Shown: one piece after another, positions 1-64,000 of the stretch | How the letters are laid out: the number at the start of each line of letters is the position of its first letter | Position numbering within the stretch: position 1 is the first letter of the stretch | Source of the DNA: Moorella glycerini | GTDB taxonomy: Bacteria; Bacillota; DSM-521; Neomoorellales; Neomoorellaceae | Direction of reading: 5' to 3' | Length of the DNA stretch: 64,000 nt | Assembly: GCF_009735625.1 (NCBI RefSeq) | Contig: NZ_CP046244.1 | Coordinates: 1,054,001 to 1,118,000, forward strand | Notes under the pieces: generated by a model | Told to the model about the DNA's origin: nothing | Databases searched by the model: none | Seen by the model: only the letters and a program-made list of their open reading frames with translations | Translations under genes and position numbers: made by a program

Positions 1-313
1 CTTCCCGCTTCCCTTCTTCATCAAGCTCCCGGAACTTTTCAAGGATCTCCCGCTCAAGCGGCGACAGTTCTGCCTGCCTTTTTTCCCGGACCGGCACTTC
101 TCCCGGCCCCGGCCCAGTGCCTTTCAGGAGCCAATCTGTTGAGATATTAAAATATCGGCTCGCGGATATAACCGTTTCAATCGAGGGCTTAAATTTATCC
201 TTTTCAATGTCACTTAAAGTACCTTGAGATATACCGATTGCCTGGGCAAAGTTGACTTGGCTCATCTTCATCATTTTTCTAAGGTGCTTAAATCTCTTCC
301 CAATAGATTCCAA
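1..313 (-). CDS. CI/Xre-type phage repressor (partial, runs off left edge)
   Basis: The minus strand is open from a TTG at 313 to the window edge (about 104 residues). The N-terminal half is a classic Xre helix-turn-helix: the segment SQVNFAQAIGISQGTLSDIE is the recognition unit. The later part (KGTGPGPGE onwards) looks like the linker to a C-terminal domain that lies outside the window. A GGGGGG ribosome site sits 4-5 bases before the TTG. The in-frame ATG codons further in would cut into the first helix, so I prefer TTG. It lies divergently from the early operon across an operator region, the usual place of a Mu-like c repressor, so it probably keeps the prophage silent by binding 334-415. 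Whether the C-terminus is self-cleaving or protease-regulated cannot be seen. Confidence 0.85.
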   Translation of the reverse strand, partial: MESIGKRFKHLRKMMKMSQVNFAQAIGISQGTLSDIEKDKFKPSIETVISASRYFNISTDWLLKGTGPGPGEVPVREKRQAELSPLEREILEKFRELDEEGKRE

Positions 314-333
314 TAAACTTCCCCCCTTTCAAG

Positions 334-415
334 ATATCCGCTCACCTGATAATTTAGAAGAAAAAGTTATCCGCGAACCTGTTAATTAGGGTTGCAAATA
401 TCCGTTAGCGGATAT
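334..415. promoter_or_regulatory. Repressor operator array
   Basis: Three copies of a TATCCG(C/T) core occur at 335-341, 368-374 and 399-405, spaced 33 and 31 bp, about three helical turns. The third is a perfect 18-bp palindrome, ATATCCG-TTAG-CGGATAT (398-415). It lies inside the spacer of the early promoter, so binding there would block RNA polymerase. The array sits between the repressor gene and the early genes. That the repressor binds these sites is inferred from position and symmetry. Confidence 0.65.
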
Positions 416-420
416 ATAAT
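392..420 (+). promoter_or_regulatory. Early promoter of the prophage
   Basis: TTGCAA (392-397) and TATAAT (415-420) are separated by 17 bp, a near-ideal sigma-A promoter. The spacer is almost filled by the 18-bp operator palindrome. It points toward the transposase operon and is the probable early (PE-like) promoter. Confidence 0.75.
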
Positions 421-587
421 AGAGGCATCGGGAATTTATTCCACAACCAAATATAGCACCCCGCCGGGAATGGGACAAGGAAAACCGTTCCCCTGAAATT
501 CATGAAAGGCCAAAGGAGCGGCGGTGCTAGCCGCGCCCCCGGTGGCAGCCGGGGACGCAGCACAAACAAGTAAAGGAGGTGGATAAA
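421..587 (+). other. Early leader region with hairpin and possible short ORF
   Basis: This early transcript leader holds a GC-rich hairpin, CCCCGG (537-542) pairing with CCGGGG (549-554) around a 6-base loop. A 23-codon ORF (502-573), rich in Gly, Arg and Ser, ends exactly at the ribosome site of the next gene. The short ORF has no clear Shine-Dalgarno of its own, so I do not call it a gene. The hairpin could be an attenuator or just mRNA structure. Confidence 0.3.
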
Positions 588-767
588 GTGAAAAACAGTC
601 AAAGGCAGGGGCGGTTGCTAACACCCGAAGAACTCGCCCGAGAATTTAAAAGCTTCCTGGGTGGTTATGCCAACCTGGCGGCAACAGCGCCCGAAAAACC
701 ATTCCGCTGGAACCGGTCTATAGAATCCTGGTTTAAAAAGATGGCTGCTAATTATTACGGGGGCTAA
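588..767 (+). CDS. Small early phage protein, unknown
   Basis: A 59-residue basic protein starting at GTG 588, eight bases after a perfect AAAGGAGG (572-579). An upstream in-frame GTG at 579 overlaps that ribosome site and is unlikely to be used. It contains TPEELAREF followed by a Trp/Arg-rich stretch (RWNRSIESWFKKM). I recognise no family. It is the first well-translated gene after the early promoter, where Mu-like phages often keep ner-like or host-takeover genes, but no helix-turn-helix is visible. Confidence 0.6.
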   Translation: MKNSQRQGRLLTPEELAREFKSFLGGYANLAATAPEKPFRWNRSIESWFKKMAANYYGG

Positions 768-813
768 GGTTGTAAATGTGGTCATGGCAAAACTCAAAAA
801 GGTGGTGAACAAC

Positions 814-1005
814 GTGAACGCCCGCAAATGCCGGTGGTGCAACACTTGGCCTTGCCCGTATCCCAGCGATGAGGACTTCAGGCGGCAAAGGGAGAAGGGC
901 GGCCAGGAATGGCTTGAAACAAAGCCTTGCTGGAAACCGTTCCCCGAAAACATCGGGACCCTGCATGATGAGAACGGGCAACTACTCCGGACACCGGCGA
1001 CTTAG
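814..1005 (+). CDS. Small Cys-rich early phage protein
   Basis: A short protein (63 residues from GTG 814). GTG 814 is favoured by an AAAAAGGTGG ribosome site eight bases upstream; in-frame GTG 778 and ATG 784 are alternatives. The N-terminus has a cysteine pair and a third cysteine (KCRWCNTWPC), compatible with a small metal-binding knuckle, then a charged region and KPCWKPFPEN. Function unknown. Its end overlaps the 3' end of the convergent minus-strand gene (982-1518). Confidence 0.5.
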   Translation: MNARKCRWCNTWPCPYPSDEDFRRQREKGGQEWLETKPCWKPFPENIGTLHDENGQLLRTPAT

Positions 1006-1518
1006 ATCTAAAATGCGGAACTGCCGGGGCTCTTCCCGGGAGGCCGAGTTCATCAGTTCTTTCAGGTATTCGTCCAGGAACTCGTCCTCGGAGCCTATCT
1101 CTTCAACAATGGCGGAATAAGGCAAGACGTTTTTGGAAGCGAACCTGGTCAAGGCATAACCGAGGAATTCCGGACAGACCAGGGTGGTACCGGCCACCTG
1201 GCCGCCGCGCAGGAGCGCGACGGTGATTACATTCCGGTCTTCGGGATCATCATGGTAGAGATCGGCCCGGTAAAGAAGCAGGGCTTCTTTGAGGGTCAGG
1301 GGCTGCAAGAGGGCTACCGGCACCCGGTCGGCGGCAAGAAAGTAACAGCGCCATTGCCCGGCCTGCTCAAGATCGGCGGCAACTATTTTAGCCAGGTAGT
1401 CATGGCGGCGGAGAACACCGACTGGCTGTGACTCCAGGCCCAGGCCGAGAGGAAATTCAGACTCAAACTGTTCGATTGCTTTCAAGTCCTGCGCTATTGT
1501 GCCAGGCGAAAAATTCAT
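982..1518 (-). CDS. Unknown protein on opposite strand in early region
   Basis: A 178-residue protein starting at ATG 1516-1518, nine bases after a perfect AGGAGGT on the minus strand. The longer frame upstream to 1710 overlaps the divergent gene and lacks a better start. The sequence is acidic and mixed alpha/beta, with LGLGLESQPVGVLRRHDYL near the N-terminus and a C-terminal acidic helix (GSEDEFLDEYLKELM). No signal peptide, membrane segment or known motif is visible. It lies against the direction of the early operon and leaves about 500 bp without a plus-strand gene, like a moron or cargo gene. I cannot assign a function. Confidence 0.7.
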   Translation of the reverse strand: MNFSPGTIAQDLKAIEQFESEFPLGLGLESQPVGVLRRHDYLAKIVAADLEQAGQWRCYFLAADRVPVALLQPLTLKEALLLYRADLYHDDPEDRNVITVALLRGGQVAGTTLVCPEFLGYALTRFASKNVLPYSAIVEEIGSEDEFLDEYLKELMNSASREEPRQFRILDLSRRCPE

Positions 1519-1521
1519 AGT

Positions 1522-1534
1522 GAGGTGACCTCCT
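1522..1534. promoter_or_regulatory. Shared back-to-back Shine-Dalgarno sites
   Basis: The stretch GAGGTGACCTCCT reads GAGGTGA on the plus strand, six bases before TTG 1535, and AGGAGGT on the minus strand, nine bases before ATG 1518. Only 16 bp separate the two start codons. Both genes' promoters must therefore lie within the opposite gene, or the plus-strand gene is read only from the early transcript. Confidence 0.6.
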
Positions 1535-1720
1535 TTGCAAATAATGGAAGTAACTCTTAGATATACGGAAGACGATCTCAAACGGCTGGTGGAAGGCCCG
1601 AGGATTAAGCGGGCGGACTGGGTTAAGTGCCTGCCTCTTGAACTTAGGTCCCATCTAACGCGGCTGTTGGAGCTGCAAAAAGTTGCCGCACAGGCATCAC
1701 CTTCTTCCAAAGTGGTTTAA
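1535..1720 (+). CDS. Small early phage protein, unknown
   Basis: A 61-residue protein from TTG 1535 (ATG 1544 is the alternative; the TTG has the better-spaced GAGGTGA site). It begins with a beta-like stretch (MEVTLRYTEDDLKRLVEG), continues through a basic region with RIKRADWVKCLPLELRSHL, and ends in a Ser/Ala-rich tail. It may be a small DNA-binding or regulatory protein, but no family is recognised. It is divergent to the gene at 982-1518. Confidence 0.45.
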   Translation: MQIMEVTLRYTEDDLKRLVEGPRIKRADWVKCLPLELRSHLTRLLELQKVAAQASPSSKVV

Positions 1721-1796
1721 GGGAAATAATTCCACAAAGGCCGCGCAAAATCCTTTATTTTGTAACAGCCTGTCTCAACTTCGGGAGGTGGTGGAT

Positions 1797-2003
1797 ATGC
1801 GAAAAAGACAGCTGACCAGCTTTGGCGTGGCGGTGAAAAAAGCGCTTTTGGAAAAAAGAATATCGCAGAAGGAGTTTTGCCAGGTCTACAACATCCCGGA
1901 GAACAGGCTGTCGGAGATACTGTATGGAGACAGGCCGGGCAAGAAGTACCGGGAGAAGATCGCGGAAATCCTGGACATTGACCAAGAGCTGGTCGCTTCG
2001 TGA
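1797..2003 (+). CDS. Helix-turn-helix regulator (Cro/Ner-like)
   Basis: A 68-residue protein from ATG 1797, just after GGGAGGTGGTGG. The longer upstream frame lacks a site and is non-conserved-looking. It is almost entirely one Xre-type helix-turn-helix: KKALLEKRISQKEFCQVYNI is the first two helices and PENRLSEILYG the recognition helix. Small size and position among early genes fit a Ner/Cro-like or transposition-gene regulator. The stop codon TGA overlaps the start region of the next gene. Confidence 0.75.
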   Translation: MRKRQLTSFGVAVKKALLEKRISQKEFCQVYNIPENRLSEILYGDRPGKKYREKIAEILDIDQELVAS

Positions 2004-2017
2004 AAGGGGGTGGAACG

Positions 2018-2284
2018 GTGTTGGAACTCAAACGGGCCAAGGCGGAAATCAGCCAGGAGGATATCAAAAAGCAGCAGCTGGAGTTCCGGATCAGCGTGCT
2101 GAAGGACCTTTTGATGGAAAAGCTGGACCAGGCCAGGGCGCTGGAGAACGAGATCAAGGTCCTGGAGGCGAAGCGCCAGGCGCTCCTGGAAATCGGGGAG
2201 CTGGCGAACAAGGAGCTGGCCAAGCTCCTGGAAATCTGGTCGCAGGAGGGCGTAAAAGCGGAGGGCCACCCTGTAAGCGCTTAG
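2018..2284 (+). CDS. Small coiled-coil early protein
   Basis: An 88-residue protein from GTG 2018, after AAAGGGGG (2003-2011); TTG 2021 is an equal alternative, and the GTG at 2000 overlaps the previous stop. Nearly the whole chain is predicted helical with heptads (LKDLLMEKLDQARALENEI and on), so it is probably an oligomeric coiled coil. It follows the helix-turn-helix gene closely and may be co-transcribed with it. Function unknown. Confidence 0.6.
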   Translation: MLELKRAKAEISQEDIKKQQLEFRISVLKDLLMEKLDQARALENEIKVLEAKRQALLEIGELANKELAKLLEIWSQEGVKAEGHPVSA

Positions 2285-2304
2285 GGCGGCCCTCCCGACA
2301 ATAC

Positions 2305-2345
2305 GACTACCAGCCCCATTATAGCATCTTCCGGGGCTGGTAGTC
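2305..2345. repeat. 13-bp perfect inverted repeat upstream of transposase operon
   Basis: GACTACCAGCCCC (2305-2317) pairs perfectly with GGGGCTGGTAGTC (2333-2345) around a 15-base loop. No T-run follows, so it is not a standard intrinsic terminator. It separates the small regulator genes from the transposase genes and may be an attenuator, a processing site or a protein-binding site. The rest of 2285-2435 holds no gene. Confidence 0.5.
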
Positions 2346-2435
2346 AAGGTTGACGGCGGGCGGGGGTTAGTTACTGTTTGTGGTAATCCAGGGGCATCCG
2401 CTTAAACTTTTCGACAAAACTGGGGTGAAACCTTT

Positions 2436-2645
2436 ATGCAGGTGGTGCAGGAGCGAGTTTATAAAGCTATCGCTGACTTAATGAGGATGCCCGGTGAGCT
2501 GAACGCCCTGGAGAGGGCCTACCAGGACGAAGGTTATCACGTCGAGCGGGGCTTTGCCGGGACGGTCATTTTGAAGCTGGAAGACGGCGAGGTTCATTTT
2601 GTCCCCGGCGGGACTTTGATCAGGCAAATTGTTTTCAGGAATTAG
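2436..2645 (+). CDS. Small protein upstream of transposase, unknown
   Basis: A 69-residue protein from ATG 2436 behind a weak GGGGTGA site. The N-terminal half is helical (VQERVYKAIADLMRMPGELN) and the C-terminal half looks like beta hairpins (GTVILKLEDGEVHFVPGGTL). No family recognised. It is 28 bp upstream of the transposase start and probably in the same transcript. Confidence 0.5.
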   Translation: MQVVQERVYKAIADLMRMPGELNALERAYQDEGYHVERGFAGTVILKLEDGEVHFVPGGTLIRQIVFRN

Positions 2646-2673
2646 GCAAAGTTTCTTGGGAAGGAGGGCAGAA

Positions 2674-4578
2674 ATGGGCACCTGGCTTGCGGTTAAAGAT
2701 GTGGCCGAACTACTGGATGTAACGGAAAGAACCGTACAACGGAAGATATCAAAGAAAGAGCTGGTAGCCAAGCGGAAGGGCAAGGGGTATCTGATAGATC
2801 TATCATCTTTGCCGCCGGAGGCCCAGCTTGAATATGCCAAACGCTTTCCCGAGGCGGAGGTGGTGTTTAAGGAGCGCAGGAGCCGCAACGGGCGCGAATA
2901 TTCCCTGGCGGAAATCATGGACCTTTACGGGCAGGAGGCGGTGCAGGAAGCTCTGGAAAAGGTCAGGGTGGCGAAGGAAGCCCTGGAAGTAAAATACGAC
3001 CTGGAGCGCACGGAAAAACTGGAGCGCCTGGCGCAGCAAAACGGTATCAGCTTAACCACCCTGTACCGCTGGATGGAGGCGTACGAGGAGGACAGTTTGA
3101 TGGGTTTAATCAAGAAACCGCCCAAGAGCCGGGGCAAGCGGCATAGCTTGCCGGAGGAGGCGATCAAGTTTATTAAGGGGTTATACCTGCAGCCAATCAA
3201 ACCCCAGGGCCAGTGGGTTTATGACCGGTATAAGGAGCGGGCCAGGGAAAAAGGCTGGCCGGTCGCCAGCCGGGCCACGGTCTACCGGGTATTGCAGGAA
3301 TTGAGCGAGTCGGAGCTGGTGATGGGGCGCGAGGGACTGGAAGAGTGGCGAAAGAAAATAATGCCCAAGGCGACGCGCGATATTACAGTGCTGAAGACCT
3401 ACGAGATCCTGGTGGGCGACCATCACACCTTCGACCTGTTTGTGGCCCACGGCGGGCGGGCGGTGAGGCCGGACCTGACGGCCTGGATGGACGCGAGATC
3501 CAGGGCCATCGTCGGCTGGTGCATCAGCCTGCAGGGCAATTCGGAAACAATCTCCCTGGCGCTGCGGCACGCGATGCTGCCGAAGGAGGACCCGGAGGTC
3601 CCGTTCTGCGGCATACCGGTGCTGGTATATATCGATAACGGCAAGGACTACCGCTCCAAGCGACTTACCGGCGGGATGAAAACGGCGCGGAAAGATTATT
3701 CCCTGGAGGCGCAGGGGGTGCTGGCCAACCTGAAGGTAGAAGCCACCTACTGCGAACCGTATTCACCCTGGGCCAAGGAGATCGAGCGCTGGTTCGAGAC
3801 CTTGACCAACCAATTCACCAGGTACCTGCCTGGGTTTTGCGGCACCAAGCCGGAGGACAGGCCCCCTGGGTTCGACGAGAAGAAGCTCCTGGAACGGGGC
3901 GAGCTGCTAACCCTGCCGGAACTGGTTGTGCTTTTTGAGCAGTACCTGAAAAAATACCATACTACATACCACGCGACACTCAAAGACACACCGCTTAACG
4001 TCTACCTCTCGGTGGAGAAGGCGCGGGAAGGCGTGCCGCAGCCCGAAGCCCTGGACCTCTTGATGATGAAATACGACAATGCCGTGGTCCAGACCGACGG
4101 CATCCACCGGTTCAACCACGTTTACTGGCATGACGACCTGATTAATTTGATCAACCACAAAGTGACCATCAGGTTTGACCCCAACCGGATCGGCGAACTG
4201 TGGGTCTACTACCAGGGCGAGAAGGTCTGTGTGGCGGAAAACAAAGAGCTTTTATCCATGCACGCCAGCGAGGAAGACATCAAGAAATGGCGGCGGGTCC
4301 AGGCCCGCGCCAGAAAGGAGGTCCTGGCCCGCATCAATTCTTACGGCGTTTCTCAGGACGACCTGCGGGAGATCGTGGCCAGCACTTTCGAGGACGGCCC
4401 GGCCATCTTTACAGGCAGGTCCAGCTCTAAACCGGCTGCCGTGACAACCCTGACCGGCTTTGAAAAAGAAGCGCGGGAAGCCAAGAAAAGGCGGCGTAAG
4501 GAAGAAATCGGCGAGATGGGCCACAATTTCTTCAGGGAAAAAGGCTTAAAACTTCTCGGAGGAGGTAATCAAAGATGA
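2674..4578 (+). CDS. Mu-type DDE transposase (MuA-like)
   Basis: This 634-residue protein should catalyse strand transfer of the phage ends, both for integration and for replicative transposition. ATG 2674 follows AAGGAGGG; the longer frame start at 2629 overlaps the previous gene. Order of parts: an N-terminal winged/MerR-like DNA-binding domain (LAVKDVAELLDVTERTVQRK), a second helix-turn-helix (GISLTTLYRWMEAYEE), a third (SRATVYRVLQEL), then the rve catalytic core. The catalytic triad is visible as D249 (GDHHTFD), D321 (YIDNG) and E371 (KEIERWF), matching the DDE spacing style of MuA. A C-terminal beta-barrel region (NHKVTIRFDPNRIGELWVYY) and basic tail, where MuA contacts MuB and ClpX, follow. 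The stop overlaps the MuB-like gene by 4 bp. Confidence 0.93.
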   Translation: MGTWLAVKDVAELLDVTERTVQRKISKKELVAKRKGKGYLIDLSSLPPEAQLEYAKRFPEAEVVFKERRSRNGREYSLAEIMDLYGQEAVQEALEKVRVAKEALEVKYDLERTEKLERLAQQNGISLTTLYRWMEAYEEDSLMGLIKKPPKSRGKRHSLPEEAIKFIKGLYLQPIKPQGQWVYDRYKERAREKGWPVASRATVYRVLQELSESELVMGREGLEEWRKKIMPKATRDITVLKTYEILVGDHHTFDLFVAHGGRAVRPDLTAWMDARSRAIVGWCISLQGNSETISLALRHAMLPKEDPEVPFCGIPVLVYIDNGKDYRSKRLTGGMKTARKDYSLEAQGVLANLKVEATYCEPYSPWAKEIERWFETLTNQFTRYLPGFCGTKPEDRPPGFDEKKLLERGELLTLPELVVLFEQYLKKYHTTYHATLKDTPLNVYLSVEKAREGVPQPEALDLLMMKYDNAVVQTDGIHRFNHVYWHDDLINLINHKVTIRFDPNRIGELWVYYQGEKVCVAENKELLSMHASEEDIKKWRRVQARARKEVLARINSYGVSQDDLREIVASTFEDGPAIFTGRSSSKPAAVTTLTGFEKEAREAKKRRRKEEIGEMGHNFFREKGLKLLGGGNQR

Positions 4579-5588
4579 GCGACAATTCGACTGCCATGGA
4601 CAAGCACAACAAGGAGGAACTGCGGGAATTCTTTGCGGACCTGGTGGAAAACCAGGGCAAGCGCATCACCGACCTGGCTAAAAACATCGGCTACTCCCAC
4701 ACTATGCTTTCCCGGTTTATCAAAGACGGCTACTGCAGCAGCCAGTTCCTGGAGGCCGCTGCCCAGTTCCGGGCAAGTTACCTGGAGCAGGTTAAAAGCG
4801 TGGCTGAAGTGGCGGCGGGCGTGGAAGCCATCAAACGGCAGAGTATCGAATGGCGCGGCGAGTGGGACTACATCCCCACCAACGATGCGGTTGCCGTCCT
4901 GGGATTCGTTGACGAAGTATGGCGGCTGCACGAAATGGGTGCCATCCTGGGCCATCCGGGCACGGGAAAGACCAGGGGCGTCCAGGAATACTGCAAGATT
5001 AACCCCAAGGCGGTCTATGTGCGGGCCGACGTCACCATGTCTTCCAAGGAATTGTTGCTGGAGATTGGCGAGGCGCTGGGCGAGAATCTGAGTTACGGGT
5101 CCCGGCGCTCCATGATGCGGCGGATCATTAACCGGCTGCGGGAGGAGCCGCGCATCTTGATTATTGACGAGGCAGACCTCCTGGCCGCCGGTTACACGGT
5201 CAATAAGATGGAAATCCTGCGGAGCATTTACGATGAAACTAAACCCTACGGCAACGCCCTGCTCCTGGTGGGTATGCCCAGGCTGGAAGCCTTTTTGAAG
5301 AAAGGCCCCAGCCTCAAGGAAAACCTGTCCCAGTTCGACAGCCGCATGGGGCTGGTGCTGCGCATGGGGGGGCTGAAGCGGGAAGAAATTGAAGCCATCC
5401 TGGATAAGGTGAACTGCACGCCGGGGGCCAGGCAAATGCTGGTCAACATCATCATGAAGACATCCAAGGGCGGCATCCGGCAGCTTACCAAGATACTGGG
5501 CCGCTGCCTGGATCTGGCGCTGGAAAACGGCGACGGCGTTATTACAGATGAAATCGTGCGGGAAGCCACCCGGATGTTGATGCTCTAA
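4575..5588 (+). CDS. MuB-like AAA+ transposition ATPase
   Basis: A 337-residue target-selection ATPase that should activate the transposase and deliver target DNA. It starts at ATG 4575 (ATGA overlap with the transposase stop) behind GGAGGAGG. The N-terminus carries a helix-turn-helix (ITDLAKNIGYSHTMLSRFI), as in MuB. The AAA+ core shows Walker A GHPGTGKT (126-133) and Walker B RILIIDEAD (193-201). A C-terminal helical lid with KGGIRQLTKIL follows. Length is close to MuB (about 312 residues). Translational coupling to the transposase fits a fixed stoichiometry. Confidence 0.93.
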   Translation: MSDNSTAMDKHNKEELREFFADLVENQGKRITDLAKNIGYSHTMLSRFIKDGYCSSQFLEAAAQFRASYLEQVKSVAEVAAGVEAIKRQSIEWRGEWDYIPTNDAVAVLGFVDEVWRLHEMGAILGHPGTGKTRGVQEYCKINPKAVYVRADVTMSSKELLLEIGEALGENLSYGSRRSMMRRIINRLREEPRILIIDEADLLAAGYTVNKMEILRSIYDETKPYGNALLLVGMPRLEAFLKKGPSLKENLSQFDSRMGLVLRMGGLKREEIEAILDKVNCTPGARQMLVNIIMKTSKGGIRQLTKILGRCLDLALENGDGVITDEIVREATRMLML

Positions 5589-5600
5589 GGGGGTGAACGG

Positions 5601-6002
5601 ATGGGCATGGTACCAAGCAAGCTAAGGGATTGCTTTAAAAAGCCGATTGCCTGGCGGGATGTTAAGACGGGTAAAGGGTATTGCCGCCTCCATGAGTTTT
5701 GGGAGTCCCAGGGGGCGACGACTTATTCCCCGGAGGAATACGAGGCGGTCCGATGTCAGGAGGCGGCCCGGCTGCAAGAGCCACGGCAGCCCGCCCAGGC
5801 CCCGCCGCCGGAAGCGTTAGAGCTGCCCAGCCCGCCAGCCGGTCCCCGGCGGTTCGGGACATGGAGCAAGCAGGAAAAGCTACTGGCGGTCAAAATGTTG
5901 GGTCGGGGGCTTTCCGAGGAGGAAGTGGCCAAGAGATTGGGCCGGACCGTCAGGGGCCTGAAGCAAGTCAAACGGCGGGCGGAGCGGCTGGCTGCCGGTT
6001 AG
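5601..6002 (+). CDS. Small phage protein with C-terminal helix-turn-helix
   Basis: A 133-residue protein, ATG 5601, ribosome site GGGGGTG seven bases upstream. The N-terminal part has a compact KPIAWRDVKTGKGYCRLHEFW region, the middle is Pro/Ala/Glu-rich and disordered-looking, and the C-terminus is a homeodomain-like unit (SKQEKLLAVKMLGRGLSEEE, then VAKRLGRTVRGLKQVKRRAE). It probably binds DNA. It belongs to the early operon; specific function unknown. Confidence 0.65.
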   Translation: MGMVPSKLRDCFKKPIAWRDVKTGKGYCRLHEFWESQGATTYSPEEYEAVRCQEAARLQEPRQPAQAPPPEALELPSPPAGPRRFGTWSKQEKLLAVKMLGRGLSEEEVAKRLGRTVRGLKQVKRRAERLAAG

Positions 6003-6013
6003 GGGGTGAAACG

Positions 6014-6439
6014 GTGGAGCATGGGCTGGATGGAGAGGAGGCGAAGCAAATGGGAAATAAAATATGCCCGGTCTGCCAGATGACGTTAGAAAATGAAAAT
6101 GGAGACTGCATGTGTTTGCCGGAAGAAAATACCTGTGATGACTGCCAAAGCTTTGAACGGTGCAAGGCGTTGGGCGTGGCCAAAGAGGGACAGGGAACAT
6201 GCGATTGGTTCCCGATCAGGTTTAAAGAGCGCAGTTCAAAGATGAGCTTCAGGGATACCGTAATCCTGGCCCTGAACAGCTATAAGGAGGGCCTGGCGGC
6301 CAGGGAGGAAGCGGCGGCCATGATTGAGGCGGCGGTGCTTTCCTGCAAGAAATGCGGTATTAAAGAGGACCTGAAAATGGCCCTGGCAACTATAGAGCTG
6401 GCCATGGACAACTGCATCAAACCGGAAATCACAGAATGA
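6014..6439 (+). CDS. Cys-rich zinc-ribbon-like phage protein
   Basis: A protein of about 141 residues if GTG 6014 is used (site AGGGGGTGAA), or 129 residues from ATG 6050 (site GGAGAGGAG); both are good and I cannot choose firmly. The N-terminus has paired cysteines (CPVC, CMC, CDDC), suggesting one or two zinc knuckles; another CKKCG pair lies near residue 115. The rest is helical. Likely a small nucleic-acid or protein-interaction factor of the early region; function unknown. Confidence 0.65.
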   Translation: MEHGLDGEEAKQMGNKICPVCQMTLENENGDCMCLPEENTCDDCQSFERCKALGVAKEGQGTCDWFPIRFKERSSKMSFRDTVILALNSYKEGLAAREEAAAMIEAAVLSCKKCGIKEDLKMALATIELAMDNCIKPEITE

Positions 6440-6455
6440 CAAGGAGGTAAACGCG

Positions 6456-6944
6456 ATGCCGAGGGTGCGTATCGAAGAGACCCGGCTGAAAAGCTGGGAC
6501 GAGGTGAATTTAAACTTAAAAGAAATTGCGGAATGGGAGCTGGCTGTGGAAGCCATTGAAGCGGATATGAACAACAAGATCCAGGACTTGAAACTGGAGA
6601 AAGAAATGGAGGCCAAGCCCTACCAGGAGCGCATCGAAAAGCTGGCCATGGAGATCAAGGAGTTTGTGGAAGCCCACCGGGACGAACTGAAGGGCAAGAC
6701 CAAAATATTGAATTTCGGCAAAGTGGGCTTCCGCCAGAGCACCAAAATTATCATCAAAGGGGTGCAGGCGGTGCTGAAATCTCTGAAGGCCAGGGGCATG
6801 ATGGACTGCATTATTGTTAAGGAGTCGGTGAATAAGGACCGGCTGCGGGAGTACCCGGACGAGGTGATCGCGTCCGTGGGCGCGACCAAGAAGGTTACGG
6901 ACACTTTCTGGTATGAAGCTGACCGGGAGAAGCTGAGAGCATGA
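6456..6944 (+). CDS. Mu Gam-like DNA-end protecting protein
   Basis: A 162-residue host-nuclease inhibitor of the Mu Gam family, relatives of Ku, which bind double-strand ends and shield them from RecBCD/AddAB-type nucleases. ATG 6456 follows AAGGAGG. The long N-terminal helix (about residues 15-75), the beta segment around FGKVGFRQSTKI and the C-terminal WYEADREKL region follow Gam architecture and length. It overlaps the next gene by 4 bp. In Mu this protein protects infecting linear DNA. Confidence 0.85.
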   Translation: MPRVRIEETRLKSWDEVNLNLKEIAEWELAVEAIEADMNNKIQDLKLEKEMEAKPYQERIEKLAMEIKEFVEAHRDELKGKTKILNFGKVGFRQSTKIIIKGVQAVLKSLKARGMMDCIIVKESVNKDRLREYPDEVIASVGATKKVTDTFWYEADREKLRA

Positions 6945-7333
6945 TCAGGGCGCATACTTACACAGAGGCCGAGAAGGCCCTGGTAAGTTACCTGAAGGAG
7001 AAACTGGCGGCCCGGGGGATTCAAAAATTCCCCAGGGACTGGCATTTAAAGCAGCTATCGACAGCCAGGAACATGCTGGCGGGGGACAAAGCCCCGGCTC
7101 TGGAAGAGTGGTGCCGGTGCATCGATTGGGCTTTTGCCGACCCATTCTGGTGCGATAAGGTGGACCACCTGGCCCGCATTGAAGCCTTGTGGCCCAAATA
7201 CATGCTGCAGCAAGGGGGTGCTGGGCGTGGGCGGGCCGCGCAGGCTAAACGAAATCCTCCCAAACGTGGTAGCTGGGATGCAAGCCGCAAAGGGAAGCGT
7301 TACATCGGACAAAACGACCCCCTGCCCTTTTAA
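6941..7333 (+). CDS. Replication-associated phage protein (DnaD/organizer-like C-terminus)
   Basis: A 130-residue protein, ATG 6941, overlapping gam by 4 bp. The central part (WCRCIDWAFADPFWCDKVDH and the following KYM) resembles the C-terminal motif of phage replisome organizers and DnaD-like proteins, which contact DNA and the helicase loader. It sits directly before the DnaC-type loader and overlaps it by about 107 bp, as is common for such pairs. The basic tail (RNPPKRGS...) may bind DNA. The assignment is by resemblance and context. Confidence 0.55.
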   Translation: MIRAHTYTEAEKALVSYLKEKLAARGIQKFPRDWHLKQLSTARNMLAGDKAPALEEWCRCIDWAFADPFWCDKVDHLARIEALWPKYMLQQGGAGRGRAAQAKRNPPKRGSWDASRKGKRYIGQNDPLPF

Positions 7334-8021
7334 TCTTTGCGACGGATCAGGTTATTATTTGGTTTCAGATGACGGGCACCAGATGGTGCGGCAGTGCCGG
7401 TGCGCCGAACTGAGAAGGCAAAAGGCCCTGGTGGAACGGCTGTTCCGGCAGGCCAGGATACCCAAACGGTTTGCCGGCAAAAGGTTCGATAATTTTGAGG
7501 TTAAGCGCCAGGAGAGGGCCTGGCAGGTGGCCAAGCGGTACGCGGAGCAATACAAGACCCTAAAGGATAAGCCTCAAAACGGGCTGTGTTTTGTGGGGCC
7601 GCCGGGTACCGGCAAGAGCCACCTGGCTTATGCCATTCTAAACGAGCTTTTGCCGCAGCAGGTGGTGGCGGTGTCCGGCACGGTGCCGGACCTATTGGAC
7701 TCCCTCCGCCCCAAGGGCGGGGGCAACGCCGAAGCCGAGGATCGGCTGGAGCTTTTGAAGACGGCGGAGCTGGTGGTGCTGGATGACCTGGGGGCGGAAA
7801 GGGACTCTCCCTGGGCCACGGAAAGGATTTATTTGATTATCAACGCCAGGTACGCCGAACAGCTCCCGACCATCATTACCTCCAACCTGCCACTGGAGGA
7901 ACTGGAAACCGGCGCGGACGGCGAAGTGAACCTGGCCTGGGAACGGATTGTCTCACGGATTTGGGAAATGTGTTATGTGGTGATCATGGACGGGGACGAC
8001 TACCGGAGAAAGGATGATTGA
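7227..8021 (+). CDS. DnaC/IstB-type helicase loader ATPase
   Basis: A 264-residue AAA+ loader that would place the host DnaB helicase at transposition or replication intermediates. GTG 7227 after AAGGGGGTG restores a typical NEILPNVV motif at the N-terminus; ATG 7278 is an alternative. Cysteines before the ATPase domain (CDGSG and CRC) may bind zinc. Walker A is GPPGTGKS (124-131), Walker B LVVLDDLG (182-189), sensor I near TIITSNLP. The C-terminal end ERIVSRIWEMCYVVIM is the usual DnaC/IstB arginine-finger region. Confidence 0.88.
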   Translation: MGGPRRLNEILPNVVAGMQAAKGSVTSDKTTPCPFNLCDGSGYYLVSDDGHQMVRQCRCAELRRQKALVERLFRQARIPKRFAGKRFDNFEVKRQERAWQVAKRYAEQYKTLKDKPQNGLCFVGPPGTGKSHLAYAILNELLPQQVVAVSGTVPDLLDSLRPKGGGNAEAEDRLELLKTAELVVLDDLGAERDSPWATERIYLIINARYAEQLPTIITSNLPLEELETGADGEVNLAWERIVSRIWEMCYVVIMDGDDYRRKDD

Positions 8022-8202
8022 AATGCTTCAACCGAAAGCGGGAATGAATATATACGATGACGCAAAGTATATCAGGCTGCGGCGGACCAGGAAGAGACCG
8101 GCCCACCCGGCCCCCGCCTGGGCGTGGTGGGTGCTGGGCCTGGCCTGCGGCTATTTCATGGCCGCCCTGGCGGTGGCCCTGGCCTGGGGGCGTCTGCCTT
8201 AG
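8014..8202 (+). CDS. Small single-pass membrane protein
   Basis: A 62-residue protein from ATG 8014 (8 bp overlap with the loader gene; ATG 8023 and 8044 are alternatives). A basic stretch (RLRRTRKRPAHPAP) precedes one long hydrophobic helix (WVLGLACGYFMAALAVALAW). It would sit in the cytoplasmic membrane with N-terminus inside. Function unknown; similar small membrane proteins occur in early regions of Mu-like phages. Confidence 0.55.
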   Translation: MIEMLQPKAGMNIYDDAKYIRLRRTRKRPAHPAPAWAWWVLGLACGYFMAALAVALAWGRLP

Positions 8203-8233
8203 CAGACACCAAAACCAGGGAGGGGGAGCGGTT

Positions 8234-8671
8234 ATGGGCATGAATCGCGGGTTGTTTTCCTCGGCCAGCGATGAATGGGAAACCCCGCAGTGGTTGTTTG
8301 ACCAGTTAAACAAGGAATTTCGATTTGTCCTGGACGTTTGCGCCACTCCAGAGAACGCCAAATGCCCTTATTACTACACTAAGGAGCAAGACGCACTCAA
8401 CTGCTCCTGGGTATGGGCGAAGAACTGCTGGATGAACCCGCCTTATGGCCGCCAGATTGGCCAATGGGTCAGAAAAGCTTATGAGGAAGCAAAGGCCGGG
8501 GCTACAGTGGTCTGCCTGCTGCCAGCCCGCACGGACACAGCCTGGTGGCATGATTACTGCATGAAAGGGGAAATCCGTTTTATCCGGGGCAGGTTAAAGT
8601 TTGGCCGGAGTAAGAACAGCGCGCCATTTCCAAGTGCAATTGTGATTTTCAGACCGAGAAATGGGCGGTGA
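8234..8671 (+). CDS. Phage DNA N6-adenine methyltransferase (Dam family)
   Basis: A 145-residue methylase of the phage Dam type (PF05869 style). ATG 8234 follows AGGGGGAG. It starts with the family's DEWETPQWLFDQL motif and contains NPPYG at residues 68-72, the catalytic motif IV for N6-adenine transfer, then a C-terminal RGRLKFG motif typical of this group. It probably methylates phage DNA to evade restriction or to mark it for regulation. The stop overlaps the start region of the next gene. Confidence 0.88.
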   Translation: MGMNRGLFSSASDEWETPQWLFDQLNKEFRFVLDVCATPENAKCPYYYTKEQDALNCSWVWAKNCWMNPPYGRQIGQWVRKAYEEAKAGATVVCLLPARTDTAWWHDYCMKGEIRFIRGRLKFGRSKNSAPFPSAIVIFRPRNGR

Positions 8672-8681
8672 GGTGAAGCCG

Positions 8682-9071
8682 ATGGCCAAGATCAGCAAAG
8701 GCCAAAACGCTAAAATATGGGCTATGGCCCGGCAACTGGATCTGGACAGCGATCTGTTGCACGAGTTCGTATATAACTATACCGGCGAGAAGAGCATTGC
8801 GGCGCTGTCCAGGTCGCAGGCCGCAAAGGTGATTGATGTCATGGAATCCCGCCTGGGCAGCCGCCCGGCCAACCGGGTGAGCAAAAAGCAGCTCTGGAAG
8901 ATCCGGCAACTGGCCCGGCAGCTGGGCTGGGACGATAACCCTAAACGGCTACAGGGGTTTGTGAAAAAATACGGAGGGGTGGACAAACCAGAGTGGCTTT
9001 CCCCGGCCCAAGCCTGGAAGGTGATCGAAGGATTAAAGAAGCTGGCGGAGAGAACGGAAAACGGAGGATAA
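8682..9071 (+). CDS. Mu gp16/GemA-like protein (DUF1018 style)
   Basis: A 129-residue protein from ATG 8682 after TGAGGTGAAG; the in-frame ATG 8661 has no site. It contains two similar halves: SKGQNAKIWAMARQL... and SKKQLWKIRQLARQL..., each ending near a LS-x-AQ/SQA-x-KVI motif. The pattern 'iakqLgl...tG..S...Ls...a..vi' is typical of the gp16/GemA family, which in Mu alters host DNA supercoiling and gene expression. The duplication is visible directly; the function is inferred from the family. Confidence 0.7.
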   Translation: MAKISKGQNAKIWAMARQLDLDSDLLHEFVYNYTGEKSIAALSRSQAAKVIDVMESRLGSRPANRVSKKQLWKIRQLARQLGWDDNPKRLQGFVKKYGGVDKPEWLSPAQAWKVIEGLKKLAERTENGG

Positions 9072-9075
9072 AAAT

Positions 9076-9273
9076 ATGCCAATATGGAACAACCCACCGA
9101 AGCCCAGCCGACGGTTCGGCTGGTGCCGGTATCACCGGCTGTGGCTGACGCTGAAGCAGGCCAAGAAGGCCGGTTGTATGGAAAAAGGCTGCAAGCATTT
9201 TGAGGAAAATTTCAACCATGAACTATGGCGGCAAAGAGCGAGGCGAGGAATATGCAGTATTGACAACGGTTAA
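9076..9273 (+). CDS. Small Cys/His phage protein
   Basis: A 65-residue basic protein from ATG 9076, ribosome site GGAGG at 9063-9067. It has CRYH, CMEKGCKHF and a C-terminal cysteine, which could form one zinc site. Family unknown. It lies between the gp16-like and Mor-like genes. Confidence 0.55.
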   Translation: MPIWNNPPKPSRRFGWCRYHRLWLTLKQAKKAGCMEKGCKHFEENFNHELWRQRARRGICSIDNG

Positions 9274-9299
9274 GAAAATGGTTTAAGGTGGTGATCAGG

Positions 9300-9626
9300 A
9301 TGGCTAACGAGGGGTGGATCAAAGACTTAAAACCGGAGGATTTGCCCGAACCATACCGGGCGATCAGCGAGATGATCGGGATGGAAAATACGCTGAAGCT
9401 GGCAGACAAGTTTCAGGGGATGGCAATCTACCTGCCCAAGCTGGATGCCGTTCTGCGCAAAATCCGCGACGAGAGGATCAAGGCAGAGTTTAACGGGGCC
9501 AACTATCGCGAATTAGCCAGGAAATATGGACTTACTGAGGTATGGGTGAGGCAGCTGATCTCTTCCGACCGGGAAACCGGCCAGATTACGTTCATGGACT
9601 TTGGGCTGGCGGCCTCGGAAAAGTAA
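9300..9626 (+). CDS. Mor/C-family transcription activator
   Basis: A 108-residue activator of the Mor family. In Mu, Mor and C bind promoters without good -35 boxes and recruit sigma-70 RNA polymerase to the middle and late genes. ATG 9300 follows AAGGTGG by eight bases. The N-terminal dimerization part (LPEPYRAISEMIGMENTLKL) and the C-terminal helix-turn-helix (NYRELARKYGLTEVWVRQLI) fit the family and length. It is the last early gene before a terminator and the only Mor/C member seen here, so it may do both the Mor and C jobs for the late operon. Confidence 0.85.
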   Translation: MANEGWIKDLKPEDLPEPYRAISEMIGMENTLKLADKFQGMAIYLPKLDAVLRKIRDERIKAEFNGANYRELARKYGLTEVWVRQLISSDRETGQITFMDFGLAASEK

Positions 9627-9670
9627 TTTTCTAAAGCACTTTTTTTGAAGAACACAGGCAATTAAAGGTA

Positions 9671-9702
9671 AAATCCCAGTAAAGGCTGGGATTTTTCTTT
9701 TT
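9671..9702 (+). terminator. Intrinsic terminator between early and late genes
   Basis: AAATCCCAG (9671-9679) pairs with CTGGGATTT (9686-9694) around TAAAGG, followed by a T-rich run. It ends the early operon after the Mor-like gene. Late transcription must start at or past it, possibly from an activator-dependent promoter with TAAAAT at 9669-9674; no -35 box is visible, as expected for a Mor/C-dependent start. Confidence 0.8.
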
Positions 9703-9722
9703 GCCCGCAAGGAGGTTTAGCA

Positions 9723-10049
9723 GTGAACGTACCGCCGGAAATCGCCCCCTGGTTTATATCCGTCCTGCTTACAATACTGTCCGCAGCTCTTGGAGTTGTC
9801 GGATACCTGCTCAAGGATATAAGGGCCGGGATGAAAGACAACGAAAAGGAACAGAACGAGCGCATTGAGTTGCTAAAAAGAGAAATGGCCGATTTTAAGG
9901 CCAACATGCCCAAGGAATATGTGTTGAGGGACGATTTTGTCCGGGCCATTGCCGGGCTTGACCACAAGCTGGACCGCATGGCCAGGGAGGTTTCCATCAT
10001 CAATAGTTCCCTCAATAAACTTATAGGAACACGAGGTGACGGCAGATGA
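9723..10049 (+). CDS. Membrane-anchored coiled-coil protein, first late gene
   Basis: A 108-residue protein, GTG 9723 after CAAGGAGG. One N-terminal membrane helix (WFISVLLTILSAALGVVGYL) is followed by a charged coiled coil (KDNEKEQNERIELLKREMAD) and a second helical region. The layout resembles XhlA/spanin-like or unknown membrane coiled-coil proteins that Mu-like phages keep before the terminase genes. A lysis or membrane-stress role is possible but unproven. Confidence 0.65.
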   Translation: MNVPPEIAPWFISVLLTILSAALGVVGYLLKDIRAGMKDNEKEQNERIELLKREMADFKANMPKEYVLRDDFVRAIAGLDHKLDRMAREVSIINSSLNKLIGTRGDGR

Positions 10050-10357
10050 AGATTAGCGAAGCCAAGGAACTGAGGGGCTTCATTTTGAGCATGTGCAAGG
10101 TAAATTATCCCCACGGCTGCAGCGAACAACTGGTGCAGATAACGGTCAGCGAAAATGATTTTTCCGCCTCCCCGGCCCTGCTGGCGGGGCATTTTGAGTA
10201 CCTGGAGGAAAAAGGCTATGTCCGGGTGGAAGAGTCCCGTAATGATAAACTGGGCATTTCCCGGCGGGTGATCTATATCACCGCCAAAGGAATTGACCTG
10301 CTGGAGGGCAATATACCGCCGGATCCCGGCATCCTGCTGCCGGTATGGAGTGATTGA
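10046..10357 (+). CDS. Winged-helix protein (gp26-like position)
   Basis: A 103-residue protein, ATG 10046 overlapping the previous gene by 4 bp. The helix pattern plus the wing (EYLEEKGYVRVEES...GISRRVIYITAKGIDLLEG) is a typical winged helix, similar to PadR/MarR-like small phage proteins. It sits where Mu gp26 lies, just before the small terminase candidate. It probably binds DNA, perhaps in packaging or late control. Confidence 0.65.
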   Translation: MKISEAKELRGFILSMCKVNYPHGCSEQLVQITVSENDFSASPALLAGHFEYLEEKGYVRVEESRNDKLGISRRVIYITAKGIDLLEGNIPPDPGILLPVWSD

Positions 10358-10358
10358 A

Positions 10359-10907
10359 TTGGCAAGGGCGAGACGAAAACACCACAAAATTACCCAGCTC
10401 CCATCCGAAATTGTGGAAGAGGTAAACAGGCTGCTGGTAAACGGCGAGACCTACGAGGGAATTGCCCAGTGGCTGCGCCAAAAGGGCCATGAGGTCGGCA
10501 AGTCGTCGGTGGGACGTTACAGCAAGGATTTTCTTAACCGCCTGGAACGGCTGCGCGTTGTGCGGGACCAGGCCAAGGCCATCGTGGAAGATGACCCGGA
10601 CGCCCCGGCCACCCAAATGGCGGAGGCTGCCAATAACCTGGCCATGCAATTAGTAATGGAAATTCTCATGGAGGCCGACATCGGCAGCTTGAAGGGGGAA
10701 AAACTGAGCCGGGTGCTCAAAGCGGCGGCGCAGCTGCAGCGGTCCAGCGTGGCCATCGAGAAGTTAAAGATGGAGTTCAATAAAGGGGTAGCGGCTGCCG
10801 TAGCCCGGCTGAAGGAGGAACTGCAAAGGGAACTGAAAGAACAGCCGGAACTGCTGCGCCAGCTGGAGCAGCTGGTGGATAAGGCCGAGAAGCAGGTGGT
10901 CAAGTAA
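10359..10907 (+). CDS. Small terminase-like protein (Mu gp27, DUF3486)
   Basis: A 182-residue protein that probably recognises phage DNA for packaging. TTG 10359 is eight bases after GGAG; GTG 10350 is possible. The N-terminus is a basic helix-turn-helix (LPSEIVEEVNRLLVNGETYE, then GIAQWLRQKG and SKSSVGRY-like recognition helix), followed by long helices. Order and composition match Mu gp27, thought to be the small terminase. The stop overlaps the large terminase start (TAATG). Confidence 0.8.
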   Translation: MARARRKHHKITQLPSEIVEEVNRLLVNGETYEGIAQWLRQKGHEVGKSSVGRYSKDFLNRLERLRVVRDQAKAIVEDDPDAPATQMAEAANNLAMQLVMEILMEADIGSLKGEKLSRVLKAAAQLQRSSVAIEKLKMEFNKGVAAAVARLKEELQRELKEQPELLRQLEQLVDKAEKQVVK

Positions 10908-12538
10908 TGCTCCTGGAGGAACTGATTGGCGGTAGGAACAAAGCGGAACTGGGACTGGAATTCCTGGAGTGGTGCGAAAAACATATCATCCTGGATAACG
11001 GGAGAAGGTTTTCCCTGGAACGGCGGGCAGCCCTGAAGGAAATCTATACCGACATTGCCCACCCCACCATCTCGGTACTGAAGGGTGCCCAGGTGGGGCT
11101 GTCCACCTGGGGTATCGGGTTCTCCCTCTGGCTGGTAGACCAGAAGGGTAAAAACGCCATCTACTACCTGCCCAATAATCAGTTCGCCAACAGGTTTGGG
11201 GCTACCAGGTTTAACCCATATATCAACCGGTCGGAATACCTGCGCAACCGCCTGCAGTCTACTGACCAGGCGGGGTTAAAAGAAATAGACACCCACTTCT
11301 TATACATCCTGGGGCTATTCAACGTCTCCGGCGCGATCTCCATCCCCAGTGACTGCAACCTTTATGACGAGGTGGACGTGCTGAATCCGGAAAACATGGA
11401 GTGGGCGCAGGACAGGATTTCCGCCTCGGAACTGGGCTGGCAAAGGTATTTTTCGGTGGGGATGATACCCGGCGAGGGGATTGATGAGCGCTACCAGGCT
11501 TCGGATAAGAGGAAATGGGTGGTGACCTGCCAGGCTTGCGGCAAGGAGCAGATCATTGAAGACGAGTTCCCGGAGAATATGGTGAAAAAGGGCGGCCAAG
11601 TCTACCTGGTTTGCATTAGATGCGGCAGGCCCATCGATGTGGAAAACGGACGCTGGGTGGCGGAGGAACCTTCCCGCAGCGACGAACACCGGGGATACCG
11701 GGTGCCGCAGCTGATTATCCCCGGCCTGAAACTGGATATTATCTGGCGGCGCTGGCAGGATGCCAAGGACAAGCCCTCCAAGCGGGCCAAGTTCAATTGC
11801 TCTGTGCTGGCCAAGCCGGATGCGGGAAACATGCAGCCCATTGACCAGGAAGTGCTCAACCGGGCTACAATGGCGTTGCAGTATTACATGCAGTCCCGCT
11901 CTGACGAACCGACGGTTATGGGCATCGACGTCGGCGATTATTGCCACCTGGCCGTTGTCCAGCCTCTGCAGAACGGGGTGCTGAAAGCCATTTACTTTGA
12001 GGAAGTCCTGGTGGACGAACTGGTCAACCGGGCCGTACTGCTGGAGGAACGTTTTAACGTCATAGGGACGGTAATCGACGCCATGCCCTACAAGACCGAA
12101 AGCAAGAGGCTGGTCCGGGCGCTGAAGCGCTCCGCCTGGATCCAATATTTCAAAGGCACTTCCCTCCAGGAGAAGGAAGAGGGTGAGAACGAGAAAGCGG
12201 TGCCGGTAATCACGGTGGACAGGGACGACAGCCTGGATAATACCACCGACATGTTTGCTGAGAACCCGCCCAAGTACCTGCTGCCGCTGCCCAGGGACGA
12301 GCAGGAAGAAGAAACCTTGCAGGCGGTCCACCGCCACCTGCGGAAGCTGGTCAAGGAAAAGAGGGTTACCAATTCCGGGGATGTGGTGATCAACTACAAG
12401 CGCAACGTGGAAAACCACTACGGCATGGCGCTGAACTCGGCAAGGATTGCGGCCACAATGGTTCACGGCAGCGGCTTTGGAGGGCTTCTCTCCGCCGGGA
12501 TGCGCAAAATATACGACGCGTTAAGGGGATACGACTGA
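10907..12538 (+). CDS. Terminase large subunit (Mu gp28-like)
   Basis: The 543-residue packaging motor and nuclease. The ATPase part shows a Walker A-like KGAQVGLST (59-67) and Walker B end NLYDEVD (D154, E155). An internal zinc site (C208, C211, C236, C239), as in GpA-type terminases, precedes the nuclease domain, whose first acidic residues are in MGIDVGDY (D341, D344) and a further one in VIDAMP. It cuts and pumps DNA into proheads, by headful packaging if Mu-like. It overlaps the portal gene by 1 bp. Confidence 0.92.
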   Translation: MLLEELIGGRNKAELGLEFLEWCEKHIILDNGRRFSLERRAALKEIYTDIAHPTISVLKGAQVGLSTWGIGFSLWLVDQKGKNAIYYLPNNQFANRFGATRFNPYINRSEYLRNRLQSTDQAGLKEIDTHFLYILGLFNVSGAISIPSDCNLYDEVDVLNPENMEWAQDRISASELGWQRYFSVGMIPGEGIDERYQASDKRKWVVTCQACGKEQIIEDEFPENMVKKGGQVYLVCIRCGRPIDVENGRWVAEEPSRSDEHRGYRVPQLIIPGLKLDIIWRRWQDAKDKPSKRAKFNCSVLAKPDAGNMQPIDQEVLNRATMALQYYMQSRSDEPTVMGIDVGDYCHLAVVQPLQNGVLKAIYFEEVLVDELVNRAVLLEERFNVIGTVIDAMPYKTESKRLVRALKRSAWIQYFKGTSLQEKEEGENEKAVPVITVDRDDSLDNTTDMFAENPPKYLLPLPRDEQEEETLQAVHRHLRKLVKEKRVTNSGDVVINYKRNVENHYGMALNSARIAATMVHGSGFGGLLSAGMRKIYDALRGYD

Positions 12539-14766
12539 TGATCTTGGGGCCGGACGGAAAACCCATTAAAAAACCAATGGAGAGCGAGATCGCGGCGCTC
12601 AGCAGCGACCCTTGGAGCAGCTTCCTGAAGGTGCTGCCCAACCCGGACCTGATCCTGCAAAAGACGGGCCGGTCCGTGGAGGTCTACGAGGAAATGAAAA
12701 ACGACGCCCACATCTGGGCCTGCATGACCTCCCGGAAGTCGGGGGTGCTGTCAAAAAACTGGGACGTCCTCCCGGCTTCCCAGGACGACAGGGATAAAGA
12801 GATCGCCGATTTCGTCAAGAAGAACCTGGAGGGGCTGAACTTTGAGCAGGACCTGCGGCAAATGCTGGACGCGGTGTTCGAGGGGTTCCGGGTGCATGAA
12901 GTCATTTGGGAACCCCGGGGCGGCAAGTGGTGGATAAAGAGCCTGAAAGCCCGCCCCCAGCGGCGGTTCACTTTCGGCACCGACGGCAGCCTGCGGCTGG
13001 TCACCGCCGCCAGCCTGGACGGCGAACCGGTGCCGGGGGCCAAGTTTCTCCTGGTCCAGCATGAGGCCGATGATGATTACAACCCTTACGGGGTGCGGCT
13101 GTTCTCTAAATGTTACTGGCCCTGGACGTTCAAAAAGCACGGGTTCAAGTTTTGGGCCATCTTTACGGAGAAATACGGCATACCGACGGCAGTGGGCAAG
13201 CACCCGCCGGGGATCCCGGAGCAAGAAAAGCAGGAACTGTTAAATGCCCTCCTGGCCATCGTCCAGGATGCGGCCATCGCCATACCCAACAACGCCGAAA
13301 TAGAATTCAAGGAAGCTAAAGGCGAAAAGGCGGCTATTCACGAGCTGTTTATCAATTTCTGCAACCAGGAAATCAGCAAGGCCATTTTAAGCCAGACCCT
13401 GACCACGGAAATCGGCGACCGGGGCAGTTATTCGGCAGCCAAGGTCCATGAGGATGTCAAGCAAGAGATAGTCGAGGCCGACGCCAAGATGGTGATGACG
13501 GCGGTCAACACCCAACTGGTGCGCTGGCTGGTGGATTTTAACTACGGTCCCCAGGAAGAATACCCCCGCTTCGTTATCTTCTACGAAGAGGAGGAGATCA
13601 ACCGCGACCGGGCCGAGCGGGACAAGATCCTAGTGATGGACCTGGGCCTGCCCACCAGCGTGGACTATTTCTATGACAAATACAATATCCCCCGCCCCGG
13701 TGACGACGAGGAACTGCTGGTGGTGCCCAGCCGGGCGACGGCGCTGCCGCCGGTGCAAATGTCACAGGATTTCTCACAGGCGGCGAAACGGGCCGTGAAA
13801 GTGGACTTTGCCGAGGATGACCTGAAAATCATGGCCCGTGGCGACGTCCTGGAGAGTTTCTACCAAAAGGCTTTGGAAGGGGGCAGGAAGGCATACGGAC
13901 GCCTGATGGACAACCTGAAGGAGCAAATCAGTTCCTGGGACTCCTTCGATGATGCGGACAATCTCAAGGCCGGGGTTGAAGCGGTGGAGAACCTGGCCGC
14001 TTACCTGACGGATACCGCCCTCACCGGCTATATGCTGGGCGAATATGACGCCTGGCAGGACTACAAGCAAGCCCTCCAGGAAAAGGACTTTGCCGAGGGG
14101 CTGGAGATCAGGGTCACCCCCCTGCCCCTCCAGGAGGCGCTGGACTATTTCGCCAGGCTGATGCCGGTGGACGCCGACGAGTATAAAAAGCTGGAGCAAG
14201 AGCTGCGGGCCAAGTATTTCACCATCTCCAGAGTGGAAGGCCGCGAGATGGTGGAGAAAATCAAGGGCTATGTGCAGGAGGCCATGGAACAGGGCCAGCC
14301 CCTGGAGGAATTCAAGCAAAATGTTGACCGCCTTTTCGAGCGCATGGGCATGGGCCAGGCCGACCCGTGGCACCTGGAAACGGTGTTCAGGACCAACGTC
14401 CAGACGGCCTACGGCGCTGGCCACTGGGAAAAGCTCAACGACCCGCTTTTAGCGGATATGTTCCCCTACTACCGCTATTCGGCGGTGCTGGACAGCCGGA
14501 CGCGGGATACTCACCGGGCCATGCACGGCTACATCGCCAGGCGGGATGACCCCATCTGGAATGAATGGTGGCCGCCCAACGGCTTCCGCTGCCGCTGCGG
14601 CGTCGTGGCCATCAACAAGTACCGGGCGGCCAGGGAGGGCATCAAACCTTCGGCACCGCCCAAAGTCGCGCCCGACCAGGGGTTTGCCCGCAACCCCGGA
14701 CGGGCCTTGAGGGAGGTGCCTGACAACATCAAGGAAAAGGCTGACTTCTACCAGATAACAGCTTGA
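12538..14766 (+). CDS. Portal protein fused to MuF head-morphogenesis domain
   Basis: A 742-residue fusion of two proteins that are separate in Mu (gp29 and gp30). Residues 1 to about 430 are a DUF935-type portal: VYEEMKNDAHIWACMTSRKS near the start, YNPYGVRLFSKCYWPW and the EKYGIPTAVGKHP core. After a linker (about 430-500) comes a MuF/SPP1 gp7 domain, with FRTNVQTAYGAG, then DSRTRDTHRAMHG (from D652), the PPNGF region and C685-R-C687. The portal forms the DNA entry ring; MuF proteins bind the portal and some carry toxin domains, but none is seen here. One frame spans both with no internal stop. Confidence 0.9.
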   Translation: MILGPDGKPIKKPMESEIAALSSDPWSSFLKVLPNPDLILQKTGRSVEVYEEMKNDAHIWACMTSRKSGVLSKNWDVLPASQDDRDKEIADFVKKNLEGLNFEQDLRQMLDAVFEGFRVHEVIWEPRGGKWWIKSLKARPQRRFTFGTDGSLRLVTAASLDGEPVPGAKFLLVQHEADDDYNPYGVRLFSKCYWPWTFKKHGFKFWAIFTEKYGIPTAVGKHPPGIPEQEKQELLNALLAIVQDAAIAIPNNAEIEFKEAKGEKAAIHELFINFCNQEISKAILSQTLTTEIGDRGSYSAAKVHEDVKQEIVEADAKMVMTAVNTQLVRWLVDFNYGPQEEYPRFVIFYEEEEINRDRAERDKILVMDLGLPTSVDYFYDKYNIPRPGDDEELLVVPSRATALPPVQMSQDFSQAAKRAVKVDFAEDDLKIMARGDVLESFYQKALEGGRKAYGRLMDNLKEQISSWDSFDDADNLKAGVEAVENLAAYLTDTALTGYMLGEYDAWQDYKQALQEKDFAEGLEIRVTPLPLQEALDYFARLMPVDADEYKKLEQELRAKYFTISRVEGREMVEKIKGYVQEAMEQGQPLEEFKQNVDRLFERMGMGQADPWHLETVFRTNVQTAYGAGHWEKLNDPLLADMFPYYRYSAVLDSRTRDTHRAMHGYIARRDDPIWNEWWPPNGFRCRCGVVAINKYRAAREGIKPSAPPKVAPDQGFARNPGRALREVPDNIKEKADFYQITA

Positions 14767-14782
14767 TTGGAGGGATGCAAAA

Positions 14783-15730
14783 TTGGGCAAGTGGTACGAG
14801 ATTTGGCGGGCCGGGAAATACCCGCAGGGAGAGTTCACCGAGGAAGACGTGCAGCAGATAGTTGACAACTACGACCCCAGGGTGGAAGAAGCCCCGATTG
14901 TGCTGGGCCACCCGAAAAACAACGACCCAGCCTTCGGTTGGGTGGAGGCCCTGGCCAGGAAAGGCCCCCTGCTGCTAGCCAAGTTTAAGCAGGTGGTGCC
15001 GGAGTTCGCTGAAGCGGTCAATGCCGGGCGGTACAAGAAGGTGTCGGTGCGCCTGGCTAAGGACGAGAAGAAGGGCTGGATGCTCAAACATGTGGGCTTT
15101 TTGGGAGCGGCCCTCCCGCAAGTGCAGGGACTGGCCCCCATCACCTTCAGCGGCGATGACGGCGGCCTGGATCTGGAGTGCGATTTTGACGGCGGCACCG
15201 ACAAAAACCATCATGAGGAGGTAAAGCAAATGGGTGACAAGGAAAAGGAAGCCCTCAAGGAGCAAATCCGCAAAGAAATAGAGGCCGAGTTCGCGGAAAA
15301 GAGCAAGACCCTGGAACAGCGGCTAGCGGAGAGCGAAGCCAAGCGCAAGAAAGCGGAGTTCACCGCTTTTGTGGAAAAGCATAAGGCCAAGATACCCACG
15401 GCGGTGCAGCCCGGCCTGGTGGAGTTCATGACCAGCCTGCCGGACAAAGAAGATACAGTGGAGTTTACGGCCAAGGAAGGCGACAAGGAAAAACAGGTCA
15501 AACAGTCCCCGCTGGCCTTCTTCCAGGACTTCATCAGCAAGCTGCCGGATTATTCGTACCTGTTCAAGGAGATCGCTTCCGGGGAAGAGGGCAAGACCCG
15601 CCGGGAGGAAAAGGATTTCGCCGGGGTCCAGGTTGATGAGGAGCGGATGGAACTGCACCGCAAGGCTCTGGATTTCATGGAAAAGAACAAGGTGTCCTAT
15701 GAAGAGGCCCTGGTTGCGGTGAGCGATTAA
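14783..15730 (+). CDS. Prohead protease with C-terminal scaffold (Mu I-like)
   Basis: A 315-residue protein from TTG 14783, eight bases after TGGAGGG. The N-terminal ~145 residues match the Mu I protease family (IVLGHPKNNDPAFGWVEAL, then KKVSVRLAKDE), which trims scaffold and head proteins. The C-terminal half is a highly charged coiled coil typical of a scaffold. An independent internal start inside the same frame (see 15230) would make the scaffold alone, as with Mu I/Z. Confidence 0.85.
   Translation: MGKWYEIWRAGKYPQGEFTEEDVQQIVDNYDPRVEEAPIVLGHPKNNDPAFGWVEALARKGPLLLAKFKQVVPEFAEAVNAGRYKKVSVRLAKDEKKGWMLKHVGFLGAALPQVQGLAPITFSGDDGGLDLECDFDGGTDKNHHEEVKQMGDKEKEALKEQIRKEIEAEFAEKSKTLEQRLAESEAKRKKAEFTAFVEKHKAKIPTAVQPGLVEFMTSLPDKEDTVEFTAKEGDKEKQVKQSPLAFFQDFISKLPDYSYLFKEIASGEEGKTRREEKDFAGVQVDEERMELHRKALDFMEKNKVSYEEALVAVSD
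15230..15730 (+). CDS. Internal scaffold start (Z-like), nested in protease gene
   Basis: In frame with the protease gene, ATG 15230 (codon 150) lies seven to eight bases after a near-perfect GAGGAGGT (15214-15221). Translation would give a 166-residue scaffold-only protein starting MGDKEKEAL. The site is as strong as any true start in the operon, in the middle of a coding frame, and at the exact domain border. This mirrors the nested Mu I/Z and lambda C/Nu3 pairs. Confidence 0.75.
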   Translation: MGDKEKEALKEQIRKEIEAEFAEKSKTLEQRLAESEAKRKKAEFTAFVEKHKAKIPTAVQPGLVEFMTSLPDKEDTVEFTAKEGDKEKQVKQSPLAFFQDFISKLPDYSYLFKEIASGEEGKTRREEKDFAGVQVDEERMELHRKALDFMEKNKVSYEEALVAVSD

Positions 15731-15765
15731 GGGAACAAACTCTCAAAAAGTGAGGAGGAAAGGCT

Positions 15766-16239
15766 ATGCCGACTTACAACCCTATATTGACGATTACCTT
15801 GACCCCTGCCGGGGTTATCGCCCCCCACCGGTTTGTTAACTTTGCCGGTGGCCAGGCCGGGGCCGGACAGGCCGCCCGAGGAGTTACCCATGACGGGGCG
15901 GAAGCGGGAGAAAAGGCCGTCGCGGTCATTGCCCTCGGTACGGCGATAGTGGAAGCTGGCGGCGCTATTAACACGGGCGACCCGCTGACCGCCGACGCCA
16001 ACGGGAAGGCCGTAGTGGTAACCGATGCCTCGGGCGCGGCCATTAACGCCATTGCGGTAGGTTCCACCGCAGCGGACGGCGACCTGGTGGAAGTGATAGT
16101 GGTATCGCCGGTGGCCAAGGCAACCATGACCAGGGCGGCAGCCCAAGCCAACAGCACGGCGGCGGACGTGGCCACCATCGTGGCGGATTTCAACGCTTTG
16201 TTAGCCAAACTCCGGGCCGCCGGGATAATGGCGCAGTAA
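15766..16239 (+). CDS. Capsid decoration/cement protein (DUF2190-like)
   Basis: A 157-residue protein, ATG 15766 after GAGGAGG. It is small, neutral and rich in Ala, Gly, Val and Thr. The pattern around INTGDPLTADANGKAVVV and the repeated small beta turns is typical of DUF2190-type head decoration proteins, which cover the capsid surface and stabilise it. It lies between the scaffold and the major capsid genes, the usual place. Confidence 0.7.
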   Translation: MPTYNPILTITLTPAGVIAPHRFVNFAGGQAGAGQAARGVTHDGAEAGEKAVAVIALGTAIVEAGGAINTGDPLTADANGKAVVVTDASGAAINAIAVGSTAADGDLVEVIVVSPVAKATMTRAAAQANSTAADVATIVADFNALLAKLRAAGIMAQ

Positions 16240-16270
16240 CCGATACTAACCTTACTGGAGGTGCGAAATA

Positions 16271-17191
16271 ATGCCGACTTACAAGCAGGTGCGGGTAGTT
16301 GACCCGGTATTGACAACGGTGGTCCAGGGCTATAAGCCCCCGGAATTTGTGGGCGATAAAATCCTTCCCATCGTACTGACCGACAAAATGGGCGGGCTGA
16401 TCAGAAGGTTCGGCCCGGACGACTTCAAGCTGTATGACACCAGGCGTGCCATGAGGGCGAAAAGCAAGCGGATTGAACCCAGGGAAGGTGAAACGGTAAA
16501 ACTGGCGCTGCATGAAGAGTCCCTGGAAATCACCATTGACATCAACGAGCGCAGCGAGGCCCCCAACCAGGCGCAGCTGGAGGCGCGGCGCAGCCGCATC
16601 GCCATGAACAACATCCTGACCCGCAAGGAGAAGGACCAGGCCGACGTGGTGCTGGATCCCAACAATTATGCTCCCGGCCATGTGCTGGACCTGGCGGGGA
16701 ACGCCATGTGGAGCGATTATACCAACTCCGACCCCATTGGCGACATCGAGGATGCCAAGTCAACCGTGCGCCAGAAGATCGGCAAGAGGCCCAATGTGAT
16801 GCTCCTGGGAGCCACCACCTTCGATATCCTGAAGGAACACCCGAAGCTGATCGAGCGCATCAAGTACGCTGTCAAAGGGGTTCTTACCGTTGATCTGATG
16901 AAGGAATTGTTCGGGATCCAGGATATTATCGTCGGGGAATCCCTCTATGCCGACGATAAAGATGTGCTGCACGATATCTGGCCCAATATCGCGGTGCTGG
17001 CCTATGTACCCCCTGAGAACGAGCGGGGCGAGGAAACGCCCAGCTTCGGCTACACCTTCCGCAAGAAGGGCCACCCGCAATCCGGGATGTACAAGGAAGG
17101 CAACAAGCTGGATGTCATCGAGGTTTGGGACATCTACGACCCCATGGTCCTCGGTCCCAGCGCCGGGTTCCTGATCAGGAACACCAACTAA
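16271..17191 (+). CDS. Major capsid protein (Mu T-like, HK97 fold expected)
   Basis: A 306-residue shell protein, ATG 16271 behind GGAGGTG. Recognisable parts are the N-terminal PPEFVGDKILPIV and the LARRSRIA-like helix, then the TRKEKDQADVVLDPNNY loop, KRPNVMLLGATTFDILKEHP and the C-terminal VIEVWDIYDPMVLG. These follow the Mu gp34/major capsid E group. Several hundred copies should form the T=7-type icosahedral head. Confidence 0.85.
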   Translation: MPTYKQVRVVDPVLTTVVQGYKPPEFVGDKILPIVLTDKMGGLIRRFGPDDFKLYDTRRAMRAKSKRIEPREGETVKLALHEESLEITIDINERSEAPNQAQLEARRSRIAMNNILTRKEKDQADVVLDPNNYAPGHVLDLAGNAMWSDYTNSDPIGDIEDAKSTVRQKIGKRPNVMLLGATTFDILKEHPKLIERIKYAVKGVLTVDLMKELFGIQDIIVGESLYADDKDVLHDIWPNIAVLAYVPPENERGEETPSFGYTFRKKGHPQSGMYKEGNKLDVIEVWDIYDPMVLGPSAGFLIRNTN

Positions 17192-17204
17192 GGGGGTGTG
17201 ACCG

Positions 17205-17510
17205 GTGCCTAAATACGTGGTATTGGGATACGTAAAACACAACGGCGAAAAGCTCCAGGCTGGCGACATCCTGGAGCTGACCGCCAAGGAAGCCGCCCCG
17301 CTCTTGAAATTGCAATCAATCAGCAAGCTGCAAGAGCCTGGCGAGGACAAGGAGAGCGGCGCTCCCGACACAGGCGGCAAGGCCGGGGAAGGCGACGCCG
17401 CCAGCAAGGCCGACCAGACCGAGGCAAAGCCCGAGACCAAGCCCGAGGCCGACAAGGGCGGCAAGGGGGACCAGAAAGCGGCCCCCGATAAGGGCGGCAA
17501 GAAGAGCTAA
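17205..17510 (+). CDS. Small head/neck protein with Lys/Glu-rich tail
   Basis: A 101-residue protein, GTG 17205 with GGGGGTG upstream. The N-terminal ~45 residues are a folded beta-rich part (KYVVLGYVKHNGEKLQAGD), similar to small Mu gp35-like proteins. The rest is a low-complexity tail of Lys, Glu, Asp, Gly and Pro. It lies between capsid and neck genes. Exact role unknown. Confidence 0.65.
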   Translation: MPKYVVLGYVKHNGEKLQAGDILELTAKEAAPLLKLQSISKLQEPGEDKESGAPDTGGKAGEGDAASKADQTEAKPETKPEADKGGKGDQKAAPDKGGKKS

Positions 17511-17701
17511 AGAAATGCCCCGCAGAGGCCCTAAAACGGCCCAGGAACAGAGGGGGGATATAAAGATATGCGCCCCCGATTTGTAACAAAAAGTAACAGG
17601 GTTGTAACGGGGTTATAACACGTTTCGTTACTAACCCATACCCCTGAAATTCATTCCCCGATAAATTCGGGAGCGCGTTTCCCCTCCCGGAGGTGATGAC
17701 C
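17511..17701 (+). other. Intergenic region with repeated GTAAC motifs and a tiny ORF
   Basis: This 191-bp gap splits the head and neck genes. Between 17582 and 17632 there are five GTAAC/GTTAC-like motifs in both orientations. A 16-codon ORF (17568-17618, MRPRFVTKSNRVVTGL) follows a good AGGGGGG site ten bases upstream. It may be a tiny protein or a remnant of a longer gene. No promoter or terminator is clear. Confidence 0.3.
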
Positions 17702-18133
17702 ATGTACTGCGAACTGGCGGACATTTTAGCCCAGGTAGACCGGCGAAAGCTAATCGATCTCTCCAATGACGACGGGGAGCCGGTGCTGGACGAAAACGGC
17801 AACCCGACCATCAACACGGCCAACGTGAACAAGGCCATCGAAGCCGCCGGGTCGGAGATCGATTCCTATGCTTCGGTGAGATATCAGGTCCCCTTTTCGC
17901 CGGTGCCCCCGGTGATCAAAAAGCTGGCGGTGGACATCGCCGTTTATAACCTGTTCTCCCGCAAGTGGACCGGCGAGGAGGAAGACAACATCATCCTTCG
18001 CTACAAAAACGCTGTCAAGCTGCTGGAGAAGATCGCCGAGGGGAAGGTGCAGATAGGCATCAGCGAAAACAGCCTCTTCTATTCCGCCCCGGCCAAGGTT
18101 TTCGGGGACACCTTCCGCAAGGAGTACGACTGA
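17702..18133 (+). CDS. Neck/head-completion protein (Mu gp36, DUF1320)
   Basis: A 143-residue protein from ATG 17702, eight bases after CGGAGG; the GTG at 17693 overlaps that site. The N-terminal CELADILAQVDRRKLIDLSN motif and the helical middle (EAAGSEIDSYASVRYQVPFS) are typical of DUF1320 (Mu gp36), a small head-tail connector. It is followed with 1-bp overlap by the virion morphogenesis gene. Confidence 0.8.
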   Translation: MYCELADILAQVDRRKLIDLSNDDGEPVLDENGNPTINTANVNKAIEAAGSEIDSYASVRYQVPFSPVPPVIKKLAVDIAVYNLFSRKWTGEEEDNIILRYKNAVKLLEKIAEGKVQIGISENSLFYSAPAKVFGDTFRKEYD

Positions 18134-18669
18134 TGGCGGGGGTGGAACTGGCGGGCCAGTGGGCCGAGCTCAGGCGCACCATGGAGAACATGAACCTGTC
18201 GGACCAGGACCTCCTGGCGCTGAACGAGCGCGTGGCGGCCATCCTGGAACAGTCCACCCAGGAGCGGTTCGAGGAGGAAAAAGGCCCGGACGGGAAGTCC
18301 TGGCCGCCTTTGAGTGAGCAGACCCTGGTGGCGCGGGCCAGGCGGCGGACCCGGCGGAAAGATGGCTCCAGCGGCTTCAGGACCAAGCGGGGCAACCTTT
18401 CCAGGCGGGCGCTGCGGATCATAGAGAATGCCGCCATCCTGAAAGACACCGGCAGGTTGATGCGGTCAATCACTTCCAAGGCCAGGCCCGAAGGGGCGGC
18501 GGTGGGCACCAACCTGGTTTACGCCGCCATCCATCAACTGGGCGGCAAGGCGGGCCGGGGCAAAAGGGTGGAGATACCGGCCCGGCCCTACCTGGGGGTA
18601 TCGAGCGCCGACGAGCAAGACCTGCTGGCTATGCTGCAAGAATTCATTGAGGAGCGAATCGAAAAATGA
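18133..18669 (+). CDS. Virion morphogenesis/tail completion protein (Mu G-like)
   Basis: A 178-residue protein, ATG 18133 overlapping the previous stop. The motif RFEEEKGPDGKSWPPLSEQT and later RLMRSITSKARPEGAAVGTN with YAAIHQLGGKAGRG are hallmarks of the phage virion morphogenesis family (PF05069; P2 gpS, Mu gpG), needed to finish the tail or neck. In Mu the gene lies earlier, next to F; here it sits after gp36, an order seen in other Mu-like phages. Confidence 0.85.
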   Translation: MAGVELAGQWAELRRTMENMNLSDQDLLALNERVAAILEQSTQERFEEEKGPDGKSWPPLSEQTLVARARRRTRRKDGSSGFRTKRGNLSRRALRIIENAAILKDTGRLMRSITSKARPEGAAVGTNLVYAAIHQLGGKAGRGKRVEIPARPYLGVSSADEQDLLAMLQEFIEERIEK

Positions 18670-19151
18670 TCCAGATCGCCAAGGATACCATAACAGGAAT
18701 TCTCAATAATATCGGTGTCAAGCAGGTCTATTACGACGACGATGCCTTTAACCGCAGCAAAGCCAACCCCAGCGCCATCGTCCTGGCCAACAAGGAAGAG
18801 CTGAAGGACAAGCGCCGGAAGGTGTGCATCTGGACCGACCCGGCCACGGGTAAGCGCTACCTGCGCAGCCAGAGGTACGAGCGGATTTTGCCCATTGAGG
18901 TGAACATTTTCCACCGGACGGAGGAACTGGTAGACGAGATCGCCAGGGCGCTTCTGGCCGGGCTGCCGGACGGTATTGATGACGGCCAGGGAAACTGGAC
19001 TCCCATCGAACCATCCACCATCGACTGGCCACCGGACCAGAAAGAAAGGGCGCTGGCGGTGGTGTTTATCAAGTTTATCGGCGGCATTTACCAGGACCGG
19101 GAGCTGGTGGCTTACACCAAGCTCACCGGCGGCAATACAAGCATCCAATAA
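18666..19151 (+). CDS. Tail terminator-like protein (Mu gp37, DUF1834 style)
   Basis: A 161-residue protein, ATG 18666, 4-bp overlap with the gene before. It has mixed alpha/beta composition with RYERILPIEVNIFHRTEELV and a C-terminal beta strand region, like the gp37/tail terminator group. It should cap the tail tube near the neck. Assignment is mainly by order and size. Confidence 0.6.
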   Translation: MIQIAKDTITGILNNIGVKQVYYDDDAFNRSKANPSAIVLANKEELKDKRRKVCIWTDPATGKRYLRSQRYERILPIEVNIFHRTEELVDEIARALLAGLPDGIDDGQGNWTPIEPSTIDWPPDQKERALAVVFIKFIGGIYQDRELVAYTKLTGGNTSIQ

Positions 19152-19164
19152 GGAGGGCTGAAGC

Positions 19165-19383
19165 ATGGCGGAAAAAGATGACCGGGGCAGCAAAAAGCAA
19201 AACGAACCTGAGAAAAAGCTCTACCCCATCGAGGAACTGGCGGCAAAGCAGAACCTGCGCCCGTCCATCCTGGCGGGCATGAAAATGTCATATGGCTGGG
19301 CCGATGGGCTAGCCATGACCGATGAGGACTTCAACAAGGCGAAAGATGACTGGCTCAAGCGACCGGTTCACGGTCGGAAATAG
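19165..19383 (+). CDS. Small protein before tail sheath (gp38-like)
   Basis: A 72-residue protein, ATG 19165 after AAGGAGG. The N-terminus is charged and disordered (KDDRGSKKQNEPEKK); the rest (YPIEELAAKQNLRPSILAGM) resembles small Mu gp38-type proteins found just before the sheath gene. Function unknown. Confidence 0.6.
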   Translation: MAEKDDRGSKKQNEPEKKLYPIEELAAKQNLRPSILAGMKMSYGWADGLAMTDEDFNKAKDDWLKRPVHGRK

Positions 19384-19396
19384 GAGGTGAACGATT

Positions 19397-20770
19397 ATGC
19401 CGGTTTGGTCCAAAGCGGAAGTAGAGTATCTGGACAAGGGTACCGTAACGGTGAAAGACGTTACCGGGACCCATATCAAGATTGGTTACTGCACCGGACT
19501 TGCTCCGGGGCAGTTTGTGACCCTGACTGACGAGGAGAGCGTGCTGGAGAAGCTGGGCGCTGGCCCCCTGGCGGAAGCCTGCCTGGATACAATCCAGGTG
19601 CAAGGCGGTACGATTATTGCCATTGCTGCAGCGGCGAGCGTTGCGGGCACATCCACCAACATCACCCACATGGGTACCGGGCAGGCGACGTTTGTCAAAG
19701 GAGGTACCCCTATCGGCGAATATGACGTTATCCTGGCGATCACCCAGGGTGGGGCGCTGAATGCGGCCCAGTACAAGGTTTCGGTGGACGGAGGCGACAG
19801 CTGGTCACAAATCAAGACGGTGCCGGTGGATGGCATTGTTGATACGGGCACCGGTATCACCATCACCTTCAGCAATGCCGTGGACCCGGGTACCAGCTTT
19901 GTGGCGGGGGATACCTACAGCTTCAAGACGACCGCTCCCTCCATGTCCAACCAGGACTTCCTAAATGCCATGGATGTGGTCAAGAACAATAATTTTGTCT
20001 ATGAATTCATCCATGTGGTGGGCGAAACCGCCCCCGCTCTGTGGGCGGTGTGCGCCACCGAGGCCGACGCCCTGGAAGCCGTGGCAATACCGACCTTCTT
20101 TGTATGCGAGACGCGGAACATCGACGATACCGAGGACCCGGACACCTATGTCCAGGCCCTGATCAGCGAAAAGGGACTTCTTGCCCACGAGCGGCTTTGC
20201 GTGGTGGCCGCAAGGCTGGAACTGGCAGACCTGCGCGGCAGGCAGCAGGACAAAAACGCTGGCGGCATTGTTACGGGGATTATCGGCAAGTCGAAAATCG
20301 AAGAGTCGGCGGGCAAGGTGCGCAAGTATAACCTGGCCCCTCCCGCCCTGGCCATCAAACCCGACGGCTTGAATGAGGGGCACCTGAAGCAGCTGAACGA
20401 CGCCGGGTTCACGGTGTGCCGGACCTATAACCAGTACTCCGGCATTTACATTGAGGAAGCTAATTTGATGTCCCCTCCGGGTTCGGATTATATGTACGTC
20501 AAGGACCGCAGGCTGGCGGACACCGCCGGGCGGCTGGCCTACCAGGCGGGGATGTTCTACATGAAGAGTGAGATGTTTGAGGATGATTTAGACAACCTCA
20601 AGGCCAACATGGAAGTGCCCCTGGACCAGATGGTCAAAGACAGGCACATGAAGGGCTATGAACTGACCCTGGTGAAGGCGGCCAATGATGAGATCGTCTT
20701 TGATCTGGTGGTGCAGGAAGTGGGCAGTATCAGGAAGTTCAAGACCAGGATCAGCCTGGAGAGGGGGTAA
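19397..20770 (+). CDS. Contractile tail sheath protein
   Basis: A 457-residue protein, ATG 19397 after TAGGAGG. The C-terminal half carries the sheath features seen in DUF2586-type sheath proteins: HERLCVVAARLELADLRGRQ, then GGIVTGIIGKSKIEESAGKV, and the end part LVVQEVGSIRKFKTRISLER. The N-terminal region has beta-rich inserts (residues about 70-180). It forms the contractile outer tube around the tail tube gene product that follows, so the virion should be a myovirus like Mu. Confidence 0.8.
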   Translation: MPVWSKAEVEYLDKGTVTVKDVTGTHIKIGYCTGLAPGQFVTLTDEESVLEKLGAGPLAEACLDTIQVQGGTIIAIAAAASVAGTSTNITHMGTGQATFVKGGTPIGEYDVILAITQGGALNAAQYKVSVDGGDSWSQIKTVPVDGIVDTGTGITITFSNAVDPGTSFVAGDTYSFKTTAPSMSNQDFLNAMDVVKNNNFVYEFIHVVGETAPALWAVCATEADALEAVAIPTFFVCETRNIDDTEDPDTYVQALISEKGLLAHERLCVVAARLELADLRGRQQDKNAGGIVTGIIGKSKIEESAGKVRKYNLAPPALAIKPDGLNEGHLKQLNDAGFTVCRTYNQYSGIYIEEANLMSPPGSDYMYVKDRRLADTAGRLAYQAGMFYMKSEMFEDDLDNLKANMEVPLDQMVKDRHMKGYELTLVKAANDEIVFDLVVQEVGSIRKFKTRISLERG

Positions 20771-20775
20771 GCTGA

Positions 20776-21210
20776 ATGGCTGTTAACGGCAAGGTGTACG
20801 ACTGGGAGAGCATCACCATTGCCCTTCCCTACGGGGTGGTGATCGGCGTGGAAAGTATTGACTACGACGATAGCAAGGAGGCGGAGCTGGTCTACGGTAA
20901 GGGCGGCAAAGCGGTTGGCTACGGTCAGGGCAACTACGAGGCCAATGCCAAAATAACCCTGCTCCGGGACGAGTACGACCGGCTGCTGGAGTATGCCAGG
21001 GAGAACGGCAAGGCCCTTTATAAACTGCCCCCCTTCCCCATCACGGTGAGCTACGCCAACGACGGGGAACGGCCCAAGACGGATGTAATCAAAGGTGCCA
21101 AGCTCACCAAGAACGCCCATAAAGCGGCACAGGGCGACAAGAAGCTCTCGGTGGACCTGGAGCTTTTGGTTACCGACGAGATCATCCGGGACGGCGTGCG
21201 GGCGGTCTAA
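20776..21210 (+). CDS. Tail tube protein
   Basis: A 144-residue protein, ATG 20776, directly after the sheath gene. Composition and length fit a myovirus tube protein (Mu M-like): beta-rich with WESITIALPYGVVIGVESID, YGQGNYEANAKITLLRDEYD and a C-terminal LSVDLELLVTDEII. Hexamers of it would build the inner tube. Confidence 0.8.
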   Translation: MAVNGKVYDWESITIALPYGVVIGVESIDYDDSKEAELVYGKGGKAVGYGQGNYEANAKITLLRDEYDRLLEYARENGKALYKLPPFPITVSYANDGERPKTDVIKGAKLTKNAHKAAQGDKKLSVDLELLVTDEIIRDGVRAV

Positions 21211-21243
21211 ACGATAATTTGCTGGTAAGGAGGATGTTTTCTC

Positions 21244-21585
21244 ATGGATAACAAGAAACTGAGCGAGCTGAAGGAAAAATACGGCGAGGTCATCCTGGTG
21301 AAGGTGCCCGACCTGCAGAACCTGGATGACGACCGTGGGGACCCGGTGACGCTGGAGTTTGTCTTCCACAAGCCCAAGTCGCGGGATATTGAGCGCTTCC
21401 TCAAGGAGATGAGTAAGGACGTTTCCAGGGCCATGAAAAACCTCTGCTTCGGCCTGGTGGTCGAGGAGATGAAGGGCGAGCTGGAACGGGCGCTGGAGAA
21501 ATACCCCGCCATCCATACGGGGATAGCCAACAGCATCCTGGACCGGATGGGCATGTCGGACGCCATTGAGTTAAAAAACTTATAA
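21244..21585 (+). CDS. Tail assembly chaperone, short form
   Basis: A 113-residue protein, ATG 21244 after AAGGAGG. It is helical with beta N-terminus (EVILVKVPDLQNLDD, LEFVFHKPKSRDIERFL), like gpG-type tail chaperones that bind the tape measure. The last codons are TTA AAA AAC TTA TAA, which contain the slippery heptamer A AAA AAC at 21573-21579 in the correct phase. Ribosomes that slip -1 there continue into the next frame to make the long form. Confidence 0.8.
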   Translation: MDNKKLSELKEKYGEVILVKVPDLQNLDDDRGDPVTLEFVFHKPKSRDIERFLKEMSKDVSRAMKNLCFGLVVEEMKGELERALEKYPAIHTGIANSILDRMGMSDAIELKNL

Positions 21586-21791
21586 GGCGGGTAGACGCCC
21601 TGGTGGAGGAGATTGACAACAACTCCTTCACCGCCGGGCGGCTGCTGATCAAAAAGCACCTGCAGCGGGAAAGCGACTTTGAGCTGGAAGAGTTCGCGGA
21701 GCTTTACGCCCAGGCGCTGTGGTTGGAACGCAGGGAGATGGACCTGATGGCGGCGGCCATCGCCAAGGCATTCGGAGGGGACAAAGAATAG
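21244..21791 (+). CDS. Tail assembly chaperone, -1 frameshift long form
   Basis: Slipping -1 on A AAA AAC (21573-21579) lets translation bypass the TAA at 21583-21585 and read CTT ATA AGG CGG GTA GAC into the frame ending at 21791, with no stop on the way. The product would be about 182 residues. A small GC stem (GGCG 21586-21589 with CGCC 21596-21599) starts six bases after the slip site. The only other start for the second frame is GTG 21603, which has no ribosome site. Lambda G/GT and many myophages use the same device before the tape measure gene. Confidence 0.78.
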
Positions 21792-21819
21792 GCCCCTTTG
21801 CTGTAGTATAAGGGGCCTA
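21789..21819. terminator. Bidirectional hairpin after tail chaperone gene
   Basis: TAGGCCCCTT (21789-21798) pairs with AAGGGGCCTA (21810-21819), ten perfect pairs with an 11-base loop; the first TAG is the stop of the frameshift frame. T-rich sequence lies beyond it on both sides, six Ts at 21837-21842 after a second small stem, and TATTCTTT on the minus strand. It probably ends the minus-strand gene 21849-22178 and may partly stop the tail transcript. Confidence 0.55.
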
Positions 21820-21848
21820 AAGGCAAAATCGCCGGATTTTTTAAGTGG

Positions 21849-22178
21849 TTAAATTTTAGTGCCCTTTCCTTGTTGGATAAGTACCTTTTGGTGACATTCA
21901 AAACAGTCGAATGTCTTTGTGCCCGATAAAAGTTTATTTTTGGTATGACAGTAAGGGCAGTCAATCTTTATAGTCGAAGCAAAAATAGAAGCAAGTAAAG
22001 ATATTAAACCTATCAAACCAATGACCACCCCCAAAATTATCATAGGGATGGCAATAAAAAATCCGCCGATGCCCATTAGAAGAAAGGCCATTATCGGCAT
22101 GGCTCCCCAACCTGCAAAAAGCAACACTAAACTGTTTAGAACAGCGCCACCTTTAGTTTTAGCATCAATATCAGCCAT
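21849..22178 (-). CDS. Moron-like membrane protein with C-terminal zinc ribbon
   Basis: A 109-residue protein on the strand opposite to all tail genes. Start ATG 22176-22178 lies behind GGGGTGATG; ATG 22184 is too close to the site. Two or three hydrophobic helices (SLVLLFAGWGAMPIMAFLLM, then IPMIILGVVIGLIGLISLL) are followed by a cytoplasmic zinc ribbon with CPYC (about residue 74) and CFEC. Base composition is clearly more AT-rich than its neighbours. It has its own -10 box (22200-22205) and a hairpin after it, so it is probably expressed in the lysogen. Function unknown. Confidence 0.75.
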   Translation of the reverse strand: MADIDAKTKGGAVLNSLVLLFAGWGAMPIMAFLLMGIGGFFIAIPMIILGVVIGLIGLISLLASIFASTIKIDCPYCHTKNKLLSGTKTFDCFECHQKVLIQQGKGTKI

Positions 22179-22199
22179 CAACATCACCCCATGACCTTT

Positions 22200-22205
22200 A
22201 TTATA
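22200..22205 (-). promoter_or_regulatory. -10 box for the moron-like gene
   Basis: On the minus strand the sequence reads TGGTATATAAT about 22 bases before the start codon of the moron-like gene. It has a perfect TATAAT but no good -35 box at 17 bp. It overlaps the upstream region of the tape measure gene. Confidence 0.45.
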
Positions 22206-22229
22206 TACCAAAGCCTGGAGGACTGCACT

Positions 22230-24533
22230 ATGGGATTAGAAACAATTTACAGGTTATCGGTCATCCTTAAACTGTCGGACTTGTTGAGCGGCCCCATGCG
22301 GGGGGCGCAAGTCGCCGTCAATAAAACCAATGAAAGACTCCAGGCTTTGGCTAATACCTCCAAGAACCTGATGGCTGCCGGGGGTGCCATGACCGCCGCC
22401 GGTACCGCTATATTGGGGGCGGTGTTGCTGCCCACCAAGGCCACCTTTGAGACGCAGCGGGCGCTGGGCGAACTGGCTTCCGTCGGCGTGACCGACCTGC
22501 AGGCACTGGAAAAGGCGGCCATGAGCTTCAGCAATAAGTGGGCCGGCACCACCAAGGCCCAGTTTATCAGCGCAGCTTACGACATCAAGGGAGGTATTTC
22601 CTCCCTGACGGATACTGGCGTGGCGGAGTACACCCGCCTGGCGGCCCTGACGGCCAAGGCCACAAAGGCCACTACCGAGGAAATGACGTCATTGTTCGCC
22701 ACTGGGTACGGGATCTATAAAGACATGTACAATAAGCTGTCCGATGAGGCGTTCGGGCAGATGTTCTCGGGCGGGATCGCGGCGGCGGTAAATCAATTCA
22801 AATCCACCGGCCCACAGATGGCGCAGGCCCTGACCACATTGGGGGCCGCGGCTACCAGCGCCAAGCGGCCCATGGAGGAGCAGCTGACTGTCCTGGGTAT
22901 GCTGCAGGCTACCATGCCAGGTGGTGAGGCCGGAACTAAGTACCGGGCCTTTATCCAGTCGGCGGCCAAGGCCGGGAAGGAACTGGGCCTGTCGTTCGTG
23001 GACAGCAAAAACCAGCTACTGGGCGTTACTGAGATCATCGCCAAACTACGGGCTAAGTACGGGGATACCCTGGACGCTATCGAAAAACAGCAGATCGCCA
23101 AAGCCTTCGGCACCGACGAAGCAGTGGCCATGATCGATCTGTTGTATCCAAAGTTGGATTCTCTCAAAGACAATATCGGCAACATCCGCGAGGCCATGAA
23201 AGGCGGCACTAAGGTCACCCTGGAGATGGCCAGGGCCATGAACATTGACCCAGGTTCCCGGTGGCAGATATTAGGTCAGCAATGGCAGAACCTCAAGGAA
23301 GTCGTTGGTGGTGAACTCCTACCAACTTTTAACCAGATTATGGATAAGACAGGCGGCTTCCTGCAACGTTTGACGGACCTGGCGCAAGCAAACCCCGGCG
23401 TGGCACGCAGCATTGGGTTGGTTGCTGCTGGAGCAGGCGTTTTATTGGCTGCGTTAGGAGGGGCCTCTCTCCTAATTGGGGGTGTGGGCTATATGTTTAC
23501 TCAATTAGTTAAACCCTTACGTTTAATTAGGGAGGCTGCTGGGCCGATACAGGACGCCTTTCTTACCCTCCGCATCCGGGGCATGTACGCCGCCGACTCC
23601 CTGCGCAAGGGCTTCAGCACCATCCGGGCCGGGGCGGCCAGCGCCGGGCGCGGCGTGGCCCAGCTGGCCATCAGCACCGCCCAGCTGGCCCGGCGGGCGG
23701 CTATAGCGGCGGCGGGCGGCCTGCGCAATATGGCGGTGGGCCTGGTACAGCTGGCCCGGCGCGGCATTATGGCGGCGGCCACCGCCCTGCCCGGCCTGAT
23801 CGCTTCGGTGTGGAGCTTTACGGCGGCGCTTTTGGCCAACCCCATCACCTGGGTGGTGATGGGAGTTATCGCCCTGGTGGCGGCTCTGGTCCTCCTGTGG
23901 CGCAACTGGGACGCGGTGACGGCGGCCTTCGCCAGGGGCTGGGAGTGGATCAAGAACGTCTTTACCATGGGTAAGCAGTGGCTGGCCGAGGCCCTGACGG
24001 GCATGAAAAACCTCATTGTGGGCAAGTTCACCGAATTTAAAGAGTCCGGCGCGGCCCTGCTGCAGGCGTTCGTAGACGGCTTGAAGAGCATGGTCATGCA
24101 GCCTTACGAAGTGGTTAAGGGCGGGCTGGCCAAGCTACGCAGGCTGCTCCCCTTCTCCGACGCCAAGGAAGGCCCGCTGTCGCAGCTCACTAAAAGCGGC
24201 GGAGCCTTGATAACCACACTGGCAGGCGGCATCTACGCCAAGCAGCATGTGCTATACGCTGCCATGAGCGACGTGCTGGGCGGCGCGGGGCTTACTCCGG
24301 CCCTGGCCGCCGGTGGCGAGGGGTTCGCCGCCCCGCCGCCCGGACTGGCCAAGACGACATCCGTCAATATTCGTGAGATTTTCCGTGAGCGGTCTATTAC
24401 CAGGGAACGGGAACGCAGCGTGGAAACCCGCCGGGGCGGGCCGCTGGTGGCCCTACATTACTACGGCAACGACCGGGCGGAAGCAAGGGACCTGCTGCGG
24501 GATCTGGAAGCCTGGTTGAGCCGCAACCAGTAA
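22230..24533 (+). CDS. Tape measure protein
   Basis: A 767-residue protein that sets tail length and is ejected with the DNA. ATG 22230 follows TGGAGG; the longer frame from 22191 lacks a site. The N-terminal part has the TP901-type tape measure motif (AVNKTNERLQALANTSKNLM and LGELASVGV). Several hydrophobic segments lie around residues 395-430 and 535-565 (LIASVWSFTAALLANPITWV). A C-terminal Arg-rich region precedes the end. The frame position after the frameshift chaperone genes is canonical. Confidence 0.88.
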   Translation: MGLETIYRLSVILKLSDLLSGPMRGAQVAVNKTNERLQALANTSKNLMAAGGAMTAAGTAILGAVLLPTKATFETQRALGELASVGVTDLQALEKAAMSFSNKWAGTTKAQFISAAYDIKGGISSLTDTGVAEYTRLAALTAKATKATTEEMTSLFATGYGIYKDMYNKLSDEAFGQMFSGGIAAAVNQFKSTGPQMAQALTTLGAAATSAKRPMEEQLTVLGMLQATMPGGEAGTKYRAFIQSAAKAGKELGLSFVDSKNQLLGVTEIIAKLRAKYGDTLDAIEKQQIAKAFGTDEAVAMIDLLYPKLDSLKDNIGNIREAMKGGTKVTLEMARAMNIDPGSRWQILGQQWQNLKEVVGGELLPTFNQIMDKTGGFLQRLTDLAQANPGVARSIGLVAAGAGVLLAALGGASLLIGGVGYMFTQLVKPLRLIREAAGPIQDAFLTLRIRGMYAADSLRKGFSTIRAGAASAGRGVAQLAISTAQLARRAAIAAAGGLRNMAVGLVQLARRGIMAAATALPGLIASVWSFTAALLANPITWVVMGVIALVAALVLLWRNWDAVTAAFARGWEWIKNVFTMGKQWLAEALTGMKNLIVGKFTEFKESGAALLQAFVDGLKSMVMQPYEVVKGGLAKLRRLLPFSDAKEGPLSQLTKSGGALITTLAGGIYAKQHVLYAAMSDVLGGAGLTPALAAGGEGFAAPPPGLAKTTSVNIREIFRERSITRERERSVETRRGGPLVALHYYGNDRAEARDLLRDLEAWLSRNQ

Positions 24534-24545
24534 GGAGGTGGCACC

Positions 24546-25250
24546 GTGGCGACCATAAAAATCGACAACGACAACGGCGAGGTGATGGTGGGCAACACGG
24601 TACTGCCTGGCGTTTTTGAAAGCATCGAGGTGGAAGACGACACCCAGGCCGACCAGGTGGAGATCCAGGGCAAGGAAAAGCGCTCTAACCAGCGGATAGC
24701 ATATAACCCTACCCGGATCAGGCTGAACCTCACCCTTTTAAACGACGAATCCGGGCCTGCGGTGCAGAAACTGGAGGCCATTCATAAAATCTACCGGCCA
24801 TCGCGGAGCGTTAACACGCCGCAGGTCTATAGCATTATCTCCCCGGAAGCCCAGGCCCACGGGGTGGACCAGGTGACCTTCGCCTCCTTGAGAAGCCGGA
24901 GCACCAACCTGGACGACACCATTTTCGTCAACCTGGAATTCGAGGAATACATCGCGGTGACCGTCCCGGTCCGGGAACGCCCGGTGAGCGGCAGCACGAC
25001 CACCTATACCGTGGTCAAAGGCGACACCTTGAGCGGGATTGCGGCCCGGTTTGGGACCACCGTCCAGGCCCTGGCAACGGCCAACAACATCGCCGACGTA
25101 AACCTTATCTATGTGGGCCAAAAACTGGTCATCCCGTCCGGTGCAGCAAGTTCATCACCGTCGCCCGCCCCGGCGCAAACGGCGAAGGATTCCCTCTCTT
25201 GGACCACGGAGGATATCGCCATGGCCCAGGACGACGACATGCCAAGTTAA
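24546..25250 (+). CDS. Baseplate/tail protein with LysM domain
   Basis: A 234-residue protein from GTG 24546 after AAGGAGGTGG. The first ~155 residues are a phage tail domain of the DNA-circularization-N/XkdP group ([20 protein letters not shown]). A clear LysM follows ([20 protein letters not shown] to [10 protein letters not shown]), then a Ser/Pro/Ala-rich linker and acidic tail. The LysM should bind peptidoglycan, so the protein probably links the tape measure end or baseplate to cell-wall contact during infection. Confidence 0.8.
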
Positions 25251-25262
25251 GGGGAGTTAAGG

Positions 25263-25985
25263 ATGCCGACGCAGCTGTTTTTAGGAAACGCCATAATCCA
25301 GGACGGGATTGAATCCTTCGATTGCTGGCGGTCACGCAAGGAGCCTATCGATGTTTTAAACTTCACTTTAAGGCCGCAGGTAAGCATAAGGGTGGAAAAT
25401 AAGGCCCCGGTAACATTCCTGCTGGGGTTGCCTGGGGGCACTCTAAAGCCGGTATTCGCTGGGGCAATCGACCGCACGGTTTCCCCTTACCGGGCCAGGG
25501 ACAAGATGGCGGATATGATGCAGCCAGTAAAACAGGCTTTTACCGACATTCTCCCCCAGGAGGTCTTAAGCTATGTGTTAAAGATGAAAGGGATTGAAAA
25601 GGCGGAGCTTTCGCCCAAACAATTCCCCCGCAAGAACTTCGTGGCCGACGCCCCCACTTTCTACGACCTGATCCTCCAGGTGAACAGGGCATGGGGAGTA
25701 AACTACGACGGTTATTTCGACGTGGAACAGACCTTCCACTGGCATGAACGCAAGGAGCAGAGCAAGCTACCGATCTTCGCATACGGAGAGAACATTATCA
25801 ACCTGGAATTCGATGGAACCGCAGGCACCCTTTTGACGGTGCTGGTGCCGGAAATAGAGCACTCGCAGCTCATCGGCATCGAGCACCCGGATGTGGAAGT
25901 TCAGGAAGTGCTGGTGGATACAATCCACCACTATACCAACGATACCGGCGGCTTGAGGACGGAGATATTTTTCAGTGTTCCGTAG
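25263..25985 (+). CDS. Baseplate hub protein (gpD/gp44-like)
   Basis: A 240-residue protein, ATG 25263 behind AAGGGGAG. It resembles the late-control/hub group: N-terminal beta domain (SIRVENKAPVTFLLGLPGGT), then a conserved-looking FPRKNFVADAPTFYDLILQV region and a C-terminal HYTNDTGGLRTEIFFSV. The hub sits under the tail tube and carries the spike. It is shorter than Mu gp44 (about 379 residues); the following small gene may supply part of the hub. Confidence 0.65.
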   Translation: MPTQLFLGNAIIQDGIESFDCWRSRKEPIDVLNFTLRPQVSIRVENKAPVTFLLGLPGGTLKPVFAGAIDRTVSPYRARDKMADMMQPVKQAFTDILPQEVLSYVLKMKGIEKAELSPKQFPRKNFVADAPTFYDLILQVNRAWGVNYDGYFDVEQTFHWHERKEQSKLPIFAYGENIINLEFDGTAGTLLTVLVPEIEHSQLIGIEHPDVEVQEVLVDTIHHYTNDTGGLRTEIFFSVP

Positions 25986-25999
25986 GAGGTGCGCAACTA

Positions 26000-26285
26000 T
26001 TGGCGGACAGGATCCAGACTTTTATCGACGGAGTGAAGCTGGTTTTAGAACGGGAGTTTCCTGACCTGACAGGGGCTTACCGTTACCCCGTCCGCGCCAG
26101 GGTCATCAAGGTCCAGGGTGCGGGCGCTGATATAGAACTGCTGGATAAGGACGGCGGGCCATCCCCCCCCACCCCCCCCCGCCGTCCCCTACCCGGCAGG
26201 AATGGAGCTTTTGCCTGGCGATCTAGTCAGGGTTGGTTTTTACTACAACGACCCGGCCCAGGCGTTTATCGCAGCCAAGATATAG
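26000..26285 (+). CDS. Baseplate protein (DUF2577-like) with poly-C frame break
   Basis: TTG 26000 follows TAGGAGGT. The first ~53 codons read well (DRIQTFIDGVKLVLEREFPD, VRARVIKVQGAGADIELLD). The frame then crosses two C-runs, eight Cs (26163-26170) and nine Cs (26172-26180). Past them the zero frame gives an implausible Arg/Gly-rich tail into the next gene. The +1 frame gives YPAGMELLPGDLVRVGFYYN and NDPAQAFIAAKI with a stop at 26283-26285, just before the next gene. So one base too many is present in this copy, or the run is phase-variable, or a +1 shift is used. Which one cannot be decided from this sequence. Confidence 0.65.
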
Positions 26286-26297
26286 GTGGTGAGCAAA

Positions 26298-26717
26298 ATG
26301 GCAGAGCTGGTGGACATTCTGGTGGATGATGACGGTAACTTCGTCCTGGCACCGGATGGCGACGCGGCAGTAGTGACGGACAAGGCGGTCATCCTCCAGG
26401 ACATCAAGCATGAGATTATGACCTACCTGGGCGGGATCCCCTGGCACCCCGAGTACGGGGGCAAGCTCCAGGAGTACCTGAAGGACGAGGGCACGCCCAT
26501 CAATCAAAAGGCAATGGCACGGGAACTGGCGGTCATAGTGGCCAAGCATCCCAACGTGTTGCCCGGCAGCGTCTCGGCGGCGGTTAAAGCCTGGGAAGGC
26601 GAGGCGATTGAACTGGAGACCGGGTTCCGGTACACCCTGGAGGAGTCTGCCGCTGAAGCCAGCGCCGCCCTTGTGGTGATTATTGATAAGACCGGAGTGA
26701 GGGTATATGAAGCCTGA
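26298..26717 (+). CDS. Baseplate wedge protein (gpW/gp25-like, DUF2634)
   Basis: A 139-residue protein from ATG 26298 behind GGTGGTGA; GTG 26286 and 26289 overlap that site. It has the T4 gp25/DUF2634 pattern: KAVILQDIKHEIMTYLGGIP, WHPEYGGKL and a C-terminal beta strand region. It acts as the sheath initiator on the baseplate. It overlaps the J-like gene by 11 bp. Confidence 0.8.
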   Translation: MAELVDILVDDDGNFVLAPDGDAAVVTDKAVILQDIKHEIMTYLGGIPWHPEYGGKLQEYLKDEGTPINQKAMARELAVIVAKHPNVLPGSVSAAVKAWEGEAIELETGFRYTLEESAAEASAALVVIIDKTGVRVYEA

Positions 26718-27852
26718 AGACTTGTTGGAACTGAAGACCTTTGAGGAATTGATGGACGAGGCCGTTCAGGAGCTGCAAAGCCGCCAGTTTAAGATAAAGA
26801 ACTTCCGTCCAGGCCGGATTTTTTACACTCTGCTGGAACTGGCCATGCTGGCCGTAGCCAGCCTGTTCAAGCTGCTGCCCAAAGTCCTGGACCAGCTCTT
26901 TTTGAGCACCGCCAAAGGTGCCTGGCTGGACATCGTGGCCCAGGACCGGGCGGGCGTGTTCAGAAAGCAGCCGCAAAAGACGCAAGGCGTAATCAGGGCG
27001 GGGCGGAATAACCCTGCTGCAAAAGCGGTGCTGCCGGTGGGGGCGGTAGTTACCACTGAAGAAGATGCTGATGGCAATGTTTTGAGATATCTGGTTACCA
27101 AAAGGACTGTTCTGGACGCGGGGGTGGCGGAGGCTACCGTCCCCGTGGAGGCAGAACTGGGTGGCGCGCGATATAACGTCGGGCCGGGGCGGATTACCAG
27201 GCTGGCCACCTTCCAGGCAGGGATAGATTACGTGACCAATGATGCCGACTGGATCACCCTGGAAGGTACGGACCTGGAGGATGACGAAAGCCTGCGCCGC
27301 CGGGCGATGAATAAGCGTACCGGCATCTCTTACGGCGGCAACCAGGCCATGTACCAGAGCATGGCTGAAGAGATTACCGGCGTGGCCAGGGCCAGGGTGA
27401 ACACCAAACAACCGAGGGGAGAAGGCACTATCGACGTGGTGATCATCGGCACCGAAGGGGTGCCCACCCAGGCGGTCATCGACAAGGTGAAGGAAAAGCT
27501 GGATAATGACGGGTCGGCTATTGCCGACATCGCCGTCTACCCGGCGGAAGAACTGGTCGTGGATATCACTGCCACCCTTTACATCGACCCTGTATATGGT
27601 GACCCTGCTGTCATTGACCCGAAAGCCAGGTCTTTGCTTGCGGATATGTTTAAGGTGACACCGGTGGAAGGAGTCCAGCAGATCAACATCGACTATGGCC
27701 TGGACAGGTCGTTAATCGTGGCCAACCTGCGGGCGATTGAGCGCGTCTTCAGCGTGGAGTTGCTTCAACCGGCGGAAGACATTAAGACCACCTTCAAGCA
27801 GATCCTGGTATTGGGCCAGGTGAACCTCACCATACTGGGGGCTGATGTCTGA
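26707..27852 (+). CDS. Baseplate J-like protein (Mu gp47)
   Basis: A 381-residue wedge protein, ATG 26707. It has the J-like layout: helical N-terminus with GAWLDIVAQDRAGVFRK, the beta domain with GAVVTTEEDADGNVLRYLVT and GARYNVGPGRIT, then the DLEDDESLRRRAMNKRTG motif that is strongly typical of this family. Together with the gp25-like and P2 I-like proteins it forms the baseplate wedges. Confidence 0.9.
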   Translation: MKPEDLLELKTFEELMDEAVQELQSRQFKIKNFRPGRIFYTLLELAMLAVASLFKLLPKVLDQLFLSTAKGAWLDIVAQDRAGVFRKQPQKTQGVIRAGRNNPAAKAVLPVGAVVTTEEDADGNVLRYLVTKRTVLDAGVAEATVPVEAELGGARYNVGPGRITRLATFQAGIDYVTNDADWITLEGTDLEDDESLRRRAMNKRTGISYGGNQAMYQSMAEEITGVARARVNTKQPRGEGTIDVVIIGTEGVPTQAVIDKVKEKLDNDGSAIADIAVYPAEELVVDITATLYIDPVYGDPAVIDPKARSLLADMFKVTPVEGVQQINIDYGLDRSLIVANLRAIERVFSVELLQPAEDIKTTFKQILVLGQVNLTILGADV

Positions 27853-28895
27853 TGGGTTTCGGTGAAGAGCTTTGGAAACTTACGCCCCCTTTCTTGAAGC
27901 GGGCGGCCCGTAAAGAAGACAGCGACACCTGGGTCTGGCTTAGTACACTGAGTGCTGTTTTTGACCGGGCGCGGGAAAAAGTGTTCCTGGTGCGCAGGCA
28001 GGCCCTGGTCCCCACGGCCAGCGGGCCTGCCCTGGACTGGCACGGGCGGGACTGGAAAATGCCCCGCTTTCCGGGAGAAACGGACGAGGCATACCGGGAA
28101 CGGCTCAAGAATGCGCCGGAATTTTACCTGCGGTCCGGCACGAAACGTGGTCTCCGGGCCGTGCTGGAGGCCCTGGGGTATCCAGATGCTGAAATTTACC
28201 CGTTGTACAAAGAGAAATACAAGTTCCGCTTCCTGGATGAAAGCTGGGGATTGGGCGACGGCTTAACTTTGGAACCGGTGGTGCCAGACGCCAGGCTTGA
28301 CTACCTGGGCAAGTGGTCCCAGTTGGCAATTAAACTCAATATTGGAGACCAGCCCTTTACATCCGACCAGCATGACATTTTGATGAAGCACCTGGATATG
28401 GTCAGGCCGCCCGAAGGCAGGATCTACGCCGTGATGTTCAGCGTGGTAGCAGAGACCAAGATACTGTACCATGTCTTAGGCAAGCTGACGGCCACTCTGG
28501 AGGCCATGACCTCAACCGAAGAGACCGTCCTGGATCGGAAAAGGGTACTTGACGGCAGCTGGCAGCTAGGAAGCAGGCAGAGGTCTTTAATACATGCGAC
28601 CATTGAGACGGAAACCAAGCCGCTGCAAGAAAAGCCGGTCTATCATACCCTGGCTGAAGGGATGTGGTATCTGGACGGCGGCGGCCCGAGGTACCAGCTG
28701 GACGGGAGATGGACGCTTTCCGCTCCCATTACCCTGGGTGATACCATCATTCGCCTGGACGGCCAGCATACCCTGGTGGAAGGATTAAAGCTGGATGCCA
28801 GCTGGGTTTTGGACCAGTATGCCGAACTGCGCCACAAGTGTTCCATCACCGAGTGGAAAGACGGCCAGCTGACTGAAAGGAGGTGGCTGCAGTGA
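27852..28895 (+). CDS. Tail protein I-like (gp48) with LDG-type C-terminal repeats
   Basis: A 347-residue protein, ATG 27852 with 1-bp overlap. The N-terminal ~195 residues match the P2 gpI/Mu gp48 family (DWHGRDWKMPRFPGETDEAY and GTKRGLRAVLEALGYPDAEI). The C-terminal ~110 residues contain four or five short repeats of the type LDGxWxL (VLDGSWQLG, YQLDGRWTLS, IRLDGQHTL, KLDASWVLD), probably a beta solenoid or fibre-attachment extension. It links wedge and tail fibres. Confidence 0.8.
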   Translation: MGFGEELWKLTPPFLKRAARKEDSDTWVWLSTLSAVFDRAREKVFLVRRQALVPTASGPALDWHGRDWKMPRFPGETDEAYRERLKNAPEFYLRSGTKRGLRAVLEALGYPDAEIYPLYKEKYKFRFLDESWGLGDGLTLEPVVPDARLDYLGKWSQLAIKLNIGDQPFTSDQHDILMKHLDMVRPPEGRIYAVMFSVVAETKILYHVLGKLTATLEAMTSTEETVLDRKRVLDGSWQLGSRQRSLIHATIETETKPLQEKPVYHTLAEGMWYLDGGGPRYQLDGRWTLSAPITLGDTIIRLDGQHTLVEGLKLDASWVLDQYAELRHKCSITEWKDGQLTERRWLQ

Positions 28896-29269
28896 ACGAA
28901 GTAACCACAACACAGGGTAAGATTGACCTGGCCAGGGCCAGGGCCGGGGAAATACCCATCCCCAAGATCACCTATATCGCCCTGGGCACCGGCGGGCACG
29001 AACCGGGAGACCCGACCAAGCCGGTACCCCCTTCTCCCGACCAGTTGGCCCTGGAAAATGAGATTTTACGGAAACCCGTGAGCATCGAGAGAACCGGCAA
29101 TGTGAACCGCTACTGGATCGAACTTGGGAAGGACGAGGCCAATGGTCAGGTTATTACCGAAGAAGGGTTAATTGACGAGAATGGCACCCTGGTGGCCGTC
29201 AAAACCTTTGGCGGCAAAACAAAAGAAATCGATACTACGCTGGTCTTTGACTGGTACGAAAACTTTTAG
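28892..29269 (+). CDS. Tail-collar fibre N-terminal-like protein
   Basis: A 125-residue protein from GTG 28892, eight bases after AAAGGAGG; the GTG at 28883 overlaps that site. The motif KITYIALGTGG and the pattern of the first 90 residues match the phage tail-collar/fibre attachment domain (DUF3751). It is short, so it may be a stand-alone connector between baseplate and the receptor-binding proteins that follow. Confidence 0.7.
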   Translation: MNEVTTTQGKIDLARARAGEIPIPKITYIALGTGGHEPGDPTKPVPPSPDQLALENEILRKPVSIERTGNVNRYWIELGKDEANGQVITEEGLIDENGTLVAVKTFGGKTKEIDTTLVFDWYENF

Positions 29270-29282
29270 GAGGTGAAGCTCC

Positions 29283-29711
29283 ATGCCGGATTTAATTGGC
29301 CAGGACATATACAAGGACAGGATTAGGGAACTGGAAATAACCGACCCGGCCCACCCGTCCACCTGGAACACGAATTACCAGGACCTTATTAACAATGACG
29401 TGCATCTAAAAGGGCAAATCACTGGGATTCAAAATGAGATCGAGACAGCCAGGGGAGGTTTCGGCAGCCTTGATGCCCGCCTGGATGCCATGGAAACCCA
29501 AACGATGCAGGGGGAACGATCTTTTGCCTCGACCAGCGGCGTGACCGTGACCCACAACTTGGGCCACACGAACTACATTGTGAACATCGCGGCCTTGGCG
29601 GACACCGGCGGCGACCTGGGCGACGTATATGTGGTCAAGGCGGCTAATGCCTTCACAGTTTACAATACCGGAGGCTTTGCTGGGCCATTCCGGTACCAGA
29701 TCATGACATAG
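29283..29711 (+). CDS. Tail fibre-like protein
   Basis: A 142-residue protein, ATG 29283 after TAGGAGGTG. The N-terminal half is helical/coiled (ITGIQNEIETARGGFGSLDA), the C-terminal half is beta-rich with TSGVTVTHNLGHTNYIVNIA, a pattern common in receptor-contacting fibre tips. It lies in the fibre module just before the DGR target gene. Confidence 0.6.
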   Translation: MPDLIGQDIYKDRIRELEITDPAHPSTWNTNYQDLINNDVHLKGQITGIQNEIETARGGFGSLDARLDAMETQTMQGERSFASTSGVTVTHNLGHTNYIVNIAALADTGGDLGDVYVVKAANAFTVYNTGGFAGPFRYQIMT

Positions 29712-29723
29712 GAGGGTTGACAA

Positions 29724-30095
29724 ATGGCGATTATGCAAACGGATCCCAGGCGACCCAATGAGGCCGTGGCCATTGACCCGGCAAATCCCAACCGCATCCA
29801 GGTGTCTCCCTTTCCGTATTTCGGGGGGAACACCGCGCCAGCAACCATCGACGCCACACCCTTCCAGGGCGGCCCGCTGCGCGTGTACCTCGACCCGGAT
29901 GGCAGCATATCGACCGACTTGTATCGCGATCATTACTGGCTCCTGGCCGAGGCCATCCTCCCAGAGCGCCGGTACGAAAACAAACCTACCGGCCAGGTGG
30001 ACGAAAACGGCCAGCCCATGATGGCGATGGTGGAGCTTCCATTAGATCTGAATGACGTGGAAATCATAGTATTTCCTCTTCCGGAGGTGGTATAA
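29724..30095 (+). CDS. Unknown tail-fibre-module protein
   Basis: A 123-residue protein, ATG 29724 after GGAGGG. It is rich in Pro, Asp and Asn with several likely beta strands (GGPLRVYLDPDGSISTDLY). No family recognised. It ends directly at the start of the DGR target gene (GTG 30096), and its last codons hold that gene's GGAGGTGG ribosome site, so the two are translationally coupled. It might be a chaperone or anchoring partner for the diversified protein. Confidence 0.55.
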   Translation: MAIMQTDPRRPNEAVAIDPANPNRIQVSPFPYFGGNTAPATIDATPFQGGPLRVYLDPDGSISTDLYRDHYWLLAEAILPERRYENKPTGQVDENGQPMMAMVELPLDLNDVEIIVFPLPEVV

Positions 30096-31631
30096 GTGGC
30101 AAATATTAGTAAGTTGTCGCTTGCGGCATTGCGTGATTGGCTATTGAGCCAGGTTCGGGAGCAAGTATTTTGGCACAACTCCAAATCTGATGGCACTGGC
30201 ACCATGGTGGCCAGTGTGATGGTCTACATCCCGCGCTTTCGTGTACCTGCAGGTATATGGGAGGGATGGCCTCCAGTCGAAATCAAGTCGCCGGGGTTCT
30301 GGTTCGATAAATATCCTTGCAGCCAGCCTGATGCAACTTCGCAGAGCCGTGGCAGCACGTCTCCCAACTCCCCCGGCCTGGTGGCCGCAGTAAGCCAGGC
30401 GGGGGTGGTACCCTGGACGGACATCAACCAGCCCAATTCCAAGATAGTTTGCAGCAACAGGAAAATCAATGGCCGTTCCTGCCACCTCATAACCTTGGAG
30501 GAAGCCAGGGCTGTCATGTTCGTGAAAGAACTCATCGGACATGTCCTGTATGGAAACAACTACTGGGGGCGGGATTACCGCGATCCTGCTTCTTGGGAGT
30601 ATTATGGAGAGCCCGACCCGGTGGTCGCTTCATATACCAAACAATATTCGCCTACCGGGTATTCTCGCGTTTTAACCGGCACTGGGCCGAACAAGTGGGC
30701 GCACAATGGTCTTGCAATCGGCGGCGCAATGGATTTTATCAGCTTCTGGCAATGGACGGATTTTGAAATTACCGATGGCCGCTACCAGGCGGTTAAGAAG
30801 GCGGCTATAAATGATGTCGATGGCATCACCGCCGCTGACACCGCCATTGTGATCGACGGGGTAGAAAAGCCGGAGTTTTGGCCTGTAAATAATGGGCTGG
30901 TCTTAATCAAGGCTGAAGGAACGAACACGGACGAATATGTGATCTATGACTCCTTCGTGGACAACGGCGATGGTACCTACACTCTCAGCGGCTGCCAGCG
31001 TGGCCAGAAGGGCACCGCTGCCAGTGCCCACGCCAACGACGCCTTGGTGCAGCAAATCACTGACTACTGCGTGATACCGGGCGGCTGGACCGCCAAGATC
31101 GCTGATGCCGGACTCGATAACACCGCCAACCCAGCCACATTTACCTACAGCGACCTGGTGTTGGGACCGGGCGGGGCCAACCCGGCAGTGAACGACGTTC
31201 TCCAGTGCCAGAACGAGCAACTAATTATTACGGCTGTCAACGGGAACAGCATCACAGTCAGTCGTGGAGCCAATGGCTCAACCGTGGCTGCCCATGCCCA
31301 GGGGATCGGCATTGCGCGTATTTCACCACAGATGACGAATGATAATGTGGCAGCTACTGGTGACTACGGCGCATACCAATTTAACAGGATCGTGAGCTTC
31401 AGGACTGAACCGGAACTGCTGGCCCTGGGCCTGCCTGCTTCTGTGTCCTCTGGCGGCTCTAGCCGTTTTGGCGATGGCTTCTGGCTGCGGGTCTATGGCC
31501 AACGTGCGGGCCTTGTTGGCGGGGACTGGGCCAATGGGTCGAATGTGGCCCGTGGTTGGGCGGTCAACTTGATCTATCCGCCGTCGTACGCGAACTTCTT
31601 CATCGCCCCCCGCGCCGCTTTGCGCCTGTAA
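30096..31631 (+). CDS. DGR-diversified receptor-binding protein (C-type-lectin fold expected)
   Basis: A 511-residue protein from GTG 30096. Residues about 40-240 resemble the FGE-sulfatase/C-type lectin scaffold used by DGR targets (GFWFDKYPCSQ, then CSNRKINGRSCHLITLEEAR). Residues about 245-430 look like an inserted module with two related beta units, each with a RG...GT/ST...AH core (GCQRGQKGTAASAH and SRGANGSTVAAHAQG). The fold resumes at FGDGFWLRVYGQ and ends in the variable repeat (residues 470-508). Seven residues differ from the template-encoded version: D477, A479, I493, Y494, Y498, F501 and F502. Position after the fibre genes suggests a tail-tip adhesin that binds host receptors. 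Confidence 0.88.
   Translation: MANISKLSLAALRDWLLSQVREQVFWHNSKSDGTGTMVASVMVYIPRFRVPAGIWEGWPPVEIKSPGFWFDKYPCSQPDATSQSRGSTSPNSPGLVAAVSQAGVVPWTDINQPNSKIVCSNRKINGRSCHLITLEEARAVMFVKELIGHVLYGNNYWGRDYRDPASWEYYGEPDPVVASYTKQYSPTGYSRVLTGTGPNKWAHNGLAIGGAMDFISFWQWTDFEITDGRYQAVKKAAINDVDGITAADTAIVIDGVEKPEFWPVNNGLVLIKAEGTNTDEYVIYDSFVDNGDGTYTLSGCQRGQKGTAASAHANDALVQQITDYCVIPGGWTAKIADAGLDNTANPATFTYSDLVLGPGGANPAVNDVLQCQNEQLIITAVNGNSITVSRGANGSTVAAHAQGIGIARISPQMTNDNVAATGDYGAYQFNRIVSFRTEPELLALGLPASVSSGGSSRFGDGFWLRVYGQRAGLVGGDWANGSNVARGWAVNLIYPPSYANFFIAPRAALRL
31501..31619 (+). repeat. DGR variable repeat (VR)
   Basis: A 119-bp copy of the template repeat at 32074-32192, ending 12 bp before the end of the target gene. 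Identity is 111/119. The eight differences (31524, 31531, 31573, 31575, 31587, 31596, 31599, 31600) all face an adenine in the template: six A-to-T, one A-to-G, one A-to-C. The last 19 bases, GC-rich and unchanged, act as the expected initiation-of-mutagenic-homing (IMH) site; identity ends at 31620. Confidence 0.96.
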
Positions 31632-31658
31632 CCTGAATCCTGAAAACTGAAATCCTGA

Positions 31659-31680
31659 TGGCCCCGCGATAGCGGGGCCA
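31659..31680. promoter_or_regulatory. Hairpin/cruciform with GATA loop downstream of VR
   Basis: TGGCCCCGC (31659-31667) pairs perfectly with GCGGGGCCA (31672-31680) around the tetraloop GATA. It lies 39 bp after the VR and past the target stop codon. In the Bordetella BPP-1 DGR and relatives, a GC-rich hairpin/cruciform with a GRNA tetraloop downstream of the IMH is needed for efficient homing; GATA fits GRNA. There is no T-run, so an ordinary terminator is less likely. Confidence 0.75.
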
Positions 31681-31708
31681 GGGCAAACTTATTTTGCAGG
31701 AGAAATTG

Positions 31709-32053
31709 ATGACTAAGAAGTTTGAGCTTGAAGAGAAATGCCGGGAGATGATGGAATTCGCTTATATGGCCCTTCGGGACATCCCGCGTGACTATCGCTA
31801 TACATTAGGGGCAGACATCCGTAATTCGGCCATGAATTTGATGCAGTTAATAGTCCGCTGCAGAAAACGCTATTACAAGAAAACCACCTTAGAGGACATG
31901 GATATCGAATTAGAAACACTTCGTTCATTCATCCGCATAGCGGCAGACACTAATGTTATTTCCAAAGGAGAATATGGTGCTTGGGCTGAAAAGCTAGACG
32001 AAATCGGTCGCTTGATTGGTGGCTGGCAGCGATCCGTTAGAAATAAGCAATAA
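31709..32053 (+). CDS. avd: DGR accessory variability determinant (Avd-like)
   Basis: A 114-residue, strongly helical, basic protein from ATG 31709 behind CAGGAGA (31697-31703); TTG 31694 overlaps the site. The motifs REMMEFAYMALRDIPRDYRY, LGADIRNSAMNLM and RCRKRYYKKTTLEDMDIELE fit the four-helix-bundle Avd/23S rRNA intervening-protein family. Avd pentamers bind the reverse transcriptase and template RNA and are required for cDNA synthesis in BPP-1. It lies between the VR gene and the template repeat, the classic order. Confidence 0.88.
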   Translation: MTKKFELEEKCREMMEFAYMALRDIPRDYRYTLGADIRNSAMNLMQLIVRCRKRYYKKTTLEDMDIELETLRSFIRIAADTNVISKGEYGAWAEKLDEIGRLIGGWQRSVRNKQ

Positions 32054-32360
32054 ACTATTAGGGCTTGGGCTGAAACGTGCGGGCCTTGTTGGCGGGAACT
32101 GGGACAATGGGTCGAATGTGGCCCGTGGTTGGGCGGTCAACTTGAACAATCCGCCGTCGAACGCGAACATCAACATCGCCCCCCGCGCCGCTCTGCCTGA
32201 AACAAGCGAGAAGGCGGCTGCTTACGGGCGGTCGTCCCAGGCACAGGCAAAGGAGCCCTGGTCCTTGTCGCGCCTGCTTTATGGCCGGCAAAAAATAAAA
32301 CACGCCAGACCCGGCTGGTAGGAAATGAAGGCCGGAATCTGGCCTGGTTGGAGGATGAAG
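32054..32360 (+). ncRNA. Template RNA region of the DGR (TR plus downstream spacer)
   Basis: From the avd stop to the reverse transcriptase start there is no credible gene. It holds the TR and a 168-bp spacer (32193-32360). In BPP-1 the RNA from the end of avd through the spacer is folded, bound by RT-Avd, and primes cDNA synthesis. The spacer here is of similar size. I infer the same role; secondary structure was not computed. The frame across it (32016-32321) lacks a ribosome site and overlaps avd. Confidence 0.6.
32074..32192 (+). repeat. DGR template repeat (TR)
   Basis: The non-coding donor copy, 20 bp after the avd stop. It contains 23 adenines; eight of them (32097, 32104, 32146, 32148, 32160, 32169, 32172, 32173) are changed in the VR, all other bases are identical. 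In the target frame most mutable positions fall in AAC/AAT codons, which can vary widely without making stop codons. Confidence 0.96.
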
Positions 32361-33416
32361 ATGAGGACTTACGATAATCTATACCCGCAAATTTACGACT
32401 TTGGAAACCTTTACGAGGCATATTTGAAGGCGCGGCGCGGGCATAGGTATGACCCGGACGTCCTCGTCTTCTCCAGCAACCGGGAGAGCGAACTGATCGA
32501 GTTGCAGAATGAGCTTATCTGGAAGACTTATCAGACGGGCCAATACCGCCGGTTTTATGTACATGACCCGAAAACCAGGCTAGTGGCCGCCCTCCCTTTT
32601 CGGGACCGCGTGCTGCACCACGCTCTGTGTAATGTTATTGAGCCGCTTTTTGAGCGGAAATATATCTATGACAGCTATGCCTGCCGGATAGGCAAGGGAA
32701 CTCACGCCGGTGCAGACCGGGTAACGGAATTTCTCAAAAAAGCTGCAAGAAAATGGCCCAAACCCTACTGCTTGAAAGCCGACATCAGCAAATACTTTCC
32801 GTCAGTGAGGCACAGCACCCTCCTGGGGATAATCAAAAGGACTATTGCTTGCGAAGATACTTTATGGCTTATCCAGGAAATCCTATCAAGCTGGGCGGAT
32901 ACAGCCGAACCGGATCCACGAGGGCTGCCCATTGGAAACCTAACCTCCCAGTTATTTGCAAATGTTTATTTGGATCAGTTGGATCACTTCATAAAAGAAG
33001 AGCTGCAAGTACCTTATTATGTTCGGTATATGGATGATTTCGTCATAATTTCTGGCGACAAGAAGGAACTGTGGCGGTTGAAGCAGGAGATAGAAGATTT
33101 TCTTGACGCCAGGCTTAGTTTAAAACTAAATGACAAAACTGGCATATTTCCTGTATCCCACGGTGTGGACTTCCTGGGGTACCGGATCTGGAAAGACCAT
33201 CGCCTGTTACGCAAGCGAAGTACTAAGAGGATTAAGCGTGCCTTAAAACACTTCCAGAAACTTTACAGCCAGGGCAAAATCGACTTCGAGAAGATCAACA
33301 CCACTGTTCAAAGCTGGTTGGGACATACAAAGCACGCAAACAGTTTTAATTTCAGAAAGAAACTCTTTGACACTTTTTCGTTCATACGGGGAAGAGGTGA
33401 TGATCATGAAACTTAA
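32361..33416 (+). CDS. DGR reverse transcriptase
   Basis: A 351-residue RT from ATG 32361, six bases after TTGGAGG; ATG 32325 and 32355 are poorer choices. It has no intron-type maturase or endonuclease domain. Motifs: LPFRDRVLHHALCN and YACRIGKGTHAG early, CLKADISKYFPSVRH (motif with first catalytic Asp), LPIGNLTSQLFANVYLDQLD (I191-G-x3-S-Q197, the DGR-type motif 4 instead of the QGxxxSP of group II introns), and YMDD at 223-226. The thumb is basic (KRSTKRIKRALKHFQ). It should copy TR RNA into cDNA with errors at adenines for transfer into the VR. Confidence 0.93.
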   Translation: MRTYDNLYPQIYDFGNLYEAYLKARRGHRYDPDVLVFSSNRESELIELQNELIWKTYQTGQYRRFYVHDPKTRLVAALPFRDRVLHHALCNVIEPLFERKYIYDSYACRIGKGTHAGADRVTEFLKKAARKWPKPYCLKADISKYFPSVRHSTLLGIIKRTIACEDTLWLIQEILSSWADTAEPDPRGLPIGNLTSQLFANVYLDQLDHFIKEELQVPYYVRYMDDFVIISGDKKELWRLKQEIEDFLDARLSLKLNDKTGIFPVSHGVDFLGYRIWKDHRLLRKRSTKRIKRALKHFQKLYSQGKIDFEKINTTVQSWLGHTKHANSFNFRKKLFDTFSFIRGRGDDHET

Positions 33417-33690
33417 AGGTTTTTGGAATGATCCAGAAGGGTTGTCTATCGGGGATATAGTTATATGGGCTACGTTGCCCCCTTGGTTATATACGGCCTA
33501 TCACTACGCTTTGGCAGCTGATTTAAGCGGGAACCAGGTTGACTTCTTTTTAACTCTAACATACCCGCTGTTAATGGTTTTGGGCGGCAAAGCTATTTCA
33601 GACCTGCCGCCGCTTAAAAGGCTGAAAATAGAGTTTCCAATCTCAGATGAAAGGGATGATCGTGGTGTCAACTCAAGCCCGAGGATATGA
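33406..33690 (+). CDS. Small two-helix membrane protein (holin-like)
   Basis: A 94-residue protein from ATG 33406 behind GAAGAGG, overlapping the RT gene by 11 bp. Two hydrophobic helices (IGDIVIWATLPPWLYTAYHY and DFFLTLTYPLLMVLGG) are followed by a charged tail. Position directly before the endolysin suggests a holin or antiholin, but no family motif is visible. Its end overlaps the amidase gene. Confidence 0.55.
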   Translation: MKLKGFWNDPEGLSIGDIVIWATLPPWLYTAYHYALAADLSGNQVDFFLTLTYPLLMVLGGKAISDLPPLKRLKIEFPISDERDDRGVNSSPRI

Positions 33691-34465
33691 ATTGAAGGAA
33701 ATGCTCCTTACTTCTGGACGCGGTGGTCGTCCAGGACGCAAAATTCAACCCAAGGCCCTGGTGATCCATTGGACAGCCAATACTAAAGCAGGAGCCGACG
33801 CGGTAGCCAACCGGAATTATTTTGAGGGGCACCCCCAAAATAAGGTTTCAGCCCACTATATTGTAGACGACCACCAAGTTGTTCAGTGCCTGCCCGAAGA
33901 CGAAATGGGATATCATGTGGGGGCTTATCGATATCAGCCGAAAGCACTGGAGTTATTGTCCTCTTACCCCAATAACTGCACCATCGGTATCGAGATTTGT
34001 GTCAACGAAGATTGCGATTTCAGGCGGACATACTGGAACACGGTGGCCCTGGCGGCTGATATTCTTCAGCGCTATGGCTGGGGTATTGACCGGCTTTGGC
34101 GGCATTATGACATTACCTGGAAAGATTGTCCGAGATTCTTTGTAAATGACGAGACCGCATGTGCATACGGCTTTACATCGGCAGCGGAGGGTTGGGAACA
34201 ATTCAAGTCTGATGTTAAAAAAGAAATGCAAGGAAAGGGGACGGATAGAATGTTCACTGACATGAGAGGGCATTGGGCCGAAAATGATGTCGAGGAAGCT
34301 GCGAAATTGGGCCTGGTGGCCGGGAAGGGGGACGGAACTTTTGGTCCTGACGATGGAATGACCAGGGCGCAAGGAACGGTGGTGAGCCTACGGGTTTACA
34401 AGAAGCTAGAGACTAAAATCATAGCGCTTGAAGAGCGCATCGCTAAATTTGAAGGGAGGGCTTAG
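33662..34465 (+). CDS. Endolysin: N-acetylmuramoyl-L-alanine amidase with SLH domain
   Basis: A zinc amidase (267 residues from GTG 33662 after AAAGGG; ATG 33647 and 33656 are alternatives) that cleaves the bond between muramic acid and the stem peptide. The amidase_2/PGRP domain has zinc ligands H36 (VIHWT), H148 (RHYD) and C156 (KDCP), like T7 lysozyme, plus VSAHYIVDD and YHVGAY. The C-terminus is a full SLH unit (FTDMRGHWAENDVEEAAKLG ... DGTFGPDDGMTRAQ). SLH domains bind pyruvylated cell-wall polymers, so this endolysin appears to use the host's S-layer anchor as its wall-binding target. A short coiled coil ends it. Confidence 0.88.
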   Translation: MVSTQARGYELKEMLLTSGRGGRPGRKIQPKALVIHWTANTKAGADAVANRNYFEGHPQNKVSAHYIVDDHQVVQCLPEDEMGYHVGAYRYQPKALELLSSYPNNCTIGIEICVNEDCDFRRTYWNTVALAADILQRYGWGIDRLWRHYDITWKDCPRFFVNDETACAYGFTSAAEGWEQFKSDVKKEMQGKGTDRMFTDMRGHWAENDVEEAAKLGLVAGKGDGTFGPDDGMTRAQGTVVSLRVYKKLETKIIALEERIAKFEGRA

Positions 34466-34467
34466 GA

Positions 34468-34830
34468 ATGCACGATTTATTAATGCAGGTGCTTTATGAT
34501 GTTCTGGTACTTCTGGCCACAGTCGCAGCTGGCTATGCCGTGGCCTGGTTACGGAAAAACCTTGGCGTTGAAGGAATGCGAAAGGTGGAAGTTGAACTGG
34601 CTGCCAAACAGGAGTTGGCCTCGTTGGCGGTCCGCTTTGTAGAGCAGGCTTATCGTAATTTACATGGAGAGGATAAATACCAGAAAGCAGCAGAATGGCT
34701 GGCGGCGCGGGCTGGTGAACTAGGCATGACAATGACGGCAGATGAAATCAAGGGACTTATTGAGGCTGCGTTAAGGGCATTCAAGGATAGATTTGGTGAG
34801 CAGTGGGCGGCAGAGACGACTGGCAGTTAA
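34468..34830 (+). CDS. Phage holin (LLH-type)
   Basis: A 120-residue protein, ATG 34468, two bases after the amidase stop. One N-terminal membrane helix (LYDVLVLLATVAAGYAVAWL) and a long amphipathic/charged C-terminal half with FVEQAYRNLHGEDKYQKAAE fit the phi-LLH holin family. It would make the membrane lesion that lets the amidase reach the wall. Last gene of the prophage. Confidence 0.8.
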   Translation: MHDLLMQVLYDVLVLLATVAAGYAVAWLRKNLGVEGMRKVEVELAAKQELASLAVRFVEQAYRNLHGEDKYQKAAEWLAARAGELGMTMTADEIKGLIEAALRAFKDRFGEQWAAETTGS

Positions 34831-34840
34831 GCAACAAAAT

Positions 34841-34866
34841 TAGGCAGGGGGTTGAACTCCTGCCTA
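34841..34866 (+). terminator. Hairpin at end of late operon
   Basis: TAGGCAGG (34841-34848) pairs with CCTGCCTA (34859-34866) around a 10-base loop, 10 bp after the holin stop. The following sequence is only moderately T-rich, so it is a weak intrinsic terminator or a protective 3' hairpin. It probably ends late transcription before the phage end. Confidence 0.5.
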
Positions 34867-34885
34867 CCGCTCTTATACAACTAAT

Positions 34886-34950
34886 TATGCAAAGAAATTT
34901 TTTGCATCGCTCGTGAGATTTTTTTGCAAAACGCGTGCGAAGCTACAGCA
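34886..34950. mobile_element. Probable right end of the Mu-like prophage (attR side)
   Basis: After the last phage gene there are two similar units 22 bp apart: TTTTTTGCATCGCTCGTG (34898-34915) and TTTTTTGCAAAACGCGTG (34920-34937), matching at 14 of 18 positions. MuA end sites R1 and R2 are also adjacent 22-bp units. Candidate terminal CA dinucleotides lie at 34946-34947 or 34949-34950. A host-type repeat shared with 48063-48099 starts by 34956, so the junction is just before that. The left end is outside the window, so the 5-bp target duplication cannot be checked. Confidence 0.55.
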
Positions 34951-34955
34951 GTTTT

Positions 34956-34992
34956 GTTGCTTTTATACGTTATGACCTTGTTATTTGTTCTC
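34956..34992. repeat. Host repeat copy 1 (pair with 48063-48099)
   Basis: A 37-bp stretch matching 48063-48099 at 33 of 37 positions. Both copies lie near VapB-type antitoxin loci. It marks host DNA directly beyond the prophage end. Confidence 0.6.
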
Positions 34993-35033
34993 CGGGGATA
35001 TATAATTTTTCTTAAGTAAGGTGAAAAGAAGAA

Positions 35034-35303
35034 ATGAATATGGCTAAACATTATGAAATAGTTAAAGTTAAAGCGCGAGGAGAAATGGTCTTGCCAGCAC
35101 CGGGAAAGTTATTGGGAATAAAAGAGGGCGATCAGTTAGCAGTATATGTCGATGGTGAAGAAATTATTCTCCGTAAATTGACACCCTTTAAAAAAGCTAG
35201 TTCTAACGACGCTATTTTTAAATTAATCGGTATGGGGGAAGGCCCATCTGACCTGGCCGAACACCATGATTTTTATCTTGCATCTGATGATAAGGAGATT
35301 TGA
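35034..35303 (+). CDS. AbrB/VapB-type antitoxin, toxin partner lost
   Basis: An 89-residue protein, ATG 35034 (or 35040) after AAGGTG. The N-terminus is a SpoVT/AbrB swapped-hairpin DNA-binding domain (EIVKVKARGEMVLPAPGKLL, then LAVYVDGEEIILRKL). The C-terminus has the motif GPSDLAEHHDFYLA, which in VapB proteins wraps the toxin; the antitoxin at 48434-48658 ends similarly. The expected VapC gene is missing except for a short 3' remnant right at the stop (35299-35352). The antitoxin itself looks intact. Confidence 0.75.
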   Translation: MNMAKHYEIVKVKARGEMVLPAPGKLLGIKEGDQLAVYVDGEEIILRKLTPFKKASSNDAIFKLIGMGEGPSDLAEHHDFYLASDDKEI

Positions 35304-35352
35304 TACCCACTATGAGCAGTTTGGATTTAATGTTGTTGGCCGTGCTGGTTAG
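35299..35352 (+). pseudogene. Remnant of VapC (PIN) toxin 3' end
   Basis: In the frame overlapping the antitoxin stop, codons read FDTHYEQFGFNVVGRAG then TAG. This matches the end of the PIN toxin at 48180-48437 (FDDHFKQFGFKLYSS). So nearly the whole toxin gene has been deleted, joining its last 17 codons to the antitoxin end. The rest of 35304-35442 has no gene and ends in a decayed GGGACC hairpin (35418-35438). Confidence 0.6.
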
Positions 35353-35442
35353 TACTTTGCCAGCCGCAGGCAGAAGAGCAGTAGCAGGCCAAAGTGGCCC
35401 AGGTAAACGCCCGAAATAAGGGACCGCCAGGGATCCTTTTAT

Positions 35443-36069
35443 TTATAGCTTCAAGTTGTTATTTGTTGAATTTCTTTGATAGCCGGCGAGCAGCATTATA
35501 GCCCGGTAAATATTATTAACCTGTTCTTTGAGAGTAAGCCCTTCTTCATTCAAGCGCCAGCGCACAATGGTCCCCTGAATGAGCCCGATAAAAATGTAGG
35601 CCAGGCTTTTGGGATCGAATTCTCCCCGGAAAATACCTTTATCCATGCCTTCGTTAAATATCGTTTCAATCCAGGAGGTATAATTATTCACCAATTTCTT
35701 GATGTTCTCCTTTAGACCGGGATAGCCGGTGTACAGTTCATCTGAAAAAATGATCCGGGGCATGCCGGGGTTGGTTTCTAGTAAAGCCAAATGTGAATTT
35801 AAAATTGACCGCAGTTTCTTTTCGGGGGGAAGGTTGCTCCTGGCTACTCCAGCGGCCGTATCAGATAGGTTACTACCTACACTATGTACGGCTGCCTGCA
35901 GGATTTCTTCCTTGGTGGCAAAATGTTTAAAAATGGCACCTTCCGTCAGTCCTACTTCCCGGGCGATGGCTGCTGTTGTAAGATGAGTTAATCCTTGACT
36001 GGCAATAATTTTTAAGACGGCGGCTATTATTTGCTGTTGCCGGACAGCAGTGCTTTCTTTAGAGTTCAC
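35443..36069 (-). CDS. TetR-family transcription regulator
   Basis: A 208-residue repressor. The N-terminal TetR helix-turn-helix is clear (TTAAIAREVGLTEGAIFKHF), followed by a long helical ligand domain with a YAIFIGLIQGT-like segment near the end. Start ATG 36069 behind GGGAGG. It is the last gene of the minus-strand block with the ECF sigma factor and RND genes, but has its own promoter and a palindrome over the start site, so it is probably autoregulated and may also control the efflux genes. Confidence 0.88.
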   Translation of the reverse strand: MNSKESTAVRQQQIIAAVLKIIASQGLTHLTTAAIAREVGLTEGAIFKHFATKEEILQAAVHSVGSNLSDTAAGVARSNLPPEKKLRSILNSHLALLETNPGMPRIIFSDELYTGYPGLKENIKKLVNNYTSWIETIFNEGMDKGIFRGEFDPKSLAYIFIGLIQGTIVRWRLNEEGLTLKEQVNNIYRAIMLLAGYQRNSTNNNLKL

Positions 36070-36117
36070 AGGCTCTTGCCTCCCTAATTTACACTATGAG
36101 GTCAACGGCTAAAGCAT

Positions 36118-36168
36118 AGTAATTAATTACTTGCCTAACATTTTAACATTTTCCGCTGCATTGTTCAA
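36118..36168 (-). promoter_or_regulatory. Promoter and palindromic operator of the tetR gene
   Basis: On the minus strand, TTGAAC (36163-36168) and TAAAAT (36140-36145) are 17 bp apart. A perfect 14-bp palindrome AGTAATTAATTACT lies at 36118-36131, over the expected start point. This is a typical TetR autoregulation layout. Confidence 0.65.
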
Positions 36169-36210
36169 TTACAAAATGTCGGGTTCCAGGCTTTCCCGGC
36201 TTTACTACCC

Positions 36211-36789
36211 TTATGGCAAAATGCCCTCCTTGGCCAGCTTCCGCTTCAAGGATTCTCTACCGCGATTTATGCGCGATTTTACTGCAGTTTCTGAGCTTTT
36301 GGTGATCGCGGCGATTTCTTTATAAGAATAACCATTCAGCACCCTTAAACCCAGGGCCAACCTGCAGTTCAATGGAAGCTCACCCATAGCACGCCACAAT
36401 GTCTCCCAAAGCTCTTTTTTCCTCACCTTTTCCTCCGGGTCGTCAATACTGCCGGCTATCTCCCAGCTTAGTTCACCATCCTCGGTAGTTACTGCAGCAT
36501 CCAGGGAGAACAACTGGATCTTCTTCCGGCGCCTCCACCAGTCAATCCACAGGTTGACCCCTATCCTGTGCAGCCAGGCCTCAAAACTGCGACCGTCATT
36601 CACAAAGTTGGCCAGCGCTATGTACACCTTTATTACTATCTCCTGGGCCAGGTCTTCAGCGTCAGTATGGTTCCCGGTGAGAGTAAAGGCTAGACTGTAG
36701 ATTTTCTTCTCATAGGCTGCCAGCAGTTCTTCAAAGGCTTTCGTATCGCCCTCTTGGATCCTGGCTATCAAATCTTCGACTTTGCCCAT
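36211..36789 (-). CDS. ECF-type RNA polymerase sigma factor
   Basis: A 192-residue sigma factor (SigW/RpoE class). Region 2 is at FEELLAAYEKKIYSLAFTLT through HTDAEDLAQEIVIKVY and the -10-reading FEAWLHRIGVNLWIDWWRRR; region 4 (-35 recognition) is the C-terminal helix-turn-helix (LNGYSYKEIAAITKSSETAV). ATG 36789 follows AAGGAGCG. There is no adjacent anti-sigma gene; the likely one is at 45203-46411. A GAAAC-N16-CGTG promoter precedes it, which suggests autoregulation. Confidence 0.9.
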   Translation of the reverse strand: MGKVEDLIARIQEGDTKAFEELLAAYEKKIYSLAFTLTGNHTDAEDLAQEIVIKVYIALANFVNDGRSFEAWLHRIGVNLWIDWWRRRKKIQLFSLDAAVTTEDGELSWEIAGSIDDPEEKVRKKELWETLWRAMGELPLNCRLALGLRVLNGYSYKEIAAITKSSETAVKSRINRGRESLKRKLAKEGILP

Positions 36790-36846
36790 GGGTACGCTCC
36801 TTCAACTCAAGCAACAATCCCAAGTAAATGACCACTTACCTATAAG

Positions 36847-36871
36847 CACGAAAAAAAAGCCCAAAAGTTTC
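36847..36871 (-). promoter_or_regulatory. ECF-type promoter of the sigma gene
   Basis: Minus strand: GAAAC (36867-36871), 16 bp, CGTG (36847-36850). This matches the SigW-class consensus TGAAAC-N16-CGT closely. The same box with the same spacing and flanking GCGAAACTTT is found upstream of the anti-sigma-like gene (46431-46455). Confidence 0.65.
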
Positions 36872-37061
36872 GCCCTGGGCAAAAATTTTTAACCATGAAA
36901 AGCGACGAGTTGTGCCAGCCAGGATGGAGCTGTATTCTAACTGATAATAAGTTAGTATTTACTTACTTCAACCTTAAAATCCTAGCAAAATCCATGCCTA
37001 ACCTCAAGGCCCATTATCATTTATGTAAAATAAAGGTATAGCAATCCGGTTAGCAGGCAGC

Positions 37062-37105
37062 CGTCTCTAAAAAATAAAACGGATCTCTAGATTTCTAGAG
37101 ATCCG
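37062..37105 (-). terminator. Terminator of the RND operon
   Basis: CGGATCTCTAGA (37080-37091) and TCTAGAGATCCG (37094-37105) form a 12-bp perfect palindrome. On the minus strand it is followed by GTTTTATTTTTT, so it ends transcription coming from the RND gene. The rest of 36790-37149 holds the sigma promoter and no gene. Confidence 0.8.
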
Positions 37106-37149
37106 CCAGAGCCGGGTAAAGTATGGCCGGCAAACCCTGCTTTCCTGTT

Positions 37150-40100
37150 TTATTTGGTGATTGAGCTCATGACAGCAGGAACAGGGTGTTGTTTTTTCCT
37201 GACAAATAAGATTCCCAGATCATCAAACAGGGAGTAGATGACGGGAACTACGACCATGGTCAGGAGGGTCGCCGCTAAAATACCACCTATAACGGTGGTG
37301 GCCAGGGGTGAAAAACGTTCCGACCCTAGGGCCCATTCCAGGGCCAGGGGCAGCATCCCGGCAACGTCGGACAGGGCCGTCATCATAATGGGGCGAAAGC
37401 GGGTTTTAACGGACTGGATAACAGCCGTCTCCCGGTCAGCTCCTTGTTCACGGGCACGCAGGATGTAGTCCACCAGGAGAATGGCATTATTGACTACCGT
37501 ACCGGCCAGCAAGATAAAGCCAAACATGACCGGCAGGGAAACGGGCTTGTTGCTGTACAGCAGGGCCAGGGCGACCCCAATGGCAATCAAAGGGATGGAG
37601 ATCATAATAGTCAGCGGGTGCAAGAAGGACCTGAACTGGGCCACCAGCAGCAGGTAAACCGCCACCACGGCCAAGAGCAGGGCGAAGCGCAGGTCGGCAC
37701 CGGATTCTTTGAGATCGGCCTGTTCGCCCGTTATCGTCACTTCATACCCGTCCGGCACCTTTATATTTTTTAAAACGCGTTCGACGTCGCCGATGACATG
37801 ACTGAAAGGCCTGCCGTAGGTAAATCCCAGGACATCGACGGTCTGGTTGAGATTTTCCCGGGTGACTACATCTGCTCCCCTGGTCAAACTTATACTGGCC
37901 AGATCCTTTAATGGCACCTGCACTCCTGCCGGCGTGGTCAGGCGGAGATTTAAGAGTTCTTCCAGGGAATCACGGTTTTCGGGTGCATACCGCACCTGAA
38001 TATCCGTGTCTTTCTGATTAGGCATTTTTAAGCTCGAGGCCCGGGTCCCTTCAATGTTCGCAAATACCTGCCGGGAAACCATCTGCGGTGTCAGGCCCAG
38101 CTCTGCTGCCCGTTTGGCATCAATCTTTAAGTCTATTTCCGGAGTGGTTAAGGTCCAGCTCCGGTAGATATTGACAGCCCCGGGTACCTGTTGCAGGGCA
38201 GCGGCAATCTCCTCCGCCAGGTGATTTAAAACCTCGGGGTCCTTACCGGTTATGCGGACATCAATTGGCGCCCTTGTGGTTGCTATGGCCGTACCACCGC
38301 TTTCTTTAACAACAAATGTCTGCACCCCCGGCAGCCGGGCAATTTTGGCCCGCAACCTTTCTTCAATAGTCCAGATGTCTTCCGTGCGCTCTTTCCTGCT
38401 GGTCAGGGTGACCGTTATGTAAGCCCTGGTTACGCCCTGGACGCCGCTGTCACCCAGGTAATGGGCCCCTGCCTCATAGCCTATGCTGCTATGATATGTC
38501 ACAACGCTGGGCTCTACCGCCAGGAATTCTTCCACCTGCCGTACAATGGCGCTGGTCCCTGCCAGCGAGGTTCCCGGTGAGGTTTCCAGGGTGATAAAGA
38601 AGGAGCCAGCGTCGAGCTTGGGCAAGACCTCCACACCGATCAGTCCCAGGATCCGGATACCTATAATCAGCAGGAAAACAGCCAGGCCTACGGTTAACAA
38701 GCGCAACCTAAGGGCATGCCGTAATATGGAAACATAAAATTCGCAGGTGGCATCCATCAAGCGGACAAAGGGCCAGGCCAAAAAACCGAGGAACTTTTCA
38801 AGCCAGGCAAACCGCAGTCCTTGCAACAGCACTGTAAATAAGGGAATCATGGTCACAGCGACAATAAATGACGAACCCAGGGCCAGGATGAGGGTCAACC
38901 CCATGGGGCCAAAAACCCGCCCCACAAAACCGGGGATAAACAGGAGGGGTACCATGACGATGAGAGTTGTAGTAGTACCGGCCAGCACCCCGAGAAATAT
39001 TTCTCCGGTCCCATCAATGGCCGCCCTCAGGGCATCTTTACCCAGCTCCACCCGGTGCCTGGTGATATTCTCCACTACCACGATAGCATTATCTACTACC
39101 ATACCGATGGCCAGGATCAATGAAGAAAGGGTAATAAGGTTCAGATCCAGCCCGGCTACCTTCATCAAAGAGAAAGTCATTAAAAAAGAAAGGGGCATGG
39201 AAAGGGCCACAATCAGGCTCTCTTTCAAGCTGACTATGAAAAACCAGATAATTAAAGTTGTAAATAGCAGGGCAGTGCCAATACTGCCAGTCATGTTGTC
39301 AACAACCGAACAGGTAAATGAGGCATCTTCACTGGCTATCACGAAATCCAAAAAGGGATATTTCTGTTGCAAATCCGCTACTTTTTCCTTGACCCCGTCT
39401 ACTACGGCCACAGTATTGGCATCCTTTTTCTTGATAACCTGGAGGGATAGAGCCGGCTTGCCTTCAAAGCGAAACTCGCTGCGGTTTTCGGCCTGGCCAT
39501 CCTCCACCCTGGCAATATCCTTCAGGTAAATAAGGTTGCCATTGCGGTTTTCTATAATGGTACGGCCAATATCGGCAGCCCCGTTAAACTCATTGACAAT
39601 GCGGATTAGATATTCTTTCTCCTTTTGGATAATGTGGCCGCCGGGATCAGCTATATTCTGGGTACCGAGAGCGGCAACCACTTTGTCCAGGGGTATCTGT
39701 AAGGCCTCTATCCGGTTGCGATCTGCAAAAACATTGATCTGGTGCTTGTAACCGCCAAAAATATCAACGGCAGCCACCCCGTCCACCATCTGCATTTCAT
39801 TCTTAATATCATTCTCCAGCAGGGTGCGTACGGCGGTCATAGGGACTCTGGTACTGCTGACGCTGTAGGTAATAACAGGTTTATCCGACGAACTGAACTT
39901 CATTACCTGGGGTTCCTGAATCCCGGCTGGTAAATTTCTTTTGATACGGTTAATCGCATTTTGCACATCAACAGCCGCTACATCAACATCCCTGCCGTAC
40001 TGAAATTCGACCTGGACTACGGAAAGGCCATCCTGGGAGGTGGAGGATATTTTTTTTACTCCTTCCAGCGTGGCGAACTCTTCTTCCAGGGGTTTACTCA

Positions 40101-40287
40101 CATTTCTGGCAACATCTTCAGCAGCAACACCTGGATAAGCGGTAACTACATTAACCAGCGGCGGTGCTGTTTCCGGAAAGAGCTCTATTTTTAGTGAGTT
40201 TTTAGCAAAAACGCCAAAGATAATCACAGCAATAACCAGGGCAAAAACAGTGTACCGGTGCTTAAGTGTATAGGCTGCCCAGTTCAT
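37150..40287 (-). CDS. RND-family efflux transporter (AcrB/HAE1-like)
   Basis: A 1045-residue inner-membrane proton-driven pump. It has the 12-helix RND layout with two large extracytoplasmic loops. Landmarks: N-terminal YTVFALVIAVIIFGVFA helix and FPETAPPLVNVVTAYPGVAA; TM4 motif LAIGMVVDNAIVVVENIT; C-terminal repeat with LLAGTVVNNAILLVDYIL. TM4 carries a single Asp of the usual pair, as in many HAE1 members of Firmicutes. It overlaps the adaptor gene by 4 bp and works with the HlyD-type adaptor and the TolC-like gene upstream. Substrate unknown. Confidence 0.92.
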   Translation of the reverse strand: MNWAAYTLKHRYTVFALVIAVIIFGVFAKNSLKIELFPETAPPLVNVVTAYPGVAAEDVARNVSKPLEEEFATLEGVKKISSTSQDGLSVVQVEFQYGRDVDVAAVDVQNAINRIKRNLPAGIQEPQVMKFSSSDKPVITYSVSSTRVPMTAVRTLLENDIKNEMQMVDGVAAVDIFGGYKHQINVFADRNRIEALQIPLDKVVAALGTQNIADPGGHIIQKEKEYLIRIVNEFNGAADIGRTIIENRNGNLIYLKDIARVEDGQAENRSEFRFEGKPALSLQVIKKKDANTVAVVDGVKEKVADLQQKYPFLDFVIASEDASFTCSVVDNMTGSIGTALLFTTLIIWFFIVSLKESLIVALSMPLSFLMTFSLMKVAGLDLNLITLSSLILAIGMVVDNAIVVVENITRHRVELGKDALRAAIDGTGEIFLGVLAGTTTTLIVMVPLLFIPGFVGRVFGPMGLTLILALGSSFIVAVTMIPLFTVLLQGLRFAWLEKFLGFLAWPFVRLMDATCEFYVSILRHALRLRLLTVGLAVFLLIIGIRILGLIGVEVLPKLDAGSFFITLETSPGTSLAGTSAIVRQVEEFLAVEPSVVTYHSSIGYEAGAHYLGDSGVQGVTRAYITVTLTSRKERTEDIWTIEERLRAKIARLPGVQTFVVKESGGTAIATTRAPIDVRITGKDPEVLNHLAEEIAAALQQVPGAVNIYRSWTLTTPEIDLKIDAKRAAELGLTPQMVSRQVFANIEGTRASSLKMPNQKDTDIQVRYAPENRDSLEELLNLRLTTPAGVQVPLKDLASISLTRGADVVTRENLNQTVDVLGFTYGRPFSHVIGDVERVLKNIKVPDGYEVTITGEQADLKESGADLRFALLLAVVAVYLLLVAQFRSFLHPLTIMISIPLIAIGVALALLYSNKPVSLPVMFGFILLAGTVVNNAILLVDYILRAREQGADRETAVIQSVKTRFRPIMMTALSDVAGMLPLALEWALGSERFSPLATTVIGGILAATLLTMVVVPVIYSLFDDLGILFVRKKQHPVPAVMSSITK

Positions 40288-41423
40288 TGCTCTTGCCCCC
40301 CGTCGTAGAGGTAAACAGTACGGCCATCATATAATTCCGTTAAATTAGTAGTTGCCACCACGGTATTTTTCTCCACACCATCCAGGGCTTCGATGTAGTC
40401 ATTATTGGTGATGCCTTTCTTAATTTCCCGGCGCTGGACCTTGCCTTCGATGACGGCAAAGACGAAGGCTTTCCCGCCATCCTCCATTACCGCCTGGCGG
40501 GGGACCAGGATGGCTTCCTTTTTTTGTTTCAGGATAAATTTTGCGTCCATACTGTTGCCTGGCCTCAGCTCCTTGCTAACCTCCCCCGGTAAGGGGATTT
40601 CCACTATGGTTGTACGGGAAACCGGGTCGGCAGCCGGATGGATTTTGCTTATTTGGGAAATAATTGGTTTTACCGAGCCAGTACGCATCTGCAACATGAC
40701 TTTGGTACCTACCTGGACTTTGGGCAGCTCCACTTCCGCCAGCTTGACCTCTACTTTAAGGCGGTTAACATCGGCAATGGTCACCAGCGGTTTGCCCGGG
40801 ATGGCTAGATCACCGGCATAACCGGACACATCCGTAACAACACCATCCACAGGGGTGTTCAAGGTAGTATTATTTAAGGTAACCTGGGCCTCCTCTAGCA
40901 TAGCCTCAGCCTCTTTGAGATTAGCTTCAGCTTGTTCCAGGGCGTGCCGGGCATCTTCATATTGCTTGGCTGGTATAACGCCCTGCTCATAAAGGGATTT
41001 ATTCCTGGAAACTTCTTTCTGCCAGTAAGCCACGTTCGTTTTAGCGCTGGCTACTTTTTGCTGTAAAGTATTGGTTCGGGCAACAAGCTCCCGGTCATCG
41101 AGGATCACCAGGGGTGTCCCCGCCCGCACAAAGTCTCCTTCCCTGGCGTCCTGCTTAAGGATTGTTGCCGTTATTTTGGCAGCCAGAAACACCTCGTGGT
41201 CCGAACGGACGGTCCCCACATAGGTAAGGGTTTCCTCGATTGGCCCGGAAGTCACGTGAACCGTTTTTACCGGTAGCCCTACCTCCTCCCTCGCTGGCGG
41301 TGGGGTACGCAAAGCTGCGACCCGGTTATAGGTCAACCTGCCACCTGCATAAATCACCAGGCCGATAAGAAAAAATGTCACTCCCTTTCCCAGCAAGCCG
41401 ATCAATCTAACTTTACTTGCCAT
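40284..41423 (-). CDS. Periplasmic-adaptor (HlyD/MFP) subunit of the RND pump
   Basis: A 379-residue adaptor from ATG 41423 behind GGAGGGGG; the longer frame to 41543 has no site. One N-terminal membrane helix (VTFFLIGLVIYAGGRL), the barrel-lipoyl half (VFLAAKITATILKQDAREGD), a coiled-coil hairpin (about residues 120-195), the second lipoyl half (LNTPVDGVVTDVSGYAGDLA) and the beta-barrel. It bridges the RND pump and an outer component. Confidence 0.9.
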   Translation of the reverse strand: MASKVRLIGLLGKGVTFFLIGLVIYAGGRLTYNRVAALRTPPPAREEVGLPVKTVHVTSGPIEETLTYVGTVRSDHEVFLAAKITATILKQDAREGDFVRAGTPLVILDDRELVARTNTLQQKVASAKTNVAYWQKEVSRNKSLYEQGVIPAKQYEDARHALEQAEANLKEAEAMLEEAQVTLNNTTLNTPVDGVVTDVSGYAGDLAIPGKPLVTIADVNRLKVEVKLAEVELPKVQVGTKVMLQMRTGSVKPIISQISKIHPAADPVSRTTIVEIPLPGEVSKELRPGNSMDAKFILKQKKEAILVPRQAVMEDGGKAFVFAVIEGKVQRREIKKGITNNDYIEALDGVEKNTVVATTNLTELYDGRTVYLYDGGQEQ

Positions 41424-41557
41424 AAAGTTGCCCCCTCCAAAAACTTGCACCCAGTATGTTAAAAAACGATTGTGAGTAAATAGATACTTTCCTAAGGTGA
41501 CAAATAAACGCCCGGCGCACGATAAATCATAACCACCAGGCATAAGTAATAAGCAAG

Positions 41558-42658
41558 CTACATGCCTCCTGCCGATATGGCCCAGGGCTTCTCAAAGGCA
41601 AGTTTTAAATAGGCGTGCTGGCGCACGAGATTGTCCAGGGCCTGCTGCGCCTGGACCACCGCCACTTCAGCAGCCACCACATCCGCCTTGATGCCCATCC
41701 CTGCCTCGCACCTGGCCCTCTCCACGCGAAGTTTCTCTTCGGCCATTTTCAGGGCCTCCAAGGCCGCGACGTACCCTTCCTCCACCTGCCTGGCCTGATA
41801 GTATGCCGTACGCGTTGCTTTGGCCATGAGCTCTCGCACGCCGGCATAGTCAAGCTCAGCCTGCTCGAGTTCCTTCTGCCGGGCATCATAGGGTGTATAG
41901 GAGCCCGTAAAATACATCATGTCGGCGGCCCAGCGTTTTAAATCTATATTTTGCCGCGCCTTCCACACAGCGGGGGCTTTTTCCAATACCCGGAATACCG
42001 CACCGTCCAGGCTGTCCACTTGTAAAGGCTCGAATTTTACATCATCGATGAGCTCGGGCCTCGCCCCGGCATCCAGACCTATTGCCTGGTTTAAGGCGTT
42101 GTAAGCGTCATCCAATGCGTGCCGGGCCTGCTCGTAGTTCTTTATAGCTTGCTCATATTGCGACTCAGCTATCATTTGCGTCGAGGGTGCCACAGTGCCT
42201 GCCGCTGCACCCGCCCTGGCGTTCTGGAGGTTAATTAGAGCCTGTCCCTTAAGCTTCTCTTGTAGAGATAGCTTGCTACCAGCAACCTGAACGTCCCAGT
42301 ATTTCTTACACACATCCAGGACCAGGGCGTCTACCTTCGCCTCGTAGTCCTTCTTGCTGGCCCGCCAGGCGAGGTCAGCAGAGAGAAGCTTGTTCCAGCT
42401 CGCCTCTATTTGCGGGCCGTAAGGACCGCTGTAACCACCCTCAACCGGGGTGAATTGTACATTCTCCTGGGCGTCGTCCCTGATGGCCTTGGTGCGCTCG
42501 ATTTCGGCTTCCGCTTTTTTAAGGTCCATATCGTGATCCAGGGCCAGCTTGATAGCCTCGTCTAAACTCAGCGTATCCTGGGCAGCAGCCCATTGCGCCG
42601 TACCAAAGAACACTAAAAGGCTTACAACCAGAGTTAGCACCTTTACCCACCGTTTCAA
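41558..42658 (-). CDS. TolC-family (outer efflux protein-like) protein
   Basis: A 366-residue exported protein. TTG 42658 is seven bases after a GGGGGGG run and gives a clean signal peptide (KRWVKVLTLVVSLLVFFGTA, cleavage after QWAAA). The mature part has LSLDEAIKLALDHDMDLKKA, the standard TolC/OEP opening, and long alternating helices (QARHALDDAYNALNQAIGLD, LRVERARCEAGMGIKADVV). It is shorter than proteobacterial TolC (about 470) and I cannot see a clear beta-barrel. In a monoderm host its location is an open question. Confidence 0.8.
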   Translation of the reverse strand: MKRWVKVLTLVVSLLVFFGTAQWAAAQDTLSLDEAIKLALDHDMDLKKAEAEIERTKAIRDDAQENVQFTPVEGGYSGPYGPQIEASWNKLLSADLAWRASKKDYEAKVDALVLDVCKKYWDVQVAGSKLSLQEKLKGQALINLQNARAGAAAGTVAPSTQMIAESQYEQAIKNYEQARHALDDAYNALNQAIGLDAGARPELIDDVKFEPLQVDSLDGAVFRVLEKAPAVWKARQNIDLKRWAADMMYFTGSYTPYDARQKELEQAELDYAGVRELMAKATRTAYYQARQVEEGYVAALEALKMAEEKLRVERARCEAGMGIKADVVAAEVAVVQAQQALDNLVRQHAYLKLAFEKPWAISAGGM

Positions 42659-42682
42659 CCTGACACCCCCCCAAAGTTTAAG

Positions 42683-42710
42683 GACCCGGGTCCGGAGGTG
42701 GACCCGGGTC
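42683..42710 (-). terminator. Hairpin between surface-protein and TolC-like genes
   Basis: GACCCGGGTCC (42683-42693) and GGACCCGGGTC (42700-42710) form an 11-bp stem with a six-base loop directly after the surface-protein stop. On the minus strand TTAAACTTT follows, so it is a terminator or an attenuator that lowers expression of the export genes relative to the surface protein. Confidence 0.6.
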
Positions 42711-42730
42711 AAGCAAGTCTTGTCAAGAGC

Positions 42731-44953
42731 TTACAGCGTCATGCTCACCGTCTGGTCGGCTTCATTCCAGTCGACCTGGGCACCGAAGGCCTGGGCAACC
42801 CAGCGGAACGGCACCATCACGCGGCCGTTTACCACTTCGGCTACCACGTCCATGGTGATGGGGGCACCGTTGATGGCCATGATCGCGCTGCCCGGAGTGA
42901 CCTGCACAACACGGCCCTGCCCGATGAAGGTGGCTTTAACGCCGTCCCAGATAATGTTTTCTGGCGAAATGCCCAGGGCATAGGCCACATACCTGGTCGG
43001 CAGGTAGGTACGACCATCCTTAATGTATGGAGCCACGTCCATAGTAGCCTGGATACCGTTTACGCTGTAGGTAGTGCTGTTAATCTGGAACGTAGCGCTG
43101 CGCTTCGTTTGTATTGCGCTGACAACTTCAGCATTTACTACTTTAACTGCATAATCAGTGTCTTCAAAGAAGGCTTCATCGTCATCCTCGAAGCCACCCG
43201 ACTCTACATCAAAATCGGAACCGTCATAGTAAGCCGTATGGTCCGTTTCAACAATTGCACTGCCGCCGATCTCAACCTCAATGTCACCCTCGGTCACGGT
43301 GCGGTCGACGTTGTACTTGATCCCGCTGATAACGATGGTGCTAGGTTCAGTGCTTTCATCACTGAAGGTAATTACCAGCACATCGTTATCATCATCGTCT
43401 TCGTCAACATCAACGTCGTCGATTTCCAGATCTCCAGACGTTACCTCGACATCAGGAGTTCCGTCGAAGGTAACATCCTCGGGGAGGGTGATCCTCAGTT
43501 CACCGTCGGCATCAATAGCTTCCGCTGCCTCTTCGGTTATGGTGATGTTCCCAGCCGCCTGGCCGCTCTTGCCAATTAGAACCGTAGTCTTTTCCACTTT
43601 AACCGATACCGGAGATACAATCTTAGCGACGGTGATCTCTTCAGTCTCTATATCCTGGGTACCGCTAATCTTGATCTTAAGGTCGCCCGTTACTCCGGCC
43701 TCGAGGGCTACCTGGTTATCTTCGATGGTCAGCTCAGCAGCATCGGTGGACTCGTTTTGAACCTCCAATTTGAGGGTCCGGTCATCAGTTCCCTCAAGAC
43801 CTGCATAAATTAGTTCAACGCCATTATCGCTTACAACCACTTCACCTTCTTGCCAAAAGTTACTATCATCGCTAGGCGGATTAGGTGCTACATATTTACC
43901 GCCAAACATAACCCATCGTGCGTTGCTTGGAAGAGTAAGTTTAATAGTTTTACCATCATCCAGGCTACCTTCAAGACCTTCTTTAATGGTTATGTCACTG
44001 ATATCCTGTTCATTAAGGCCAGCATACACCTTGGTATCAGGATCGTCGGCTTCTACAGTCACACTGTAGTCGGCATACTGCCCTACTACAATCTCGGACG
44101 GGGTTACGTCGTAGTCACCCTTGACTTTTACAGTTACATCGCCATAGTCAGCCTCGTCTTCGTCGTCTATATTAATATCTACCCAGAATTCAAATCCTAT
44201 TGCTTCTTGGCTTTCACTCCCGTCGGTCTTGATTATCAATTCATCTTCATCCGGGTTAATTTGAATATCACTGCTTGTCAGGTCACCCCAAAGTACATTT
44301 AGGCCAGAAACCGTTCCCCATTCAAGTCCACCAGGCAATACCAGCTTCAATTCATCGCCGCCGTTGAGCGTTCCTGCTACATTTTCTTCTACTCTGATTT
44401 TGACCCTACCGCCATCATCCGTAAACTCGTCGTCCTCGATGACGCTCACTTCCAGTGCCCCGTCGCTAACTACCTTGGCGATCACTACCTTGCCATCCGG
44501 CAGCGGCCCGGAAATCCCATCGATGGTAACCGCCACATCGCCTTCTGCGCTATCGGATACGTCTACGTTCTCAAAGGCCACAAATAATTCTGCTTTTCCT
44601 GAGTAGGTAGTAGTGGTAACGGTTAATTTTAGCGTATTTTCATCAATATAGGTAAGCTGTGCAGTTGCACCGTTAGGTTGTGCAGCCCATTCAATGCTGT
44701 ATACAGTATCAGTAACTACGTCAAAGTCATTTGGTAAGGTTATCAATGCCTGAGCTGTAGTATTTGCTGGCATCGGGTCGATTTTTACGCCTAGTTTACC
44801 AAGTGTACGGAGACCGTCATTCTGTATTGTAGGTACATCAACTGCATAGTACGATGTCCCTGCAATAGCCGGTCCGGCAAAGGGCACCATCAAACCGACC
44901 AGCATGGCCACGGTAAGTAGAATCGACAACCATTTCTTCCTCGTTTTAAGCAA
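42731..44953 (-). CDS. Large acidic surface protein with copper-amine-oxidase-like stalk domains
   Basis: A 740-residue secreted protein from TTG 44953, behind GGAGGGGAG; ATG 44968 overlaps that site. Signal peptide: KTRKKWLSILLTVAMLVGLM to the AGPAIAG cleavage region. Residues about 120-580 contain three or four ~110-residue beta-rich repeats with the pattern 'tieE...g.L.dG..i.ltLP' (LKLVLPGGLEWG, IKLTLPSNARWV, LRITLPEDVTFD) and many Asp/Glu. Two copper-amine-oxidase N-terminal-like units end the protein (IKDGRTYLPTRYVAYALGIS and VNGRVMVPFRWVAQAFGAQV). No SLH domain is seen. Likely a cell-surface or S-layer-associated protein made under envelope stress. Confidence 0.8.
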   Translation of the reverse strand: MLKTRKKWLSILLTVAMLVGLMVPFAGPAIAGTSYYAVDVPTIQNDGLRTLGKLGVKIDPMPANTTAQALITLPNDFDVVTDTVYSIEWAAQPNGATAQLTYIDENTLKLTVTTTTYSGKAELFVAFENVDVSDSAEGDVAVTIDGISGPLPDGKVVIAKVVSDGALEVSVIEDDEFTDDGGRVKIRVEENVAGTLNGGDELKLVLPGGLEWGTVSGLNVLWGDLTSSDIQINPDEDELIIKTDGSESQEAIGFEFWVDINIDDEDEADYGDVTVKVKGDYDVTPSEIVVGQYADYSVTVEADDPDTKVYAGLNEQDISDITIKEGLEGSLDDGKTIKLTLPSNARWVMFGGKYVAPNPPSDDSNFWQEGEVVVSDNGVELIYAGLEGTDDRTLKLEVQNESTDAAELTIEDNQVALEAGVTGDLKIKISGTQDIETEEITVAKIVSPVSVKVEKTTVLIGKSGQAAGNITITEEAAEAIDADGELRITLPEDVTFDGTPDVEVTSGDLEIDDVDVDEDDDDNDVLVITFSDESTEPSTIVISGIKYNVDRTVTEGDIEVEIGGSAIVETDHTAYYDGSDFDVESGGFEDDDEAFFEDTDYAVKVVNAEVVSAIQTKRSATFQINSTTYSVNGIQATMDVAPYIKDGRTYLPTRYVAYALGISPENIIWDGVKATFIGQGRVVQVTPGSAIMAINGAPITMDVVAEVVNGRVMVPFRWVAQAFGAQVDWNEADQTVSMTL

Positions 44954-45202
44954 CTTTCTCCCCTCCATGAAAGATTTGGTTTTAGTTTTGATTTGGAGTT
45001 TGGTATTGCTGCATCCTTGGCAGCATTTGGGTATTCCCGCCGCTCTTCACCGCTCCCGTCGCACCCGGGGGCCGGATTTATCGCGGGTGTATGGAACGGA
45101 CGGCGTGCGGGACCGCATCCCCCCTTTTTCGCTTTTCACACTAGCGGGGCTGTAGCACCCTGCCAGCGCTCTATCTCTACCCCGCCACACCGTATAGACC
45201 GG
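44954..45202 (-). promoter_or_regulatory. Long structured leader upstream of the surface-protein gene
   Basis: A ~249-bp gap without a gene. Read on the minus strand it offers several stems: GGCGGGG with CCCCGCT, then a nested CCGC/GCGG, CCGTC/GACGG and CACCCG/CGGGTG set, and TGCTGC/GCAGCA close to the start. I could not match it to a riboswitch family by eye. It may be a structured 5' UTR, a stability element or just a spacer. Confidence 0.35.
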
Positions 45203-46411
45203 CTAACGGAGTTTGAGCCACACGTTTACCACTTCCTTGCCAGCTTCCAGCGTTTCGCGATCGAGATCTTGAAGTTGCCGCTCTAAGGCTTTGGCCAGCG
45301 CCTGGCTCTCGCTGTCCTGCTTGCCTGCCAGCCTCTGGTATTCCAGGAGATTGCGATCGAATTCAGCTGTTATATCCACAGTTTCTCTCTCGAACTTGAA
45401 CTCATGGCCTAGCCGGGCTATTTTCTCCAGGAATTGATCTGTACTGCCTGTGGGCAGCACTGCCCTCAGTATGGCCTCTTCCTGCTGGTACACCCACACT
45501 TCCCTCGGCCTCACGGCGCCCGCTTTTTCGGCCAGGACGGCCACTACTTCTTTGGCATAGGGCAGATTATCCACTTCCACCTTTACCATGGTGGTCCGTA
45601 TATGCCTGCTCCTGCTGAGGAAGACCTTCTGCTGGCTACCGTTCTCCTGGCCAGCGGCAACGCGCGTATCAGTATTACCCTGCACCCGGGGATGCTGTTC
45701 GGCGGCCGTATTCCCCGGCGGGCTGTCCCCTGCACTCCTCTCGCTATTTGGCGCAGGGGTCCCGGGTCGGGTCTTTACCTGTTTTTCTCCCGCACCGGGC
45801 CTATATCCATCAGGAACCTTTTTGCCTGCTCCGCTGTTCCCGGGCGTTGCCGCGGCCTGCTCCTGCTCTCCGTCGCTCATTTTCTCGCCCGCCGCCGGGA
45901 CGCCATCACCGCTTTCAGCGACCACCACCGTACCCGGAACCGGGGGACTACCGGAATCCCGCCACACCGTCAGGCTTCCCGTATTTGCGCGGCCGTACTG
46001 CAGCACCCCCAGGCCCACGCCCACCACAATGACGGCCACCAGCGCGACCAATCGCCACCTGGTAATATAAGAAGGGGATACAACCGGGAGCCTGCGGGGA
46101 CTTTTACCCTCCTCCAGTTCCTCTATACACTTCATCACGCTGTCAACAAAACCGGGAGGAGCTTTCACCTGCCGGTAGAGTTCTTTCAGGCCGCGAGAAA
46201 TTTTCTTCAGAGCCTCAAGCTCCGCCCGGCAGGCCTCGCAGGACTCCAGATGCTTCTCTAGCGAACTCCTTACCTCATCCCTCAGCTCGTCATCTATATA
46301 AGGCGATAACAATTTCTTTGCCTGCCGGCACCTCATTTTTAACGCCACCTTTTCCGAGGGGTCATGCCGTTCCGGCGTTTTGCTCCCGGAGCTACACGCG
46401 GCCTCTCCCAC
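45203..46411 (-). CDS. Anti-sigma-like membrane protein (zf-HC2 N-terminus, DUF4349-like C-terminus)
   Basis: A 402-residue protein from GTG 46411 (site AGGAAGG); a start nearer MRCRQAKKLL is possible, but the promoter at 46431-46455 fits the longer form. The N-terminus is a zinc-binding anti-sigma domain (CRQAKKLLSPYIDDEL, then KHLESCEACRAEL with the HxxxCxxC signature). One membrane helix follows (RLVALVAVIVVGVGLGVLQY), then a disordered Pro/Gly/Ala linker and an extracytoplasmic helical domain of DUF4349 type. It should hold the ECF sigma factor at the membrane until a surface signal releases it. Confidence 0.8.
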   Translation of the reverse strand: MGEAACSSGSKTPERHDPSEKVALKMRCRQAKKLLSPYIDDELRDEVRSSLEKHLESCEACRAELEALKKISRGLKELYRQVKAPPGFVDSVMKCIEELEEGKSPRRLPVVSPSYITRWRLVALVAVIVVGVGLGVLQYGRANTGSLTVWRDSGSPPVPGTVVVAESGDGVPAAGEKMSDGEQEQAAATPGNSGAGKKVPDGYRPGAGEKQVKTRPGTPAPNSERSAGDSPPGNTAAEQHPRVQGNTDTRVAAGQENGSQQKVFLSRSRHIRTTMVKVEVDNLPYAKEVVAVLAEKAGAVRPREVWVYQQEEAILRAVLPTGSTDQFLEKIARLGHEFKFERETVDITAEFDRNLLEYQRLAGKQDSESQALAKALERQLQDLDRETLEAGKEVVNVWLKLR

Positions 46412-46430
46412 CGGCCTTCCTGCTTATTAA

Positions 46431-46455
46431 CACGCATGACGAGCCCGAAAGTTTC
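46431..46455 (-). promoter_or_regulatory. ECF-type promoter of the anti-sigma-like gene
   Basis: Minus strand: GAAAC (46451-46455), 16 bp, CGTG (46431-46434), with the extension GCGAAACTTT shared with the sigma-gene promoter. The predicted start lies only about 13 bp before GTG 46411, so the leader is very short. Confidence 0.65.
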
Positions 46456-46523
46456 GCTTCGCCGGGAAAAAATTTATTTCTTCCATGTCCCGGCCGGGCC
46501 TTAAAGCCGGGCGCACAAAAAAA

Positions 46524-46549
46524 ATGCGCCCGTACTAAATCGGGCGCAT
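46524..46549 (-). terminator. Terminator upstream of the anti-sigma promoter
   Basis: ATGCGCCCG (46524-46532) pairs with CGGGCGCAT (46541-46549) around an eight-base loop; on the minus strand it is followed by TTTTTTTT. No minus-strand gene is seen before it, so it may insulate the ECF operon or end an unrecognised small RNA. Confidence 0.65.
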
Positions 46550-46629
46550 AGACAGCCTACGTTTACTATTTATTGCTATATATAGGATTAATTTAACATA
46601 ACTACCCGTGTCAAAGGTGGCAAAGGCAT

Positions 46630-46785
46630 TTGGTGAAGTCAGGGAGTGAAATCGATGAACGGAGGAAACACGTACACGGATTGGAACATATCTGCGCCAG
46701 CACAGTGCCCATCTTTACCGCTCTTAATTTCGATGAACTGCAAAAAGTCAACAACCTAATCCGGAAAAAGGAGTACAAGAAAGGT
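46630..46785 (+). pseudogene. N-terminal fragment of a Crp/Fnr-family regulator
   Basis: About 52 codons read like the start of a Crp/Fnr protein (GLEHICASTVPIFTALNFDE and IRKKEYKKGN, the first strands of the cyclic-nucleotide-like domain). The similarity stops after KKGN, and the next sequence belongs to a P-type ATPase. A deletion has fused the two genes and removed the rest of the regulator. Confidence 0.6.
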
Positions 46786-47985
46786 AACGTGCCCAGCAGG
46801 AGAAAGCTCGCAGCCAGCAATTACTGGAAAATTTCGACCGGTATTATACTCCGGGGATTATGGTCGCCTCCGCCTTGACGTATCTGGTGACGAGAAACCC
46901 TATCATCGCCTTGACCCTGCTGGTGATCGCCTGCCCCGGAGCGCTAGTGATCGCCACGCCGGTTTCCATATGGCCGGTATAGGCAATGCGGCCCGCCGGG
47001 GAGTACTCATCAAGGGAGGAGAACACCTGGAAAAGGCAGGAAAAATCCAGGTAGTGGTGCTGGACAAGACCGGTACCCTCACCCGGGGCCGGCCGCAGGT
47101 GACGGGATGCTGGGTCAACCGCGGCACGGAAACGGATATGCTGTTGAAAGCCGCCGCGGTGGAAAGGCTGTCGGAGCATCCCCTGGCCAAACCCGTGGTG
47201 GAACGGGCAGCAGAAAAGAGACGCATACCTGAAGCCACTAATTTCCAGGTACTTCCCGGCCATGGAGTAATGGCTACGGTAGCAGGAAAGAGGATATATG
47301 TTGGTAACCGCAAGCTGATGAGGGAACAGGGCATCGCCATTGATGCTGGGACTGAGGAACGCATGGCAGCAGAGGAAAGGCCGGCCGCACCGCGGTAATC
47401 GTGGCAGAGGACCAGGAAATCCTGGGAGTAATTTTTATCGCCGACGTACCGCGGGAGGAGGCCCTGACCCTGGTACCCCGGTTCAAGCGTATCGGAGTTG
47501 AAAAGGTTGTGATGTTAACGGGTGACAACCTCCGAACGGCGGGAGCTATAGCGCGCCAACTGGGGATAGATGAGTTCCGGGCGGAAATGCTGCCGGAAGA
47601 AAAGGTGGCGGTAGTCAAGAGTTTACGGCAGGAAGGCCAGATTGTAGCCATGGTGGGTGACGGTATTAACGACGCTCTGTCCATGGCGGCCGCCGATGTA
47701 GGCATCGCCATGGGGATGGCCGGGACGGACGTGGCCATGGAAACGGCAGGCCTGATGCTGATGGCCGATAGTCTGGCCAAACTCCCTTACGCCATCGGCC
47801 TTACCCGCCAGACAATCAGGAACATTAAACAAAATATCACCTTCGCGGTTCTGGTGGTGCTGGTGTTGCTGGTGGGAGTGATCGGCGAGGTAGTCGTGCT
47901 CTCGTCAGGCATGCTGGTCTACGAGGCCAGCGTCCTGCTGGTGATCCTCAACGCCATGCGGCTGCTTCATTACCGGGAAGTCTAG
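46786..47985 (+). pseudogene. Broken heavy-metal P-type ATPase
   Basis: Sequence begins inside the ATPase, near the membrane helices (FDRYYTPGIMVASALTYLVT), and continues with the ion-path motif ACPGALVIATP, then DKTGTLTRGRP (phosphorylation), LSEHPLAKP (nucleotide binding), TGDNLRTAGAIARQLG and VGDGINDALSM. Two frameshifts break it: near 46960-46972 (VSI to AGIGNAARRG) and near 47375-47400 (EER to AGRTAVIVAEDQE). The metal-binding domain, first helices and actuator domain are missing. CPG rather than CPC is present. It cannot make a working pump. Confidence 0.8.
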
Positions 47986-48062
47986 CTATGCCCGGGCCGA
48001 CGAAATCAAGTTTCTAGCAAAAAGAGGCTACAAAGTTACTGTTGCCAATGAACCGCATTTCT

Positions 48063-48099
48063 GTTGCTTTTATGCGGTATGCCTTTGTTATTTGTTCTC
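48063..48099. repeat. Host repeat copy 2 (pair with 34956-34992)
   Basis: Matches the copy beside the prophage right end at 33 of 37 positions. Here it lies in a 200-bp gap (47986-48179) with no gene, between the ATPase pseudogene and the broken VapBC. Confidence 0.6.
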
Positions 48100-48179
48100 T
48101 GACCAGCGCCGGCCAAAATACTATTTAGGAATAAAAGAGCCCTGGAGCAGCAGCCCGGCGCCTGGGACCGGGAAAACCA

Positions 48180-48437
48180 TCATGTTCTGGCTGGAAAAGC
48201 AATGAGGGACCGCGAGGTCCCTTGTTTTATTTGGCTGCTATATAGCTTAAAGCCAAACTGCTTAAAATGGTCATCAAAAGCAAATGCTGTACTCATTTTA
48301 AATCGTTTCATGACGGCAAAACTGATTGCATCTACGTAACTGGCCTTTTGCATTAAATCTAAAGCATGGGTATGATTTTCATCGGCCCTGTTGAGTATAG
48401 CTACTATAGCGCTGGTATCAATCAAGACCCGCATCAA
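48180..48437 (-). pseudogene. VapC (PIN) toxin with internal deletion
   Basis: An 85-codon frame. It starts as a normal PIN toxin (MRVLIDTSAIVAILNRADEN, with the first catalytic Asp) and ends as one (VDAISFAVMKRFKMSTAFAF and DDHF), but about 50 residues in the middle, with further active-site acids, are missing and the join is in frame. The tail after LYSSQ is not typical. PIN toxins are usually about 130 residues. It is probably inactive. It overlaps the antitoxin gene by 4 bp. Confidence 0.65.
48205..48222 (+). terminator. Hairpin with GCGA tetraloop
   Basis: AGGGACC (48205-48211) pairs with GGTCCCT (48216-48222) around GCGA, followed by TGTTTTATTT. It can end plus-strand transcription, and in part overlaps the end of the broken toxin frame. 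Near-identical hairpins occur at 48923-48942 and, decayed, at 35418-35438. Confidence 0.65.
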
Positions 48438-48658
48438 CTTTTGTGCTCCCTGGATATATAGTAATCATGACGCCTCGACAAGTCTGCCGGCCCTTCAAAA
48501 ACGCCGGCCATGCGCAAAAGGTTATTCCCAGGCCAGAAAGTTTTATTTTGATGAGTACCTTCCCTGGTTATTTTTTTAGAGAAAAGCAATATCTTTTTTG
48601 CCTGTCGCTCATCAATTTTTTCCAGCATTCTTTTCAGTTCTTCCTTGGCAGTACTCAT
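48434..48658 (-). CDS. VapB-type antitoxin
   Basis: A 74-residue protein, ATG 48658 after AAGGAGG. Helical N-terminus (KEELKRMLEKIDERQAKKIL) and a C-terminal FEGPADLSRRHDYYISRE motif like the antitoxin at 35034-35303. It lacks the AbrB hairpin, so it belongs to a different DNA-binding type. Its toxin partner downstream has an internal deletion. Confidence 0.65.
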   Translation of the reverse strand: MSTAKEELKRMLEKIDERQAKKILLFSKKITREGTHQNKTFWPGNNLLRMAGVFEGPADLSRRHDYYISREHKS

Positions 48659-48659
48659 T

Positions 48660-48945
48660 ATGGTATGCCTCCTTAAGTTAATCCACCTTTATTATACAAT
48701 CACTTTGTTACCACTTCAATGTTCAGGGTAAACGGGTGTTTGGTTGGAGTTGAGGATCGCGCCGCCGGCCTGCTGAACAGTTTGAGCCGGCCAGGTGACG
48801 GAGCGCAATACCTCTACCCAGGACCTGTCGCAACAGCTCAGCACCACCCTGGAGCAGTAGCAGGCTAAAGTGGCCCAGATAAACGCCGCCACCGACCGGG
48901 AGGAGAGAGCGAAGCACGAAATAAGGGACCGCGAGGTCCCTTAAC
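48660..48945. other. Gene-free region with decayed coding remnant and terminator
   Basis: No intact gene. On the plus strand, 48795-48915 reads like a coiled-coil C-terminus broken by one stop (TQDLSQQLSTTLEQ, stop, QAKVAQINAATDREERAKHE). A shorter piece of the same sequence (AGCAGTAGCAGG..AAAGTGG) occurs at 35379-35410. At 48923-48942, AAGGGACC and GGTCCCTT pair around GCGA and serve as terminator for the minus-strand gene beginning at 49512. Confidence 0.5.
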
Positions 48946-49512
48946 TTATATACACTTGCTTCTGAATTTAATCTCCGCTAATAAATTTTCAACGCCTAAT
49001 TCTCTGGCCCATGATTCTAAGTATTCCATATTCAGATTGCCAAATTGTACTTCATATACGCGCAAAGCGTCTGTTAACTGTTTCTCGCTGCCGCCGGCCA
49101 GCTTTGCCCACCTTAACTTGGCTAATATGGTGTCTTCAGGCCGTGATACAACAATTTTCTGCCCCATAAAGCAGTTTGTAACCCTACGGGAAAAACGGGA
49201 TTGATCGAAAGGTTGGTCTGTAAGAATCCAAAAATCTACTTTATCCCCCGTGGTCAGATCGATTAAATTAAACATGCTCTTCTCCGCGATAGCAGCTAAA
49301 ATGCTTTGTTCATCCAGGTAATAATCCGGCGGTGGAAAAGCGGCCGATAATTTTTTGAGAGCATTTTCAGGAACAGCTACAACAATATCGATATCGTGGG
49401 TTAGACGGGGTTCACCTTGAAGACTGGAGGCAAGAGAACCGGTCAGCATATACTGGATACCAGCGCTTTCGAGTACACTAATAACCCGTTTCAATAATTC
49501 CTGTTGTGACAT
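48946..49512 (-). CDS. Nucleotidyltransferase-fold protein (toxin-antitoxin type)
   Basis: A 188-residue protein with the NTase signature YMLTGSLASSLQG followed by RLTHDIDIVVAV, i.e. GS...D-x-D. It resembles DUF6036/AbiEii/MNT-type nucleotidyltransferases that act as parts of toxin-antitoxin pairs. ATG 49512 has GTCAAATG-like context with weak site, but the preceding gene overlaps by 22 bp, so translation is coupled. Confidence 0.75.
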   Translation of the reverse strand: MSQQELLKRVISVLESAGIQYMLTGSLASSLQGEPRLTHDIDIVVAVPENALKKLSAAFPPPDYYLDEQSILAAIAEKSMFNLIDLTTGDKVDFWILTDQPFDQSRFSRRVTNCFMGQKIVVSRPEDTILAKLRWAKLAGGSEKQLTDALRVYEVQFGNLNMEYLESWARELGVENLLAEIKFRSKCI

Positions 49513-49706
49513 TTAACAAGTCGCTCCAGGTAAATTTTTTTTATTTCCTCTTCAGGAAGATCTGGGTACCTCTGGCGTAAACCGTGCAAGAATAGCTGCC
49601 TGCCGAACTCGGAAAGCTCGCAAGCTTTCAGCAACCTTTGCTCAGGAGTCATCTTCCTTAGGACTTCAATATAAATCTGGTGATTGGGCCGCGGTTTCGG
49701 GTCCAT
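49491..49706 (-). CDS. Small partner of the nucleotidyltransferase
   Basis: A 71-residue helical protein (YIEVLRKMTPEQRLLKACEL and LRQRYPDLPEEEIKKIYLER), ATG 49706 after AAAGGGTGG. Small proteins of this pattern are commonly encoded just before DUF6036-type nucleotidyltransferases. Overlap with that gene suggests a two-gene unit. Activity unknown. Confidence 0.6.
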   Translation of the reverse strand: MDPKPRPNHQIYIEVLRKMTPEQRLLKACELSEFGRQLFLHGLRQRYPDLPEEEIKKIYLERLVKCHNRNY

Positions 49707-49846
49707 AATATATCCACCCTTTCAAACTACCCGCACTGGTACGCTCGCAGCGTCGATAACAAGCCGTGTAGCACCGGAACAGGTGATGCTTTAGCCCGGC
49801 AATGGTCCACCCGCGCCTTAGGCTGCCAGGCCGGGGGCGCTCCCCA

Positions 49847-50221
49847 TTATCCCTTCTCAGGCTTATAGCCAATCCCACGAGCTAACTGGTAATTGATAAA
49901 TTGATTAAGGCTGGTATTTTCTTCTCTGGCCCTCTCAACCAGCGCCCGGTGTAAAGATCTGGTAGTCCGGATTAATATGCGGCCGCTATATTCCTCATGG
50001 GATGCCGGCTCTGGAATTGGGTCGCCATGTTCCAGGGCATCGATCAACCAGCAACGTTTTGCATCTTCAATCATTGCCAGGGCTTCTTCTTTTGTCTCCC
50101 CCTGGGAAAGGCAGCCCGGCAGCTCAGGTATTTCTACCGCATAACCACCTTCGGGAGAAGGGTATAGAACTATTCTATAGGGTAACTTCATATAATATGC
50201 AAGATCTTTATTCATCTTCAT
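49847..50221 (-). CDS. hicB: HicB-family antitoxin
   Basis: A 124-residue antitoxin from ATG 50221 (or 50215). The N-terminal HicB fold is clear (YRIVLYPSPEGGYAVEIPEL, PGCLSQGETKEEALAMIEDA) and a C-terminal ribbon-helix-helix (SLHRALVERAREENTSLNQF) binds its operator. It overlaps hicA by 14 bp. Confidence 0.88.
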   Translation of the reverse strand: MKMNKDLAYYMKLPYRIVLYPSPEGGYAVEIPELPGCLSQGETKEEALAMIEDAKRCWLIDALEHGDPIPEPASHEEYSGRILIRTTRSLHRALVERAREENTSLNQFINYQLARGIGYKPEKG

Positions 50222-50453
50222 CTGCCCCCTCTAAAAGCTTAATAGCCCTTATTACATAGCTTTGTAATACATATGGCTGCCGGTAAGGTATAACTAACTT
50301 ATATTTTCCCTTTCTGTATATGTAATGGCTTGATCCTCCACCCGGCTGAGATCTTATAAAACCAGCTTTTTGCAAAAGTTTATCTATCTCATCAAAGCGG
50401 ACCGTTTTGGGGTTTCTTTTAATTTTTTCTAGCAATTTTTCAAGCTTGCCCAT
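50208..50453 (-). CDS. hicA: HicA-family mRNA interferase toxin
   Basis: An 81-residue toxin. The double-stranded-RNA-binding-like fold with active-site His is visible in RFDEIDKLLQKAGFIRSQPG, GGSSHYIYRKG and YKLVIPYRQPYV. The order toxin then antitoxin is standard for hicAB. It looks intact, unlike the two VapBC loci. Confidence 0.85.
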   Translation of the reverse strand: MGKLEKLLEKIKRNPKTVRFDEIDKLLQKAGFIRSQPGGGSSHYIYRKGKYKLVIPYRQPYVLQSYVIRAIKLLEGADEDE

Positions 50454-50517
50454 GAAGCATTATCCCTCCGGTCCTTAAATTATGATAGCATATATGTTAG
50501 CATACTGCAATAAATAT

Positions 50518-53500
50518 TCATTTCACCCGTGCCAGGACGGCCGCGGCCTGGGCGCGGGTGAGGGGGGAAAGGGGGGCGAAGACGCCCGGCGCCACGCCGC
50601 GCATGAGGCCGGCGGCGTAAGCGCGGGCCACGGCCTCCCGGCCCCACGCCGGGATATCGTCCCAGTCGCGGAAGGGGAGGGAAGCTGGGATGGGGACGCC
50701 CGGGTCCGCTGCGCTGGGGAGGGAGCTGGCCGTATCAGATACGCCCGGCAGGAAGGACCCCGCTTGTGCGGCCGAGGATTCTTGCGAGGGCGGGGCGGCC
50801 GTTCCTGCGGCCAGGTTGACCACGCCTGTTGCGTCGCCGCGGCCGGTTTTTTTACCGGTGATCTCCAGGTAGCGGGTGAAGAAAGCCGCCGCTTCCACGC
50901 GGCTGACGGGCTGATCCGGGCGGAAGCTGCCGTCCTGGTAGCCGGCGACCAGGCCGTGGGCCCAGGCCGCGGCCACGTCCGCCCGCGCCCATTCCGGGAT
51001 GCCGGCCGCGTCGCTGAAGGGCAGGGCTTCCCCGCCGCCGGGCGCCCAGCCCGCCAGGCGGCCGAGTATTGCTACCAGTTCCACCCGCCGCACCGGGCTG
51101 TCCGGACGGAAGCTGCCGTCTTCATAGCCTGCCAGCAGGCCCCGGCCGGCCATTTTCTTGATGTCCTCTTCCGCCCAGTGGCCGCGGGTGTCCCAGAAGC
51201 CCTCTTCCCGCGTGCTGTCCAGGTCAATTTTCTGCCCCGCCACGCCGCTCGTCGCCTGGTCCAGGGCCACCAGGAGGACGCTCTTTTCCCCGCCGGTTAA
51301 AAGCCGCTGGAAGTCGCCCCTGGCGTCCAGGGGGATTACCTCCTGCCGGCCGTCGTCAAAGTTCAAGTACAGGCGGCCGGCGGTGGTGGTCCCTTTGAGG
51401 AGGACACCGCCTTGCTGGGGCAGCACCGAGACGGCCAGCAGAGGCGGCCGGCTGCCGGGCAGCCCGGCGGCCGCCACCTGCGCCAGGATGGGTCCCCGGG
51501 GGCTTTCCAGCAGGGTCAGGGTCACGGGCACCCAGGCCGGCAGGCCGGCGGCGTCCACCCGGTAGCCGTTTAAAGTGACCAGGGTGCGGTCGCTTAAGGT
51601 ATAGCTGCCGCCGTCGGCGGTGCGCAGGAGGCCCTGCTGCCTGTCGACGCCGGCCAGGACTTTAACGGTTTCAGCGGCCGGGGTAGCTATATCGACCCGC
51701 CAGGCCTTCCCCTGGCCGGGCACTGCCGTCAGGCGCACCCAGTCGCCCGGGGTCAGGGTAGCGGCGCCAACCGGCAGGCCCCAGCGGAATACCTGGGTGC
51801 CGTCGTCCAGCTCAAAGAGGCGGAACTGGTTGGCAAAATCCATGAGGTACAGGTTGCGCCGGTCCGCGCTCACATAAAGGACGCGGCCGTAGGTGACGGA
51901 GCTGTATGCCGCCAGGGTAATTATCTCGCGGCTGCCTGGCATGAGGTTCAGGGCCACCCAGTCGCCGGGGCGGACGGCGGCCACCTGCACCGGCTCGCCG
52001 TCGCGCTGGACCGGCGCGCCGGGGAAGAGGGTGTAGGTAGCGCCCGTGGCCAGGGTGAGGCTGCTACCGTCAATCCTGGCTACCTTTCCCAGGGCCAGTT
52101 CCCTTTTAACGGCGATGTATTCCACCAGTCCCGTTACCGGGTCGAGGACCAGGCGCACGGCCATACCCGGCACCAGGGACCCGGGTTCGGCCCGCCCGGC
52201 GGCGCCGTAAGGCAGGTCGGCCCTGCCGGCGTCTACCAGTTTGTCGGCAAAGGTAACGGCTACTCGGGGGCTAAAGACAAAGGGCGCATCCATCCCCAGG
52301 AGCCAGAGTTCCCCCTTTTCCAGGTCGATGCGGGTGAGAATGCCTTCTTTTTCCTGGTAGCCGGCCTGGACCCGCCACAGGGTCTGGGTGGAGGGGTTTA
52401 GGGTAGCGCTCAGGGCGAAGCCGGGCGGCAGGTCCCGGACACTTCCTGGACGGTTATTTACAGCCAGGCTGCCAGCGGGATTGAAGTAGTAGCCGCCGGT
52501 CCGGGCCTGGCTGTTAATCTCCAGGAATAAATCGCCCTCGCTGGTTCCCAGGGCCTGGACGCCGGCGGCCTGCCAGCGCCGGCCCACGATGTACAGGGTA
52601 TGGGGCCCCAGGTAAGCGTCGGAGCCCGGGAGGATGTGGGCAGCGTCAGCCGGCGCCGCCACGCCGTCGACGCAGTTTTTAATGCCCCCTGGCGGGGCTG
52701 TAATGGTGCGGCCTCCAGTTAAAGTTACCTGGTTGGCGCCAGGAACCCCGGCCACTACTCCTCGCTCCAGGAGCTGGCCGAAGGCCAGGGCAAAATCCTG
52801 GACTGGCTGCCGGGTCCCAGGTAGGGCGCTTTTATTAATGGCTACGGCCCGTACTTTAACGGTATAAATGCCGGGGGACGGGTCTTTTATGTAAACTTTC
52901 TCCAGGTTGTTGCTGTGGTCGGCTTTGCCGGCACCGCTATAATCATTACCGAAAAACTGCCGGCCGTCGGGCGCAATTACCACTAGGTCCAGGTCGTTGA
53001 CCAGGGCGGCCGCCGCCCCGGCCGGCGGCACCGGGTCGGTCCAGGCCAGGGTGGCCTTGAAGGGCGCCGCTGCGGTAGTCACTTCGACCCGGAAGGTCAT
53101 CTCCTGCCCCGCCTCCAGGCCTTCGCCGGCGTCCACCAGGTGCATGGCCTTTTCCTCCAGGGCCAGCACCGTACCGGCCAGGTCCAGGATGCCGGGAAAA
53201 GCAGCCGTTGGCCCGGCAGGCGGCGTCCAGGCGCCGTTGACGAGGGCGGCTTTGAGGAGGGCGGCCGATGGATCGGCAAAGCCCTTTGTTTTCAAGTACT
53301 GGCGCAAAACGGCCGCGGCACCGCCGGTCACAGCCGCCGCCTGGCTGGTGCCGCTCTGGACGTTATAGCTGGCATTGGGAGGGAAATTGCCTTCTACCAG
53401 GCGGGAGCGCGGGGCAACAATACCCGTACCCGGCGCCAGGAGATCGGGCTTATAACGGCCGTCACCGGTAGGGCCGCAGCTGGAGAAATCAGCCTGGCGG

Positions 53501-54267
53501 CGAGCGTCGCTGGCGTCGGGGCTGAAGGCGGGGCGCACGGACTCGCTCGCCCCTACCACCAGGGCGTTTTTGCTGTTGGCTTCGGTAGTAAGCGACCCCT
53601 GGACCGGCCCGCTGTTGCCGGCGCCGAAGATGGGAAGGAAGTCGGGGTACTGGCGGACAAAGCTGTCAACCTGGACGGCAGCGTCGCGATAGGCGTTGGG
53701 ACCGCCGCCCCAGCCGTCAACGTGGACACGGACGCCGGCCTCATAGGCGGGGCGGAAGAGGCGGGTCAGGTCTTCGGGGGGCGCCAGTTCGCCCCTGGAA
53801 TTTAACAGGCCCTGGAAATAGATGCTGGCCCCGGGGGCAATGCCGCGGTACTGGCCGTTTGATGCCACACCTGTACCGGCAATAATGCCGGCCAGATGGG
53901 TGCCGTGGCCGGCAGGGTCATCGGCCTTTTCCCTCCCGGCCCAGCTCTTGAGCATGACCACTTTGGGCATCTGGCCGGGGGTGCTCTGCAGGTCGGCATG
54001 AATATCGCTCACGCTGCCTGCATCCAGGCCGCTGTCGGCTAAACCTACAATCTCGCCTTTGCCGGTAAGGCCGCCCGGCACCACCAGGCCCGGCGCCGCC
54101 AGGGGGCGGGCCCCGGTGATATCGGCGGCGCGGTCGGTAAGGAAGCCCCGGCCGTGCCAGCCGGGGGGAGGTCCCAGGAGGACTGCCAGCAGGAACACGG
54201 AAAGCATAGTTACCCTGGTAGTAGTTCTCATATTATGTAAACTCATGCTTATGAGTATACTCCTCAT
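50518..54267 (-). CDS. Subtilisin-family protease with three SLH domains
   Basis: A 1249-residue secreted protease (ATG 54267; ATG 54231 gives a better signal peptide start, RTTTRVTMLSVFLLAVLLG). The S8 catalytic triad is D78 (GLADSGLD), H121 (GHGTHLAG) and S308 (SGTSQAAA); oxyanion Asn is N218 (AGNSG). The long middle (about 330-1050) is beta-rich with several small domains. The end has three SLH units (FWDTRGHWAEEDIKKMAGRG; LPFSDAAGIPEWARADVAAA; LPFRDWDDIPAWGREAVARA) that anchor it to the wall. A likely surface-displayed protease for peptide use or S-layer turnover. Confidence 0.88.
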   Translation of the reverse strand: MRSILISMSLHNMRTTTRVTMLSVFLLAVLLGPPPGWHGRGFLTDRAADITGARPLAAPGLVVPGGLTGKGEIVGLADSGLDAGSVSDIHADLQSTPGQMPKVVMLKSWAGREKADDPAGHGTHLAGIIAGTGVASNGQYRGIAPGASIYFQGLLNSRGELAPPEDLTRLFRPAYEAGVRVHVDGWGGGPNAYRDAAVQVDSFVRQYPDFLPIFGAGNSGPVQGSLTTEANSKNALVVGASESVRPAFSPDASDARRQADFSSCGPTGDGRYKPDLLAPGTGIVAPRSRLVEGNFPPNASYNVQSGTSQAAAVTGGAAAVLRQYLKTKGFADPSAALLKAALVNGAWTPPAGPTAAFPGILDLAGTVLALEEKAMHLVDAGEGLEAGQEMTFRVEVTTAAAPFKATLAWTDPVPPAGAAAALVNDLDLVVIAPDGRQFFGNDYSGAGKADHSNNLEKVYIKDPSPGIYTVKVRAVAINKSALPGTRQPVQDFALAFGQLLERGVVAGVPGANQVTLTGGRTITAPPGGIKNCVDGVAAPADAAHILPGSDAYLGPHTLYIVGRRWQAAGVQALGTSEGDLFLEINSQARTGGYYFNPAGSLAVNNRPGSVRDLPPGFALSATLNPSTQTLWRVQAGYQEKEGILTRIDLEKGELWLLGMDAPFVFSPRVAVTFADKLVDAGRADLPYGAAGRAEPGSLVPGMAVRLVLDPVTGLVEYIAVKRELALGKVARIDGSSLTLATGATYTLFPGAPVQRDGEPVQVAAVRPGDWVALNLMPGSREIITLAAYSSVTYGRVLYVSADRRNLYLMDFANQFRLFELDDGTQVFRWGLPVGAATLTPGDWVRLTAVPGQGKAWRVDIATPAAETVKVLAGVDRQQGLLRTADGGSYTLSDRTLVTLNGYRVDAAGLPAWVPVTLTLLESPRGPILAQVAAAGLPGSRPPLLAVSVLPQQGGVLLKGTTTAGRLYLNFDDGRQEVIPLDARGDFQRLLTGGEKSVLLVALDQATSGVAGQKIDLDSTREEGFWDTRGHWAEEDIKKMAGRGLLAGYEDGSFRPDSPVRRVELVAILGRLAGWAPGGGEALPFSDAAGIPEWARADVAAAWAHGLVAGYQDGSFRPDQPVSRVEAAAFFTRYLEITGKKTGRGDATGVVNLAAGTAAPPSQESSAAQAGSFLPGVSDTASSLPSAADPGVPIPASLPFRDWDDIPAWGREAVARAYAAGLMRGVAPGVFAPLSPLTRAQAAAVLARVK

Positions 54268-54447
54268 GTAAGCTTTCCCTCAAACTTCTCACAGTGGTAG
54301 CCAGGTAAGCTGGTTTGTTATTAGCAGCTTGCATCCTGGAGCTGTAGCCAGGCCAGGAAACACAGCAGGACGCTGCTCGCTTGAGGGTGAGGGATTGTTT
54401 GGCTTTCAGGCATTGAGGCTGGTCCTGGTATATAGTGGGCATGGGAA

Positions 54448-55179
54448 TCAGCCCCTATTACGGGCCTGCTGCAGTACTGCCAGCATAAACTTAGGCAGGG
54501 CCAGCGTTCTTTTGACCCTCCCGGGCTCCTGGAGAACCCGGTACAGCCACTCCAGGTTCAGCCGCTGCATCCAGGCTGGTGCCCGCTGTACCCGCCCCGC
54601 CAGGACATCGAAACTGCCCCCCACGCCCATAGCTACCGGCACCTGGAGTTCTTCCAGGTGGCCGGCGATCCAGTATTCCTGTTTGGGGGCGCCCAGGCCC
54701 ACGAGGAGAATATGGGGCCGCGCCGCTTTGATAGCCTCTATAAGTCCCGGTATTTCCCGGGATGACAGGTAACCATGGCTGGTGCCGGCCACCATAAGGC
54801 CGGGATGCTCCCGCTGCAGCCGGGCAGCTGCCGCCTCAGCCACGCCGGGAGCGGCGCCATAGAGGTAAAAGCGCCAGCCCTGGCGGGCCCCCGCGGCCGC
54901 CAGGGCCTGGAGGAGGTCGATGCCCGTAACCCTTTCCGGCAGGGGCGTGCCCAGTTTCCGGGCCGCCCAGAGGATGCCAGCGCCGTCGGCCGTCACCAGG
55001 TGGGCGCGGTTGATGAAGGCCTGGAGTTCCGGCTCGCGGTAGGCCCGGTAGGCGATTTCAGCGTTCAGGGTCACCACGTGGTGGGGTGTACCGGCCCTGA
55101 TAAACTCTGTCACCCTGGCCACAGCTCCGGCCAGGGTGAGGGGATCTACCCGGTTGCCCAGGACACAGCAGCTTGACAT
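54448..55179 (-). CDS. WecG/TagA/CpsF-family glycosyltransferase
   Basis: A 243-residue enzyme (ATG 55179 after GAAGGAG) of the family that adds N-acetylmannosamine (TagA) to the undecaprenyl-linked first sugar of wall teichoic acid-like polymers. Motifs: VTLNAEIAYRAYREPELQAF, TADGAGILWAARKLG, RVTGIDLL, VGLGAPKQEYWI and GVGGSFDVLAGRVQRAP. The spacing to the neighbouring LCP gene suggests a shared cell-wall polymer pathway, perhaps the polymer that SLH proteins bind. Confidence 0.9.
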   Translation of the reverse strand: MSSCCVLGNRVDPLTLAGAVARVTEFIRAGTPHHVVTLNAEIAYRAYREPELQAFINRAHLVTADGAGILWAARKLGTPLPERVTGIDLLQALAAAGARQGWRFYLYGAAPGVAEAAAARLQREHPGLMVAGTSHGYLSSREIPGLIEAIKAARPHILLVGLGAPKQEYWIAGHLEELQVPVAMGVGGSFDVLAGRVQRAPAWMQRLNLEWLYRVLQEPGRVKRTLALPKFMLAVLQQARNRG

Positions 55180-55283
55180 AAAACACGCTTCTCCTTCGCC
55201 AAGAGTGGGGAACAGTGGAATTATAGCGGCGCGTTTGCACCGGCAGGCAGCCTAGGGAAGCTGCTCGTAGCGGCCACTTTTTT

Positions 55284-56246
55284 TCACCGCAGGTTGGGAA
55301 TGGCGGCCAGGGTTTCCGCCAGCTTCTTCTGATCGACCAGGTAGTAGCTGACGCCGTCGACGTACTTGCCTTCTCCCGGTACCAGGTGCGCGGTCATGGC
55401 GCTGCTGTTTAGATCTTTCATGCTCAAGGCCAGGGAGAGCATTTCTTTGAGACTGAGGTTGGTCTTGACCTCTTTACTGATTTCGCTGACGAGCCGGGGT
55501 ATCTTGGGAATAGTGCTCAGCTTTAACGTCTGGTCGACTACGGCTTTCAGGAATTTCTGCTGGCGCCCGATCCTGGTGATGTCTCCTTCCGGGTCGTAGC
55601 GATAACGTACGTAGCCCAGGGCGTCGTGGCCGTTCAAATGCTGTAATCCCGGGCGGAGATTAATGCCCTCTTCCGGGTAATACATGCGCTTGTCCACGTC
55701 GATATCAACGCCGCCCAGGATGTCAATGATCTTTTCAAACCCCTGGAAGTCGACTTCAACATACTTCTCGATATGGGTGCCCAGGAAATCGTTGATGGTG
55801 TCCAGCAGGAGCTGGGGGCCGCCCAGGGCGTGGGCGGCATTGATTTTATCATAGCCGTGGCCGGGTATTTTTACCCGCGTGTCCCGCGGTATGGAGAGGA
55901 GATCAACCTGGGGTTTCCTGGGATCAAGGACCGCCAGGATAATGGTATCGGACCGGGAAGGCTCCTGGGGCTGGCGCCGGTCGATACCAATGAGCAGGAT
56001 GGTCTGGGGCTGACCGGGTGCCGCCTCGGCCAGGCCGCTACCGTCCCTAGCGTCGCGGGCGGTTGCCAGGCTGCCGTCCAGCCACAGATTGGCCAGCCGG
56101 TAGCCGGCAAAGGCAAAGGCACCAAAGGTAAAAAAGGCCAGCAGGATTATACCGAAAATCAAAGGTAAGGAGCTGCGGCGCCGCCCGGCCTGGGCCGCCC
56201 CTTCACCCCAGAATTCAGTTTGACGCCTGTCTGGTGTCGCCACCAT
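55284..56246 (-). CDS. LytR-CpsA-Psr (LCP) family wall-polymer transferase
   Basis: A 320-residue membrane enzyme from ATG 56246 (behind GGGGGAAGAG) that attaches teichoic-acid-like polymers from the lipid carrier to peptidoglycan. One N-terminal membrane helix (LPLIFGIILLAFFTFGAFAF), then the LCP core with ILLIGIDRRQ, RSDTIILAVLDP, SIPRDTRVKIPGHGYDKINA and YVRYRYDPEGDITRIGRQQ; the Arg and Asp residues in these motifs bind the pyrophosphate lipid. It lies next to the TagA/WecG-like gene. Confidence 0.92.
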   Translation of the reverse strand: MVATPDRRQTEFWGEGAAQAGRRRSSLPLIFGIILLAFFTFGAFAFAGYRLANLWLDGSLATARDARDGSGLAEAAPGQPQTILLIGIDRRQPQEPSRSDTIILAVLDPRKPQVDLLSIPRDTRVKIPGHGYDKINAAHALGGPQLLLDTINDFLGTHIEKYVEVDFQGFEKIIDILGGVDIDVDKRMYYPEEGINLRPGLQHLNGHDALGYVRYRYDPEGDITRIGRQQKFLKAVVDQTLKLSTIPKIPRLVSEISKEVKTNLSLKEMLSLALSMKDLNSSAMTAHLVPGEGKYVDGVSYYLVDQKKLAETLAAIPNLR

Positions 56247-56481
56247 GAGCTCTTCCCCCAAACTTATAGACGCTTAATTAGCCCTCCAGGTTCCCCAGTC
56301 CGCAAAAATTCTTCTTCCTGACAAAGGAACGGGCGCCTGGCGCGCCCTGTGCAGTTCCTGCTGTAGCTGTACAGATTATCAACCTGCGTCCTCGCCCCGG
56401 GCTGCCCGCCGCTGCTGCCGGGAGTTTTCCTCCTGACAGGCAACCAGGGGGCCGGCCACAGGTATCCGGCCGGTAGACCAG

Positions 56482-57108
56482 TCATGGCCTGATGGTGATG
56501 GTCAGCGTAGCCTGGTCCCAGTCCACCCTGGCTCCCAGACCCTGGCTGATGACCCGCACCGGCACCATGGTCGTCCCGTTGACCATGGCTACCGGCGCCG
56601 GAAGGTCACTCTTGCGGCCGTCAAAGGTGCCGGTGGTAGTACCGATTTTCAGGACGACAGAATGGGCCGCGGTGGTATAGCTGACGGTTTGGGCTGCTTC
56701 GTTATAATCAACTTTAGCCCCCAGGGCCTCGCCGATGAAGCGGAAGGGGACCATGGAGGTGCCATTGCCCGTCTGGTAGGGAGCAACCGGCAGCTGTTTG
56801 GCGCTGCCGCCCACGTAGGCCGTCCTGCTGCCGATAGTTAACTTAATCACCGGGCGCTGCTCCAGCGAAGCTATCCTGGCTTCCAGGTCGGCAATCTGCT
56901 TGTTGATGTTGTCAAGCTGGCCCTGCAGCTCCCGGGCACGGCTGTCGATATAATTGTCGACATAAGATTTGGTCACCAGGGGGTCCTGGCTGCTGCCCGG
57001 CTCGGGTCCCCCGGCCTGGACTGACCGGCCGGCAAAATAAATGCCGGCGGCCATTAGCAGGGCCAGGGGCAGGAATATTTTCCAGTTGCGTAAGGAAGGT
57101 TGCTTCAT
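56482..57108 (-). CDS. Stalk-domain (copper amine oxidase N-terminal-like) exported protein
   Basis: A 208-residue protein from ATG 57108 behind GAGGAGG. N-terminal signal/anchor (WKIFLPLALLMAAGIYFAGR), a coiled coil (IDSRARELQGQLDNINKQIA), then two beta units each ending in a SMVPFRFIGEALGAKVDYNE or TMVPVRVISQGLGARVDWDQ motif. These units are the same type as at the end of the large surface protein at 42731-44953. It may be a surface adaptor. The gap 56247-56481 has no gene. Confidence 0.82.
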   Translation of the reverse strand: MKQPSLRNWKIFLPLALLMAAGIYFAGRSVQAGGPEPGSSQDPLVTKSYVDNYIDSRARELQGQLDNINKQIADLEARIASLEQRPVIKLTIGSRTAYVGGSAKQLPVAPYQTGNGTSMVPFRFIGEALGAKVDYNEAAQTVSYTTAAHSVVLKIGTTTGTFDGRKSDLPAPVAMVNGTTMVPVRVISQGLGARVDWDQATLTITIRP

Positions 57109-57288
57109 ACCACCGGTGCGCCTCCTCGTAATGGAAGTCAGGAGCAGGCAGTCGGGATTCGGATTGCCTGTGGGAACGGAGGGTGCTAAGACGTATCTAG
57201 TTTTTATTCGACACAAAAGACGAGATTCCTGTTGGCAATTTTTTGTCCTGACGAGGAGAAATAATTGCAATTTTTTTTCAAGCTATAA

Positions 57289-57318
57289 TTCACAAAGTAC
57301 CTGTCTTTGTGGTATAAT
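57289..57318 (+). promoter_or_regulatory. Promoter with palindromic operator-like spacer
   Basis: TTCACA (57289-57294) and a perfect TATAAT (57313-57318) are 18 bp apart. The spacer holds CACAAAG (57291-57297) and CTTTGTG (57305-57311), a perfect 7-bp inverted repeat. A regulator dimer bound there would block the promoter. It faces the small gene at 57419 with a ~100-bp leader. Confidence 0.55.
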
Positions 57319-57418
57319 AAGAATGGGGGTAACGAGAGATACTATTTAATAAAACAATCTAGTTTTCCTGCAATTCCCCCGGTTTACTTATTTATAGCGA
57401 AGAAAGGAGGCATAAAAA

Positions 57419-57604
57419 ATGTTAAAGGACATCCAGCGCAATCTCCTCCGCGAACGCAAGGCGCTCTTGGAACAGTGGGCCTACGCCTCGGAAAGGGAAC
57501 GGCCCCACCTGCTCGTCAGGATTATGGACATTGACGAGCAGCTTGAACTGGGCAAAAGCAAAAGCAGGCCCCAGGCCAGGCTTCCCAAGCGAAATGTGGT
57601 CTAG
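57419..57604 (+). CDS. Small host protein, unknown
   Basis: A 61-residue, highly basic and helical protein, ATG 57419 after AAAGGAGG. Helices at LKDIQRNLLRERKALLEQWA and LLVRIMDIDEQLELG. It has its own promoter and terminator, so it is a real single-gene unit. No family recognised; it might be a small regulator or structural protein. Confidence 0.65.
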   Translation: MLKDIQRNLLRERKALLEQWAYASERERPHLLVRIMDIDEQLELGKSKSRPQARLPKRNVV

Positions 57605-57616
57605 GAGGAGTAAAAA

Positions 57617-57642
57617 GGCGCGGTTTTAAACCGCGCTTTTTT
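57617..57642 (+). terminator. Terminator of the small gene
   Basis: GCGCGGTT (57618-57625) pairs with AACCGCGC (57629-57636) followed by six Ts (57637-57642), twelve bases after the stop codon. Confidence 0.88.
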
Positions 57643-57746
57643 CTTGCCGGCCCGGGGGCAGGTAGGGCAAGCGCCAGGGTGAGGCGGCGGGACCAGGAGC
57701 CATGCCGGGCTGCAGGCGCCCGGCGGCCCGGACAGTTCCGCCTTCC

Positions 57747-58328
57747 CTAGCCGCCGATGCCCTGGAGAATCATCTCCGTGGCTGCGCTGGCGATTGCGGC
57801 CGGATCGAAATCCGTATCGCTTTCAAAGAAAAGCTGGTGCCCCAGGGCCACTATAAAACCCATGATCAGGTTGGCGGCCAGCCAGGGCGACACCGGGCGC
57901 ATTTCGCCCCGCCTGGCGGCCGCCTGCAGGTATGCGGCCAGGCGTTGGAGCATTTCTTGCTTGGCGGCGAAGAGCAGCCGCTGGGTGGCGGCGTCGATGG
58001 GTGGGTGGTCGCTCAAGAAAATTCTGGCAATTTCCCGGTGCGTCTGGAAGTAGCCCAGGCTTTCCCTAAAAAGGCGCTCCAGGAACCCGGCCAGGGCCGG
58101 CTCCTGGCTTACCTCCTGCAGGTGGTCCAGGTGGTCGTTGAAAAGGTGCAGTAGCAATTGCTGGAAAAGATCTTTTTTGCTGCGGAAGTACTCGTAGACG
58201 GTCCCCTTCCCCACCCCGGCGGCCGCGGCGATGTCGGCTATTTTAGCCTGGTAAAAGCCGCGGGCAGCGAAGATCTTGGTGGCGGCGGCCAGGATCTGCT
58301 GGCGCTTGTCGCCTGTCGCGCGGGTCAT
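57747..58328 (-). CDS. TetR-family regulator of the second RND operon
   Basis: A 193-residue repressor with a typical TetR helix-turn-helix (KIADIAAAAGVGKGTVYEYF) and a helical ligand domain with WLAANLIMGFIVALGHQLFF. It is the last gene of a HlyD-RND-TetR set on the same strand. The likely operator lies at the promoter in front of the HlyD gene (62788-62810). Confidence 0.9.
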   Translation of the reverse strand: MTRATGDKRQQILAAATKIFAARGFYQAKIADIAAAAGVGKGTVYEYFRSKKDLFQQLLLHLFNDHLDHLQEVSQEPALAGFLERLFRESLGYFQTHREIARIFLSDHPPIDAATQRLLFAAKQEMLQRLAAYLQAAARRGEMRPVSPWLAANLIMGFIVALGHQLFFESDTDFDPAAIASAATEMILQGIGG

Positions 58329-58466
58329 ACCTCTCCCCTCCCCTTACTCTTGCTTTCCATACCTGCTATTTACATTCCCGGCTCCGGCCTCCCCGGGCGG
58401 GCCGCAGGCGGGCGGTGCCGGCGGCGGTTTACCCCGCCGCCGGGGTCTGCCGGGGAACCGGCGGCC

Positions 58467-61400
58467 CTATACCCCTACCCCCTCCCGGCGCCGCGCCGGC
58501 CGCAGCAAGCGGGCCAGGCGCTGTCCCAGGTCTTCCAGAAGGGTGTACAGCACCGGTACCAGGACCAGGGTCAGCACTGTGGAAGCCATCAGGCCGCCTA
58601 TGACCGCCGTGGCCAGGCTGGCGTTCATCTCGGCCCCTTCGCCGATGCCGGCAGCGAGGGGCAGCATGGCGAGGATAGTAGTCAGGGCCGTCATCAGGAT
58701 GGGCCGCAGGCGGGTGCGGCCGGCTGTCAGGATCGCCTCCTGCCGCGGCACGCCTTCCCGTCTCAGGATGTTGATGTAGTCCACCAGGACAATGGCGTTG
58801 GAGAGAACAATGCCGGCCAGCATGATGATGCCGATAAAGGCGACGACATTGAAAGTTCTCCCCGTCGCCAGCAGGGCCAGGACCACCCCGGTCAGCGCTA
58901 CCGGGATGGAAAACATGATAATAAAGGGGTGGAAGAAGGATTCAAACTGGGCCGCCATGACCAGGTACACCAGGACAACGGCCAGGAGCAGGGCCAGCCC
59001 CAGCTGGCCGAAGGTCTCGTTCATCATCTTGTTCTGGCCGGTGTACTCAATGCTGTAGCCCGGCGGCAGCTTTAACTGGTCCATGTGGGCCCGCACGTCG
59101 CCCATCACGTCGGCCAGGGGCCGCGAGCCGCTTAAATTGGCGGTGATACTGGCCACCCGGTCCTGGTTGTAGCGGTTGATGGTGCTTGGGGTGGTGTCCA
59201 CCTTGAGGTTGGCGATCTCTTTTAAAGGCACCTGCACCCCCAGGGGGGACAGCACCGTGAGGTTCTCCAGGTCAGCAATATTGCGACGGCTGGCTTCCGG
59301 GAGGAAGACGCGGATGTCGTATTCGTCACCGCCGGTGCGGTAGCGGGTGGCTACCGTCCCGCCTACGGCCGTAGCCACCACCGCACCGACCTGCCCGGCC
59401 CCCAGCCGGTACAGGGCGGCTTTTTCCCGGTCGACGGTGATCTCTACCTGGGGCCGGCCTTTAGCCAGGCTGTTTTCCACGCCCACCGCGCCCGGCACAG
59501 CGGCCACCAGCTGCTGCGCCTCGGTGGCGAGCTCCTTCAGCACCTCCAGGTCGGAACCGTGGATGTCTACCTGCACGGGGGCGCCGCTCATAGCCCCACC
59601 GAAGCTGGAGGAGGTAGTGACGTTAATCCTGGCGCCCGCGATTTTGCGGACCTGCGCCCGAATCGCCGCCGCCACCCCGGTCGAGCTCCGGCGGCGTTGC
59701 TCCAGCGGTACCAGGTTGATATTCAGGCTGGCTGCCTCCGGCGTCTCACCGCTCATAAAGCTGGCCGTGCCGCCGGTACTGCCGATCTGCTGGTAGATGC
59801 TCTGGACTTCCGGCTGCTGCTGGATAAGCCTTACTACCTGGTCGGCTATCGCGGCGGTGGCCTCGAGGGCAGTTCCCTTGGGCAGTTCGATAGATACGTT
59901 TATGGTCCCTTCGTCGGTGACCGGCATGAATTCTACCCCTACCGCCGGCACCAGGGCCAGGCTGCCGGCAAAGATGAGGGCCACCGCCGCTACTGTCAGT
60001 TTACGGTGCCCCAGGGCCCAGTTCAGGAAGCGGCTGTAAGCATTGCTTAAACGCGCCAGCCAGAAGCCGTTAACCAGGCTGTGCCAGAAACTGCGGGCTG
60101 TCGTGGCCTCCGGGGGCAGGATGCCGGCCAGGAGGCGGGCCGCCACCGTGGGGGTGACGGTCATGGAGACGGCCAGGGAAGCCATCAGGGAGAAGGCCAC
60201 CGTCAGGGCCAGGGGGCCGAAAATCTGCCGGGCCATACCCTCGATAAAGGCGATGGGCAAAAAGACGGATACGGTGGTCAGGGTGGAGGCCACCACGGCC
60301 GTGGTCACCTGCCGGGTCCCCGAGACGGCCGCCGCCATGGCTTCCCGGCCCTCCTGGCGGTGGCGGTAGATGTTGTCAAAGACTACAATGGCGTCGTCAA
60401 CCATGCGGCCTATTCCCAGGGAGAGGCCGCCCAGGGTCATCATATTGAGGGTCATCTTGCCGAAATATAAGAGGACAAAAGTCGTAATTACCGAGATAGG
60501 AATGGTGAGGCCGATGACCAGGGTGGCGCGGAGGTGCCGCAGGAAAATGAAAATAATCAGCATGGCCAGCAGCCCGCCGTAAAGCATATCCCGGTAAACG
60601 CCGTTGATGGCGCTTTCGATGTAGCGGGACTGGTCAACTACCGGCTCCAGGGTTACCCCCGGCGGCAGCTCCTTTTGCAGCTCCCTGATAGTTTGTTTAA
60701 CGGCATGGGCGATCTGCACCGTATTGCCGCTGGTCTGTTTCTGGATGGACAGGCCGATGGCCGGCCGGCCGTTGAAAAGGGCATAATTCTGCCGCTCGGC
60801 ATGATAATCCCGCACTTCCGCTATATCGCCCAGGCGCACCGTCCCCGCAGCGGTAGCCAGGGTTACCTGGCGGATCTGGTCCAGGTCTTTAAACTCGCCA
60901 TCGACCCGGACCAGGACGTCCTTGCCGGCGTCGCTGACCTTGCCGGCGGAAAAGGTGCTGTTCTCCGCCTGCAGGGCCTGGACCACCTGGCTGATGGACA
61001 GGCCGTAGAGCTGCAGCCGGGCCGGGTCTACCAGCACCTGGATCTCGCGCTCCAGGCCGCCGGTAATGTTTACCGAGGCGACGCCGTCCAGGCGCTCGAG
61101 ACGGCTCTTGATGGTATTTTCAGCCAGGTCTTTCAACCGCTGCTCGTCCATGTCGCCGTACATGGCCAGGGTCATCACGGGCATCATGTTAGGGTCAAAC
61201 TTGATGATTATCGGTTTTTCTGCTGCATCGGGTAAAAAGCGCTCAGCCTGGTCGACTTTCTCCCGCATATTCAGGGCGGCAAAATCCATATCCTGGCCCC
61301 AGTTGAACTCCAGCAGGACCACGGATGTGCCGGACATGCTGTATGATTGGATATTTTTGACTCCCTGGACCGTGCCCAGGACGTCTTCCAGGGGTTTAGT

Positions 61401-61589
61401 AATGGTCTTTTCAATTTCTTCCGGCCCGGCACCCCGGTATGTTGTAATCACCGCGGCGTAGGGCAGGTTCAAATCAGGCAGGAGGTCGACCTGCAGGCGT
61501 ACCAGGGACACGGCCCCCAGGAGGATGGCTACCAGGACGGCCACGGTTACCGCTACCGGGCGCCTGACCAGTGCCTGAAGCCAGTTCAT
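58467..61589 (-). CDS. RND-family efflux transporter (second system)
   Basis: A 1040-residue pump with the RND layout: N-terminal VAVTVAVLVAILLGAVSLVR helix, FMTLAMYGD and related porter-domain parts, TM4 with LGIGRMVDDAIVVFDNIYRH (the Asp pair D-D for proton transfer), and the C-terminal half with MLAGIVLSNAIVLVDYIN. It overlaps the adaptor gene by 4 bp. Compared with the first RND here it keeps the Asp pair, so the two are not recent duplicates. Substrate unknown. No TolC-like gene is next to it. Confidence 0.93.
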   Translation of the reverse strand: MNWLQALVRRPVAVTVAVLVAILLGAVSLVRLQVDLLPDLNLPYAAVITTYRGAGPEEIEKTITKPLEDVLGTVQGVKNIQSYSMSGTSVVLLEFNWGQDMDFAALNMREKVDQAERFLPDAAEKPIIIKFDPNMMPVMTLAMYGDMDEQRLKDLAENTIKSRLERLDGVASVNITGGLEREIQVLVDPARLQLYGLSISQVVQALQAENSTFSAGKVSDAGKDVLVRVDGEFKDLDQIRQVTLATAAGTVRLGDIAEVRDYHAERQNYALFNGRPAIGLSIQKQTSGNTVQIAHAVKQTIRELQKELPPGVTLEPVVDQSRYIESAINGVYRDMLYGGLLAMLIIFIFLRHLRATLVIGLTIPISVITTFVLLYFGKMTLNMMTLGGLSLGIGRMVDDAIVVFDNIYRHRQEGREAMAAAVSGTRQVTTAVVASTLTTVSVFLPIAFIEGMARQIFGPLALTVAFSLMASLAVSMTVTPTVAARLLAGILPPEATTARSFWHSLVNGFWLARLSNAYSRFLNWALGHRKLTVAAVALIFAGSLALVPAVGVEFMPVTDEGTINVSIELPKGTALEATAAIADQVVRLIQQQPEVQSIYQQIGSTGGTASFMSGETPEAASLNINLVPLEQRRRSSTGVAAAIRAQVRKIAGARINVTTSSSFGGAMSGAPVQVDIHGSDLEVLKELATEAQQLVAAVPGAVGVENSLAKGRPQVEITVDREKAALYRLGAGQVGAVVATAVGGTVATRYRTGGDEYDIRVFLPEASRRNIADLENLTVLSPLGVQVPLKEIANLKVDTTPSTINRYNQDRVASITANLSGSRPLADVMGDVRAHMDQLKLPPGYSIEYTGQNKMMNETFGQLGLALLLAVVLVYLVMAAQFESFFHPFIIMFSIPVALTGVVLALLATGRTFNVVAFIGIIMLAGIVLSNAIVLVDYINILRREGVPRQEAILTAGRTRLRPILMTALTTILAMLPLAAGIGEGAEMNASLATAVIGGLMASTVLTLVLVPVLYTLLEDLGQRLARLLRPARRREGVGV

Positions 61590-62761
61590 GCCCCCGCACC
61601 CCCGTTCACAACTTCCACCGGCTGGCCTTCGCTGATGAAGTCCTGGCCTTTCACGATCACGCTGTCGCCCTCCGCCAGCCCCTTTATAATTTCGAGGTTT
61701 TTATCATCGGCTATGCCTGTGGTGACCGGCCGGCCCGCGGCCTTGCCTTCAACGACTGTGTAGACCACGTCCTGGGCGCCGCGCTTGACCACGGCGTTTT
61801 TGGGAACCAGGAGGGCATTATTGACCTGCCTGGTGGTGTAGATAACCGTGGCGGCCATACCCGGCTTGACCCCGGCAGGGGCACCGGGAAGGCTGATTTT
61901 GACTTTAAAAACCCGGGAACGCTCATCGGCTGCCGGGCTGACGCTGGCTACCCGGCCTTTCAGCGGCTCCGCTGCCGCTGCCGGCACTTCCACGGCAACC
62001 TCCCGGCCCGGCCGGAGGTAGTTGACGTCCTGCTCGGTGACGCCGATCTCCACCTGGCGCTCGCCGGAGGTCACCAGGGTAACCACCGCTCCCTGGGCCA
62101 GGGCGCCGGGCTCCAGCAGGCGGGCCGCTACTTCCCCGCTTACCGGCGCCTTGATGTATGTATTTTCCAGGGCTACCTCGGCCTGGCGCACGGCCGCCTC
62201 GGCCGCGGCGACCTGGGCGGGGGCGGCCGCCATGGAGGTACGGGCTATGGCCAGGTCTTCCTGGCTGGCCGCAGCCGCTGCACGGGCGGCATCCAGCTGC
62301 TGCTGGGAAGCTGCGCCCTGGTCGAACAGCGCCTGGGTGCGCTTTAAATTGGCTTCATCCAGTTGGGCACGAGCTTCCGCCTGCTTCACCCGGGCGTCAG
62401 CCTGGTCCAGGCCGAGGCGCGCCTGCTCCAGGTTCGCCTTTGCCTGCTGCAGGCGCGCTTCCAGGTCGCTGTTTTCTAATTCTGCTATTATTTGCCCCTG
62501 GACCACTTTATCCCCTACATCCACGAGAATAGACTTTATCTTCCCCGGGCTGGCGGCCATTACTTGGACGGTGGCCCCGGCCTGGACGGTGCCGGTCACC
62601 CTTACCGGCTGGGCGATGCTGCCCCGCACGACCGGCGCCAGTTCCACCGGCACCCGGGGCACTTCTGCCTGCCTGGCCGGCTGCCTGCCGCAGCCCCCGC
62701 TGTTGACGCTCAGGAGCAACACCAGCAAGATCAGGACCCCATAGCTCCAGCTCTTTCTCAC
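61586..62761 (-). CDS. HlyD/MFP adaptor, probable lipoprotein
   Basis: A 391-residue adaptor from GTG 62761, behind GGGAGAGGAG. The signal peptide ends in a lipobox-like NSGGC, so it is likely lipid-anchored outside the membrane. Lipoyl halves (VQVMAASPGKIKSILVDVGD and YIKAPVSGEVAARLLEPGAL) flank a long Ala/Gln-rich coiled-coil hairpin. It works with the RND pump that follows. Confidence 0.9.
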   Translation of the reverse strand: MRKSWSYGVLILLVLLLSVNSGGCGRQPARQAEVPRVPVELAPVVRGSIAQPVRVTGTVQAGATVQVMAASPGKIKSILVDVGDKVVQGQIIAELENSDLEARLQQAKANLEQARLGLDQADARVKQAEARAQLDEANLKRTQALFDQGAASQQQLDAARAAAAASQEDLAIARTSMAAAPAQVAAAEAAVRQAEVALENTYIKAPVSGEVAARLLEPGALAQGAVVTLVTSGERQVEIGVTEQDVNYLRPGREVAVEVPAAAAEPLKGRVASVSPAADERSRVFKVKISLPGAPAGVKPGMAATVIYTTRQVNNALLVPKNAVVKRGAQDVVYTVVEGKAAGRPVTTGIADDKNLEIIKGLAEGDSVIVKGQDFISEGQPVEVVNGGAGA

Positions 62762-62787
62762 CGCTGTCTCCTCTCCCTTTTGCAAAA

Positions 62788-62841
62788 CTGACTGGACGGT
62801 CGGTCGGTTTTCATTATAACAAAAGCTTCCTGACCTGGCAA
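62788..62841 (-). promoter_or_regulatory. Promoter and TetR-type operator of the second RND operon
   Basis: Minus strand: TTGCCA (62836-62841), 17 bp, TATAAT (62813-62818). Immediately downstream (62788-62810) is a repeat-rich element ACCGACCGACCGTCCAGTC, with imperfect inverted symmetry typical of TetR efflux operators. The TetR encoded at the end of the operon is the likely ligand-controlled repressor. Nothing else is seen in 62762-62949. Confidence 0.65.
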
Positions 62842-62949
62842 TAAAAATACAAGTGGTAAGTCACCGTGTTACTCACCACTTCTGCCCGCGCAGCCATATT
62901 TTAGAGATAAATCGCTCCGTCGGCCTGGCAGCCAGTCCAGGTGCCTGCT

Positions 62950-63990
62950 TCAACGGTTTAACCGCACCTGCCTCCCCTCGGAGGGGTTGCTCTGCCTCAG
63001 GACATCCAGCATGGTCAGGGCCTTGCCTGTCCCCAGGGCAACGCAGGAAACGGGATCGTCGGCCACATGCACCGGCAGTCCCGTTTCTTCACTCAACAGG
63101 AGGTCCAGGCCATGAAGAAGGCTGCCCCCGCCGGTCATGACGATGCCTTTGTTCACCAGGTCCGCCGCCAGTTCCGGCGGCGTTTTTTCCAGCACCTCTT
63201 TAACCGCACCGACTATCTGCTGCAGGGGCTCCTGGATGGCCGTATAGATTTCCCTGGAAGTAATATTTACCGTTTTGGGCAGGCCGGTTACCAGGTCGCG
63301 GCCGCGGACATCCATACTGGCTTCCACCCGGGACGAAGGATGGGCCGTGCCGATATGGATCTTTAATTCCTCGGCGCTGCGCTCACCAATCATCAGGTTG
63401 TGCTCACGGCGTATGTAACGGACAATGGCTTCATCAAGCTTGTCCCCGGCCACCCTTAAAGAATTGCTGCACACAATACCCCCCAGGGAAAGGACGGCGA
63501 TGTCCGTCGTCCCTCCACCGATATCCACCACCATGGAGCCGCTGGGTTCAGCAATATCCAGGCCAGCCCCCAGAGCCGCCGCCAGGGGCTCTTCAATGAC
63601 ATAGGCCTGCCTGGCCCCGGCCTGCTGGGCTGCCTGGCGCACCGCCCGTTCTTCTACGCCGGTAACCCCGGCGGGGATGCAGACCATCACCCGCGGCCGG
63701 AAAAAACCCTGGCGACCAATGGCTTTTTCGATAAAATAGCGCAACATTTTTTCGGTACTGTCAAAATCAGCGATGACCCCATCTCTTAAAGGGCGCAGGG
63801 CGATGATATTGCCCGGGGTGCGGCCCAGCATGCGCCGGGCTTCTTCCCCGACGGCAAAAATCTGGCCATTATCCCGGTTAAGGGCGACCACCGAAGGCTC
63901 ACGTAAGACAATCCCTTTACCCTGCACGTACACCAGTACAGTAGCTGTCCCCAAATCGATGCCGATATCCTGATAACCCAGGCCAAACAT
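62950..63990 (-). CDS. MreB/Mbl-family actin-like cell-shape protein
   Basis: A 346-residue bacterial actin that guides lateral wall synthesis. ATG 63990. Motifs: [20 protein letters not shown] (phosphate 1), [20 protein letters not shown] (phosphate 2), [14 protein letters not shown] and [20 protein letters not shown]. Full family length. Probably Mbl-like or a second MreB; a single-gene minus-strand unit here. No mreC/mreD neighbour is in the window. Confidence 0.92.
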
Positions 63991-64000
63991 TAATCTTGCT

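Follow-up and report, generated by a model that had tools for sequence, protein, structure and literature searches.

We identified a complete diversity-generating retroelement (DGR) in a 64,000-bp stretch of the Moorella glycerini genome (hereafter the window, numbered from its first base), with all of its genes and repeats on the forward strand. Its parts are a target gene ending in a variable repeat (VR), a hairpin, the accessory gene avd, a template repeat (TR), and a reverse transcriptase (RT) gene, an order that the sequence-only reading of this DNA had given correctly; a sixth element, absent from that reading, is a structured RNA of the Rfam family RT-14. The VR (31501-31619) and the TR (32074-32192) are each 119 bp long, at an offset of 573 bp, and differ at eight of the 119 positions (32097, 32104, 32146, 32148, 32160, 32169, 32172, and 32173 in the TR); the TR has an adenine at all eight, and the VR has T at six of them, C at one, and G at one. 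Our repeat comparison reproduced exactly the boundaries, the eight mismatch sites, and the 23 TR adenines that had been proposed from the letters. Given that 23 of the 119 TR positions are adenines, the exact hypergeometric probability of this adenine-only confinement is 6.3e-7, so the earlier estimate of (23/119)^8, about 2e-6, was of the right order of magnitude. The match between the repeats extends four bases further (to 31623 in the VR and 32196 in the TR) and includes one non-adenine difference, C to T at 32193, which falls in the 3′ homology tail; counting this position too, eight of nine differences are at adenines (P about 4e-6).

The 23 TR adenines occupy 13 codons in the frame of the target gene, nine of them AAY (asparagine) codons. 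AAY codons cannot mutate to stops at their adenines, and all 13 adenine-bearing codons are stop-proof; about 1e13 protein variants are possible. The target residues changed so far, relative to the TR, are 477, 479, 493, 494, 498, 501, and 502. The fraction of adenines changed (8/23) is below the average of 48% in related loci (see below), and the share of A-to-T changes (6/8, a small number) is somewhat skewed in comparison with the relatives (G 43%, T 35%, and C 22%). A second TR/VR pair, a second Avd, and a second DGR were sought in the genome, and none was found.

The avd gene (accessory variability determinant; 31709-32053, 114 aa) matches both the Pfam family PF22296 (bAvd; E 5e-28) and phrog_3206 (“Avd protein of DGR”; E 9e-36). 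The RT gene (32325-33416, 363 aa) matches phrog_1423 (E 1e-146) and PF00078, and its nearest solved structure is a BPP-1-type DGR RT (PDB 8ub7; E 1e-68), a far better match than the group II maturases; we read the catalytic YMDD motif in its sequence, as well as IGNLTSQ, which fits the (I/L/V)GxxxSQ motif of the DGR clade. The RT, avd, and target reading frames are intact, with the catalytic motifs present, and no decayed parts were seen. Matches to this RT were found in none of ten other genomes of the genus. Beyond the window, the host genome contains about a dozen other RVT_1 genes (for example, at positions 129264, 248075, 683241, 828968, 1405674, and 1899151 of contig G000:C1); eight of these share the same score and a frame of 484 aa, which suggests a group II intron family that expanded recently.

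The target gene (30096-31631) encodes a protein of 511 aa with the VR at its C-terminus, and lies directly 3′ of the baseplate J, Tail_P2_I, and tail-collar fiber genes and 5′ of lysis genes. According to phmmer, its sole solved relative by sequence is TaqVP of Thermus aquaticus (PDB 5vf4; E 7e-5), which is also the best Foldseek match (E 3e-14) of its AlphaFold model (pLDDT 86). TaqVP belongs to the FGE-type C-type-lectin proteins, and its VR sits at the extreme C-terminus (PMC6328139); thus, by the model, the target is predicted to have a variation-tolerant fold of the C-type-lectin type, with the VR at the 3′ end of the gene. TaqVP is shorter (about 381 aa). The window target has an inserted beta-rich region (roughly residues 264-381), which is missing in most distant homologs and apparently common to about 13 relatives of similar length. 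Matches to tail domains are weak (PF23666 at 26.2 bits, just below the cut-off, and the tail family phrog_1101). Two stretches with RGxxGxxxxAHA-type motifs are found at 30885-31340 (residues about 264-412), in the part of the protein that separates the conserved N-terminal region from the VR at the C-terminus; one of them is the sub-cut-off match to PF23666 (Rcc01698 C-terminal). A literature search, which was not exhaustive, found no description of this beta-rich insert.

We also examined the 3′-end of the VR and the sequence downstream of it. The VR ends in a G/C-only run, CGCCCCCCGCGCCGC (31604-31618), the counterpart of the (GC)14/IMH of Bordetella phage BPP-1, and by analogy with that phage (PMC3240598) the run would act as the IMH. 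Shortly downstream of the stop codon of the target gene there is a hairpin/cruciform (31659-31680; z -3.5) with a 9-bp stem, TGGCCCCGC, and a GATA loop. Hairpins 3′ of VRs have a GRNA loop consensus and a published distance range of 4-34 bp (PMC3240598); the GATA loop fits this consensus, and the distance of 35-39 bp from the VR is just past the range. Similar hairpins occur 28-46 nt 3′ of the VR in 31 of 109 related loci (25 of them with GRNA loops), compared with 3 of 109 for the corresponding position 3′ of the TR.

The structured RNA (32191-32344) lies between the TR and the RT, and was identified by cmscan as RT-14 (RF02921) with 53.9 bits, against a cut-off of 48.1; RT-14 was also found between the TR and RT in 9 of the 15 relatives scanned. 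In its first helix, the 3′-end of the TR (TGCCTG) pairs with CAGGCA in the spacer. The arms of this helix vary among the relatives, yet remain complementary (GCCTAA/TTAGGC, TGTTCG/CGAACA, TGCAC/GTGCA, and TTGGGG/CCTCAA, among others). RNAalifold missed the first helix in a 17-sequence alignment because the 5′-ends misalign, and hence we tested the pairing per sequence: the shuffle P-values are modest (mostly 0.03-0.2), the strength lying in the recurrence across loci, and for a handful of loci, including the close relative L092, no such helix was found. When the TR and spacer were folded together as a single sequence, the result did not exceed that of shuffled sequences (z 0.07), so the structure is supported by the family model and by the comparison among loci. 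In BPP-1, the spacer folds, recruits the RT-Avd complex, and primes cDNA synthesis (PMC12875486); given this published role, RT-14 is most simply read as the spacer (Sp) RNA of the DGR lineage in the window. We found no paper naming RT-14 as a DGR RNA in a literature search that was not exhaustive and is no proof of novelty.

The cassette is carried by a Mu-like prophage, of which positions 1-34947 of the window are a part; the whole element (G000:C1:1053232-1088947, forward strand) is 35,716 bp long. It has TGT...ACA ends flanked on both sides by a 5-bp direct repeat (GCAGT), the sole such combination in the regions searched. The description “Mu-like prophage” made from the sequence alone is borne out by these ends, by the duplication, and by genes for a MuA-type transposase (2629-4578; phrog_310, E 1e-106; Pfam Mu-transpos_C, HTH_Tnp_Mu_2, and DDE_2) and a MuB-type AAA ATPase, the target-DNA activator (4575-5588; phrog_296 DNA transposition protein, AAA_22); it needs the amendment that the element's left end is found 768 bp upstream of position 1. 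Together with MuA and MuB, the gene set includes terminase, portal, capsid, contractile-tail sheath, tape measure, baseplate J, Tail_P2_I, amidase, and holin genes, and by its gene content the prophage appears structurally complete. The lysis genes (33647-34830), which sit 3′ of the DGR, are the amidase (33647-34465; PF01510 and PF00395) and the holin (34468-34830; PF09682). The amidase is fused to an S-layer-homology (SLH) domain, by which the endolysin may anchor to a host cell-wall polymer. The early region contains an orphan DNA methyltransferase-like gene (8057-8671; PADLOC oMTase, E 5e-48), for which an anti-restriction function is possible.

In two relatives of the genus, the left flank is matched only as far as the prophage junction, to within a few bases. 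An exact empty insertion site was not alignable, the genus relatives either lacking a larger stretch or not aligning across the junction; no second copy of the phage was found, and a search of viral contigs with the target protein returned nothing. Outside the prophage, two short fragments (35376-35445 and 48852-48887) resemble the 3′-end of a DUF4349 gene (L189:8133-9197) that is itself located just left of the prophage, and directly after the fragment at 35376 comes sequence similar to the terminator downstream of the DUF4349 gene itself; the fragments are probably remnants of duplicated copies.

Two RT scans yielded 160 related loci, and our TR/VR finder recovered an adenine-biased repeat pair in more than 100 of them, with the same cassette layout in more than 100. 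In a set of 117 of these loci, 1449 of 1588 TR/VR differences are at adenines (91%, a figure biased upward since the set was kept at 75% adenine or more); 48% of TR adenines are changed, versus 1.4% of other bases. The same analysis of control phages gave 17/17 differences at adenines for BPP-1 and 10/11 for BalMu-1. The comparison of VR divergence at constant TR, which had been suggested together with the original reading, was run on relatives (RTs about 44-54% identical to that of the window), and VR turnover was observed in them. In eleven pairs with identical TRs (not all of them independent), the VRs differ at 10-16 TR-adenine positions and at 0-2 others. For example, L110 and L111, whose DNA is 99.6% identical, have VRs that differ at 12 of 24 adenines and at none of 83 other positions; the corresponding numbers are 15/26 and 0/93 for L134 and L135, 16/22 and 1/100 for L009 and L096, and 12/23 and 1/95 for L008 and L036. 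Nearly identical or repeated records showed no VR differences. That identical-TR relatives have VRs differing almost solely at TR-adenine positions indicates that this DGR family is active in nature.

Taken together, the window almost certainly contains a complete DGR carried by an intact-looking Mu-like prophage and working by the mechanism set out below, since every part that the DGR interpretation predicts was found independently (Avd, a DGR-type RT, a C-type-lectin-type target, a hairpin with a GRNA loop, a spacer RNA, Mu-like transposase and MuB, and prophage ends with a target duplication). The TR and VR might instead be an ordinary duplicated segment with selected or random point mutations, next to an unrelated RT of the group II or retron type; the host does have further RVT_1 genes, most of them near-identical and suggestive of group II introns, which lends this some color. 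Yet it is vanishingly improbable, given that all eight differences are at adenines (P 6e-7), that the RT is much closer to the DGR family and to the BPP-1 RT than to group II maturases, and that avd, the hairpin, and the Sp RNA lie in register, in a layout shared by more than 100 relatives; this combined evidence refutes it. A DGR that diversifies its protein for a purpose other than host adsorption, for example as a decoy or a defense-related surface protein, would agree with a target whose only tail-domain matches are the weak ones to PF23666 and phrog_1101, but the position of the target, directly after the baseplate and tail-fiber genes and before the lysis genes of the phage late operon, makes such a role very doubtful, as do the similarly placed target-like gene of BalMu-1 and mtd of BPP-1, which likewise precedes avd, TR, and RT.

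A real DGR that is now silent, whether the prophage is immobile or the RT and Avd are unexpressed, would leave the VR as a frozen record of past hypermutation. An independent copy of the prophage with a different VR was not found, and one genome sequence gives one VR, both of which agree with silence; the intact RT, avd, and target frames, the intact prophage ends with their exact target-site duplication, and the ongoing VR turnover in related phages make it unlikely. The claim that the element is active or recently active is supported indirectly, by its intact genes and the adenine-only VR divergence among close phages with the same RT family; for the window's own copy, we infer present-day activity.

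Among the closest known systems is BPP-1 (mtd-avd-TR-brt), which shares with the window cassette the gene order, the adenine-specific TR/VR changes, a G/C-only IMH, Avd, a GC stem with a GRNA loop 3′ of the VR, a structured Sp between TR and RT, and an RT about 40% identical. BPP-1 is not Mu-like, unlike the prophage in the window, and uses a tRNA gene as its integration site; the fold of its target, Mtd, matches only weakly, the BPP-1 IMH has five reported mismatches within the homology (one here), and its hairpin is adjacent to the VR (about 35-39 bp away here). Bacillus phage BalMu-1, a Mu-like phage of a Firmicute, has baseplate genes, target, an avd-sized ORF, TR, RT, and lysis genes in the same order, and its RT is 46.6% identical, but its target is about 316 aa long and its holin precedes the amidase. 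The BalMu-1 DGR (L193, KP063903.1, 31298-39861) is unannotated, its target, avd-sized ORF, and TR being hypothetical proteins or unlabeled. By description, the Bacteroides hankyphage is similar in its Mu-like transposase, 5-bp target duplications, and DGR acting on a tail fiber (PMC6199706; PMC12135933), although from another host phylum and phage lineage; its DGR activity has been measured in culture and in virions (PMC12135933). Likewise by description, the phage-related DGRs of the Firmicutes Desulfotomaculum reducens and D. acetoxidans, described in 2011, have a GC stem and GRNA loop downstream of the VR (PMC3240598, Figure 5). More than 30,000 DGRs are known from metagenomes, with three lineages that are phage-borne and act on attachment proteins (PMC8144416). 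Since DGRs were already known in Mu-like phages (hankyphage and BalMu-1) and in Desulfotomaculum, the window cassette is a new and unusually complete example of a system that is not itself new.

The mechanism that we propose follows BPP-1 in each biochemical step. The avd-TR-Sp-RT stretch would be transcribed, and the Sp RNA would fold, its first helix forming with the TR 3′-end, and recruit the RT-Avd complex. In making cDNA from the TR, this complex would introduce errors opposite adenines. The cDNA would then take the place of its homolog, the VR, in the 3′-terminal part of the gene for the receptor-binding-type tail protein of 511 aa, with the G/C-only IMH and the downstream GATA-loop hairpin guiding the exchange. 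Variation at 23 mutable adenines in the 13 codons would then be displayed on a C-type-lectin-type surface, the presumed benefit being host-range or tropism switching.

The cassette leaves the general understanding of DGRs unchanged, and connects RT-14, an Rfam family that otherwise lacks an explanation, with the DGR template RNA. It is likely that RT-14 is the priming and recruiting spacer RNA of one DGR lineage, with its first helix, between the TR 3′-end and the spacer, kept through sequence change, and that the targets of the same lineage have a beta-rich region, with a weak relationship to a tail protein of a gene transfer agent, inserted before the C-terminal VR of a C-type-lectin-type display domain. 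Because the DGR is clean and complete, its Mu-like prophage apparently intact, and the genome near-complete (3.56 Mb in two contigs), the cassette could become a test bed for studying adenine mutagenesis in a setting other than Bordetella.

Follow-up and report, generated by a model that had tools for sequence, protein, structure and literature searches.

Positions 31620-31680 of the window (the whole 64,000-nucleotide stretch of DNA analysed here) very probably represent the 3' target site of a prophage diversity-generating retroelement (DGR) that contains Avd; this site is made up of two parts: a phased array of short YTG units followed by a GC-rich hairpin with a GATA loop. Comparison of related loci shows that array and hairpin are both conserved, and that they belong to the variable repeat (VR) rather than to the template repeat (TR). 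The hairpin is not the whole of the signal, and the spacer that precedes it is itself a conserved phased repeat.

A complete DGR in the window

The window locus is a complete, bona fide prophage DGR of the Avd-containing kind. Its parts follow one another in the order target gene, VR, hairpin, avd, TR, spacer RNA and reverse transcriptase (RT), the same target-avd-TR-RT gene order as is found in the BPP-1 DGR:

30096..31631, + strand: DGR target gene, 511 aa, with a variable C-terminus and the VR at its 3' end
31501..31619, + strand: variable repeat (VR), 119 bp, from the TR/VR comparison
31625..31657, + strand: phased array of five YTG units (CCTG TAA CCTG AAT CCTG AAA ACTG AAAT CCTG)
31629-31631, + strand: target gene stop codon TAA
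31659..31680, + strand: hairpin with a 9 bp stem and GATA loop, putative DGR target hairpin/cruciform, from stem search, ssDNA folding and covariation
31709..32053, + strand: avd, accessory variability determinant (PF22296, 4.9e-28; NF033474, 5.4e-29)
32074..32192, + strand: template repeat (TR), from the TR/VR comparison
32191..32344, + strand: structured spacer RNA in the TR-RT interval, Rfam RT-14 (RF02921, 53.9 bits; gathering threshold 48.1)
32325..33416, + strand: DGR reverse transcriptase with IGNLTSQ and YMDD motifs, likely start 32358

The 119 bp shared by TR and VR contain 8 mismatches, every one of them at a TR adenine, the pattern that defines a DGR. The Avd protein scores above the cut-offs of both the bAvd family PF22296 and NF033474, while the IGNLTSQ and YMDD motifs of the RT conform to the DGR-type signature (I/V/L)GxxxSQ plus YxDD (PMC3521204). 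The Rfam family RT-14, matched in the TR-RT interval, seems to correspond to the spacer RNA by which DGRs recruit RT-Avd. Adjoining the DGR, at 33647-34465, lies a gene for an Amidase_2 endolysin with a C-terminal S-layer homology domain. The source genome (G000, L001-L008) contains 12 RT matches besides the DGR RT, eight of which score identically in frames of 484 aa and probably stem from a group II intron present in several copies.

A phased array between VR and hairpin

Related loci were collected through RT searches of IMG/VR, GTDB genomes and named phages, and TR/VR pairs were located in them by script; these loci are related by kinship and fall into 41 clusters at 60% RT identity. The array first became apparent as direct repeats such as AATCTGTAATCTGTAATCTG in the VR flanks of loci that lack a hairpin. 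In the window, YTG starts at 31626, 31633, 31640, 31647 and 31655, in steps of 7, 7, 7 and 8 nt, within the 39-nt spacer between VR and hairpin, and a chain of five YTG at 7/8 steps arises in 0.01% of shuffles. The only other five-YTG chain at 7/8-nt steps in the window lies at the start of the target gene (30114-30146) and is most likely due to chance.

The same periodicity recurs across the related loci. TCTG is found 2.19 times per 60 nt 3' of the VR, as against 0.10 3' of the TR, 0.30 5' of the VR and 0.29 in shuffles. Across 103 distinct VR flanks, pairs of YTG number 177 at lag 7 (17.5 expected) and 82 at lag 8 (16.7 expected), with harmonics at lags 14/15 (91/90, versus about 15.5) and 21/22 (45/66, versus about 14). 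Chains of at least four YTG (steps of 6-9 nt) are present in 63 of these 103 flanks and in 1.8% of shuffles, and none was found in the control regions 3' of the TR or 5' of the VR. When trinucleotides were compared over 218 loci, CTG proved the strongest at lag 7/8 (281 versus 24 for other lags). Among the seven closest relatives, including the window, the five TG pairs are invariant and 18 of the 27 other columns of the array region vary.

Arrays range from two to six recognisable units, the last of which mostly stands 1-5 nt ahead of the stem, and 19 of the 41 RT clusters have a median of at least three units at strict 7/8 steps. Because the array fills the spacer, VR-hairpin distances outside the BPP-1 group cluster mostly at 31-43 nt. 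A few avd-positive groups are without an array, as are the six loci among the first 156 in which avd was not detected, these being few and distant loci. The array was not found described in the texts searched, and a text search for TCTG together with DGRs gave nothing, the sequences shown in figures being beyond its reach; the array appears to be the more novel part of the site, with priority not established.

Comparison with BPP-1 suggests what kind of element this may be. The BPP-1 IMH (GC14 plus 21 bp, with 5 mismatches to the TR) resembles the window array in being VR-specific and in lying 3' of the GC-rich VR end, with a CTG/CTG/TTG series that is not in the TR; the window array is likewise absent at the TR, and in BPP-1 the units overlap the segment of the IMH known to set directionality. 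The two differ in extent, since the array of the BPP-1 group consists only of CTG-10-CTG-7-TTG, two units 7 nt apart with one 10 nt before them, whereas the window has five units at 7-8 nt, outside the region of TR/VR identity. Since CTGTGACCACCTGNNNCTTGA is nearly invariant at the VR of the BPP-1 group and is replaced after its first bases at the TR, we infer by analogy that the array may be the general, longer form of the BPP-1 IMH segment that is specific to the VR and sets directionality.

Just 3' of the TR, most loci (L027, for example) carry a conserved CCAGAAG, which is complementary to the TCTG units 3' of the VR. The array might on this account be an RNA pairing site, its TCTG units pairing with CCAGA 3' of the TR in a spacer RNA joined to the cDNA. 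CAGA is indeed rare 3' of the VR but enriched, at 0.84 per 60 nt, 3' of the TR, and complementary 5-mers are more frequent within a locus than in permuted pairings (2.53 versus 1.87, sd 0.10). However, a same-sense control is raised too (1.92 versus 1.61), so that relatedness explains part of this excess, and the repeats of L110 and VHML do not covary with the motif in their own spacers. In the Rfam alignment, moreover, the AGA lies in an internal loop of the spacer RNA and may be conserved for its own sake. We therefore consider pairing with the spacer RNA an unlikely basis for the array.

Very unlikely is a role of the array in avd expression, as a leader or ribosome-binding region, or an origin in coding sequence, even though in most loci the array does lie between the target stop codon and avd. 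The array follows the VR and not avd: it is found behind a VR about 1.4 kb before avd (L116) and behind a VR that comes after avd (L279). Where the VR lies in mid-ORF, 3' of TR and RT, the spacing of CT peaks at 7, 8, 15, 20 and 22 nt and not at 3, 9 or 21. VRs far from avd and VRs inside genes thus led us to reject both origins. Arrays at intragenic VRs use CTT/CTC units as well. In L288-L316, where the VR lies in a gene 3' of the RT, the 7-8-nt array runs within coding sequence and a GNNA hairpin is almost never present (a GRNA hairpin was found in 1 of 28 intragenic VRs); these sites form a second class of target site.

The hairpin and its loop

The hairpin reads TGGCCCCGC-GATA-GCGGGGCCA, exactly as in the first-pass annotation, with arms at 31659-31667 and 31672-31680 forming a perfect 9 bp stem around a loop at 31668-31671. 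It begins 27 nt past the target stop codon, downstream of the gene as had been proposed, and 39 nt past the end of TR/VR identity. A first-order Markov model of the window predicts 0.35 perfect 9 bp stems around a 4-nt loop per 64 kb, and 20 sequences drawn from this model contained no example with a GRNA loop; predicted ssDNA folding energies are -13.5 kcal/mol on the + strand (z = -4.96) and -12.8 on the - strand. The Markov expectation and the folding z-score together rule out a chance hairpin, and a genome-wide repeat element is ruled out by the stem pattern, which is single-copy in the 3.56 Mb genome.

Hairpins of this kind have been described before. Guo et al. 2011 (PMC3240598) reported that BPP-1 requires a hairpin/cruciform acting as DNA to home efficiently, that it is the structure and not the sequence of the stem that counts while the loop is critical, and that GC-rich stems with GRNA loops lie 3' of the VR in further phage and prophage DGRs; the need for the hairpin was strong, not absolute, in a 2026 reconstitution in E. 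coli (PMC12875486). The window hairpin shares with BPP-1 and its phage homologues a GC-rich stem of 7-10 bp (here 7 of 9 pairs, TGGCCCCGC, are G-C) and a 4-nt GRNA loop on the sense strand, downstream of the VR. It differs in its loop, GATA versus GAAA in the BPP-1 system, and in its 39-nt spacer, filled by the five-unit array, where the published range is 4-34 (PMC3240598), although the VR-hairpin distance was called flexible by the same authors. The first-pass annotation had called such a match notable in a phage unlike BPP-1. It is not surprising, as PMC3240598 already lists, besides other prophages, two Desulfotomaculum DGRs (D. reducens and D. acetoxidans); since such hairpins had already been described, the window hairpin is one further member of a known signal and not new in itself.

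Related loci support this assignment. In 57 of a first set of 96 distinct loci, the best hairpin of the 130 nt that follow the VR carries a GRNA loop, compared with 0 of 81 3' of the TR, 0 of 49 5' of the VR and 0.7% in shuffles. In 91 of 156 loci the VR is followed by a GRNA hairpin whose stem is perfect over 6 bp or more, with the loops GATA (35), GAAA (17), GACA (12), GGTA (11), GGCA (7), GGAA (6) and GAGA (3); the list of loops from the 156 loci contains no TNYC, the antisense of GRNA. The closing pair is C-G in 90 of the 91 and GC|GC in 82, while the 91 hairpins include 37 different 6-bp stems. To assess covariation at sites chosen by loop and not by pairing, we used the 104 distinct sites at which CGRNAG stands just once in the 75 nt 3' of the VR. 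Watson-Crick pairing is seen for pairs 2 to 6 at 102, 92, 93, 91 and 95 of these (88-98%), as against 25-27% at 4,091 CGRNAG sites elsewhere in these loci and 32-82 per 104 expected from column shuffles, and G-C, C-G, T-A and A-T are all used at pairs 3 to 6. A direct compensatory case is seen in the close relative L014, in which GTCCCCGC/GCGGGGAC replaces GGCCCCGC/GCGGGGCC. From this pattern of substitution, the stem is conserved as a structure across relatives. The alignment check that had been suggested thus came out in favour of the proposed GRNA homing signal: the DGR is complete, stem pairs covary, the hairpins lie 3' of the VR and not of the TR, and the loop stays GRNA or, more broadly, GNNA. 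About 40% of relatives are without a perfect GRNA hairpin 3' of the VR, some having a mismatched stem and others a different loop or none.

Sequence variation in the loops suggests that the rule can be sharpened from GRNA to GC-GNNA-GC, which describes a class of DNA mini-hairpins of extraordinary stability, those in which a GNA or GNNA loop is closed by at least two G-C pairs (PMC4686876). The GCAA loops of the BPP-1 relatives L164 and L166 and the GCA/GTA triloops of L116, L081 and L110 fall outside GRNA, and fit GNNA and GNA, respectively, closed by G-C. Archaeal (nanoarchaeal) DGR hairpins, which lie near the VR and have loops of the same G..A class as the window but are GRA triloops within the target gene, are covered by the rule as well (PMC4372165). 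The window itself reads GC-GATA-GC, and has the loop and G-C closure of the d(GCGAAAGC) mini-hairpins of Hirao and colleagues (cited in PMC4686876), which were, unlike the DGR hairpin, studied as oligonucleotides. In Faecalibacterium and related gut phages (L152, L229, L231, L351 and L353) the array is likewise retained ahead of a GC-rich hairpin, but that hairpin has a longer loop of a different type (for example CCCACCAAA), and the group departs from the GNNA rule. The literature texts searched contained no link between GNNA mini-hairpins and DGRs.

GATA is not an RNA GNRA loop. From this and from the GNNA/GNA rule we infer that the window hairpin is a DNA hairpin on the sense strand. It is extremely unlikely that it plays no part in homing and serves instead as a transcription terminator or mRNA structure lying between the target gene and avd: it does sit between two genes, has a GC-rich stem and is predicted in RNA too, but the absence of a T-run, correctly noted earlier, and of any terminator-like site on either strand of 31400-32400 rules out an intrinsic terminator, and an mRNA structure is at odds with a loop rule that is sense-strand specific and tied to the VR, with the GATA loop itself and with the action of the BPP-1 equivalent as DNA.

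A possible mechanism for target recognition

By analogy with BPP-1, the hairpin would promote retrohoming of mutagenised cDNA into the VR, as a DNA hairpin or cruciform. As GATA with two G-C pairs belongs to the d(GC-GNNA-GC) mini-hairpin class, it is predicted to fold best on the sense DNA strand, where it would hold the target open. The array probably acts in homing as well; its five phased units between VR and hairpin would mark the VR, and not the TR, as the recipient, and so, if the likeness to the BPP-1 IMH is a guide, the array may set the direction of transfer.

How the array might be read is a matter of speculation. One possibility, to which we give only modest weight, is that it lies as a single strand beside the extruded hairpin and is bound by an Avd pentamer, with one unit per subunit. 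A single strand would be the more natural ligand because steps of 7-8 nt do not face one side of B-DNA. Structures of BPP-1 Avd have five chains per entry, alongside one RT; a single-sequence search of the PDB with the window avd returned no match. TRAP binds RNA repeats one per subunit, the same one-per-subunit fit as is proposed for the five units of the window clade, although unit numbers vary in DGR arrays. It is conceivable, though again rather doubtful, that DGR targets are bipartite in general, with a YTG array at 7-8 nt providing VR recognition and directionality and the BPP-1 IMH as its short form, the spacing pointing to ssDNA on a ring-shaped Avd pentamer and the GNNA hairpin keeping the strand open.

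These observations bear on the open question of how DGRs locate their targets and write to the VR and not to the TR. A repeat code that is common to many DGRs, absent from the TR and placed on the directionality segment of BPP-1 makes this question testable by a few base changes. Such a code would aid directed evolution with DGRs in laboratory strains, and would serve as a pattern in searches for DGR recipients.
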